Source: Candidatus Doudnabacteria bacterium
GTDB taxonomy: Bacteria > Patescibacteriota > Doudnabacteria > UBA920
Length of the DNA: 38,623 bases
Direction of reading: 5' to 3'
Assembly (NCBI GenBank): GCA_016788665.1
Contig: JAEUSF010000009.1
Span: forward strand, 1-38,623
The notes under the pieces were generated by a model. That model was not told the DNA's origin. It saw nothing but the letters and a program-made list of their open reading frames with translations, and did no database searches. The position numbers were made by a program, and so were the translations under genes. This document shows positions 1-38,623 of this stretch, piece after piece. Within the stretch, counting starts at the first letter, position 1, and each line of letters opens with the position of its first letter.

Positions 1-7
1 CTAATAT

Positions 8-1828
8 ATGAGCAGTGAAACAACGAAAAATACTTATAAAGCCATAACTGGTAAGGCTTGGGTAAATCATCTCCTGTCCAACGCTTTGTCCGATTTAAAG
101 TTAACTTTTCATTTAGAAAAGCTGGATATTTCTATTCCTGAAAATGAATTTGGTGATTTTTCCACCAATACCGCTTTGGTGCTGGCAAAAAAGTTGAAAG
201 TTAGCCCAAAAGAGTTGGCGCAAAAAATTATTGAGCAAATAAAATTGGGCGGTGCTGAAACACGTTTGGAGTCCATTGAAGAAAAGACTGGCTTTATAAA
301 TTTTAGGCTGTCAAAAGAATTTTTATTGGCAGAGGTTGATAAAATTTTAGAATTGGGGGACTTATACGGTGCTTCTATTCAGGGCAATGGAGAAAAAATT
401 CTTATTGAGTATTTTCAGCCTAATGTGGCCAAGCCTCTTCATTTGGGGCATTTGCGTACCGCAATAATCGGGGACTCTTTGTTTAGGATTTTATCCTCTC
501 AAGGGTTTAAGCTAGAGTCAGACACACACCTTGGTGATTGGGGTACTCAGTTTGGCTTGTTGCTGTTGGCTTATAAAAAATATGGAGACATGAGTCTTAT
601 TGAAAAAGACCCAATAAATGAGTTAAATAAATTGTATGTAAAAATAAATGCGGAAATAGAAAAGGATCCCTTACTTAGAGAAGAGGGTAAACAGGAATTT
701 GTAAAGCTAGAAAAGGGAGATGCGGAGAACAGAAAGCTTTGGAAGCAGTTTCGAGATTGGAGTTGGAAAGAATACGAAGTGATATATAAAGACTTAGAAA
801 TTCGCAAAGCCGATAATGACTGGCCGGAAAGTTTTTTTGAAGACAAAATGCCTGCTGTTCTAAATGAACTTAAACAGAAGGGCATGCTTAAGGAGTCTCA
901 GGGGGCGCAAATTGTAGACTTGGAAGAACAAGGTTTGGGCGTTGCAGTTTTGGTTAAGTCTGATGGCGGGACCACTTATTTGCTAAGGGATTTAGCAACT
1001 TATATTTTTCGTAAAAGCCAAGGTTTTAAAAAACAAATATATGTTGTAGACGTCAGACAGTCTCATACTTTAAAGCAAACCTTTGCCATTTTACAGCAGT
1101 TAGGTCATATTGTTTTTCCGACTGAAGCAGTTCACGTAGCGTATGGGTTTTTAACTTTACCAGAAGGCGCTATGAGTACAAGAAAGGGTACTGTAGTGGG
1201 AGCAGCAGATTTTATAAAGGGCGTGCAGGAATCGGCGTTAAAAATTATTGAGGAAAAAAATCCGTCGCTTGAAAAGAAGCAAGAAGTTGCAAACAAAGTT
1301 GCCTCGAGTGCTTTAAAGTATTTTGACCTTTCTCACAATTTAAGAAGCGATATAGTTTTTGACCCAAAAACAGCTATAAGTTTTGAAGGAAAGACCGGTC
1401 CTTATTTGCAGTATACGCATGCAAGGATACAAGGAATAATAAGGAAAAATCAAAATGTAGACCTGCCCGAATTGTCGGTCAAGGCGGGTATCAAAAATCA
1501 AAATGGGCACAATGTAGTTGCCTCATTTATGAGGCCTGATAAATCAGGCGACTACAATATAAACTTACATGAGCTTTTGCTTATGCGTAAGCTGCAGTAT
1601 TTTCCAGAAATTGTAAAAAGTGCGGCAGAGAATATGTTGCCAAGTACCATTGCTAACTATTTATTTGAACTAGCGCAAAGTTTTAATTCTTTTTACCAGG
1701 AAGTGCCGGTAGTGCAGGAAGAAAATATTGAGCTTAAGAAATTTAGACTTGGGCTAATAACTGCGACTGCTCAGGTTCTACGAAATGGGCTTTATCTTTT
1801 AGGGATAGAGGCGCCAGAACAAATGTGA
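8..1828 (+). CDS. argS: Arginyl-tRNA synthetase (ArgRS)
   Basis: Class I aminoacyl-tRNA synthetase that charges tRNA-Arg with arginine in the cytosol. The 606-residue length is near the family norm. Visible marks are an N-terminal additional domain (about residues 15-110), the HIGH-type motif HLGH at about 145-148 after an EYFQPNVAKP lead, a KMSKS-equivalent MSTRKGT at about 389, and a helical DALR-type anticodon-binding C-terminus. It ends in TGA. Residues about 495-520 hold an odd stretch encoded by a 44-nt palindrome (1513-1556), placed between the catalytic and C-terminal domains, probably in a surface loop. ileS follows 46 nt later in the same direction, so the two synthetases may share a transcript. 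The ATG at 8 is the first start in frame; its promoter lies outside the window. Identification is firm. Confidence 0.96.
   Translation: MSSETTKNTYKAITGKAWVNHLLSNALSDLKLTFHLEKLDISIPENEFGDFSTNTALVLAKKLKVSPKELAQKIIEQIKLGGAETRLESIEEKTGFINFRLSKEFLLAEVDKILELGDLYGASIQGNGEKILIEYFQPNVAKPLHLGHLRTAIIGDSLFRILSSQGFKLESDTHLGDWGTQFGLLLLAYKKYGDMSLIEKDPINELNKLYVKINAEIEKDPLLREEGKQEFVKLEKGDAENRKLWKQFRDWSWKEYEVIYKDLEIRKADNDWPESFFEDKMPAVLNELKQKGMLKESQGAQIVDLEEQGLGVAVLVKSDGGTTYLLRDLATYIFRKSQGFKKQIYVVDVRQSHTLKQTFAILQQLGHIVFPTEAVHVAYGFLTLPEGAMSTRKGTVVGAADFIKGVQESALKIIEEKNPSLEKKQEVANKVASSALKYFDLSHNLRSDIVFDPKTAISFEGKTGPYLQYTHARIQGIIRKNQNVDLPELSVKAGIKNQNGHNVVASFMRPDKSGDYNINLHELLLMRKLQYFPEIVKSAAENMLPSTIANYLFELAQSFNSFYQEVPVVQEENIELKKFRLGLITATAQVLRNGLYLLGIEAPEQM
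1513..1556. repeat. 44-nt palindrome inside argS, translated in frame
   Basis: The two 22-nt halves are inverted copies matching at 19 of 22 positions. Each half is also a small hairpin (GCCTCA-tttA-type loop-TGAGGC and GCCTGA-loop-TCAGGC), so the element can form one long stem or two short ones. The left half recurs at 31818-31840 downstream of radA with 22 of 23 identities, which shows it is a dispersed repeat and not ordinary argS sequence. It adds about 15 residues (GHNVVASFMRPDKSGDY) to ArgRS. Confidence 0.8.
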
Positions 1829-1835
1829 ATTAAGC

Positions 1836-1853
1836 CCAAAGGGGGTCCTTTGG
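1836..1853 (+). other. Hairpin in the argS-ileS gap
   Basis: CCAAAGG and CCTTTGG form a 7-bp perfect stem with a GGGT loop, 8 nt after the argS stop. An A-rich stretch follows rather than a T tract, so it is not a convincing terminator. It may protect an mRNA end or slow read-through into ileS. Confidence 0.45.
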
Positions 1854-1874
1854 AAAATAAAGAAATGAAGAAAT

Positions 1875-4800
1875 ATGAATAAAGAAAAAACTCAACAATC
1901 CGGTGGTACAAATTTTAGCGAGCTGGAAAAAGACATTTTAAAGTTTTGGGACGAAAACCAGACTTTTCAAAAATCCTTGGAACAAACTAAAGACGGAACA
2001 CCTTTCGTATTTTACGACGGGCCGCCTTTTGCTACCGGACTCCCTCATTATGGGAGTATTTTGCCTAGCGTGATTAAAGACGCTATTCCGCGTTACCAGA
2101 CTATGAAGGGAAACTATGTGCGCAGGCGCTGGGGTTGGGATTGTCATGGTTTGCCTATTGAAAACATTGTAGAAAAGTCCATGGGCATTTCGGGTAAAAA
2201 GCAAATAGAAGAAATTGGAGTAGATAAATTTAACCAAGCCTGCAGGGAGAATGTTTTGCGTTATGCGGATGAATGGGGAAAAACTATAAAGCGCATTGCC
2301 AGATGGGTAAACTTTGATCCGCCTATGCATCAAACTTCAGCGTTAGCTGAAGAAAATAGCAGAGGATCGTCCGACGTAGTCACTCATGTGACGGAGGCGG
2401 ATGGAAATGCTGCGGCGGACTTCGCCACTATAAATAATTCAAAGAGGCTTGGCTCGTACAAGACAATGGACACTTCTTACCAAGAAAGTGTCTGGTGGGC
2501 TTTAAAACAGCTGTGGAAGAAAGACCTTATTTACGAAGATCGCAAGGTGCTTTTGTATTGCTCGCGCTGCGAAACTCCTATTTCAAATTTTGAAGTAGCA
2601 ATGGATAATTCCTATAAAGATGTTACCGAAGAGTCAGTGTTTGTAAAATTTAAACTTTTGCCTCGTCAGCGTATAATAAATGAGCTAACGAACGACAAGA
2701 CTTATTTGTTGGCATGGACGACCACGCCTTGGACTTTGCCTGGTAATACCGCTCTTAATATTGGGGCAGAAATTTCGTATGTGACTATTGAAGTAGAAAG
2801 CGGTGAGCAGTATATATTGGCAAAGGAGCGGTTGTCTATAATTTCTGAAAAATATGAAATTATAAATGAAATCTTGCCGAGGCATTTGGAAGGTTTGGAG
2901 TATGAACCTTTGTATGCTGGGGTTATTCCAAATGGAAGAAATGCAGAAGCTGGCGCCGCCGGAAACTCTAGTATCACAAATGAGACGGGAAATAGTACTG
3001 AAAAAAGGGGAAGTTATGCTGGTAATGCCAATAGGGCTCATAGAATATATATTGCAGATTTTGTTACCACAACGGACGGTACCGGTATTGTTCACAACGC
3101 TGCTATGTATGGAGAGGAAGACTACCAGCTGGCAAAGCAAAAGGACTTGCCTCGAATGGACATGCTTGACCACAAAGGACACTATTTGCCAGTCGCCCCT
3201 GAGCATTTGCGGGGTGTGTTCTTTAAAAACGCAGACAAGGTTGTAATAAAAGATTTAACCGAGAAAAATTTGTTATATAAGAGTGAGGCATATACTCATT
3301 CGTACCCGCATTGTTATAGGTGTGCTACGCCCTTGTTTTATAATGCCTTGCCCGCATGGTTTATAAATATTCAGTCAATCAAGCAGGACTTGATAGCTAA
3401 TAATGAAAATATAAACTGGTACCCTTCGCATTTAAAGCACGGACGGTTTGCTTTAGGGGTACAAAATGCCCCGGATTGGAATATTTCCAGGAATCGTTAC
3501 TGGGCAACCGCTTTGCCTTTTTGGAAATGTGAGCAGGGACATAAATATTGTGTTGAATCTTTTCGGGATCTTGCAATAAACTCTGTAAATTTGGAAGATG
3601 TTTACCCAAACTATAAATTACAAATTACCCAACTTCGTCACTCAGGTGACTACGTCGGGCAAGCAAATTCACAATCAAATCCAAATTATCAAATTCCGAA
3701 AGAAGAATTGGAGCAAATTGACCTGCACAAGCCTTATATTGACCGCGTAGTTTTAAAGTGTCAGGAGTGCGGCGGTGAAATGCACCGAGTGCCTGAGGTT
3801 GTTGACTGCTGGGTGGAAAGCGGCAGTATGCCATTTGCCGAGCTTCATTATCCGTTTGAGAATAACGCTGAAAGCCGTGCAAATAAAGAAAGTCTGAAAA
3901 GCACCGAGGAGTTTCAGGGCAGGTTTCCGGCCGATTTTGTTGTGGAATACATACCCCAGACCAGAGCTTGGTTTTATGTAATGCATGTTATTTCAACAGC
4001 AATTTTTGGGCAGGCCCCGTTTAAAAATGTTTTAACTACCGGCACGATTTTGGCAGAAGACGGTACTAAAATGAGTAAGTCAAAAAATAACTACCCTGAT
4101 CCTGGTTTGATAATAGAAAAATATGGCGCCGACGCCCTAAGGTTTTATTTGCTTACGAGTCCGGTGGTAAACGGCGAGGATATAAATTTTAGCGAGAAAG
4201 GCGTACAGGAAGTTAACAGGAAGTTAAGCTTGGTATTTTACAATGTCTGGACCTTCTACCGGTTGTATGAAAGCAAAAATTTAAGCTTATCGGCTGACCA
4301 GCTTATAAGCTTACAAGCCGGCCATATTATGGATAAATGGGTTTTGGCTAAGTTAAGTGAAACCCAAATGAACGTAACCCGGTACATGGACGCTTTTGAT
4401 ACGGTAAGAGCTGGAAAAAGCATTCTTGAGTTTGTAAACGAAACTTCGACTTGGTTTGTACGCAGAAGCCGGGAAAGAATAAAACAGGGCAACGAAGATT
4501 CAAAAGCTGCCTTAAATGTTTTGGGTTATGTAATTTCTGAAACCTGTAAAATGTTGGCTCCGTTTATGCCTTTTTTAAGCGAATACATTTATAAAAATGT
4601 AACGGGAAAAGAATCTGTTCATTTGGATACCTGGAGCGAGCCATCTAACGTTGATCAGTCAATTTTAGAAAATATGAGCGTTGTCCGCGAGCTGGTGGAG
4701 ACTGGTATGGCTTTAAGAAAGGAGCTTGCGCTTAAGGTTAGACAGCCATTGTCGGAAATAGAATATCACTTAAAAAATGGAAAAATATTGCCTACTGAGT

Positions 4801-5195
4801 TAGAAAATGTTTTATCGGAAGAGATGAACGTAAAAACAGTTAGCGGCCGCACTGATTTTAGTCCCAAAAATGGCTGGGCTTACAAAGAGACCCCTGGTTT
4901 CAAATTTACTTTAAATTTAGAAATTACCCCAGAGCTTAAAAAGGAAGGTTTAGCTAGGGAGCTTGAAAGACAGGTTCAGGATTTAAGAAAAAAGAGCGGT
5001 CTGAAGGTTGGAGATTTGGTAGATTTGTATTACAACACTCAAAGCCTTGAAGCAGAAGAAGCTCTTTTAAGCTTACTCGACAGGAAGAAGACATTTGTCA
5101 GCCAGGTTTCAAAAAGTTTTGAAGTAGAGGTGGATTACGAGTCCCAGGGCGAGGTGGATGGCCAAGCTGTTTGGCTCGGGATGACTAGAATATAA
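1875..5195 (+). CDS. ileS: Isoleucyl-tRNA synthetase (IleRS)
   Basis: Class I synthetase that charges tRNA-Ile and edits valine. Marks: HIGH-type HYGS at about 58-61 after FYDGPPFATG, CP1 editing-domain sequence with WTTTPWTLPGNTAL at about 280, GWDCHGLP at about 95, KMSKSKNN at about 732-739, and a helical anticodon-binding C-terminus. At 1106 residues it is long. Part of the excess is local insertions at about 160-195, 353-390 and 570-605, where IleRS normally runs straight through (for example WVNFDPP to YKTMDTSY). The first and third contain related palindromes (2371-2400 and 3628-3659). All inserts keep the frame. The ATG at 1875 follows an A-rich leader without a clear Shine-Dalgarno. 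Identification is firm; that the insertions are element-derived is inferred. Confidence 0.96.
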   Translation: MNKEKTQQSGGTNFSELEKDILKFWDENQTFQKSLEQTKDGTPFVFYDGPPFATGLPHYGSILPSVIKDAIPRYQTMKGNYVRRRWGWDCHGLPIENIVEKSMGISGKKQIEEIGVDKFNQACRENVLRYADEWGKTIKRIARWVNFDPPMHQTSALAEENSRGSSDVVTHVTEADGNAAADFATINNSKRLGSYKTMDTSYQESVWWALKQLWKKDLIYEDRKVLLYCSRCETPISNFEVAMDNSYKDVTEESVFVKFKLLPRQRIINELTNDKTYLLAWTTTPWTLPGNTALNIGAEISYVTIEVESGEQYILAKERLSIISEKYEIINEILPRHLEGLEYEPLYAGVIPNGRNAEAGAAGNSSITNETGNSTEKRGSYAGNANRAHRIYIADFVTTTDGTGIVHNAAMYGEEDYQLAKQKDLPRMDMLDHKGHYLPVAPEHLRGVFFKNADKVVIKDLTEKNLLYKSEAYTHSYPHCYRCATPLFYNALPAWFINIQSIKQDLIANNENINWYPSHLKHGRFALGVQNAPDWNISRNRYWATALPFWKCEQGHKYCVESFRDLAINSVNLEDVYPNYKLQITQLRHSGDYVGQANSQSNPNYQIPKEELEQIDLHKPYIDRVVLKCQECGGEMHRVPEVVDCWVESGSMPFAELHYPFENNAESRANKESLKSTEEFQGRFPADFVVEYIPQTRAWFYVMHVISTAIFGQAPFKNVLTTGTILAEDGTKMSKSKNNYPDPGLIIEKYGADALRFYLLTSPVVNGEDINFSEKGVQEVNRKLSLVFYNVWTFYRLYESKNLSLSADQLISLQAGHIMDKWVLAKLSETQMNVTRYMDAFDTVRAGKSILEFVNETSTWFVRRSRERIKQGNEDSKAALNVLGYVISETCKMLAPFMPFLSEYIYKNVTGKESVHLDTWSEPSNVDQSILENMSVVRELVETGMALRKELALKVRQPLSEIEYHLKNGKILPTELENVLSEEMNVKTVSGRTDFSPKNGWAYKETPGFKFTLNLEITPELKKEGLARELERQVQDLRKKSGLKVGDLVDLYYNTQSLEAEEALLSLLDRKKTFVSQVSKSFEVEVDYESQGEVDGQAVWLGMTRI
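2371..2400 (+). repeat. Palindromic element copy 1 inside ileS
   Basis: CCGACGTAGTCAC, a 4-nt loop, then GTGACGGAGGCGG. The first 13 nt are identical to the reverse complement of 3646-3658 in the same gene, and the second arm matches the other copy at 10 of 13 positions. Only the inner GTCAC/GTGAC stem and part of the outer arm pair. It lies in frame in an insertion that interrupts an otherwise conserved region. Confidence 0.7.
3628..3659 (-). repeat. Palindromic element copy 2 inside ileS, opposite orientation
   Basis: Two 14-nt arms around a TCAG loop pair at 11 of 14 positions. Read on the minus strand the element is CCGACGTAGTCAC, loop CTGA, GTGACGAAGTTGG, the same family as 2371-2400. 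It sits between AT-rich stretches with repeated CAAATT/ATCAAA words (about 3615-3695), so a palindrome may have been placed in a second, AT-rich repeat. Confidence 0.7.
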
Positions 5196-5211
5196 ACAGT
5201 GTTAAATAGTT

Positions 5212-5244
5212 AAAGGGTAATCTTTGTTTAAAGGATTACCCTTT
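5212..5244 (+). other. Strong hairpin between ileS and recO
   Basis: AAAGGGTAATC and GATTACCCTTT form an 11-bp perfect stem with an 11-nt loop. It ends 10 nt before the recO ATG. No T tract follows on the plus strand, so it is more likely to affect recO translation or mRNA processing than to be a classic terminator. Confidence 0.5.
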
Positions 5245-5254
5245 CAAATTAAAC

Positions 5255-5977
5255 ATGTCACGAGAGCAGACTTATAAGGCTATAATTTTAAAAAAAAGCC
5301 CATTTTTGGAAGCTGATGAAATTATTACAGCTTTGACTTTTGAAATGGGTAAGGTTAGGTTTTTGGCTAAATCTGTTAAGATGGCCAAGTCAAAATTGCA
5401 AAATAGCTTACAGAGTTTGTTTTTATGCGAAGTTAGAGTTGCTAATTCTCGCTCGTCTAAATTGCAAAAAATAATTGGGGCAGAACCACAAATAACTTTC
5501 TCTGAAATGAGGGAAAACTTATATGCTGTGAAGTCGGCCTTTTCGGCAGCTGAGTTGGTTTTAAAATTTTTGCCAGACGAGCAGCCTCATCCGGGAGTTT
5601 TTAATTTGTTAAAAATTTTTTTGAATTATTTAAGTCAGCCTGGATCTTTAGAAGATGAGTGCGAAATGGGATTGCTCGCCTTTAAAATAAAGTTCTTAGA
5701 TGGAATTGGGCTTGGTATACGTTATCCGGAGAAAGCAGATGAAAATAACTTGTATTTTGAAAATCATAGCGGTGGTTTTGTTACATCGAGTCATGTAGGA
5801 GTTAAGGTCGGGCACGGGTCTCTTAGGTATTTTTTGGACTTAAAGTCCGCTAGTTTTAAAGATTTGCCTAAAGCTTTGCCTGAAATTAAGGAACTGACAG
5901 GTGTGATTAACCAATTTTTAGAGTACCAGTTAGAGAGAGAGCTTAAAGCTGAAAAATCTTTGAGTGATGTGGTATAA
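5255..5977 (+). CDS. recO: DNA repair protein RecO
   Basis: RecO works in the RecFOR pathway, loading RecA onto SSB-coated single-stranded DNA at gaps. The 240-residue length is normal. The N-terminus (YKAIILKKSPFLEADEIITALTFEMGKVRFLAKSVK, cited here only by its start YKAIILKKSPFLEAD at residues 7-21) is the typical RecO OB-fold strand pattern, and the C-terminal half is the family's helical domain with a GLGIRYP stretch. The zinc-type cysteine set of some RecO proteins is not seen. The start at 5255 has no Shine-Dalgarno and follows a hairpin. Its stop (5975-5977) overlaps the -10 box of the next gene's promoter, so the downstream gene is probably transcribed separately as well. Confidence 0.88.
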   Translation: MSREQTYKAIILKKSPFLEADEIITALTFEMGKVRFLAKSVKMAKSKLQNSLQSLFLCEVRVANSRSSKLQKIIGAEPQITFSEMRENLYAVKSAFSAAELVLKFLPDEQPHPGVFNLLKIFLNYLSQPGSLEDECEMGLLAFKIKFLDGIGLGIRYPEKADENNLYFENHSGGFVTSSHVGVKVGHGSLRYFLDLKSASFKDLPKALPEIKELTGVINQFLEYQLERELKAEKSLSDVV

Positions 5978-5978
5978 T
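5970..5978 (+). promoter_or_regulatory. Extended -10 promoter for the DUF11-like gene
   Basis: TGGTATAAT is an extended -10 element with a perfect TATAAT hexamer. It overlaps the recO stop codon, leaving a leader of about 75 nt before the ATG at 6061. The -35 region is weak, as expected for extended -10 promoters. Confidence 0.6.
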
Positions 5979-6060
5979 ATGAGTATTAATTCTTCATGTT
6001 TAACTTTCTGTCTTTTACGGTTTTAGAATAAAGAAATAGTAATTCATAAATAGGAAACAC

Positions 6061-7884
6061 ATGGACGAGAGTCAAAATGACTTTGTAAAAAAGTCTGTTG
6101 AGCAACCAATAATGGGCACAGAGGTGCGGCAAAAAATTCAGCAGTCTGAAGTTTCGGTTCCTGCGTATGAAAATGGGTTTTACCAAAATAACAAGTATTA
6201 TATTTGGGCTATTTCCGCTGGGGTTTTAATTATTGGCGTTTTAGGGTTTTTTGCTTTTAGGAAGCAGCCGGTAGCAGAAGTCAAAGAGGCGAAGGTTGAA
6301 TTGTCGGTTTCGGCTCCTGAGAATATACCCTCCGGTGGTGATGCGGTTTATACTATAAGGCTCCAAAATAACGATTCGCAAAAAGTTACGCAGATTAGGG
6401 TCGAGGTAGTCTATCCGCAGGGTGTTAGTTTCTTAAGTAGTGTGCCTAAACCACAAGGCATAACTGGCAATATATTTGAAGTCCCGGACCTTATACCTGG
6501 TCAGAACACTGCTTTGGTTATTCGCGCTAAGGTTGCCGGGAATGTTGGCGAGCAGAAACAGCTTATTGCACGCCTGTTTTATCATTATAGTAATTATAGT
6601 TCAGAGTTCTTAAAAGAAAGGGCCTTTAACTTTGAATTAGCAGCTTCAGAAGTCGCCCTTAATATTTTGGGTCCGGAAAGTGTAAGCAGCTCACAGTTGG
6701 TAGCATATTCTATAAAGTATAAAAATAATTCTGAAAAACTTATTCAGAACGTGAGGGTAAAAGTAAATTTGCCCGACAACTTTTCTTTGGCACAGGCGGA
6801 TCCTGCTGTGTCTTTGGGTCAGAATGTATGGGAAGTTGGGAATTTAAACCCTGGGGCGGAGGGGCAAATACTTTTGCAGGGAAATTTTAAATCTGGGAAT
6901 GCTGGAGAAAGCCGGACTTGGAATGCTGAAATTATGTCTTTGAGCCAAACCGGTGAATACAATACTCTTTCTACGTCTCAAATTAGTACCTCAATCTCTT
7001 CCTTGCCTTTAATGGTTACCCAGGAACTCTCTACTAACTTAGAGCAGTCCGGCGGTGTAGTAAAGCCGGGAGAAACTTTGCGTTATGACTTAAGCTATCA
7101 AAATAATTCCAATGTGGCGGCAACAGGAGTAAATGTGGTCATAACCCTTAATTCTAAAGCGATAGATCTTTCTTCCATAAAGGCAGAGGGGGGAGAAGTG
7201 AATAATAATACAATTATTTGGTCTGCTTCCGGGGTGCCTAATTTAGAAATTTTAAATCCGAGCGAGTCCGGAAATTTAAGTTTTTCTTTTAGCTTAAAAA
7301 ATCCGGCAGTAAAAGATTCTTCCACGAATTTAACCGTTGTTTCCGACGTTAAAATAAAGTCCAATGAGTATCAGACTTTTTTGCCAGGAAATCAAATTAG
7401 TTTAAAGGTTTCGAGCCCTTCGGTTTTGAGTAGTTCTTTGGCTTTTGTTAGCGGCCAACTGCCGCCAAAAGTAGGCCAGTCGAGCACATACAAAATTAAA
7501 CTAAGTTTGTCCAATTCGACAAATGAGTACGGAGAAGCAGTTTTGTATGGATTTTTACCGCTGGGTTCAGTGGTGTTTGAACCAACAAGTGTGAGCGGTT
7601 CAGAGTCAGCCAAGGTGCAGTATGATCCGGCAACAGGCAAACTAACTTGGAATATAGGGGTATTGGCGGCCAATGCAGGCAGGTTTTCTCAGGCCAAAAC
7701 TCTTGAATTTAATGTTCGCCTCAGCCCCTCGCAAAGTATGGGTGGACAAAGCGCTCAATTGCTAAAAAGTATATCTTTCCAGGCCAAAGATAATTTTACT
7801 GAGGAAAAGATTCAGCTGACAGGGGAAAACATAACGACTCAAAGTTTGTCTGGGAATTTTGGTTCGGGAACTGTGGAGGAGTAG
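6061..7884 (+). CDS. Membrane-anchored envelope protein with DUF11-like beta repeats
   Basis: A 607-residue protein with a cytoplasmic N-terminus, one membrane helix at about 47-66, and a long exterior part. The exterior has four or five repeated beta-sandwich-like segments of the DUF11 type (patterns such as SGGDAVYTIRLQNN, VSSSQLVAYSIKYKNN and VVKPGETLRYDLSYQNNS). Such repeats are common in surface proteins and serve as spacers or adhesive stalks. There is no enzymatic motif and no cell-wall sorting signal. It has its own extended -10 promoter and a shared bidirectional terminator downstream. Surface location is a strong inference from topology; the exact role is unknown. Confidence 0.75.
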   Translation: MDESQNDFVKKSVEQPIMGTEVRQKIQQSEVSVPAYENGFYQNNKYYIWAISAGVLIIGVLGFFAFRKQPVAEVKEAKVELSVSAPENIPSGGDAVYTIRLQNNDSQKVTQIRVEVVYPQGVSFLSSVPKPQGITGNIFEVPDLIPGQNTALVIRAKVAGNVGEQKQLIARLFYHYSNYSSEFLKERAFNFELAASEVALNILGPESVSSSQLVAYSIKYKNNSEKLIQNVRVKVNLPDNFSLAQADPAVSLGQNVWEVGNLNPGAEGQILLQGNFKSGNAGESRTWNAEIMSLSQTGEYNTLSTSQISTSISSLPLMVTQELSTNLEQSGGVVKPGETLRYDLSYQNNSNVAATGVNVVITLNSKAIDLSSIKAEGGEVNNNTIIWSASGVPNLEILNPSESGNLSFSFSLKNPAVKDSSTNLTVVSDVKIKSNEYQTFLPGNQISLKVSSPSVLSSSLAFVSGQLPPKVGQSSTYKIKLSLSNSTNEYGEAVLYGFLPLGSVVFEPTSVSGSESAKVQYDPATGKLTWNIGVLAANAGRFSQAKTLEFNVRLSPSQSMGGQSAQLLKSISFQAKDNFTEEKIQLTGENITTQSLSGNFGSGTVEE

Positions 7885-7910
7885 GGGCATATAACATATA
7901 ATAGGGAACA

Positions 7911-7956
7911 TCCTTTATCCTTTATCCTTTATTCTTTATCCGGAAAGAGGAAAGAA
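7911..7956. repeat. TTTATCC intergenic repeat, copy 1
   Basis: A run of TCCTTTA units followed by the tail CGGAAAGAGGAAAGAA. A diverged copy with the same order (TTTTAT words, then CGGAAAGAGGGAAGAA) lies at 29093-29135. Both lie just downstream of a stop codon. No coding content. Confidence 0.6.
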
Positions 7957-7970
7957 ATTTTTTTAAAATA

Positions 7971-8010
7971 AAAACACCCCTTGGATACGAGTCCAAAGGG
8001 TGTTTTGTTT
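7971..8010. terminator. Bidirectional terminator between convergent genes
   Basis: AAAACACCCCTTGGA, a short loop, then TCCAAAGGGTGTTTT: a long, nearly perfect stem flanked by A and T runs. It lies between the plus-strand gene ending at 7884 and the minus-strand gene ending at 8014 and can serve both. Confidence 0.85.
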
Positions 8011-8013
8011 TGC

Positions 8014-9294
8014 TTATGGGATTATGAAGCCTCTGATGGTCTTGCTGCTGTGAGAAATAAACCTGGTATTTACTTTGCCAAATTTTTCATAATTCATTTC
8101 ACTGACTGTAAAACCTTTTTCGTTTACCGAATGAACGAGAGCTACGTGGCCGTATCGGGAATTATCGGTAGTTACTACAATACTGCCTGGAATTGCTTCG
8201 TTAGTAATTGTATAGCCCATGGCTCTGGCGTTGGAAAGCCAGTTTTTTGCATTACCGCCCCAGGGTACATGAACTTTGCTTGCCACATACCATGTGCAGT
8301 AGCCTTTGGGGAAGATGTGGCCTGTGCCGTTGCCTAAATTAGGTATAGAAGAGCCTTGTGGCTTAACTTTGCCGTCAGTGGATGGTTTTGGAGCGGGCTT
8401 TTGAACTGGTGCTGCTATTGTTCCGCCCGGTACTATAAATATATCTCCGGGGTTTATATCTTCGGCATTTTCAAGTCCGTTATAAGCAATTATTTTTTCT
8501 ACGGTAACTTTGTATTTTTTTGCAATATCTGGAAGAGTGTCGTTGTTGGAGGCTTTATGGATTACACCATTTGTTGGAGGAATAATTAAAAACCAACCAG
8601 GCTTAATGGTCGTGCTGGTTAGTTTGTTTGCCCACATAAGGGTGTCAATATTGAGGCCATTTTGGGAAGCAATGGATTTTAACGAATCACCAGACTGTGT
8701 CTGGTAGACTTTTATTTGTTTGGCCAAAAGTTCGGCTACGCTGTCGGGATTTGGCTGGACAATAGTATCATTGTTAAAAACTAAGTTTGCAGTTGCATCT
8801 TCGCTATAAGTGTTTTCGGGAGAAACGCTAAAATATTCTTCGGCCTGAGCATGGGGTACTATAGAATTTTGTGACAATACTACTGTATTTATGACCGACA
8901 TCTTTGCGTATAACTTAGGGTTAATGTCGGGATTTTTAACAACTAGCCTGCCGGCATGGCTAAGGTCTGAATAGGTGTCTTTTTGGTGAAAAAAATAAAC
9001 ATTCCACAAGGCAACCATGCCTGCCATGACAAGCAGGACCAGTTCAGATGAGAATTTTAAAGCTAAATCAAGACGACTAAAGTCTTTTAGTCTTACATTA
9101 GGAAACGCATTCAAATGAAACTTTTTCAGGTCGGGTAAGCTCCGGCGCCACAAAAACAAAACAAGCCCCCTTAGATACTTAATGCTGAAAATAATCTTGT
9201 TGTAGCCTGAGGCAATTTTTAATTGCCACTTTTGTATAGTTTGCAATGTATTTGTATCTGTTTGCTTGAATATAGAAGAAAGAGCCCCAAGCAA
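8014..9294 (-). CDS. LysM-CHAP cell-wall amidase/endopeptidase
   Basis: A 426-residue peptidoglycan-binding hydrolase. A membrane helix at about 90-112 (LVLLVMAGMVALW) anchors it. Two LysM domains follow (about 193-238, KVYQTQSGDSLKSIASQNG; about 246-292, ASNNDTLPDIAKKYKVTVEK), then a C-terminal CHAP domain from about 330 with the catalytic Cys in GYCTWYV (about 333) and His in RYGHVALV (about 383). CHAP enzymes cut peptide bonds in peptidoglycan. The N-terminal 90 residues before the helix are basic and unrecognised. No ATG lies upstream: the reading frame begins with a TTG at 9294 after a stop, so the start is uncertain. A role in wall remodelling during division or host contact is inferred. 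Confidence 0.85.
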   Translation of the reverse strand: MLGALSSIFKQTDTNTLQTIQKWQLKIASGYNKIIFSIKYLRGLVLFLWRRSLPDLKKFHLNAFPNVRLKDFSRLDLALKFSSELVLLVMAGMVALWNVYFFHQKDTYSDLSHAGRLVVKNPDINPKLYAKMSVINTVVLSQNSIVPHAQAEEYFSVSPENTYSEDATANLVFNNDTIVQPNPDSVAELLAKQIKVYQTQSGDSLKSIASQNGLNIDTLMWANKLTSTTIKPGWFLIIPPTNGVIHKASNNDTLPDIAKKYKVTVEKIIAYNGLENAEDINPGDIFIVPGGTIAAPVQKPAPKPSTDGKVKPQGSSIPNLGNGTGHIFPKGYCTWYVASKVHVPWGGNAKNWLSNARAMGYTITNEAIPGSIVVTTDNSRYGHVALVHSVNEKGFTVSEMNYEKFGKVNTRFISHSSKTIRGFIIP

Positions 9295-9462
9295 AATGAA
9301 GGTTAGTCGTAAAAACTCTTATTTAGTTAATTTTATGCTGTGGGGGATCAAATGGCAAGAAAAATACCCACATTTTTACCCCTTTTTGTTTTAAATAAGC
9401 CAAATTAAATTTTTAATGTTTTTTTAAAGGCATAAAATGCTACCAGAAAAAAAATATGGACA

Positions 9463-9471
9463 TGTTATAAT
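9463..9471 (+). promoter_or_regulatory. Extended -10 promoter giving leaderless uvrD mRNA
   Basis: TGTTATAAT with a perfect TATAAT at 9466-9471. Six bases separate it from the GTG start at 9478, which puts the expected transcription start on or next to the start codon. There is no room for a Shine-Dalgarno. The same geometry is found at prgI (22662-22677). Confidence 0.65.
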
Positions 9472-9477
9472 AACAAA

Positions 9478-11625
9478 GTGATAGATCTCTCTTCTTTAAA
9501 TGAAAAGCAAAAACAAGCAGCAACCGCGCCATTGGGCGCGGTTTTAGTGCTGGCTGGTCCGGGTAGCGGTAAAACTAAGACGTTAACGCACCGGATAGCT
9601 TATATTATAGACAAGCGGATGGTGCATCCTTCCAACATTCTTTCCCTAACCTTTACCAACAAAGCTGCCAAGGAAATGCGGGAAAGGGTAAACAAGCTGC
9701 TAATAAGGCTTCCTGGAGCTTCGGAACATTTGGTAATGGGTACTTTTCATTCGGTTTGTGTTAGGCTTTTAAGAAAAGAAATTACAGCCTTAGGTTATGC
9801 TAATGATTTTGTAATTTTTGATAGCGATGACCAAAGCAAAGTCATAAAAGATATTTTGGAAGAGCTTCGTATAGATACTAAAAGGCTTCCCGCGTCTTTG
9901 TTTTCTGCCCTTATTAGCCGCGCAAAAAATTTATTACAGTTGCCCTCGGAACTTAATATTGGTATTGATTCGCCGCTGGCTGAACAGTTGCAAGAAGTAT
10001 ATGCTAGGTATCAGGATAGCTTGTATAAACAAAACGGCGTTGATTTTGACGACTTACTTATGTTGACGGTCAAGCTTTTTGAGAATTACCCAAAAGTTCT
10101 GGAAAAATATCAAAAACTTTTTAAATACGTGCTGGTTGATGAATATCAGGATACTAACCCGGCACAGTATGCTTTTTTAAAGCTGCTGACGGAACATCAT
10201 AATGTTTTTGTGGTGGGTGACGATGCTCAGAGTATTTATGGTTTTAGGGGTAGCGATATTCGGAATATTCTAAGTTTTGAACAGGATTTTCCAGAAAGCC
10301 TTATAATAAAGCTAGAACAAAATTACCGATCAAGTAAAAATATTTTGCAAGCGGCTCAGAAAGTTATAGAAATGAACCCTGAGCAGAGGAAGAAAACTTT
10401 GTGGACTCAAAATTCCGAAGGTGAGAAAATTGTTTTGCATGAGGCAGAGAATGAAAGGGCGGAAGCTGAATTTGTGGCTAGAAAAATTATTGAGCTTTCC
10501 TCAGGCAAGGTGTTAAAGGAGGCGGAGCCCATAGAAGAGCCGGAGGATGGTAATTATTCGATTTTGGACCGTTTTTTAAAAGCGCGGAAAATGTATGGCA
10601 CGGCCAGCCTAAAAAGTTTTAGGCCATCCCGCTTGGTTCAGATGCCAAAAGACCACGCGTCTTTAAAGGAGTATTGTATTTTATATCGGACTCATGCCCA
10701 GTCTCGTGCCTTGGAAGAAGTTTTAATAGAAAGCGGTATTCCATATACTATTGTGGGCGGGCTTAAGTTTTACGAAAGAAAAGAAATTAAGGATACACTC
10801 GCTTACTTGAGACTGGCAATTAACTTTCGTGATTTAGTTTCTTTAAAGCGGGTAATTAACGAACCTGCCAGAGGGATTGGGGATAAATCTTATCAGGTTG
10901 TAAGGGATTTTATTTTGGATACTTCGGCTAATTTTCCAAATATAACAATTCAAGATTTTAGACTAAAGCTTCCGGACATAACCTTGTCCCCAAAGCAGCA
11001 TCAGAGTGTGCTGGAATTTTTTACGTTTTTGGAAGAGGTTGTTACAACCGTAGAAAATACTGAATTACCAGCCTTTATACGAAAGGTTGCTAAACGCTCT
11101 GGGTATGAGCAGTCAGTCAGGGATGGTAGCGAACAAGGCGAAAGTAGATGGGAAAACGTAGAGGAACTTATGACTGTTGCTGCTAAGTTTAAAAACCAGC
11201 CTTGGCGCGAAGCAGCTACTTCGCTTTTGGAGGAAGTGGCCTTATTGTCAGAAATTGACCAGAAAGATGAAAACAAGGACGCGGTTACCCTAATGACTTT
11301 GCATTCGGCAAAGGGTTTGGAATTTGATAATGTATTTTTTGTTGGACTTGAAGAAGGGATTTTACCGCATTCCAGGTCCTTAATTGAAACGGATCAACTT
11401 TCGGAAGAAATAAGACTCGCATATGTGGGTTTAACACGCGCAAGGAAAAAACTGTTTTTAATATATGCCGCCTCAAGGCGCATATATGGCGACACCCGAG
11501 TTTCTCAGCCTTCCCGTATCTTGCGGGTGCTGCCGCAAGAAGTGCTGGACATGCAAGGGGTATCGGAAAGTTTTTTTGTAAAAGAAGAAGATGGCGAACT
11601 TACGGTGGAGGAAATGGAATTTTGA
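9478..11625 (+). CDS. UvrD/PcrA/Rep-family DNA helicase
   Basis: Superfamily 1 3'-to-5' helicase of 715 residues. Motif I (GPGSGKTKT) lies near residue 28, motif Ia LTFTNKAAKEM follows, then motif II VLVDEYQDTNPAQ (about 222), motif III VVGDDAQSIYGFRG, motif IV LEQNYRSSKNIL, motif V LMTLHSAKGLEF and motif VI RLAYVGLTRARK. It unwinds DNA in nucleotide excision and mismatch repair and clears stalled forks. Residues about 345-390 carry a lineage-specific insertion before the YRTHAQSRALEE motif. The C-terminal Tudor-like tail of long PcrA proteins appears to be missing. The start is GTG, 6 nt after a -10 box, so it is probably read from a leaderless mRNA. Whether it is the UvrD or PcrA orthologue cannot be settled by eye. 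Confidence 0.92.
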   Translation: MIDLSSLNEKQKQAATAPLGAVLVLAGPGSGKTKTLTHRIAYIIDKRMVHPSNILSLTFTNKAAKEMRERVNKLLIRLPGASEHLVMGTFHSVCVRLLRKEITALGYANDFVIFDSDDQSKVIKDILEELRIDTKRLPASLFSALISRAKNLLQLPSELNIGIDSPLAEQLQEVYARYQDSLYKQNGVDFDDLLMLTVKLFENYPKVLEKYQKLFKYVLVDEYQDTNPAQYAFLKLLTEHHNVFVVGDDAQSIYGFRGSDIRNILSFEQDFPESLIIKLEQNYRSSKNILQAAQKVIEMNPEQRKKTLWTQNSEGEKIVLHEAENERAEAEFVARKIIELSSGKVLKEAEPIEEPEDGNYSILDRFLKARKMYGTASLKSFRPSRLVQMPKDHASLKEYCILYRTHAQSRALEEVLIESGIPYTIVGGLKFYERKEIKDTLAYLRLAINFRDLVSLKRVINEPARGIGDKSYQVVRDFILDTSANFPNITIQDFRLKLPDITLSPKQHQSVLEFFTFLEEVVTTVENTELPAFIRKVAKRSGYEQSVRDGSEQGESRWENVEELMTVAAKFKNQPWREAATSLLEEVALLSEIDQKDENKDAVTLMTLHSAKGLEFDNVFFVGLEEGILPHSRSLIETDQLSEEIRLAYVGLTRARKKLFLIYAASRRIYGDTRVSQPSRILRVLPQEVLDMQGVSESFFVKEEDGELTVEEMEF

Positions 11626-11736
11626 ATTTAGTAAGTAGCGTGTAGGGGAGCGGGTAGCTAAACCGATCCAGTAGCGGCATAAAGCTTTTTTAATACATAA
11701 TTCATAATTCTTAACTCGTGTAAACCATACAAAACT

Positions 11737-12651
11737 ATGACATCGGAAAAAGAAAAAATAATTCAATTGCTAAAAAAGTACAACCTTAGTCCGAACTTTA
11801 CGTATGGGCAGAATTTTTTAACAGACGAGTCTGTTCTGGAAGAGATGGTAGAGGTGGCTGGTGTAAATAAGAAGGATACAGTTTTAGAGATTGGGCCGGG
11901 GATAGGGAACCTTACCCGCATGCTGTGCGAAAAAGCTGGTTATGTATTAAGCGTAGAAAAAGATCCAAAATTTTTTCCAATCTTAAGGTCAGTAAAAAAA
12001 GATTACAAAGAAAATTTTCGTTTCGAAGTAGCCGACATTTTGGAATTTAATTTTAGTAAAGAAATACAAACCCGATCCCAATCTACAGATAAAAATCCGA
12101 ATCTGCATATATCCGCAAATTCGGAAAGTATTCGCAAAGTCGGACCGGTTAATTATAAGGTTGTCGCAAACATACCTTACTACATAACTGGAAAAATTTT
12201 ACAATTATTTTTGACAGCTCCTAACAGGCCTGACTCCATAACAGTACTCACACAAAAAGAGGTGGCTGAGAATGTGGTGGCCGAAGTGGGGGACCTGGGG
12301 GTACTGGGAATTTCGGTTCAGCTTTTTGGCAAACCTCGAGTTGTTAAAATTGTTTCAAAAAAAAGTTTTTTTCCGAGTCCTAAAGTCGACAGTGCAGTTT
12401 TGCACATTGAACTTTTTAAAAAACCTATTTACAAAATTGCTGACCAGAGAAAGTTTTTTAAAGTTGTAAAAGCTTGCTTTGCCGGAAAAAGAAAACAGCT
12501 TCATAATACTTTGGTTAACAATTTACGTTTGGAAAAAAGCGAAGCTTTAAAAATTCTTGAAGAGCTAAAAATTAGTCCGAGCGTAAGGCCGCAAGAACTT
12601 AGCATAGAAAGTTGGGTTAAGTTAGTAGACAAAATTTCAGTGCTAATTTAA
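11737..12651 (+). CDS. rsmA: 16S rRNA (adenine1518/1519-N6)-dimethyltransferase RsmA/KsgA
   Basis: Dimethylates two adjacent adenines in helix 45 of 16S rRNA, a late check in small-subunit assembly. The 304 residues show the Rossmann SAM-binding motif LEIGPGIGNLT at about 50-60, the acidic motif VEKDPKF, and the catalytic NIPYYIT at about 145-151; a KSFFPSPKVDSAV block and a helical C-terminus follow. Residues about 108-138 are an insertion between the VADILEF motif and NYKVVANIPYY, where family members have only a few residues. It contains an imperfect palindrome (12096-12125) and appears to be element-derived. The 110-nt upstream gap holds no strong promoter. A perfect terminator follows the stop. 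Confidence 0.93.
   Translation: MTSEKEKIIQLLKKYNLSPNFTYGQNFLTDESVLEEMVEVAGVNKKDTVLEIGPGIGNLTRMLCEKAGYVLSVEKDPKFFPILRSVKKDYKENFRFEVADILEFNFSKEIQTRSQSTDKNPNLHISANSESIRKVGPVNYKVVANIPYYITGKILQLFLTAPNRPDSITVLTQKEVAENVVAEVGDLGVLGISVQLFGKPRVVKIVSKKSFFPSPKVDSAVLHIELFKKPIYKIADQRKFFKVVKACFAGKRKQLHNTLVNNLRLEKSEALKILEELKISPSVRPQELSIESWVKLVDKISVLI
12096..12125. repeat. Palindromic insert inside rsmA
   Basis: TCCGAATCTGC and GCAAATTCGGA pair over 11 bp with one mismatch around an 8-nt loop. It lies in frame in a segment absent from ordinary KsgA. Its ATCTGC...ATCCGC core resembles, with a 2-nt insertion, the inverted repeats around the GxxExxY gene (ATCTGCGTATCCGCG), so the two families may be related. 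Confidence 0.55.
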
Positions 12652-12690
12652 AAAACTCTAGCAGTAAATTTTACTGCTAGAGTTTTTTTA
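12651..12690. terminator. Bidirectional terminator, rsmA / DUF192 gene
   Basis: ACTCTAGCAGTAAA and its exact inverted copy TTTACTGCTAGAGT meet without a loop spacer, flanked by A and T runs. It lies between convergent genes ending at 12651 and 12696. Confidence 0.9.
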
Positions 12691-12695
12691 TTTTT

Positions 12696-13181
12696 TTAAA
12701 AAGAAATTCGGTCTCCGGTTTTTATGTTATTTTTTTCGCTCCATCCTGCTGTAACTTCTAAAACCATATCTACAGTTCCGGGGGAAGGGTAGGTGGGGAG
12801 GTTGGTGTTATTTATCTTTGAGTCTTGATCTTTTACAGGGGCAGGCACATTGGAATTTATGCCCACAATTTTTTTTTCTTGAATCCATATTATATCTATG
12901 TCAAAGTTCATGTCTTTCATCCAAAAATTTGCTTGCTGACTTTTTTCAAATTGGAATAGCATGCCTTGGTTCTCTAAAAGATTTTTTCTATATGAAAGAC
13001 CGTGTTGCATTTTGTCCGGTGTGTTAACAATCTCTACCAAAATCTTTTTGTTATTTATATAAAGCGGCGTGGAGTAATTGCTCGCAGCTTCCTGGAGGGT
13101 GGAGGGTTTGCTTGCAGGGGAGTTACTACAAGTCGCCGCAAGGAAAAGACACAACAAGCTATACAAAAAGATATTTTTCAT
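12696..13181 (-). CDS. DUF192-family secreted protein, possible lipoprotein
   Basis: A 161-residue protein with an N-terminal export signal (MKNIFLYSLLCLFLAA) and Cys at 18. The residue before Cys is Thr, so the lipobox is imperfect and lipoprotein status is uncertain. The rest is a DUF192 domain: MQHGLSYRKNLLENQGMLF, FWMKDMNFDIDIIWI, VLEVTAGW and GDRISF are its usual blocks. DUF192 proteins are small beta-rich extracytoplasmic proteins of unknown biochemical function, common in Patescibacteria, archaea and cyanobacteria. It stands alone on the minus strand, convergent with rsmA and divergent from the T4SS-like locus. Confidence 0.8.
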   Translation of the reverse strand: MKNIFLYSLLCLFLAATCSNSPASKPSTLQEAASNYSTPLYINNKKILVEIVNTPDKMQHGLSYRKNLLENQGMLFQFEKSQQANFWMKDMNFDIDIIWIQEKKIVGINSNVPAPVKDQDSKINNTNLPTYPSPGTVDMVLEVTAGWSEKNNIKTGDRISF

Positions 13182-13209
13182 ATTTATATTTTATACGAAA
13201 ACATTTAAC

Positions 13210-13238
13210 TTGCAAAATTTTTTAAAGTGTGCTATAAT
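13210..13238 (+). promoter_or_regulatory. Promoter for the T4SS-like locus
   Basis: TTGCAA, a 17-nt spacer, then TATAAT with a TG one base upstream (TGCTATAAT). It is one of the best-formed promoters in the window. It leaves a leader of about 90 nt, AT-rich and without a Shine-Dalgarno, before the ATG at 13335. Confidence 0.75.
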
Positions 13239-13334
13239 TACCTAAAGAAAGCTAAAAACAACTGGTTTTCGAAACAAAAACAAAACAAAAAATAAGTTCG
13301 CTTGAATTCGGCCAAAAAAATATAGGCTTGTTTT

Positions 13335-14099
13335 ATGGCGCTTGCGGAAGAAACTAAAGTGCAAAAACAAACAGAACACAATCAGCATTTTTCAGCTTCA
13401 CATTTGGGACTAATTTTCTTAGTCTCTGTTTTGGTTTTGTCTGCGGTCGCATTTAAACAAGGTTTCGATTTTTCTTTTCTAAAAAAACAGCCTTCAAAAA
13501 ATAAAAAGGCTTTTACTTACGAAGATGCGAAAGCGAAAGCCGTTGCGGATTTGGCCGGAAATAAAAATAAACAACCTGGGTCTGAATTGGAAGCCCAGCT
13601 TGCTTTGTTAGACGCAGATTACAAAAGCGGGCAAGTTTTGGGAGCTGCAACAAATACCCTCGATACAGTTTTTGACGAAACTGCTACGCCCATACCTGCT
13701 GAAATTTTAAACAGTATACCAGTCCTGATAAACGAAAAAAATAACTTGGAGGGCATAACAAAATATATTTCAGATTTTAACGACGCTGAAATGGAGTTTG
13801 ATGCTATCGGAATTTTGGTTGCGTTAAATAGCCAAGAGGGAAGCCAGGTGAAAGAGGCTCATAGAAAGGCGGAAGAGTTATGTAAAGTACTATTGCGAAT
13901 AGAAGTACCAAGCGAGCTTGCAAATTATCACAAATTAAAAATGCTTTACTATGTCGAACTGGGTCAGCTGGCTTTAAGTTATGCCAACGAACCTGGGGCA
14001 CAGGCAGCTGATAGTATTAGCGAGCAAATTTTTTCTATTAGTAACGAGCTCAATAAAGAGCACGACAGGATTTATAAAAAGTTCGGCGTTTCAATATGA
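13335..14099 (+). CDS. Single-pass membrane protein at the head of the T4SS-like locus
   Basis: I do not recognise a family. The 254-residue product has a short hydrophilic N-terminus, one membrane helix at about 24-42 (LGLIFLVSVLVLSAVAF) and an Ala/Glu/Lys-rich helical exterior domain. Residues 60-110 are low-complexity; 130-250 are predicted amphipathic helices. Its last four bases overlap the ATG of the next gene (ATGA), so the two are translationally coupled and probably work together. In topology it resembles small assembly factors of secretion systems, but no homology is claimed. The promoter at 13210-13238 is the likely operon start. Confidence 0.65.
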   Translation: MALAEETKVQKQTEHNQHFSASHLGLIFLVSVLVLSAVAFKQGFDFSFLKKQPSKNKKAFTYEDAKAKAVADLAGNKNKQPGSELEAQLALLDADYKSGQVLGAATNTLDTVFDETATPIPAEILNSIPVLINEKNNLEGITKYISDFNDAEMEFDAIGILVALNSQEGSQVKEAHRKAEELCKVLLRIEVPSELANYHKLKMLYYVELGQLALSYANEPGAQAADSISEQIFSISNELNKEHDRIYKKFGVSI

Positions 14100-16177
14100 A
14101 AAAAAGTTTAATAAAATTTACCGCTATTTTTTTACTTACAGTTTTTTGCTTTACAAACTTCACTCCCAAAGCAAATGCTCAGTGGGCGGTTTTCGACGGA
14201 GTAAACTATGTTATAAATGGTTTAAAAACAGCTGCTCAATATTTAACCAATTTGTCGCTTGGTTTACCAGGAGGTAATGTTGGGATTAAGCGAGCTGTGA
14301 ATTTTGGCAAAAAGCCTTGTAGTGCCATAAAGGAAGCTTATGAGGTTTATAATGTGGCAGATGTTATTCCTACGGTGGAAGTTTTAAATGCGAGCGCGGG
14401 CGAAGCTGCTAAGCTGACTGCAAAAATTACGGCACTAACGTCGGTGAAAAGATGTTTTCAAGTAGTAATTTCTTTGCTTGAAGACGGAGGGGCTGATACT
14501 GCCGCTGTTGCTACGGGAATTTTGGGCGAGTTAAGCTTGAACGCAACCCTTGCTGAATTAAAGGAGCAGGTGAGGCAGGCAGAAAACAGAATAGATAGGT
14601 TGGCAGAAAGAAGGAGCGACGCTATGAAAAGAATGTGGGAAGGTGTGGCGACAAGAATATTTTTAACGGCTCAGAATAGACTTGTTACAACTTTGGTAAA
14701 TAAGTTAATTGCGAAGTATAAAATTGGCAATTACTTAAACTATGCAGACGCTCTTACGGCACAGGTTTACAACATAGAGTTTGCTCGGAAGAATTACCCG
14801 AATCAGTTGGACCAGGCAATTTTAAAGTCTGTTATGCAGGGTGCGAATTATAGCATGGATGTTTCGCCAGTTATTCGTACCAAAGCCAGAAAAAATTTAG
14901 GAATAGACTTTAGAACTTTAGACACGAGCGATCCAAATTTCTTTGCCAAAATGTCTGTAGTCGGATACGGAGAAAATGACCCTTATGTTTTAACAGCTTT
15001 TTATGACAGCTTAAACGACGGATTACAGGCATCGGCTAGGGAATCGGCCAGGCAGGAGCTGGCTCAGGGTCAGGGGATTATGTCGCTACGTGATTGTCGG
15101 GGCATAATAAGTCAGGAAAGAGCTTTCGACAACCAATGGGATCTTTTAAACAGTGATGTGGAATTTAAATATAAAGCATATTTGGAGTTATTAAATACCC
15201 AAAGCATTTACCCGGAAAGGGTTAGTCAGCAGGATGTAGATAAAGCGGAGGCGGATTGGAGAGAAGCCGAAGAAAAAATATATTCTTTTCCGCAGAGAAA
15301 CGGTAATGTGTTCGCAAAGCGTTGTGAAGACATATTGAATCCGGGGGCCTCTATAAGTAACCAAATAACCGCTTACTTACAGTCGCACCTAATTGCAGCA
15401 AATACAACAGACCAAAAGAATTTGCCATTCATTGCCAAGTTTGCAGAAGTTGTAGCAACAAGTTTTATAACTAGAATAGTTGAGCACGGCATTAATCAAG
15501 GGTTTAATTTGACCGGTTCCGGGTTTGAGAAAGCTTCTGTGCCGCTTACTTCCGTAATAACTACAGATACAACAGCCAGGACTTTGGTTGTAGCGGAAAA
15601 TAACAGCGTTGCACAGTCGGGCTTGCTTACTGTTTCTACTGGTATTGCAGACGGACAAGTTGTGCTTAATTGGGACGTGAACTCTATAGAGGGTGCGACA
15701 AATGTTACCATTACTGGTAGTGGAGGGTATAGTTATGCTTCAGCGACTCTAAACGGAAGTGTGGTGACAAATGCGCCGGGTGGAAGTAGCTTTACGCTGG
15801 TAGCGAAAAATGCGAGTGGGGAAACGCTTTCCTCAAGCGTGGCAGTTGTGGGAAGCGTGCCAAGTACGACTGTGAACTTTACTGATTTACCCGATGCCAA
15901 TGACCAGGATAATTTAATAAATGGTATAAAAGGTAATTTAAACGGTAATGGTTCTATTCCGCCTCCGCCGCCCACCACTCCCAATACCACACCTGACGGT
16001 TCGCCCATAGTTTGGAACGGAACACAAGGCATTGACTCCCAGAACCGGGTTTGGGGCTTGGACTCAAACGGAAACCTAATTTTAATAAGTGGAAATGTGC
16101 AAGGGGCTTATATATCTCGTTTGGGGGTTAATGCGAGGGGGGTTGCGCCAAACTTTGGCACTATTACAATCAGATAG
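14096..16177 (+). CDS. Secreted structural protein of the T4SS-like locus
   Basis: Unrecognised 693-residue protein. A clear signal peptide (KKSLIKFTAIFLLTVFCF, likely cleaved after ANA near residue 28) sends it outside. Residues about 155-185 form a charged coiled coil (EQVRQAENRIDRLAERR). The middle is helical with several Cys residues that could form disulfides. From about 470 it becomes Ser/Thr/Gly/Val-rich with an Ig-like beta domain (QVVLNWDVNSIEGATNVTI), then a Pro-rich linker (PPPPPTTPNTTPDGSP) and a short beta-rich tail. The start overlaps the upstream stop by 4 nt. A strong terminator follows, so it closes a two-gene unit. A role as an exterior component of the T4SS-like machine is inferred from position. 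Confidence 0.65.
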   Translation: MKKSLIKFTAIFLLTVFCFTNFTPKANAQWAVFDGVNYVINGLKTAAQYLTNLSLGLPGGNVGIKRAVNFGKKPCSAIKEAYEVYNVADVIPTVEVLNASAGEAAKLTAKITALTSVKRCFQVVISLLEDGGADTAAVATGILGELSLNATLAELKEQVRQAENRIDRLAERRSDAMKRMWEGVATRIFLTAQNRLVTTLVNKLIAKYKIGNYLNYADALTAQVYNIEFARKNYPNQLDQAILKSVMQGANYSMDVSPVIRTKARKNLGIDFRTLDTSDPNFFAKMSVVGYGENDPYVLTAFYDSLNDGLQASARESARQELAQGQGIMSLRDCRGIISQERAFDNQWDLLNSDVEFKYKAYLELLNTQSIYPERVSQQDVDKAEADWREAEEKIYSFPQRNGNVFAKRCEDILNPGASISNQITAYLQSHLIAANTTDQKNLPFIAKFAEVVATSFITRIVEHGINQGFNLTGSGFEKASVPLTSVITTDTTARTLVVAENNSVAQSGLLTVSTGIADGQVVLNWDVNSIEGATNVTITGSGGYSYASATLNGSVVTNAPGGSSFTLVAKNASGETLSSSVAVVGSVPSTTVNFTDLPDANDQDNLINGIKGNLNGNGSIPPPPPTTPNTTPDGSPIVWNGTQGIDSQNRVWGLDSNGNLILISGNVQGAYISRLGVNARGVAPNFGTITIR

Positions 16178-16180
16178 CAT

Positions 16181-16218
16181 AAAAATCTCTAACTTTTCTA
16201 GTTAGAGATTTTTTATTT
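16181..16218 (+). terminator. Rho-independent terminator
   Basis: AAAAATCTCTAAC and GTTAGAGATTTTT form a 13-bp perfect stem with a 7-nt loop and a T-rich tail, 3 nt after the stop of the secreted protein gene. Confidence 0.9.
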
Positions 16219-16258
16219 ATACAGAGGACGGCCCTCTATAGAGGGCCGTCCTCTGTAT
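16219..16258. repeat. Perfect 40-bp palindrome, GC-rich
   Basis: Two exactly complementary 20-nt arms with no spacer (left arm starts ATACAGAGGACGGCC, centre CTCTA/TAGAG). It follows the terminator directly and precedes the next promoter. Its GC content is far above the surrounding sequence and it carries no coding signal. Confidence 0.85.
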
Positions 16259-16280
16259 TTTGGTTAACTTTTCCACAATT

Positions 16281-16309
16281 TTGAGTTTTTGACATTTTTG
16301 TGGTATAAT
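16281..16309 (+). promoter_or_regulatory. Promoter for the VirB6-like gene
   Basis: TTGAGT, 17-nt spacer, TATAAT preceded by TGG (extended -10). It begins a second transcription unit of the T4SS-like locus. It also decides the start of the next gene: a TTG at 16289 lies inside the promoter and cannot be used from this transcript. Confidence 0.72.
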
Positions 16310-16354
16310 TTTTTATATTTCAACAAAGAAAAGTACCAAAAAACTAAAATATTC

Positions 16355-19300
16355 GTGCGATTTTTGAAACAAAAACTTGAACTATTTTTTAGCCTAAAGC
16401 AAAGGTTAAGGTTTGTAAAATTTATTTCGGTTTTGCTGCTATTTTTTATTGTAGCGAGTCTTTTTGTTTCGGCTGGTAAGGTAGAGGCAGAAACTACTTA
16501 TTCAAACGGGGCTTTAAACTTAACTACCGAGCTTTTAGTCGATGGAAAACCAGATAATTTAGTAAGAATGCTGAAGACCGGGGGCAAGCCGGTGGAAGTA
16601 AAGGTAAGTTTAATTGTAAATGTATCTGGCAGTGCTCAGAGTAATAGCCAAATAGTGGTTGGTGGAGCAAATGCAGACAAAATAGACGACGGGACAATGG
16701 TGTGGGCCCAAAGGCCTCTTTTGGGAATGGGGCAGGCCTTAATTTCTTCCGCCAAGAGTGAATGTAGCGCTAACCGTTCTTTGTCTATTCCGTTTATTGG
16801 AAATTCAAAGAATTATTTTGCGTGCGACTTACAAAGATTCGGCAAATCTGGAGGTATTGAAGGCACGGCTACTGAGTCAAAGGCTGTGCCGGTTAATCAA
16901 AAATTGACTTATGCTTTTACTGTAGACTCTTCCTCTTTGCAAAGCATGGGCGCCGGGCCAGCTACTGGAAGTTCAACACCTTATTTTTACTCAGCACCAT
17001 GGATAAAGTTCCAGTCTGCGGGCGGACAGGTTCAGACTTGGGTTGTTACAGACGCCGGCAAGCAAATTTGGGTTCAGTATTTTAACACTCAAGCAGAGCT
17101 AGACGACGCTATAGCTAAGGACTTAAGGCCTGGTGATACTGAAAAATATGGAGCCAATAGTTCAAACGCAAGCATGGGTGACCAAGGCAGCGCGCTTTTG
17201 GGTTTTATTAACCAACTTATAAATGCATTTGTAGGTTTAATACAGCAGTTTGTATATTTCGTATTTTATATTTTTATTGCTCCGGTTATACAGGCAATGC
17301 TTTCTATAAGTACCTACACAGATACGTTTGCGGCGGTTATTTATCCGGGCTGGGAAGTGGTTAGAAATGTTTGTAATATTTTGTTTATTGTGGCGCTTAT
17401 AGCCATAGGCTTAGGTACCTTGTTCCGTATAGACAGCTACCAGTACAAGCATTTGCTTGTGGACTTAATTATTGCCGCACTGCTTGTAAACTTTAGTTTG
17501 GTAATCTCCCAGGCAATACTTGGCGTGGCTGACACAGTACAAAGCCAATTCCTGCCCAACAATGTGGAGGTTATACGCGCTTTGGCCAGGGATCTTATGG
17601 CGGGCTGGAAGACTTTAAATTTTAGCGACCTTTCTAATAGCGGATTTTTTTCCAACACAGTTCAGCCATTGTTTTCTTTGGCCTTAACTTTGGGCAGTTT
17701 TGTGGTTTTTTCCGCGATTGCGATTTTCTTGTTTGTGCGAATAGTTATGTTGTGGGTGCTTTTAATGTTGTCGCCGCTTGCCTACGCCATGAGAGTTTTG
17801 CCTACGACAAAAAGTTATGCGGGTAAATGGTGGGGCGAGTTTTTAAAGTACGCATTCTTTACTCCTATTTTGGCGTTCTTTTTAAATATGGCTGCGGTTA
17901 TAAATAACACTTATAATGCCACGCTAAATAGCAGTAATTCAGTTTTTCAGCAGGTGGTGCAAAACCCGGAACTTTTGGGGAATTCTAATATTGCTACTTT
18001 TGTTTTTAGAGTCGGCGGTAATTTAATAATTTTGGTTTTCTTAATTGTAGCCATAAGGGTGGCGGAACAAGCCGGTGTTTTGGGCGGCGACGTAGTAGCA
18101 AAAGTTGCCAAAAATGGAATGTACTTGCCGTTTAAAGCTGTTGGGGCAGGGGCTCAGATGGGAGCCGGTTATTTGGGTAGAAGATGGAATGAAATTACTG
18201 CAAATAAAGTAAGAGGTGAAGATAGAGCAGTGGGAAGATTTAGCGCAGCAGCTTTTGCGATTTTGAACCCCCCGGCTTTTTTAAAGGGTATGAAAAAGAG
18301 GCAAGAAGAACTGTCGCACGCTGCTCAAGCAAAGGCGGAATCTGCTGGTTTAGAAGTAGCAGAGCAAAGGTTTACAAGTCCGCGTGGTTTTATATATGGA
18401 AGTAAGAAAATTATTCCTAGAGTTTTGGCCCATGAAAAGCACGAGGAGGATGAGTTCGCCAAAGGCTATATGAATATGTCGAGGGAGCTTGTGGCCAGAA
18501 CGGCTCATGAAGTATTTCAAATGGCGGACAACGAAGAAGGTAGAGCGGCTAAACGCGGTATTATTAAGGTTGCTTTAGCTAAAGGCTATATAGATGACAT
18601 TGTAATGGAAGCGAATAATACCAAGGATGGACGACTAATGTTAAAGAAGATGATAGATGAAGGCTGGGTAAAAGCTGAAGATTTTAAAGGTGGTGTGGCT
18701 GACCCTACAAAAACTTTACAGTATAACAACAGAACCAGAAGAGCTATGTATAAAGCGATGTTTGGTGATGGCGGACATGGGCATTTGAAAGACCACGCCG
18801 CCATGCGCCTTATAACAGAAGAGGGCGAAGAAGAAGGTATGAGCACAGGGCACTTAGAGTACATGACGGATTTTTATTTTGATGTTGAAGATGGTAATTA
18901 TAAGGAATACAAGTTGGATGAAGCAACCGAAGATTTGACCAGTGCTGGTGAGGCGGTTATGGCAGCTGGAGAAATTGCAAAGCGGGATTCTCGTACTCAA
19001 GCTCGAATAGCTTGGCACTCTTTAATGAGCTCGGACGGTAAGCGTTTTAATAAAGCTGTGTTTACAAAAATTGCAAAAGCTTTAACTGAAAACCCAGGGT
19101 TTATGCAAGAAAGAACTGCTAACATGCTTATCGCAGGTACGACTGAATTAAAGGATCTAGAACCTATGATTAATAATTTTAAAAATACAGGTGTTTTGGA
19201 TATTAAAGCAGACGATGTAAAGAGGATTAAGAAAATGGTTGAAACTGATCCAAATGCCGCAAAGTCAGTTCTTCAAAGGTTCTTAAACGACAGGAATGGA

Positions 19301-19918
19301 GCTTTGACAAATCGTCTGTTGGCGGGTGGTAAACTTCGTACATCTGGTGGAGAAGAAATTAGTTTTAAAATGCCCGGATTAAAAGAAGTTAGCTCAGGTA
19401 CTATAAATAGTTTGCAAGAATCAACTTCGGAAATAAAAGTTTCTGCTGATAATGTGTACAAGTCAACACCAGCTTTACAAAGCTTTGACAGCTCTTCTTC
19501 TGTGCCAGAGCTTAGCGCGGTTGTAAGTGCCGTAGAGGCACAGGGTGTTTCGAGAACTGACGCGGTTAAGATTGCGGCAAAATACGTTGAGGACTTCTCC
19601 ACCAAGAGGATTTCTAAGTTAGATGTGGTTGATACAACTAGTTTGATGACCCCTTCGACAAATTATGGTGGAGTCGAGACGGCCCTTTCACCCCAAACCA
19701 TGGGTAAATTTGCAGATGTATTAAAGGAAGCGGTTCGGGAAGGTATAGTGCAGGGCTCCAAATATACTACCGATGCCGATAAAGAGAACCAAATTAAAAT
19801 TGCTATTGAGAAGAGGCTGGGTAATTCCGATGTTATTAAGCAGCTGGATCATGTTGATTTGAGAACAGTATTTAATGCTACTGAGTATGCAAAAAATGTC
19901 TATGCCAAAGTAAAATAA
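16355..19918 (+). CDS. VirB6/TrbL-like polytopic membrane protein with large cytosolic tail
   Basis: The frame is open from 16289, but a promoter covers that point. The GTG at 16355 is the first plausible start after it, giving 1187 residues; TTG 16364 is an alternative. Order: signal-type N-terminus (FVKFISVLLLFFIVASLFV), exterior domain to about 260, then six or so membrane helices from about 270 to 585 (including FVYFVFYIFIAPVIQAML and IVMLWVLLMLSPLAYAMRV, the latter typical of VirB6/TrbL channel proteins), then about 600 residues of charged, mostly helical cytosolic sequence. VirB6 proteins form the inner-membrane channel of T4SS and work with VirB4. The long tail is unlike classical VirB6 and may reach the ATPase or DNA. 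Nine bases separate it from the next gene. Confidence 0.75.
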   Translation: MRFLKQKLELFFSLKQRLRFVKFISVLLLFFIVASLFVSAGKVEAETTYSNGALNLTTELLVDGKPDNLVRMLKTGGKPVEVKVSLIVNVSGSAQSNSQIVVGGANADKIDDGTMVWAQRPLLGMGQALISSAKSECSANRSLSIPFIGNSKNYFACDLQRFGKSGGIEGTATESKAVPVNQKLTYAFTVDSSSLQSMGAGPATGSSTPYFYSAPWIKFQSAGGQVQTWVVTDAGKQIWVQYFNTQAELDDAIAKDLRPGDTEKYGANSSNASMGDQGSALLGFINQLINAFVGLIQQFVYFVFYIFIAPVIQAMLSISTYTDTFAAVIYPGWEVVRNVCNILFIVALIAIGLGTLFRIDSYQYKHLLVDLIIAALLVNFSLVISQAILGVADTVQSQFLPNNVEVIRALARDLMAGWKTLNFSDLSNSGFFSNTVQPLFSLALTLGSFVVFSAIAIFLFVRIVMLWVLLMLSPLAYAMRVLPTTKSYAGKWWGEFLKYAFFTPILAFFLNMAAVINNTYNATLNSSNSVFQQVVQNPELLGNSNIATFVFRVGGNLIILVFLIVAIRVAEQAGVLGGDVVAKVAKNGMYLPFKAVGAGAQMGAGYLGRRWNEITANKVRGEDRAVGRFSAAAFAILNPPAFLKGMKKRQEELSHAAQAKAESAGLEVAEQRFTSPRGFIYGSKKIIPRVLAHEKHEEDEFAKGYMNMSRELVARTAHEVFQMADNEEGRAAKRGIIKVALAKGYIDDIVMEANNTKDGRLMLKKMIDEGWVKAEDFKGGVADPTKTLQYNNRTRRAMYKAMFGDGGHGHLKDHAAMRLITEEGEEEGMSTGHLEYMTDFYFDVEDGNYKEYKLDEATEDLTSAGEAVMAAGEIAKRDSRTQARIAWHSLMSSDGKRFNKAVFTKIAKALTENPGFMQERTANMLIAGTTELKDLEPMINNFKNTGVLDIKADDVKRIKKMVETDPNAAKSVLQRFLNDRNGALTNRLLAGGKLRTSGGEEISFKMPGLKEVSSGTINSLQESTSEIKVSADNVYKSTPALQSFDSSSSVPELSAVVSAVEAQGVSRTDAVKIAAKYVEDFSTKRISKLDVVDTTSLMTPSTNYGGVETALSPQTMGKFADVLKEAVREGIVQGSKYTTDADKENQIKIAIEKRLGNSDVIKQLDHVDLRTVFNATEYAKNVYAKVK

Positions 19919-19927
19919 ATTTTAGTA

Positions 19928-20965
19928 ATGCGCTACAAAATAAACAGTATAATAGACCAAATTGAGCCAGAAAAAATTTTTGATTCTGAGATTTTTACTC
20001 AAATAAAATATCAGGCCGGTGCGTTAATTGAGAATCAGGAAAAAGACGGGGCAGCGGAATTTGCAAGGGGTTTGCAGGGCCTTTTGGGAAACGTTGAGCC
20101 GAGGAGTTCAAGACAGACAGAGTTGTTTAATGTTTTGTTTTTTTGGTTGTATAGGTTGAAAATATTTGCTTTTTCGAGTTTAACTTTTCAGGAGCAGCTG
20201 GACATATTTAAGCACGAAGTAACTCAGTTTTTAGTTTTGAAGTTTGATTTAATAGAAACAGTGGGTGATAGTCTTAAAATTTTATCTGGGTCCGATTATT
20301 TTGAAAAAAGAATTAAAGATTATTTGCTAGCACTAATAGACAGCGATTCGGTTTTGGGAAAATTTAGAGATCCTAAATTTAATGGTTCTGTAAAATTGTG
20401 GCTTCAAGAATATAGAGAAAATAGGGCTGGCAAAGGGTCCGAAATGTCCGACTTTGGAGCCTTTCATATTTTAAACTTTTTTAATACCAATACACATGTT
20501 AAAAGTTTGAATGCTGAAGAAAAAGAGGTTCTAAAAAGTTTGTTCGAATTGTTTAATTGGTTGAATGAGCCTGATTTGTATATGGAGCGTAGAAATACCG
20601 GCGGCTTGAAGAATTCTTCTGTAAGGACAGAGAAGTTCGTAGAACCATGGCCCGAAGTTAAGCCGGTGGTAGCAGCACCAGTTCCCGAGCCACCCGCTGA
20701 AACACCGGTGAAAAAACTAGATATCCAAGAAGTTCTGAGCCGGGGTACTGGAATAAAAATGTCGAATACCCAAAGCGAAGCTCCTAAAGAAAAGCAGCAA
20801 ACACAGCCAGAGGTAGTGAAGAAAAGTTTACCCCAAATTGAAGAGAAGGAAAGTGACTCGCTTGAGTCTATAACTATGCAAATAGCAGAAAAAAAGCGTT
20901 TGGCGCAAGAAGAGATAAATAAAAAGCTGGAGAGTTTGAGGCAGAGGAAAGGCAACAAGTTATAA
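19928..20965 (+). CDS. Cytosolic protein of the T4SS-like locus, unknown family
   Basis: Unrecognised 345-residue soluble protein. Residues 1-215 are mainly helical, with no export signal. Residues about 225-305 form a Pro/Glu/Lys-rich linker (KPVVAAPVPEPPAETPVKK), and the C-terminus is a charged coiled coil (ITMQIAEKKRLAQEEINKK). It is 9 nt downstream of the VirB6-like gene and surely co-transcribed. The layout, a folded head, a flexible Pro linker and a coiled tail, is shared with the next gene, suggesting paired adaptors on the cytosolic face. That is inference only. Confidence 0.6.
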   Translation: MRYKINSIIDQIEPEKIFDSEIFTQIKYQAGALIENQEKDGAAEFARGLQGLLGNVEPRSSRQTELFNVLFFWLYRLKIFAFSSLTFQEQLDIFKHEVTQFLVLKFDLIETVGDSLKILSGSDYFEKRIKDYLLALIDSDSVLGKFRDPKFNGSVKLWLQEYRENRAGKGSEMSDFGAFHILNFFNTNTHVKSLNAEEKEVLKSLFELFNWLNEPDLYMERRNTGGLKNSSVRTEKFVEPWPEVKPVVAAPVPEPPAETPVKKLDIQEVLSRGTGIKMSNTQSEAPKEKQQTQPEVVKKSLPQIEEKESDSLESITMQIAEKKRLAQEEINKKLESLRQRKGNKL

Positions 20966-21016
20966 TAGGACGAATACGACCCATAGGATAAATATGATTT
21001 ATAAGACGTATAGGAC
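20963..21016. repeat. Six 9-nt units with consensus NNATANGAY
   Basis: Units in order: TAATAGGAC, GAATACGAC, CCATAGGAT, AAATATGAT, TTATAAGAC, GTATAGGAC. Six units fit without a phase slip. The first includes the upstream stop codon. The array fills nearly the whole gap to the next gene. Confidence 0.75.
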
Positions 21017-21030
21017 AATTTAAAACAAAA

Positions 21031-22206
21031 ATGAACTTTCAGTTAATCGAAAAATTAAGAAAGCTGGTAGAAGATTCTTCTATTTTAAGCTTGTCAGAAA
21101 AGCATGAGTGGATGTCGCTCTTGGAACTCATGAATGACAAGCAGCTTTTGGAATTGGAAAGGATATTGGTAACCAATACTTTGCAGGTTGCAGCAAATGT
21201 TGTGGGGGCGCCTGTGGTAAGGTCGCAAGAAAATTTTCCAAAAGTAGCGTTAATGCAAAAATCACAGCCGGAAAAAATAGTAGCGCCTGCTCCTAAGTTT
21301 TCTATGCCTGCAGCTATTTTGGCGGCAAAAGAAAAAAAAGATGTGCAGCCAAGCCGTTCAAAAATTTCCTTAGGTCATATAATAAATTTGCCAAAAATTG
21401 AAAATGCAAAAAAAAGCATTCTAAACAATACTTTGGCAAAGCCAGAGCCTGAATTGCTTAAGAAAAGTGGTTTTTTAAGCAAACTTAAGGCTATGGTGAG
21501 GCAGCCGGAATTACCGCCAGGACATGTTTTGCCTGAGCTTGAAATTACAGAAAAATCTTCTTTTAAAGAACAAGCGGTGCAAATAGAAAAAGCGCCATTG
21601 GTTTTAAAAGAAAAAGTTCTGCCGCCCGTTAAACCACTGCCGGTTCCAGTACCTGCGGCTCCTGTAAAAAAACCACAACCTCAGGAAGCCAGACTTGAGT
21701 CTGTAAAATCTAAAGAAAATAAAGCTCCTGCCTTGGTACCTAGAAATGGCATAAAAGATTGGCCGTCTCACTACGATCTCCGTTCACGAAATTTAAACGT
21801 TAGTAGTGGACCGGTTTTGCCGGTTAAGAAGGTTTTGTTACCGAATGAGCATGTGAATCTTTCTGTTCCTAAAGTAACAGGTGCTTTAGGTACGGAAAAT
21901 GTAAAGAAAGTTTCATTGTCCCCGTCCGAAATTAAAAGGCCGGAAGATTTACAGGGACTTGGTGCAGATGCTCTTAACACTGACATACAAGCCAAGCTAA
22001 AGGAAATGGTGCGGCATGTGGGATATTTTCAAGTCGTGCCATATTTAGAAAAAAGCCCTTTGTATTTAAACTATCTTGCTACTGGTAAGCAGATTTTAGA
22101 AAAGAATGTAAGTTTTGAAACATTAAGCCGGGAAAACTCAAATTTCTTAAACCATGAACAATTTGAAAAAACCGCCGATCTCTTGCGTATAATACAAGCG
22201 GAGTAA
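21031..22206 (+). CDS. Cytosolic Pro-rich protein of the T4SS-like locus, unknown family
   Basis: Unrecognised 391-residue protein with no export signal. A helical N-terminus (residues 1-55, leucine-rich: LSEKHEWMSLLELMNDKQLLEL) is followed by about 250 residues of disordered Pro/Lys/Val-rich sequence (VLPPVKPLPVPVPAAPVKK), and by a small helical C-terminal domain from about 305 (KLKEMVRHVGYFQVVPYLEK). A central WPSHYDLRSRNL segment may be a short binding motif. It looks like a flexible tether. A four-helix-bundle cassette lies between it and prgI, starting directly at its stop codon. Confidence 0.6.
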   Translation: MNFQLIEKLRKLVEDSSILSLSEKHEWMSLLELMNDKQLLELERILVTNTLQVAANVVGAPVVRSQENFPKVALMQKSQPEKIVAPAPKFSMPAAILAAKEKKDVQPSRSKISLGHIINLPKIENAKKSILNNTLAKPEPELLKKSGFLSKLKAMVRQPELPPGHVLPELEITEKSSFKEQAVQIEKAPLVLKEKVLPPVKPLPVPVPAAPVKKPQPQEARLESVKSKENKAPALVPRNGIKDWPSHYDLRSRNLNVSSGPVLPVKKVLLPNEHVNLSVPKVTGALGTENVKKVSLSPSEIKRPEDLQGLGADALNTDIQAKLKEMVRHVGYFQVVPYLEKSPLYLNYLATGKQILEKNVSFETLSRENSNFLNHEQFEKTADLLRIIQAE

Positions 22207-22652
22207 TTTGAAATTCCCAATTTCAAATTCCAAATATCAAATTAATTTCCAATGACAAGCTCAAAAAAATTTGATTTAGAGGAAAGAACGGCTGTTTTTG
22301 CTGAAGTTGTTGTGGAGTTTGTAAAATCTATACCACAGAATCCAATTACGGTTTCTATTATTAACCAGTTAGTTAAGTCTGAAACATCAGTTGGGGCGAA
22401 TTACTGCGAAGCTGATTCTGCAGAATCAAGAAGAGATTTTGAACATAAAATGGGTATATGCAAGAAAGAGGCTAAAGAAACCCGTTATTGGTTAAGGGTA
22501 ATGGCCAAGGCGGTACCGGAGTCAAAAGAAAGAGGGAGGATGATCTGGCGAGAAGCTAACGAATTATTGTTGATTTTTTCGACAATTATTAGGAATTCTA
22601 AGAAGAAAATTGTAGAATAGTTGTTTTGAAATTTGTTATTTGTAATTTGTTA
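22207..22652. mobile_element. Four-helix-bundle cassette bounded by inverted arrays of 7-nt units
   Basis: Left array 22207-22241, in phase: TTTGAAA, TTCCCAA, TTTCAAA, TTCCAAA, TATCAAA. Right array 22625-22652: TTTGAAA, TTTGTTA, TTTGTAA, TTTGTTA, the inverted form. A 19-nt core of the left (22224-22242) matches the reverse complement of 22631-22649 at 17 positions. The left array starts immediately after the upstream TAA stop. There is one gene inside and no transposase. Mobility is inferred from the bounded structure and dispersal of the unit. Confidence 0.55.
22252..22620 (+). CDS. Four-helix-bundle protein (23S rRNA intervening-sequence family)
   Basis: A 122-residue all-helical protein with the family's pattern: FDLEERTAVFAEVVVEFVKSIP, ITVSIINQLVKSETSVGANYCEAD, a KMGICKKEAKETRYWL stretch and an ANELLLIFSTIIRNSKKK end. 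The family (TIGR02436/PF05635 type) was first found in intervening sequences of 23S rRNA genes, and free copies are scattered through Patescibacteria and Bacteroidetes. Its biochemical role is unknown; the fold forms pentamers with a basic surface in a solved member, as known for the family. Here it is unrelated to its T4SS neighbours and sits inside inverted 7-nt repeat arrays, so I regard it as cargo of a small insertion. Confidence 0.85.
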   Translation: MTSSKKFDLEERTAVFAEVVVEFVKSIPQNPITVSIINQLVKSETSVGANYCEADSAESRRDFEHKMGICKKEAKETRYWLRVMAKAVPESKERGRMIWREANELLLIFSTIIRNSKKKIVE

Positions 22653-22670
22653 TTACGATTATGTTATAAT
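22640..22670 (+). promoter_or_regulatory. Promoter giving leaderless prgI mRNA
   Basis: TATAAT at 22665-22670 with TG at 22662-22663 (TGTTATAAT, identical to the uvrD promoter core); a loose TTGTAA at 22640-22645 is 19 nt upstream. The ATG at 22677 begins 6 nt after the -10 box, so initiation falls at the start codon. The promoter lies at the right end of the four-helix-bundle cassette and would keep the downstream genes expressed. Confidence 0.65.
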
Positions 22671-22676
22671 TAAACT

Positions 22677-23123
22677 ATGCAATTTCCCGTCCCACAATTT
22701 ACTGAAGTAGAAGACAGGATAATTGGCCCTTTAACAGTTAAACAGTTTGGAATACTGTTCGGTGCCGGTACTTTTGTTTTTTTAACGTATTCTGTTGCTG
22801 GCAAAAGTTTAACCGTTTTAATTGTCATGGGCCTTTTGGTAGGCTTGCCTGCTTTAGGTTTGGCCTTTGCCCAGTTTAACGGCAGGCCGGTATATAACGC
22901 TTTTGGCAAAATTTTTCAGTTTATTACTTCGCCTAAAGTAATGGTCTTTCATAAAGAGATATATACCGTAAACTCGCAAAGTAAACTAAAAGATATAGAT
23001 GTGGGTGTAAAACAAGTTATACAGGCAGAGATTCAAAACCCGCAGTTAAGAATAAAAGAAGTTAGAGAACTGCTTGAAAAACAGGCTAGTGAGGAGAAAG
23101 AGTTGGTGGGAAAGATAAGGTAG
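22677..23123 (+). CDS. PrgI-family inner-membrane protein of a T4SS-like machine
   Basis: 148 residues. The N-terminus QFPVPQFTEVEDRIIGPLTVKQF is the PrgI-family signature, followed by two close membrane helices at about 27-60 (FGAGTFVFLTYSV, VLIVMGLLVGLPALGLAF) and a FNGRPVYNAF turn; the C-terminal half is charged and helical. PrgI proteins are VirB3-like subunits that sit beside VirB4 in conjugation systems of Gram-positive bacteria and in Patescibacteria. The family identity supports the T4SS reading of the whole locus. It is probably leaderless. Its TAG stop overlaps the left inverted repeat of the GxxExxY cassette. Confidence 0.85.
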   Translation: MQFPVPQFTEVEDRIIGPLTVKQFGILFGAGTFVFLTYSVAGKSLTVLIVMGLLVGLPALGLAFAQFNGRPVYNAFGKIFQFITSPKVMVFHKEIYTVNSQSKLKDIDVGVKQVIQAEIQNPQLRIKEVRELLEKQASEEKELVGKIR

Positions 23124-23603
23124 TTCGCGGATACGCAGATGAAAAACGATAAAAATCAGATTTGCTTCAATTAAGACATGTTTGAACATTGTTAAGTTAT
23201 AAGTATGAAACTTTTGTATGAAGATCTGAGCGCGAAAATTATTGGTGCAATGTTTAAAGTATATAACGAGTTAGGGTATGGATATCAGGAAAAGGAGTAT
23301 GGAAATGGATTAGCTGAGGAATTTAAGATAGTAGGATTAAGTTATAAACGTGAGCTTTGTGCGCAGTTGTATTATGCCGAAAAACTAATCAGAAGATACT
23401 TTTTGGATTTTTTGGTCGAAGACAAGGTGGTGGTTGAATTAAAAGTCGCGAATCAGATTTATAAGCAGCACTTTACTCAGGTTATTCAATATCTGCAGAA
23501 AAATAATATTAAACTGGGTTTAATATTGGCCATAACCCCCTCTGGAGTTTTGGTTAAAAGAGTTATTAATGAAAGATCGGTATGATCTGCGTATCCGCGA
23601 GCT
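23122..23603. mobile_element. GxxExxY cassette with near-perfect terminal inverted repeats
   Basis: AGTTCGCGGATACGCAGAT at 23122-23140 and its inverted copy at 23585-23603 match at 18 of 19 positions. They bracket a single gene. The left repeat begins within the prgI stop codon, the cargo's own TGA stop (23583-23585) touches the right repeat, and the next gene starts 3 nt after the right repeat. An identical left repeat recurs at 24286. No transposase is present, so any movement would need a helper in trans. Confidence 0.65.
23205..23585 (+). CDS. GxxExxY protein (PD-(D/E)XK-like fold)
   Basis: 126 residues with the family hallmark: KIIGAMFKVYNELGYGYQEKEY (about residues 11-32, containing the G-x-x-E-x-x-Y motif), then FLVEDKVVVELKVANQI, in which the Asp/Glu/Lys spacing resembles the D...ExK core of PD-(D/E)XK nucleases, and a LNYLQ-type end (IQYLQKNNIKLGLIL). 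The family (TIGR04256, PF13366 type) is widespread in environmental bacteria; a function has not been shown. It lies between inverted repeats inside the T4SS-like operon and has no evident link to its neighbours. Being the repeat-encoded enzyme is possible but speculative. Confidence 0.88.
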   Translation: MKLLYEDLSAKIIGAMFKVYNELGYGYQEKEYGNGLAEEFKIVGLSYKRELCAQLYYAEKLIRRYFLDFLVEDKVVVELKVANQIYKQHFTQVIQYLQKNNIKLGLILAITPSGVLVKRVINERSV

Positions 23604-23606
23604 AAA

Positions 23607-24287
23607 ATGTTTGAAATGCAAAATAAAAATCAAAAAGGCATAAAAAGCACTCAAAGCTTTTTAAAGCTTTCGGAAATAAAAAACAACTGTGTTGTTATGA
23701 ATGACGGAAGTTTGAGGGCTGTTTTAGCTGTGTCTTCCACAAATTTTGATTTAAAAAGCCAAGAAGAACAGAATTCCATAATTTTTAGTTATCAGAGGTT
23801 TTTAAATTCGTTGGAGTTTCCTATTCAAATTTTAATGCAAAGCAGGCGAATGGAGGTTGGGGGGTATATAGAAAAGTTAAAGAAAATAGCTGAAAAACAG
23901 ACAAACGAGCTTTTAAGAGTCCAAACAATGGAGTATATAGATTTTATTAGCAGACTTATAGAAAATGCAAGTATAATGAATAAAAATTTCTATATTGTTG
24001 TGCCTTTGGGTGAAAGTATTTTTCCTGCTGCCGCTGGTTTTTTCAGTACAATTTTTGGGAATGGGAAAGCTAAGGAAACCGGTGAGAGGATTGCGAATTT
24101 TGAAAAGGCAGCTGAAAAGTTGGCTTTGCGTGTAAATGCAGTTATGGCTAATTTAAACGGCGCTGGGGTGCGGGCTGAACGTTTAAGTACAGAGCAGATT
24201 ATGCAGTTGTATTATAATTCTTATAATTTTGAAGCTGGTCCACTTATTAACTTCGGCCAATTAAAAGATATTAAAATAGTAGAATAG
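23607..24287 (+). CDS. TraC-like domain protein of the T4SS-like locus
   Basis: 226 residues, soluble. The N-terminal half (LKLSEIKNNCVVMNDGSLRA, SLEFPIQILMQSRR) is the TraC-like/VirB4 N-terminal type fold found as a separate small protein in many Patescibacteria T4SS-like loci. Residues about 130-155 include a hydrophobic stretch (FYIVVPLGESIFPAAAGFF), and the end (GVRAERLSTEQIMQLYYNSYN) resembles the corresponding part of VirB4-type proteins. No Walker motifs are present. It probably pairs with the full VirB4 ATPase downstream. It is wedged between the GxxExxY cassette and a geneless sister element. Confidence 0.75.
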   Translation: MFEMQNKNQKGIKSTQSFLKLSEIKNNCVVMNDGSLRAVLAVSSTNFDLKSQEEQNSIIFSYQRFLNSLEFPIQILMQSRRMEVGGYIEKLKKIAEKQTNELLRVQTMEYIDFISRLIENASIMNKNFYIVVPLGESIFPAAAGFFSTIFGNGKAKETGERIANFEKAAEKLALRVNAVMANLNGAGVRAERLSTEQIMQLYYNSYNFEAGPLINFGQLKDIKIVE

Positions 24288-24382
24288 TTCGCGGATACGC
24301 AGATATAGCAGATAGCACAGGTTATAAAGTTTTATGCAATAAAATCTGTAATATCATCGCAGTGTCCGTGTATCAGCGAAAT
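24286..24382. mobile_element. Geneless sister of the GxxExxY cassette (MITE-like)
   Basis: Begins with AGTTCGCGGATACGCAGAT, identical over all 19 nt to the left repeat at 23122, and again overlaps a TAG stop codon in the same register. The far end (24353-24382), read on the minus strand, contains TTCGCTGATAC, matching 10 of 11 with TTCGCGGATAC. The core of about 50 nt has no ORF. It fills the gap between the TraC-like gene and virB4. Confidence 0.6.
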
Positions 24383-24386
24383 AAAT

Positions 24387-26234
24387 ATGTCACTTTTTTC
24401 CCCAAAAACTGAAGCTGAAATCGAAGCAAAAAAAGAGCGCTTAAAAGAGCTCGAAAATGAAAAGGACGCTGGCAAGCGCCTGGTTGATGTTGAAAAGACT
24501 TATAGGGAAGGCTTGACCACTTTAAAGGACTTGTTAGCTCCGGCTTCCTTAAAGTTTGAAGGTTCTCACTTTGAACTTAATGGAAGGTTTGGAAGAAGTT
24601 TTTTTGTACTTGCCTACCCCAGGTTTTTGTCTAGTAACTGGCTGTCTTTTATTATCCAATCTGAGGGCGCTTTGGATGTTTCAATGTTTGTCTACCCTAT
24701 TGATTCTGAAACTATTTTAAAGAAGCTTAAAAGCAAGGTAGGAGAAATTGGTTCCCAAATGTCCATTAACCAGGAAAAAGGCCAAGTTAGGGACCCGATG
24801 CTGGAAACAGCATATCAAGATGTAGAGGGTTTGCGCGATCAGCTTATGCAAGGCACTGAAAAATATTTTAGGTTTGCTTTGTATTTTACAATTTATGCCG
24901 ACGACTTAAAAGAGCTTGACCGAAATTCTTCGACTTTGGAGTCTTCTTTAGGTGCCAAGCTTATTGTTACTAAGCGAGCTGTAATGCAGACTCAGGACGG
25001 CTATAATTCTACGCTTCCTTTGGGGAGCGACATGCTGGATGTTGGTAACAATTTAAACACGAGCCCTCTTTCGACCACGTTTCCTTTTGTGTCTTCTGAC
25101 CTACCCCCACACGACGGTATATTGTACGGCATTAACCGCCATAATAACAGTCTTATACTTTTTGACCGTTTTCAGATGGAAAATGCAAATAGCGTAATTT
25201 TTGCTAAGTCTGGTGCTGGTAAATCTTATGCTGTTAAGTTGGAAATTTTGCGTTCTCTTATGATAGGTACCGAGGTTATTGTTATTGACCCGGAAAACGA
25301 GTATCAGCATTTGGCGCAGGCGGTTGGCGGTACATATTTAAACGTCTCACTGAATTCTGACTCGAGAATTAACCCGTTCGATTTGCCGGTGGGGCTGGAG
25401 GGCGAGGACCCTAAAGATATTTTAAGATCGGCCATTATAAATTTGCTTGGCTTGTTTAGTTTGGCGCTCGGGAAGCTTAATCCTACCGAAGAAGCAATAA
25501 TGGACAAGGCAATTTGGCAAACATATGCAAAGAAAGATATAACAGAAAACTTGTCAGATTTTAGAAGTGCCGAAATGCCAACCATGAACGACCTTATAGA
25601 AATTTTGTCTGGTATGGTGGGGGCAGAAAGCTTGGCACAAAGACTGACAAAATATACCGAAGGAACTTTTGCAGGGCTTTTTAACCAGCCTACCAATGTG
25701 GTGTTAAATAACCAACTGGTTATATTTTCTATACGTGATTTGGAGGAAGAGCTTCGCCCAATAGCCATGTATATAATTTTAAATTATATTTGGAATATGG
25801 TCAGGGCGGAGTTGAAGAAGAGGATTTTGGCTGTTGACGAAGCCTGGATTCTAATGCAGCACGAAGACAGCGCAAGGTTTTTATTTGGCATTGCCAAGCG
25901 TGCTAGAAAGTACTATTTAGGCCTTACAACTATAACTCAGGATGTGGCGGACTTTTTGGCTTCGCCGTACGGTAAGCCTATTGTGACTAATTCATCCATA
26001 CAAATGCTTTTAAAGCAGTCTCCCGCTGCTATAAATATAATTGCCGAGACTTTCTTTTTGACCGAAGGGGAAAAATATTTGTTGCTTGAAAGCGAAGTGG
26101 GAGAAGGTATATTTTTTGCAGGCCTAAAGCATGCGGCAATAAAAATATACGCTTCGTATGTCGAGGACCAGATTATAACCACAGACCCAAAACAACTTTT
26201 AGAGATACAAGAAAGCCAGGAAAAACTAAATTAA
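24387..26234 (+). CDS. virB4: VirB4-type conjugation ATPase
   Basis: The motor ATPase of the T4SS-like machine, 615 residues. The N-terminus has the VirB4 lead LLAPASLKFEGSHFEL and FFVLAYPRFLSSNWLS; the Walker A motif AKSGAGKSYA is at about 273, an IDPENEYQHLA block follows at about 300, Walker B is ILAVDEAWILMQ at about 479, and TTITQDVADFL follows at about 514 (motif of HerA/FtsK-type ATPases). VirB4 energises substrate transfer or pilus assembly at the inner membrane; it docks with VirB6-like and PrgI-like proteins, both encoded upstream. No Shine-Dalgarno is visible before the ATG at 24387. All catalytic residues are intact, so the machine appears functional. Confidence 0.9.
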   Translation: MSLFSPKTEAEIEAKKERLKELENEKDAGKRLVDVEKTYREGLTTLKDLLAPASLKFEGSHFELNGRFGRSFFVLAYPRFLSSNWLSFIIQSEGALDVSMFVYPIDSETILKKLKSKVGEIGSQMSINQEKGQVRDPMLETAYQDVEGLRDQLMQGTEKYFRFALYFTIYADDLKELDRNSSTLESSLGAKLIVTKRAVMQTQDGYNSTLPLGSDMLDVGNNLNTSPLSTTFPFVSSDLPPHDGILYGINRHNNSLILFDRFQMENANSVIFAKSGAGKSYAVKLEILRSLMIGTEVIVIDPENEYQHLAQAVGGTYLNVSLNSDSRINPFDLPVGLEGEDPKDILRSAIINLLGLFSLALGKLNPTEEAIMDKAIWQTYAKKDITENLSDFRSAEMPTMNDLIEILSGMVGAESLAQRLTKYTEGTFAGLFNQPTNVVLNNQLVIFSIRDLEEELRPIAMYIILNYIWNMVRAELKKRILAVDEAWILMQHEDSARFLFGIAKRARKYYLGLTTITQDVADFLASPYGKPIVTNSSIQMLLKQSPAAINIIAETFFLTEGEKYLLLESEVGEGIFFAGLKHAAIKIYASYVEDQIITTDPKQLLEIQESQEKLN

Positions 26235-26235
26235 A

Positions 26236-26411
26236 TTTCAAATTTCAAATTCAAAATATCAAATGCTTTATTGCAAATATCAGGTTTGTTAGCATTAGGC
26301 TGGGCAATGGATTTTAGTTTTGAAAGTTAGCTTGCGTACTTTTTGCAATTATTTTGAAAAAGGTTTGTAATGTACTGTGCAGATTTGATATTTGATATTT
26401 GATATTTGATA
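26236..26411. repeat. Inverted arrays of 7-nt units around a geneless core
   Basis: Left array 26236-26263: TTTCAAA, TTTCAAA, TTCAAAA, TATCAAA. Right array 26384-26411: four exact TTTGATA units. The arrays are inverted relative to each other with a core of about 120 nt that has no ORF. This is the same unit family and the same geometry as around the four-helix-bundle gene (22207-22652), minus cargo. The left array starts 1 nt after the virB4 stop; the right one ends 9 nt before the next ATG. Confidence 0.7.
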
Positions 26412-26420
26412 TTTTATCGT

Positions 26421-29084
26421 ATGGCTGATGAGCAAAGTACTGCGCTGGAGGATGCGGTAGAGGATGGTGAAGAAAAAATAGAGCAAACTTCTGTTGGTCC
26501 CCAAGAATTTTACTTGGGGAGTTTTTCGCGCATGCCTTCGGGCGAGCAGTTTATTATAAAAGGGATTTTAGTTAATGGGGTACCGGTTCAGGGAAGCGGA
26601 ACTAATGTGCTTAGGGTAAAGGACGTGATTACGGTGCTTTCCGGAAATGGTAACTTAGGCAAGCTTTTTTCTAGGGTTGGATTTTTGGTAAACGGAGCAA
26701 TTTTGCCTGATAATTTAATTGCGCCTGCGAGTACAAATTTGGACATAGAGTTTGGGGTACCTGAGCAATTGTTGGAACAAATTGAAGCAGGGCAGACGTT
26801 ACGGGTTTATGTTAGCGGACGGTATGGAAGCGGTGTTGTTTCCATGCCTTTGGTTTTTTTGGGTGATAGTCAGAATGAAAAAAATGAGAAAAAGAAGGGG
26901 GCTTTAGAAAGAAAACAAAGGTATGCTGAAGATTTTAACAAAGAGGAGACTTCGGACTTTGGCGGTCTAATGGCTAATGCTTTGCATAAAGCACCTTTAG
27001 ACGCACTTTCTATGGCCACGGGCGGAGTTTTTAACCCGCTTTTGTCTAGCCGAATGCAAAGTGCGTTGGTAAACAACGATGCAAAAACTTTAAAAAATTT
27101 AACCGAAGTTGCAATAAAAAACGGGGATAAAAAAACCCTTGAAGCGGTTTTACAAAGCGCTTCGACTGCCGAACAAAAAGAAATTTTAAGCTCTGCGCTG
27201 GTAAAAATAGAAAAGAGTCAGGCGACGGAGGTAACCCAAAGGAGGGCAGTTTCTGTAAATACTGAGAGTGGTTTGAAAACCAAGGCTTCGGTAAAAGCCC
27301 GTATGGAAGCTGAGGACTTGGAAGCTCAGGCTTCGCTTATGGACGAAGAAGAAATAAATTCTACTGTTAGTGTTTCCTCTAGCCTGGATGGCAATATAAG
27401 TTCACCGGCTACTACCAATATAGGGGCGGAAGTGAAAACAGAAGCGGCTAATGAAGAAGTTTTGCAAAGTTCGGTTTCTGGCCAAGCCGAGGCCGGAGTT
27501 TCTGGTCAGGTGAGTTCTCAAAGCGGCGGTACTATTTCGGAAAATGCGAGCCAAAGTTTAAATTCCGAAACAAGCGTTCAGAACAAAGTGGATGCTAAAA
27601 CAACTAGCGCGCAAAAAAATATTGAAACTGCAACTTTAGAAGATTCTCAAACCCTAAACACGGATTCAGAAGAGGGTAACGAAGCAAAAGTAGAAGGAGG
27701 TCTGGAACAGAATAAGAACTTGGAAGATGGAAAAGAAAATAATAGCCCAGTTTCATTTAACCAGAATGCAAATTTAGAACTTAGCTCTGAAATGGGCGAG
27801 GCTAATAAGGAAGATATAAAGGCCAATGTGCAGGCTGGTGTAAATGCCAAAGGTGAATTTTCGGAGCCAAAGAAAGATTTGCCGGGCCAAGAGAAAAATA
27901 AAAATGGCTTAAATGAACCTGCGGGTGAGACAAGCGGAAGCCCAGAAGAAGAAACACAAGCAAGGCCGCAGGAAAGTGAAAATAACAAAGGACAAAATGA
28001 GGAGCCTGATGAAAGCGCTTCTTTGGCGGGCGCAGACAAAGCGCCTGGGACTGGTGAGGAAAAAGTACAAGGACAAACAAGTAAGGCTGGGCAAGAAATA
28101 TTTTCTCGGCTTAAGAATCGCGAGAAGAGGTCTTTAATGCAAAGCGACTTAGATCGCGCAGAGTCATTGGCACAAAATGAGCCTGTCAGGGGCGAGAAAA
28201 AAGGCAAGGCAAAAAATGAGCCAAGTTCAAAAGGGTTAAAAAATCCATCTTTGCCAAAACTTAGTTCTGCCGCATTGTCTGGGGCACTAGCTGGGGCAGT
28301 GGAGCCTGGTTTGGATAGTGCCTCTGAAAGTTTGGGTAGTACTAAGGCGAATGTTCCTTCTAAGGAGTCTGGGGGCGAGGAGGCGGAGGATGCGCCTACG
28401 TTGGATACGCCGCCAGAGCCAGCTCAGAGCGCTCCGGTTAGTCAAAATAAAGTCGGCAATAAACAAAAAGAGGAAGCCGGTGAGTTAGGAGAAGACGAGT
28501 TGCCGGAGCAGGCTGAGGAAAATTTGCCGCCTGAGCCGGTTTTGCCACAAGTGCCTCAAGAAAAAGAAGTTACGGCAGAAATAAAGGTCGCCGCTGAAAC
28601 AGCAAGTAAATTTTTGGACACCATGTTGTTATCTGCCTGTGCTTGGATTTGGGGTATGGCAATACCTACTTTTGGACTGTCTATTATTTTGGGGGCTGTA
28701 GCGGGAGATTTTATTGTCTTGCTTAAGGGGTGGCTTATTTCGCGTGCGACTCGCGGAATATCTTTGCCTGAGAAGGTAAAAGATTACACAGATAAGATTG
28801 CGGAACAGGTTACAATTAGCATGAAAGTTAAGCTGAATATTTTGCTTATGAATTTAATAGCATTGATAATGATAGTTGCATTTTTCCTATTTTTTTTGTA
28901 CGTCGGATGCAATACGCCCGTTGGCATAGCCAGTCATAGGTTTTCTTATATTGGAAGTTCTTATCCACAAGCATGTGAGGTTATGGACAGTATGAAAATT
29001 GGGGAGATAACTAAAACAGGTGTCGGTCAAGGACAGGTGAAGGGCGCGGCTGAATATATACAAACAGGCATAAATGCGAGGTAG
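26421..29084 (+). CDS. Long low-complexity membrane protein of the T4SS-like locus
   Basis: Unrecognised; 887 residues from the ATG at 26421. The frame is open 15 nt further to a TTG at 26406, but that lies in the TTTGATA repeat, so the ATG is chosen. The N-terminal 150 residues look beta-rich and compact (FYLGSFSRMPSGEQFII, VYVSGRYGSGVVSMPLVFL). Residues about 190-270 are helical. About 270-720 are Glu/Ser/Gln/Gly-rich and disordered (SLNSETSVQNKVDAK). Two membrane segments follow at about 735-775 (SACAWIWGMAIPTFGLSII) and 805-835 (LLMNLIALIMIVAFFLFFL), with a short Cys-containing tail. The arrangement suggests a cytosolic platform tethered by a long linker to the membrane near VirB4. The abrupt C-terminal end may be a truncation. 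Confidence 0.6.
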   Translation: MADEQSTALEDAVEDGEEKIEQTSVGPQEFYLGSFSRMPSGEQFIIKGILVNGVPVQGSGTNVLRVKDVITVLSGNGNLGKLFSRVGFLVNGAILPDNLIAPASTNLDIEFGVPEQLLEQIEAGQTLRVYVSGRYGSGVVSMPLVFLGDSQNEKNEKKKGALERKQRYAEDFNKEETSDFGGLMANALHKAPLDALSMATGGVFNPLLSSRMQSALVNNDAKTLKNLTEVAIKNGDKKTLEAVLQSASTAEQKEILSSALVKIEKSQATEVTQRRAVSVNTESGLKTKASVKARMEAEDLEAQASLMDEEEINSTVSVSSSLDGNISSPATTNIGAEVKTEAANEEVLQSSVSGQAEAGVSGQVSSQSGGTISENASQSLNSETSVQNKVDAKTTSAQKNIETATLEDSQTLNTDSEEGNEAKVEGGLEQNKNLEDGKENNSPVSFNQNANLELSSEMGEANKEDIKANVQAGVNAKGEFSEPKKDLPGQEKNKNGLNEPAGETSGSPEEETQARPQESENNKGQNEEPDESASLAGADKAPGTGEEKVQGQTSKAGQEIFSRLKNREKRSLMQSDLDRAESLAQNEPVRGEKKGKAKNEPSSKGLKNPSLPKLSSAALSGALAGAVEPGLDSASESLGSTKANVPSKESGGEEAEDAPTLDTPPEPAQSAPVSQNKVGNKQKEEAGELGEDELPEQAEENLPPEPVLPQVPQEKEVTAEIKVAAETASKFLDTMLLSACAWIWGMAIPTFGLSIILGAVAGDFIVLLKGWLISRATRGISLPEKVKDYTDKIAEQVTISMKVKLNILLMNLIALIMIVAFFLFFLYVGCNTPVGIASHRFSYIGSSYPQACEVMDSMKIGEITKTGVGQGQVKGAAEYIQTGINAR

Positions 29085-29092
29085 GGAGCTTG

Positions 29093-29135
29093 TTTTATCT
29101 TTTATGTTTTATTCTTCAGCGGAAAGAGGGAAGAA
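29093..29135. repeat. TTTATCC intergenic repeat, copy 2
   Basis: TTTTATCTTTTATGTTTTA words and the tail CGGAAAGAGGGAAGAA, matching copy 1 (7911-7956) in order and spacing. It begins 8 nt after the stop at 29084. Confidence 0.6.
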
Positions 29136-29136
29136 T

Positions 29137-29165
29137 TTGTAGGAACTGAAGCTTTCTTGTATAAT
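29137..29165 (+). promoter_or_regulatory. Promoter for the beta-propeller gene
   Basis: TTGTAG, 17-nt spacer, TATAAT. A leader of about 40 nt follows, with a real Shine-Dalgarno (AGGGAAAG) close to the ATG at 29214, unlike most genes here. Confidence 0.65.
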
Positions 29166-29213
29166 AAATTTAAAGTTTACCTAGTGAAATAAAAATAAAC
29201 ATAGGGAAAGAGT

Positions 29214-30383
29214 ATGAATAAAAAAGCTATTGCAATTTTGGGGGGAATATTTATTTTAATAATTGGTACTTTGGGTATTTTAATTTACTCACGTTCTTCT
29301 TCGACCCAAAATCCTGATACCGAGCAGTCTGTTGTAGAGAATAATACTGAAAACTCAAGTCAAAATACCGAACCTAATCCTACCACTACTCCGGTAACAA
29401 CGCAGGATAAAATACATAAATTAACCGATGACCAGGTTATAAGCCCGGTTTTAACTTTTGAAGGTGATGGCGTGGCATATTTTACTAAACAAGGGCTTTT
29501 GTATCGTGCAAGCTTTGTTGGGGGGTCGAATCCGTTACAGATTGGTGAAAAAAAGCAGCTTGCTATTGAACAAAAAACAAATTTAAACAAAGTTATTTGG
29601 CCACCAAATACCCAAGATTTTATGTTGGAGTATTTAAACGGCGCTAAGAAGACTTATGAGTTTTATAATAATGAGCAAGGAAAATTTAGTCTTTTACCAC
29701 AAGAGGTGTATTCTTTAAGTTATTTGCCTACGGGAAATAAAATATATTATGTTTGGTCGAGCCAGAACGGCAACGATACCGTTAATGTCTCAGACCCAAA
29801 TACGGAAAATTATAAAACTTTAGGTGAGATTTGGGATAAAAATGCCATGGTCTATGTTTCTCCGGACGGCATGAACGTGGCTTACTATAAAGATCCGGCT
29901 ACTGTATCTGGGGCTGTGAACCCGTTGGTTTTGACCGATACGGAAGGTAAGACTTGGAAAAAAATATCGGGAGGTTTTGTAAAAGGAATTTTATGGTCTC
30001 CTGACGGAAAAAAACTTTTATTTTCTAAACAGGATCCTTCTACTCAGAAATTCCAGCTATGGATATATGATTTGTATACGGAAGATGTTAGAAATTTGGG
30101 TTTAGACACTACGCCAGATAAAGCCGTATGGGCTTTGGACAACCAAACAATTTATGCTGCGGTGCCGTTTACTCAGACAGCTCAGAACAGTGGTTTGACT
30201 TTGGATACTTTTTACAAATTAAGTTTGCAGACTTTGCAGGCAACTCAATATCAGTCGGGGGACAAACAAATAGACGGAGAAGATTTGTTTTTGAACCATA
30301 CACAAAATAATCCGACTGCCGACAAGCTATTTTTTAGAAACGGGCAAGATGGAGGGTTGTATTATCTTGATTTGAATCAATAA
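29214..30383 (+). CDS. Membrane-anchored beta-propeller protein (TolB/PD40-like)
   Basis: 389 residues. One N-terminal helix at about 5-25 (AIAILGGIFILIIGTLGILIY) anchors it with the bulk outside. A Ser/Thr/Asn/Pro-rich linker to about 65 is followed by repeated propeller blades: YVSPDGMNVAYYKDP, ILWSPDGKKLLFSKQDP and AVWALDNQTIYAAVP have the PD40/TolB SPDG pattern. Such propellers bind proteins or glycans. It has its own promoter and Shine-Dalgarno, so it may be a separate unit that follows the T4SS-like operon by chance. The exact partner is unknown. Confidence 0.75.
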   Translation: MNKKAIAILGGIFILIIGTLGILIYSRSSSTQNPDTEQSVVENNTENSSQNTEPNPTTTPVTTQDKIHKLTDDQVISPVLTFEGDGVAYFTKQGLLYRASFVGGSNPLQIGEKKQLAIEQKTNLNKVIWPPNTQDFMLEYLNGAKKTYEFYNNEQGKFSLLPQEVYSLSYLPTGNKIYYVWSSQNGNDTVNVSDPNTENYKTLGEIWDKNAMVYVSPDGMNVAYYKDPATVSGAVNPLVLTDTEGKTWKKISGGFVKGILWSPDGKKLLFSKQDPSTQKFQLWIYDLYTEDVRNLGLDTTPDKAVWALDNQTIYAAVPFTQTAQNSGLTLDTFYKLSLQTLQATQYQSGDKQIDGEDLFLNHTQNNPTADKLFFRNGQDGGLYYLDLNQ

Positions 30384-30473
30384 CCCTGCTAGGCTACTAA
30401 AGTACTATATTTACTAAAATACGAAATAAATAATCAGTAATTTCGTATTTTTGTATTCGTAGCTTCTAATTTT

Positions 30474-31802
30474 ATGGCAAAACAAAGTATTGTTTATATT
30501 TGTTCAAATTGTGGTTATAAAACACCTAGATGGCAAGGTAAATGCTCAAATTGCAATGAGTGGAATACATTAGAAAAGTCTCAAATATCAAACATCAAAC
30601 ATCAAATTGGAACTGCAACTGCAGGCAAAATGGTAGATTTGTCGGAGATTGCCGAGAATCAGAAAATGCGGATTAAAACCGGTATAGAGGAGTTTGATGG
30701 AGTTTTGGGTGGCGGAATCGTACCAGGGAGTTTAGTTTTGCTTGGGGGTGATCCTGGCATTGGTAAATCGACTTTAGCACTTCAACTCTGTTTAAACATA
30801 CGAGAGCAGTCTGTTTTGTATGTTTCTGGTGAGGAGTCGGCTAGTCAAATTAAGCTAAGAGCAGGCCGCATAAGCAAAAGCCATACGTTGCAAGTTTTGG
30901 CCGATACGGATTTAGATGTAGTTTTGGCTACAATTTTGGAACACAAGCCTGATTTGGTTGTTATAGATTCAATTCAAACTTTGTATAGCGAAGAAGCGAG
31001 CGGGGTGGCTGGAGGGGTGGCTCAAGTGACTGGGGCGGTGCAGAAAATAATGCAGACAGCCAAGCAGAATCATATATCGTTTATTATAATTGGCCATGTG
31101 ACTAAGGAAGGATATTTGGCGGGGCCAAAGACTTTAGAGCATATGGTGGACACAGTTTTGTATTTGGAAGGCGAACGGTTTGCGGCGTTTAGAATTTTAC
31201 GCTGTGTGAAGAACCGTTTTGGTACGACTAACGAAGTTGGAGTATTTGAAATGCAGGGACAGGGTTTGGTGGAAGTTAAAAATCCTTCCCAGTTGTTTTT
31301 AGGCGAAGACAGTATAAAAGCTTCGGGTAATATAATTACTTCTGTTATGGAAGGTAGTAGGGCTTTGCTATTAGAAATTCAGGCTTTAACTTCTGTATCT
31401 AACTTTGGTTACCCAAAAAGAACTACTAGCGGTTACGATAATAACCGGTTGCAACTCATAACCGCAATACTTTCTAAGCGGGCTGGACTTAATTTAAGCA
31501 ATCAAGATATTTATATAAATGTTGTAGGCGGATTAAAAATAGAAGAACCGGCAGCTGACTTGGCTGTGGCAGTTGCCATAATTTCCAGTATTAAAGACCA
31601 GGTTTTAGACGGTACTATTATTGTTGGTGAACTAGGACTTTCGGGGGAAGTTAGATTTGTGCCAAACTTGGAAAAAAGAATAAAAGAAGCGGAGAAGCTT
31701 GGATTTAAACAGATAATTTGTCCTAAGACTAAAGTTACTACTGGAAAAATAAAAATATTACCGGTTAGAACTTTAGGCGATGCTGTAAAACTAGTCTCTT
31801 AG
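30474..31802 (+). CDS. radA: DNA repair protein RadA/Sms
   Basis: A RecA-like branch-migration helicase for recombination and, in naturally competent bacteria, uptake of transforming DNA. 442 residues: a C4 zinc finger (Cys 10, 13, 24, 27), Walker A GGDPGIGKST at about 92, Walker B LVVIDSIQTL, the RadA signature KNRFGTTNEVG at about 245, and a C-terminal Lon-protease-like domain (VVGGLKIEEPAADLAVAVA). Residues about 36-46 (SQISNIKHQI) come from a 7-nt tandem repeat (30581-30608) between the zinc finger and the ATPase core. The gene is next to a T4SS-like locus, and comF is also in the window. No clear promoter is seen in the 90-nt gap. Confidence 0.94.
   Translation: MAKQSIVYICSNCGYKTPRWQGKCSNCNEWNTLEKSQISNIKHQIGTATAGKMVDLSEIAENQKMRIKTGIEEFDGVLGGGIVPGSLVLLGGDPGIGKSTLALQLCLNIREQSVLYVSGEESASQIKLRAGRISKSHTLQVLADTDLDVVLATILEHKPDLVVIDSIQTLYSEEASGVAGGVAQVTGAVQKIMQTAKQNHISFIIIGHVTKEGYLAGPKTLEHMVDTVLYLEGERFAAFRILRCVKNRFGTTNEVGVFEMQGQGLVEVKNPSQLFLGEDSIKASGNIITSVMEGSRALLLEIQALTSVSNFGYPKRTTSGYDNNRLQLITAILSKRAGLNLSNQDIYINVVGGLKIEEPAADLAVAVAIISSIKDQVLDGTIIVGELGLSGEVRFVPNLEKRIKEAEKLGFKQIICPKTKVTTGKIKILPVRTLGDAVKLVS
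30581..30608. repeat. Four 7-nt units translated in radA
   Basis: TCAAATA, TCAAACA, TCAAACA, TCAAATT. This is the same unit as the intergenic arrays at 22207 and 26236 (TATCAAA/TTTGATA). It encodes QISNIKHQI in the linker after the zinc finger, keeping the frame. Confidence 0.65.
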
Positions 31803-31817
31803 GGTTTATTTGTAAAC

Positions 31818-31840
31818 TGTAGTTGCCTCGTTTATGAGGC
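31818..31840. repeat. Half copy of the argS palindrome downstream of radA
   Basis: TGTAGTTGCCTCGTTTATG and the following AGGC match the left half of the element at 1513 with one substitution; the right half is replaced by unrelated sequence. It lies 15 nt after the radA stop. Confidence 0.7.
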
Positions 31841-31901
31841 TTTAGTAGATTTGTGAATTAATTCTTAGTACTAAAGTAAAGTTTTTTATTAAAATTTTCA
31901 T

Positions 31902-32102
31902 GTTAAAAGGCGGTAGGAAGAGAGTTCGTGTATCTCTGTCCTGGCCGCCTTTCCTTTAACTCGCGCGTTAGGTCCCGAACAACCTTTGAGCGAGCCAAAG
32001 AACTTGGTGAAGTCTGGTTAAAGCAGCCTACACGTTTGGAGCTTTTGTAAGCACAAAGAGCTCTTATTCCCGCTTCGGAGGCGGAAAAGCTGTTTTAAAC
32101 AG
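31902..32102. ncRNA. Densely structured segment, candidate RNA of unknown family
   Basis: No convincing ORF in this about 200-nt stretch; the gene-free gap as a whole runs 31803-32117. Nested inverted repeats: AAAGGCGG/CCGCCTTT (31906-31952) with an inner AGGA-AGAGA stem; CTTTAAC/GTTAAAG (31954-32023) enclosing CTCGC/GCGAG and AGGT/ACCT; GAGCTTTTGT/ACAAAGAGCTC (32039-32063); CCGC/GCGG (32070-32084); CTGTTT/AAACAG (32090-32102). It does not match tmRNA, RNase P, SRP or 6S signatures as I know them. The strand is undecided. On the minus strand the first hairpin is followed by TTTT and could simply be the terminator of the dksA unit. It could also be untranslated trailer sequence. Confidence 0.35.
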
Positions 32103-32117
32103 ACTGTGGGTGATTGT

Positions 32118-32249
32118 TTAACGCCGGCGCGGGCGCGGGCTGGCAAGGCGGCTTCGCAGGAGAACTTTGCGTTTGCCTGCGCTGTAAGTCACAACCGTCT
32201 GCCCGGACTTAGGGCAGCGGGTGACTTTGACGACTTTGAAGGTCGTCAT
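32118..32249 (-). CDS. Possible 43-residue basic protein downstream of dksA-like gene
   Basis: ATG at 32249, TAA at 32118-32120. The product starts MTTFKVVKVTRCPKSG and ends in an Arg/Pro-rich tail (SPRPRRR). Codon third positions are mostly G or C, like the dksA-type gene that ends 17 nt upstream on the same strand. No Shine-Dalgarno is visible and hairpins overlap the frame, so it might be noncoding. No family recognised. Confidence 0.35.
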   Translation of the reverse strand: MTTFKVVKVTRCPKSGQTVVTYSAGKRKVLLRSRLASPRPRRR

Positions 32250-32266
32250 GGTCGGGCACGGGTAGG

Positions 32267-32641
32267 TCATGCGGCCGCGTCCTTTTCTTCGCGGATCATC
32301 TGCTCGTGGCTTTTCTGCTTATGTTTTTCTTCTTTATTCTGACACTGGATGCAGAACGCCGCCCACGGAATCGCCTTCAGCCTTTTGGGACTGATGGGTT
32401 CTTGACAGTGCAGGCAAGTCCCGTACGTGCTGTCGTTGATGCGTTGGAGAGCTGACCGTACAGCCTTCAGCAATTGGGTATCGCGGTCGTGGTTGGCTCC
32501 GGCCAAATCCCGCTCTGCGGCGCTTACCACTGAGTCGATCTGGTCGGGTTCCGGCTGGATTTCCATATCGGCCCGATTGTGGAGCGATAATGCTAACTCA
32601 GCCTCTTTGGCCTTTAAGGCCTGAACATATTGTTCGGACAT
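32267..32641 (-). CDS. DksA/TraR-family C4 zinc-finger regulator
   Basis: 124 residues from the ATG at 32641. The frame is open to a GTG at 32650, but AGGTG lies 8 nt before the ATG, the right spacing for it, and abuts the GTG. The N-terminal half is an acidic coiled coil (VQALKAKEAELALSLHNR; AERDLAGANHDRDTQLLKAV). A four-Cys zinc finger (CLHC ... CIQC) follows around residues 82-106, then a charged tail. DksA/TraR proteins bind in the RNA polymerase secondary channel and tune initiation, often with ppGpp. The gene is much richer in GC than its surroundings and has a strong Shine-Dalgarno, signs of recent acquisition from a higher-GC donor; a chimeric assembly is the alternative. Confidence 0.85.
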   Translation of the reverse strand: MSEQYVQALKAKEAELALSLHNRADMEIQPEPDQIDSVVSAAERDLAGANHDRDTQLLKAVRSALQRINDSTYGTCLHCQEPISPKRLKAIPWAAFCIQCQNKEEKHKQKSHEQMIREEKDAAA

Positions 32642-32686
32642 TTCATTCACACCTCATACACAGTATAGACAAACAGGAGTAATTAC

Positions 32687-32776
32687 ATGGCAAAAACAAT
32701 CACCATTTTTCCTCCTGATTCTTATGACGAACTATACAATATAGTAAAGAAAAAAGCAAGTTTAGAACATTATTAA
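32687..32776 (+). CDS. Possible 29-residue peptide
   Basis: ATG at 32687, TAA at 32774-32776; AGGAG sits 7 nt upstream, a textbook Shine-Dalgarno. The product begins MAKTITIFPPDSYDELYN and ends KKKASLEHY. A strong hairpin with T tail follows 4 nt after the stop, so start signal, ORF and terminator make a compact unit. It is divergent from the dksA-type gene. No family recognised; it may be a remnant of a longer antitoxin-like protein or a genuine small protein. Confidence 0.4.
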   Translation: MAKTITIFPPDSYDELYNIVKKKASLEHY

Positions 32777-32780
32777 GAAC

Positions 32781-32817
32781 AAGTCATCATTGCGCCGCAC
32801 AATGGTGACTTTTGTTA
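32781..32817 (+). terminator. Terminator after the 29-residue ORF
   Basis: AAGTCATCATTG, 7-nt loop, CAATGGTGACTT: a 12-bp stem with one G-T pair, followed by TTGTT. It also separates the divergent island from the 3' end of recG at 32838. Confidence 0.7.
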
Positions 32818-32837
32818 TAAAGGTATAATTTATTTAG

Positions 32838-34925
32838 TTATTCAAAATGTACCCGTTCCTTTTCTATTTTTTCCTCAAGGTTTGGGTGGTTTTTTAAGTA
32901 TGGGTCTTCGTTTAAAAGCTTTTTGGCCTCTGCCCTGGCTTTGGGTATAAGCTCTACATAGTCAGGGTTAAAGAACTTATAGTTTTTGCCCGACTGTTCG
33001 CTGCCAAAAAGCGTGCCAAAGCCTCTAAGTTTCAAGTCCATTTCGGCAAGCTCAAAGCCGTCGTTGGTTTTGCAGAATACTTCCAGGCGTTTTAGGCTTG
33101 AGTTTTCTGGTATGACTGAGGTGTCTTGGGTAATTTGGGGGCTTGGGAACAGAAGGCAATAAGATTGGTGTTCGCTGCGGCCTACGCGGCCACGGAATTG
33201 GTGAAGTTGTGAAAGACCAAACCTTTCAGCGCCTTCTATTACCATGACCGAAGCGTTGGGTACGTCTACGCCGACTTCTACGACCGAAGTAGAAACTAAA
33301 ATCTGGATTTTATTTTGCAAAAAATCTGACATGACTTTTTCTTTTTCGGTTGATTTAAGTTTTCCATGCAGGAGTCCTATTTGGTAGTTTGAAAATATCT
33401 TTTTTAAGTTCTCTGCTTCCAGCTTGGCAGACTTTATGCTTAACGTTTCGCTTTCTTCTATAAGCGGAGTTATAACAAAAGCCTGGCGGCCTTTTTTTAT
33501 TTCTTGTGCTAGAAATTGATAGGCTTTTTGTCTTCCTCTTTCGCTGACAAGTTTTGTGGTAATTGGCTTTCTGCCTTGTGGTTTCTGTCTAATTTGTGAA
33601 ATTTCCAGTTCACCTACCATAGCGAGTTTTAAAGTGCGGGGGATAGGTGTTGCGGTTAAGGATAAAAGGTGCGGAACTTTTTTTTGGTTATTTATTAGAG
33701 TTGAGCGTTGTTGTACGCCAAAACGGTGTTGTTCGTCTATTATGACTAAGCTCAAATTTTTTAAATTTACATTTTTTTCCAAAAGGGCGTGAGTGCCAAT
33801 GTATATGCCGGGCATGCCTTCGCTGGCTAGGGAGAGGAGTTTCTTTTTTTCTAAAGTACCTTGGTTGGTTTCAGAAAAGTTTGAAGTAAGCAGACAGAGA
33901 TTTATTTGTTGTTTTTTATGCATAAAAGAACCTAGAAATTTTTTTGCGCTTTCCATATGCTGTCTGGCCAAAATTTCGGTAGGGGCTAAAAATGCGACTT
34001 GGTATTTTTCAAATACGCAGGCAATAGCGGCTATAAGTGCTACTAAAGTTTTTCCACTCCCAACGTCGCCTTCCAGCAGGCGGTTCATTGGGCTAGTAGA
34101 ATTTAAACTTTCAAATATTTCTAAGTAAGCTTTTGTTTGTTCGTCGGTAAGTTTAAAAGGGAGTGAATTTGTAAAACTGTTTATAAGGTCCGTGTCATGA
34201 GGAATTCTATAAAAGCCTTTTTTCTGAATTTCTGTTCTAGACCTTTGTGCAATTAGTTGATTTATAAAAATTTCTTCAAAGTCCAGTCTCTTTTGTGAGT
34301 TTTGAACATCTTGCGGCGTAACGGGAAAGTGGCTGAGGCTTATGGCCTCGCTTATTGGAAGAAGGTTTTGTGAGCTAAGTACGGCGCTGGGTAAAGTTTC
34401 GGGGATTTCGTTTTTGAACTTTAATACTTCTTTAATTGCGTTGCGTACTGTTCTCGGGTACAGGCTTTGGGTTAGGTGGTAAACAGGAACCAGCCGGGCG
34501 GTATGAACTGGAAAGGCGCTTACTTTTTCGTATAGCGGGTTAGTTAGTTGCAGTAGATTGTTAAAACGGCTGGCTTCGCCGCTTAAAAATATTTCGTCGC
34601 CAGTTTTTAGGGTTTTGGCCAGGTAGCCTTGGTTAAACCAAACGACTTTTAAATTACCCGTCTCGTCTGAGACAACGGCTTCTGCAATGGACATGCGGCT
34701 TTTAAAAGAGAACCTTGCTCCTATTGAATTTATTTTTACCTTTAGGCTAACGCTTTCGCCCGCTTTAAGTTCTCTAATTGTGGTTGTTTTGGAAAAATCT
34801 AAGTAGCGGTAAGGAAAAAACAAAAGCAGGTCTTGAATTGTAGAAATTCCCAATTTTTTAAAAGCCGCTATTTGCGGCTTGGTGAGTTTTAAAAGTTTGG
34901 AAATGGTTAGGGCAGTTGCCGGCAT
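32838..34925 (-). CDS. recG: ATP-dependent DNA helicase RecG
   Basis: Superfamily 2 helicase that reverses stalled forks and processes branched DNA. 695 residues, normal for RecG. Order: N-terminal wedge/OB domain (about 60-165; LLFFPYRYLDFS lead), helicase motif I GDVGSGKTLVA at about 290, motif Ia FLAPTEILARQH, motif II IIDEQHRFGVQQR, motif III LLSLTATPIPRTL, then motifs IV-VI with LLHGKLKSTEKE, VSTSVVEVGVDVPNA and QLHQFRGRVGRSEHQS, and the RecG end with LRGFGTLFGSEQSG. It follows tRNA-Arg(CCG) by 11 nt on the same strand and may be co-transcribed with it. Identification is firm. Confidence 0.96.
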   Translation of the reverse strand: MPATALTISKLLKLTKPQIAAFKKLGISTIQDLLLFFPYRYLDFSKTTTIRELKAGESVSLKVKINSIGARFSFKSRMSIAEAVVSDETGNLKVVWFNQGYLAKTLKTGDEIFLSGEASRFNNLLQLTNPLYEKVSAFPVHTARLVPVYHLTQSLYPRTVRNAIKEVLKFKNEIPETLPSAVLSSQNLLPISEAISLSHFPVTPQDVQNSQKRLDFEEIFINQLIAQRSRTEIQKKGFYRIPHDTDLINSFTNSLPFKLTDEQTKAYLEIFESLNSTSPMNRLLEGDVGSGKTLVALIAAIACVFEKYQVAFLAPTEILARQHMESAKKFLGSFMHKKQQINLCLLTSNFSETNQGTLEKKKLLSLASEGMPGIYIGTHALLEKNVNLKNLSLVIIDEQHRFGVQQRSTLINNQKKVPHLLSLTATPIPRTLKLAMVGELEISQIRQKPQGRKPITTKLVSERGRQKAYQFLAQEIKKGRQAFVITPLIEESETLSIKSAKLEAENLKKIFSNYQIGLLHGKLKSTEKEKVMSDFLQNKIQILVSTSVVEVGVDVPNASVMVIEGAERFGLSQLHQFRGRVGRSEHQSYCLLFPSPQITQDTSVIPENSSLKRLEVFCKTNDGFELAEMDLKLRGFGTLFGSEQSGKNYKFFNPDYVELIPKARAEAKKLLNEDPYLKNHPNLEEKIEKERVHFE

Positions 34926-34936
34926 ATAGGTTTTCG

Positions 34937-35013
34937 TGGTGCTCCCGGGAGGACTCGAACCTCCGGCCTTTCCCTTCGGAGGGGAACGCTCTAATCCACT
35001 GAGCTACGGAAGC
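34937..35013 (-). tRNA. tRNA-Arg(CCG)
   Basis: 77 nt with the CCA end encoded (TGG at the plus-strand left edge). Acceptor GCTTCCG pairs with CGGGAGC; D stem GCTC/GAGC; anticodon stem TTCCC/GGGAA around CTCCGAA gives anticodon CCG; T arm GGAGG-TTCGAGT-CCTCC. It lies 5 nt after the upstream membrane-protein gene and 11 nt before recG on the same strand, so it is probably cut from a longer transcript. Confidence 0.96.
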
Positions 35014-35018
35014 TGGGT

Positions 35019-35492
35019 TTAGAATTTAAAAATATGCATGACTTTTTGAGCAAAAGTCTCGTGGATTTTTTGCGGATGTTCTGGTAAGTGCTGGAGTAAA
35101 AGCTGCCTTACTTCTTCCGGGTCCTGTTCTTCAAGTTCTATTATAATTAAGTTATTAAAAAATGTTGTAGTTTCCAGATTGAGGGTTTTGTGGTTTGGGT
35201 TATTTACCACCCAAAAACTTTTTAAATGTTTGTAAATAAACATCATATTGCCGAAGCGTATATGGTTATTGTTTATTTCCACCTCAACTAGGCCGGGCGT
35301 CTGGCGTGAGAAAAACACTATCATGCCTGTTACTATGCCCATAGTTACGGCTGCAAAATAGTCGCCCGTAACAACAAAAAAACCAATTATTAAAATTGCC
35401 GTGGCTACTAGGGTGGTGTACCAGGCTAAATTTTTCTCGTAGTGTTTAAATTCCGGCGCTTCCCAAACTAAAGTTTTGTTTTGGTTAGGCAT
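35019..35492 (-). CDS. Small membrane protein with a PH-like soluble domain
   Basis: 157 residues. The N-terminus LVWEAPEFKHYEKNLAWY precedes two close membrane helices at about 26-62 (TTLVATAILIIGFFVV and FAAVTMGIVTGMIVFF). The C-terminal part (VEVEINNNHIRFGNMMFIYKHLKSFWVV, here from about 70) is beta-rich like bacterial PH-type domains, and ends with a helix. Similar two-helix proteins with a W-E-A-P-E start are frequent in Patescibacteria, without known function. Divergent or separate from its neighbours; a tRNA gene follows 5 nt later. Confidence 0.65.
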   Translation of the reverse strand: MPNQNKTLVWEAPEFKHYEKNLAWYTTLVATAILIIGFFVVTGDYFAAVTMGIVTGMIVFFSRQTPGLVEVEINNNHIRFGNMMFIYKHLKSFWVVNNPNHKTLNLETTTFFNNLIIIELEEQDPEEVRQLLLQHLPEHPQKIHETFAQKVMHIFKF

Positions 35493-35612
35493 TTTATTTT
35501 TTTATAATAATCTTGTACCTTTTCTGCTTTCTAACTCTACACACGGTGGGTTCTTCGGATCCAGCAACTATCTTTTTGCTTTCTGTTGGCCACGGGTAGA
35601 TTTGGTGAAGTC

Positions 35613-35702
<90 letters not shown>

Positions 35703-35809
35703 AATATTTTAAAGGCCATTTAATTTTATAAGAATTTTAGTGCCGAATTCTCATAAATAAGTACTAGGTTAACCGTGTATTATTGTAACATTTTTGGTCC
35801 TAAAAAACA

Positions 35810-35841
35810 AAACGACCGCTCTCTAGAATGCGGTCGTTTTT
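35810..35841 (-). terminator. Terminator downstream of the sigma/anti-sigma pair
   Basis: AAACGACCGC, 10-nt loop, GCGGTCGTTT. Read on the minus strand the stem is followed by TGTTTTTT. It lies about 130 nt past the stop of the DUF5667-like gene. Confidence 0.8.
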
Positions 35842-35972
35842 AAAGGCCAAATAACTTTTGCTTTTGGCTTTGTGTTTTTAGGGTTTAACCCTTGGTTTCA
35901 AGACATCCTTGCGGATTGTTGTCCTGATTTGGCCAAAGAATATTTCTTTGGCCTATCAAGATGCAATCTTGG
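35842..35972. other. Trailer with extra hairpins, no gene
   Basis: GGCCAAAGAA/TTCTTTGGCC (35931-35953, perfect 10-bp stem, 3-nt loop) and CAAGAT/ATCTTG (35957-35971) lie between the DUF5667-like stop and the terminator. No T tracts follow them, so they may stabilise the mRNA 3' end. Confidence 0.45.
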
Positions 35973-37157
35973 TTATGGGCTATATTGAGGATTTGGATTT
36001 TCTATAATAAAGCTTCCTAGGCGGGGTTTTTCCGGGGTGGGGACGTGCTCGTCTTGGGCCTGGACAGGCTTGGTACTGGTGGAAGTAGTTAAGTCGGTCT
36101 GAGTTGGTAACGTGGTGGTAGAGCTGCCCTGCACATCTCCTGGTTCTTCCGGATTTAGTATGATTATGCTGGCTGCTACTATTTGGTCTTGGTCGTCTTT
36201 TGTTCCGGTAATTTTTACCTTAGTGTCTTTGGTAAGACTGGCGGGTTCAAGTTTTTTTCCGCTGGAGTCTTGAACTTGAGTTGTAGCTGAAATTTGGAAA
36301 GTTACCTTTTCTACAGTGATTTGAGATTTTTCGAACTTAGTTATGTCGCCTAATATGACAACAGAATTCGGGTCAGAAGTTAAATCGGCTAGTGAAATTG
36401 GGTCTTGAGTTGCACCTGCCACTGCTAAGTAATTTTTGATTTGGTTAGCTTGATTGGCGGCAAGTTTGGAAGCATCTTTAACTCCGCTGGCTGCAAGTTT
36501 AACCTCTTCGTCTTCAGAGGAAGTTTTTTGAATGAAATCGTTTTGCTTTTTGGCAAAATCTTCAAGTTGGTTTGCAAGGGGAAGGTTGCTAGATTTTAAA
36601 GGTGTGTTTATTGCAACTTGCTTTAAACTTTCGGCAGCGATTTGGGTTTGATTTTTAAGCTCTTGGAAGGCGGCAATTTCTTGTTCTTTGTTGCGTGAAG
36701 GATTTTTTAAAACACTTTCTGCTTCGGTTAGCCTACTGTTTGCATAGCGGAGTTGGAGTTCGGCTTTGGCAGTGTCGCTCATGACAAATATGAGACGTAC
36801 ATTTTCGGCTGTTCTTTTAACTGAAAATAAGGTTTGCCCCGGAGTGCTTTTAAAGGCTTGCACAGCTCCTGCGGAAACTAGGGTGAGAAGTAAAAGGAAG
36901 GCGGTGCTGCCGGCGGCAAGGCGTGAAATATGTAAAAATGGGAACCAAATTTTCTGCTTGGCCTGGGTTAATATGTATTTTCTTCTCATAACAGGGGTGG
37001 GAGGGAGGTTTTTGGGTATGTGTGCGAGTGAAAGGTAGGTGCTTAGCAGGGTATTTAGTTCTTCGCGTTCTTTAAGCGGCACGTTCAACAGAACCTCGCT
37101 TTTGCTAAGGCCTTTTTTCAACATTTTTATGGAATTGTCTAAAATTTCTGGGTTCAT
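35973..37157 (-). CDS. DUF5667-like membrane protein, likely anti-sigma factor
   Basis: 394 residues. A short cytosolic part (about 1-80) with helices that could hold the sigma factor is followed by one membrane helix at about 84-105 (AAGSTAFLLLLTLVSAG), and then by an exterior DUF5667-type domain (TPGQTLFSVKRTAENVRL; helical, Ala/Lys/Gln-rich). A second exterior beta-rich part (VVILGDITKFEKSQITVEK; DUF5666-like) and a Thr/Pro-rich tail follow. The start overlaps the stop of the sigma-factor gene by 4 nt, the usual coupling of ECF sigma and anti-sigma genes. Regulation of the sigma factor by an envelope signal is inferred from this coupling. Confidence 0.75.
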   Translation of the reverse strand: MNPEILDNSIKMLKKGLSKSEVLLNVPLKEREELNTLLSTYLSLAHIPKNLPPTPVMRRKYILTQAKQKIWFPFLHISRLAAGSTAFLLLLTLVSAGAVQAFKSTPGQTLFSVKRTAENVRLIFVMSDTAKAELQLRYANSRLTEAESVLKNPSRNKEQEIAAFQELKNQTQIAAESLKQVAINTPLKSSNLPLANQLEDFAKKQNDFIQKTSSEDEEVKLAASGVKDASKLAANQANQIKNYLAVAGATQDPISLADLTSDPNSVVILGDITKFEKSQITVEKVTFQISATTQVQDSSGKKLEPASLTKDTKVKITGTKDDQDQIVAASIIILNPEEPGDVQGSSTTTLPTQTDLTTSTSTKPVQAQDEHVPTPEKPRLGSFIIENPNPQYSP

Positions 37158-37732
37158 TGTTGGTTTGGTGCCAATTTTTGTAATTTTGCAATTGCTCTGT
37201 GTTGTATAACTCTCACCGCACCCTCCGACTTACTTAGGAGTTTAGCTATGGTGGAGTTTTCCAAATCTTCAAAAAACTTCATCTTAAGTACTGCTTGTTC
37301 GTCTGAGGAAAGCTGTTTTAAAAGCTTTAGTATATTCTTTTGGTCTTGCTCTAGAATTAAAACGTCAATAATCCCAGACTCGTATTCTAAAGTATTTTCT
37401 ACGTCTTCAAGGGCTACCGTTAGCTTTTGTTTTCTGTAGTGGTCTATAACTAGATTTCTGGCAATTTGGTAAAGCCAGCCCTCAAAGGCACCGGGTTGGT
37501 CTAGGGAGGTAATTTTGGAATAAACTTTAATAAAAACTTCTTCTGTTATATCTTCGGCGGTTTCTTTGTGTCCGACACGGTAATATACAAATCGGTAAAT
37601 TTTTGTGAAGTAAAGTTCGTAAAGCTTACCAAAGGCCCCGTCTTCTCCCTTTTTTATAAGGCTGAGAAGATTTATAAGGTTTTCCTGGTTTCTTTCCGAA
37701 CCTTCATATTTTAAGACGTTATAGGTTTCCAT
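37154..37732 (-). CDS. ECF-type RNA polymerase sigma factor
   Basis: 192 residues. Region 2 (FGKLYELYFTKIYRFVYYR, TAEDITEEVFIKVY, AFEGWLYQIARNLVIDHYR) binds core polymerase and the -10 box; region 4 (LSSDEQAVLKMKFFEDL, IAKLLSKSEGAVRVIQHRA) is the helix-turn-helix for the -35 box. Regions 1 and 3 are absent, as in group 4 (ECF) factors. It is followed by a membrane-anchored partner with a 4-nt overlap. Two tandem extended -10 boxes lie upstream. Its regulon is unknown. Confidence 0.92.
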   Translation of the reverse strand: METYNVLKYEGSERNQENLINLLSLIKKGEDGAFGKLYELYFTKIYRFVYYRVGHKETAEDITEEVFIKVYSKITSLDQPGAFEGWLYQIARNLVIDHYRKQKLTVALEDVENTLEYESGIIDVLILEQDQKNILKLLKQLSSDEQAVLKMKFFEDLENSTIAKLLSKSEGAVRVIQHRAIAKLQKLAPNQQ

Positions 37733-37793
37733 TTGTTACAATAGGCTGTTTTAGCTATTTTGAATTATCTGGTTTGGCTGCAAATTACACAAT

Positions 37794-37811
37794 ATTATAG
37801 CAATTATAGCA
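37794..37811 (-). promoter_or_regulatory. Two tandem extended -10 boxes before the sigma gene
   Basis: On the minus strand TGCTATAAT occurs twice, 9 nt apart, each a TGN-TATAAT. Both would give leaders of about 60 nt. No good -35 box is seen. The exact 9-nt duplication could set up two alternative start points. Confidence 0.55.
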
Positions 37812-37855
37812 AAAAATTGGCTTTTGGTTTGGACCCTGTATTTAGCAGGTTTGAA

Positions 37856-37895
37856 ACAAACAAATACACCACTTTTAAGTGGTGTATTTGTTTGT
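37856..37895 (-). terminator. Terminator downstream of tRNA-Ser(GCU)
   Basis: Two 19-nt arms, ACAAACAAATACACCACTT and its exact inverse, with a 2-nt centre. On the minus strand the stem is followed by TTTC and its own lower part is T-rich. It touches the CCA end of the tRNA. Confidence 0.8.
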
Positions 37896-37987
37896 GGCGG
37901 AGAGAGTGGGATTCGAACCCACGGTCCCGTTTTTGACGGGACAACTCCTTAGCACGGAGCCGCTTTCGACCACTCAGCCATCTCTCC
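37895..37987 (-). tRNA. tRNA-Ser(GCU)
   Basis: 93 nt with encoded CCA. Acceptor GGAGAGA/TCTCTCC; anticodon loop GTGCTAA in a GCTCC/GGAGT stem gives GCU; long type II variable arm (GTCCCGTCAAAAACGGGAC); T arm GTGGG-TTCGAAT-CCCAC. Confidence 0.96.
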
Positions 37988-38022
37988 AGTTGTAATTTAA
38001 CCTTAATATTTTATCAAATTTT

Positions 38023-38623
38023 TTAATCTCTGGCAACGGCTAGGCACCAGACTTCCGAGGCGCCATTTTTTTTAAGGATTTTTGTCGCTTCTAAAATTGT
38101 ACTGCCTGTAGTTACGACGTCGTCAATTAGAATAAAATTTTGCCCAGAAATTTGGGTTTTGTCCGCTAGCTGAAATGCGGATTGTACATTTGCTTCACGA
38201 GCTTCCTTTTTTAAGTCTTTTTGTGTTTTGGTAAATTTAGCACGAACGAGCGTGGGCTCGTAATGCACGGGCAGATGCTTTTGTATTTCTAGGCCTAAGA
38301 GTTCTGTTTGGTTAAAACCTCGCCAATTTTGGCGCATCCAGTGAAGAGGGATGGGTGTTAGGGTGTACTGTTTAGTTAGAAATGGAAAGTTGTTTTTTAG
38401 GTGTTCCGCTAATATTTTTCCTAATGTTGAATATATTTTTTTTACAAAATAATACTTTCCGGTAATTATTAATTCGGCAACTTTTTTATCGCGGTAGTCG
38501 AGCAAGGTTATGAGTCCTTCGGGAGAATTTTTGTTTTTACAGGTAAGGTGGGTGAGTCCGGACGGGCTTGGTTTTTTGCACATAATGCAAACTTGCTTGG
38601 ACTTTGTTAAAGAGTTTTCGCAG
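38023..38623 (-). CDS. comF: ComF-family phosphoribosyltransferase-like protein, partial
   Basis: The frame stays open through the right edge of the window, so the N-terminus is missing. An internal ATG at 38583 exists, but the residues before it (CENSLTKSKQVCIMCKKP) carry the Cys residues of the ComF zinc finger (with Cys in LTCKNKN), so that ATG is not the start. The body is a type I phosphoribosyltransferase fold with the PRPP loop FILIDDVVTTGST near the end and the ComF block LTPIPLHWMRQNWRGFNQTELL. ComFC supports uptake and handling of single-stranded DNA in competent bacteria. Its presence fits natural transformation, along with RadA here. Confidence 0.9.
   Translation of the reverse strand, partial: CENSLTKSKQVCIMCKKPSPSGLTHLTCKNKNSPEGLITLLDYRDKKVAELIITGKYYFVKKIYSTLGKILAEHLKNNFPFLTKQYTLTPIPLHWMRQNWRGFNQTELLGLEIQKHLPVHYEPTLVRAKFTKTQKDLKKEAREANVQSAFQLADKTQISGQNFILIDDVVTTGSTILEATKILKKNGASEVWCLAVARD

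Follow-up and report, generated by a model that had tools for sequence, protein, structure and literature searches.

The window (the whole 38,623-nt stretch of DNA that was analysed) carries a gene for a GxxExxY protein between the T4SS genes prgI and virB4 (Table 1). The gene is bracketed by inverted repeat I1, whose arms are complementary at 19/20 positions over the full repeat and at 18/19 over the shorter span given in the initial annotation. As described there, the repeat starts inside the prgI stop codon, the left arm opening with that TAG (23121-23123), and ends 3 nt before the next ATG (23603 and 23607, respectively). The resulting element is ~484 nt long and would be compatible with a TA target duplication.

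The window holds 3 copies of the 16-nt core of I1 (0.12 expected), a number that no shuffle reached, and the whole genome has 11 matches to the I1 pattern at ≤2 mismatches and 0 matches to a reversed control pattern. A third copy of the left end, absent from the initial annotation, was found at 24285-24304, identical to the left arm (direct repeat D1, 20/20), at the start of a cargo-less relative. Also missing from that annotation was a sister-type element just upstream of prgI, with heptamer-type inverted arms around a four-helix-bundle gene. Several of the GxxExxY copies in the window's own genome are broken. As separate observations, virB4 is split (window 23607-26234) into an N-terminal part of 226 aa and an ATPase part of 615 aa, likewise in the relatives read, and perfect or near-perfect terminator-like hairpins of 19-24 bp lie between genes at 12645-12693, 16219-16258 and 37856-37895. 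Splitting of virB4 by the cargo-less copy at 24285 was considered and rejected, since relatives already have virB4 as two genes.

Table 1. Positions of the elements and neighbouring genes in the window.
Feature	Position	Strand	Description
Sister-type element	22197-22655	+	four-helix-bundle (23S rRNA IVP family) gene 22252-22620; PF05635/TIGR02436
prgI (T4SS)	22677-23123	+	upstream neighbour of GxxExxY gene; PrgI PF12666 E=2.2e-9
Left arm, GxxExxY element	23121-23140	+	inverted repeat I1, TAGTTCGCGGATACGCAGAT; units TTCGCGGAT-ACGCAGAT
GxxExxY protein gene	23205-23585	+	126 aa; TIGR04256 E=1.3e-27, PF13366 E=3.3e-27
Right arm, GxxExxY element	23585-23604	-	inverted repeat I1, ATCTGCGTATCCGCGAGCTA
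virB4 N-terminal part	23607-24287	+	downstream neighbour; NCBIfam VirB4-type matches; orthologues in L055-L083
Cargo-less relative	24285-24381	.	~97 nt, virB4N/virB4C junction; right end degenerate, about 24358-24381
Cargo-less inverted-repeat element	26233-26415	.	ATTTGAT heptamers, directly after virB4C; RNA fold z=-2.6

The encoded protein scored 96.4 bits against TIGR04256 (cut-off 35) and 95.6 bits against PF13366 (cut-off 22). The PD-(D/E)XK core that the initial annotation had attributed to the family is intact in alignment A1 (E29, D68 and E78-x-K80, i.e. E...D...ExK); all 44 sequences aligned have G24, E29 and K80, and Y32, D68 and E78 are kept in ≥90%. An AF2 model (pLDDT 95.5) was closest in fold to Cas4 SSO0001 (E=2e-5) and to lambda-type/phage-type exonucleases, and a sequence search returned no solved GxxExxY structure. 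No HUH tyrosine transposase (Y1, IS200/IS605-like) was found using Pfam, NCBIfam and fold comparison, PD-(D/E)XK being the only enzyme type detected. With dN/dS of 0.088 at an ilv site and of 0.05-0.24 when six orthologous copies from a leu junction of Emticicia were compared, the cargo is, by this measure, under purifying selection.

Occurrence and insertion sites of GxxExxY elements

For comparison across genomes, loci were pooled from 34 loci of several phyla, 30 of Patescibacteria (including the window's own), 25 from eight genomes, the own-genome loci and the PrgI loci, giving 76 distinct testable GxxExxY genes, and flanking inverted-repeat scores were judged against 1728 decoy placements. 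Scores above 95% of decoys were obtained at 62/76 loci and above 99% at 53/76; only 5/87 control ORFs of the pooled loci passed the 99% limit (Fisher p=8e-19), and in a later set of 11 Emticicia genomes inverted arms scoring at least 16 were present at 11/11 GxxExxY loci. The proposed link between repeats and GxxExxY genes across genomes was thus borne out, and the repeats are paired around the gene at most loci. AT-rich genomes readily yield short arms (decoy mean score 11.5), and an ordinary gene might be flanked by an inverted repeat through chance, but this explanation is excluded by the copy-number, decoy and control-ORF tests, the 11/11 Emticicia loci and the unit spacing described below, is refuted by the loci found in other phyla, and is considered extremely improbable.

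The elements, mostly 450-700 nt elsewhere, have outer ends that lie mostly ~10-20 nt or less from the neighbouring stop and start, as at ilvN/ilvC (L039) and cysD/cysN (L032, judged by reading flanks). Among 64 loci with arms, 47 genes share the direction of both neighbours and 5 run antisense to both (p=1e-9), and the neighbours differ from place to place. GxxExxY genes were found in 21/145 Patescibacteria genomes at 1-7 copies each; 4 plasmid matches were obtained, and a phage search gave no match. On these sequence data, GxxExxY looks like the cargo of a widespread small mobile element, present across several bacterial phyla.

PrgI was found in 80/98 relatives, and 30 loci were read (the window's own and 29 from relatives). 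In about half of the relatives read, the distance from prgI to virB4N is -17 to 47 nt, so the empty sites sought by the initial annotation exist and its claim that the element sits exactly between otherwise adjacent T4SS genes stands; the virB4N/virB4C junction is likewise 1-30 nt in many relatives. At these two junctions, GxxExxY inserts were found in L056, L063 and L082 (truncated in L059), HMM-confirmed four-helix-bundle inserts in L062, L064, L069, L076, L079, L081 and L082, and ~100-nt inverted repeats without cargo in L055 and L060, the inserts usually starting at the stop codon and stopping just short of the start of the following gene.

Of the Emticicia genomes compared, G184 and G192 carry an insert between ilvN and ilvC, and the ten others have an empty junction of 45-106 nt; comparison of empty and filled sites gave no clear target-site duplication and no exact insertion point, the empty site differing by ~20 nt. 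At the leu junction (L248-L263, 11 species), one GxxExxY element occupies six species, another GxxExxY with CACAAT units one species, and a four-helix-bundle element with CACAAAG/CACAGAG units two species, while G194 has a 79-nt remnant, an apparent internal deletion of the latter that would represent the birth of a cargo-less element. Since several insertions persist vertically (leu junction, six species), present mobility is something that we infer. At a separate post-stop intergenic site, three different inverted-repeat elements (GATT-type, TGAGTGA-heptamer type) were observed in three Emticicia species (L168 about 8510-8680, L199, L197), marking it as a hot site.

An in-frame GxxExxY element was also found within the GTPase domain of LepA (EF4) in two genera (L088, L089; G030:C4, G026:C6), inserted between ITIKLQPVRM and YxLNLIDTPGH with the lepA frame kept open and the arm units translated (KTQTNADKTQTDAD). 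Insertion may therefore also take place outside junctions, the observed distribution then reflecting sorting by selection. The same insertion bears on whether GxxExxY is a domesticated host gene, for example of defence or DNA repair, with regulatory repeats around it by chance. Such a role would fit the low dN/dS, the retention of the gene by six Emticicia species at the leu junction and a weak padloc match to PDC-M36A (E=7e-4), but we consider it improbable given the patchy presence in Patescibacteria, the broken copies, the varying neighbours and the insertion in lepA.

Arms built from a 7-bp unit

The initial annotation had proposed testing many GxxExxY loci for the same ends. The inverted architecture is conserved, but the exact 19-mer is not and was rejected as a conserved end, conservation being limited to the architecture and to degenerate arrays of a 7-bp unit. 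The unit common to GxxExxY arms is YRCNRAK, repeated every 8-10 bp: 261 successive pairs are spaced at 8-10 nt against 32 in shuffled arms, and 376 units point inward against 103 in the opposite direction. Some arms use words outside this consensus (CACAAT, CGCAGAA). In left-right arm alignments, which were picked for similarity and on whose arms the unit itself was defined, mismatches are rare at the unit positions C, R, A and K (2-9%) and frequent at N (44%) and in the spacer on the 3' side of the unit (35-38%).

In most elements the units share one flavour (TACGAAT, CGCAGAT or CACAGAG), and flavours follow protein clade. When 29 labelled elements were placed on a 44-protein tree, 5 flavour changes were needed against 8-16 in 300 shuffles (0/300), T/G at the last unit position required one change on the same tree, and clades within one genome carry different flavours in G189 and G184. 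Arm k-mer similarity also tracks GxxExxY protein similarity (Mantel r=0.365, 0/2000). This co-variation supports recognition of the arms by the GxxExxY protein, although part of it will reflect inheritance, since arms and gene are physically linked.

Pairing of the arms was also considered at the RNA level. In a process like that of 23S rRNA intervening sequences (IVS), the arms would pair in the operon mRNA and RNase III would excise the insert, leaving the flanking genes unaffected. Compatible with this are the almost invariable sense orientation within operons, the 20-bp stem closed by the window element (z=-3.8), and the four-helix-bundle proteins, which are the IVS family and whose arms show a weak sign of RNA-stem conservation (35 G-U-compatible transitions against 18, p=0.027). 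Transitions in GxxExxY arms, however, were flat (112 G-U-keeping and 115 G-U-breaking, p=0.89), leaving an RNA-stem model of these arms unsupported, and agreement lies at the unit core and not in the spacers; spread and unit flavour would also go unexplained. We regard excision at the RNA level as distinctly improbable. Because the cores agree, the spacers differ and there is no G-U excess, the arms look like recognised sites and not like an RNA stem, and we read selection as acting on recognised units in inverted order and not on a transcript hairpin.

Cargo-less copies, a second cargo family and a candidate mechanism

Although paired around GxxExxY genes, the arms also often occur without one. 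Sequence matches in G184, G192 and G198 numbered 54, 59 and 38, most of them arm sequences (the 54 in G184 accompany only 2 GxxExxY genes), and those examined in Emticicia were mostly cargo-less hairpins of ~90-170 nt. Cargo-less copies with matching arms therefore number in the tens, far above the gene count.

The initial description of GxxExxY as cargo holds in that the gene lies inside an inverted-repeat element, but the junctions can carry unrelated four-helix-bundle cargo instead. In these elements arm similarity follows protein similarity too (Mantel r=0.329, 0/2000), and they share junctions and similar arms with GxxExxY elements, in Emticicia also the unit class; arms can thus exist without GxxExxY. 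In Patescibacteria, four-helix-bundle (TIGR02436, IVP) genes (L207-L236) were observed in sense orientation at operon junctions, bounded by inverted arrays of ~7-nt units (18/28 above 95% of decoys).

This second cargo family in the same niche makes a passenger role the strongest rival: some unrelated enzyme, of the host or of a transposon, would move the MITE- or REP-like arms, with both genes as alternative cargo picked up between them. Two unrelated families with shared junctions, architecture and (in Emticicia) unit class point that way, as does the great excess of cargo-less copies over genes. Against it, unit flavour goes with the GxxExxY clade both between host phyla and inside single genomes, and the catalytic core of the cargo is complete, with strong purifying selection on the gene. 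We consider a passenger role rather unlikely.

We lean slightly towards a compact, REPtron-like mobile element in which a minimal PD-(D/E)XK nuclease recognises its own inverted unit arrays and drives movement. That the protein moves or protects its own element had been put forward speculatively in the initial annotation. The GxxExxY nuclease, probably as an oligomer, would bind the unit arrays at both ends and nick or cut at the arms or at the target, and host repair would then copy the element into a new place. The same protein might move cargo-less copies in trans, as RAYT is thought to move REPs. Selection would remove most insertions, leaving as survivors those in sense orientation at operon stop/start junctions, which would split no gene and be expressed from the host promoter.

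Comparison with known systems

A REPtron consists of a RAYT (TnpA-REP) tyrosine transposase gene between two inverted REP/BIME repeats; cargo-less copies are scattered between genes in far higher number, and the type of repeat is associated with the enzyme (PMC2817692, PMC8266576). By analogy, the GxxExxY element would work most like a REPtron, as an enzyme gene lies between two inverted repeats that recur gene-free elsewhere in the genome. It differs in having arms of 7-bp unit arrays in place of GTAG-headed palindromes and in its sense orientation inside operons, and it falls outside the REPtrons because its enzyme is PD-(D/E)XK and not HUH.

Rpn (YhgA-like, PF04754) nucleases have the PD-(D/E)XK fold and are not known to have short-unit arrays. 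Pfam and NCBIfam scans gave no PF04754/Rpn match. They are described as recombination-promoting nucleases linked to DNA mobility (PMC5350276), and so resemble GxxExxY as a mobility-linked nuclease family without a DDE, HUH or serine transposase.

The 23S rRNA IVS with an IVP/S23 ORF is also an insert of ~430-480 nt with one small ORF and complementary termini (a 28-bp stem in Coxiella; PMC4990558), and its four-helix-bundle family occupies the same junctions here. The present elements, unlike it, are not in rRNA (no rRNA was found in the window, where the element sits between prgI and virB4), their GxxExxY protein is unrelated, and their arms are conserved as units and not as an RNA stem. CPR rRNA introns carry the homing endonuclease I-ShaI (PMC11270868), likewise a small nuclease gene as insert cargo in Patescibacteria; those are LAGLIDADG and self-splicing, whereas GxxExxY elements are without an intron and mostly intergenic. 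DDE transposons and MITEs have terminal inverted repeats together with a target-site duplication of fixed length; here, inverted arms are present, and the empty and filled ilvN-ilvC sites showed no clear duplication.

Intergenic heptamer repeats (TAACTGA sets) of Beggiatoaceae, cyanobacteria and Bacteroidetes have short tandem units that end 1 nt before start codons and are described as direct repeats that may serve in regulation (PMC4679880). The right arms here are also short tandem units just before start codons, with inverted partners and cargo genes that set them apart from the repeats as described there. The start-codon repeats may be right arms of such elements.

More broadly, and tentatively, since we hold it to be possible but somewhat short of even, GxxExxY and four-helix-bundle elements could each form a branch of one new class of mobile DNA that resides in operons, with ends that are inverted short-word arrays read by the cargo protein and, in one branch, a Cas4-like nuclease as sole mobility enzyme. 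On this reading, cargo-less remnants would account for many start-codon tandem repeats in Bacteroidota, Patescibacteria, cyanobacteria and Beggiatoaceae. Puzzling intergenic short repeats, 'MITEs' and four-helix-bundle ORFs would then join in one picture, and movement driven by a Cas4-like nuclease of 126 aa, with no transposase, would be a new mode of DNA spread. The GxxExxY gene, whose function is unknown, is common in Bacteroidota and uncultured phyla; its clade-specific ends suggest a testable role as an array-binding nuclease, and the unit arrays lend themselves to direct specificity-swap experiments. A search of the open-access literature (subscription papers lying outside it) gave no description of GxxExxY elements and no use of the name PDDEXK_3; GxxExxY itself is named there, including, by title, in algal virus genome work.

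A minor observation concerns the boundary of the cargo gene: in L097 (1480-2610), the GxxExxY ORF runs through the right arm into the downstream gene, producing a 376-aa fusion with a partner that bears an N-terminal methylation (pilin-like) motif.
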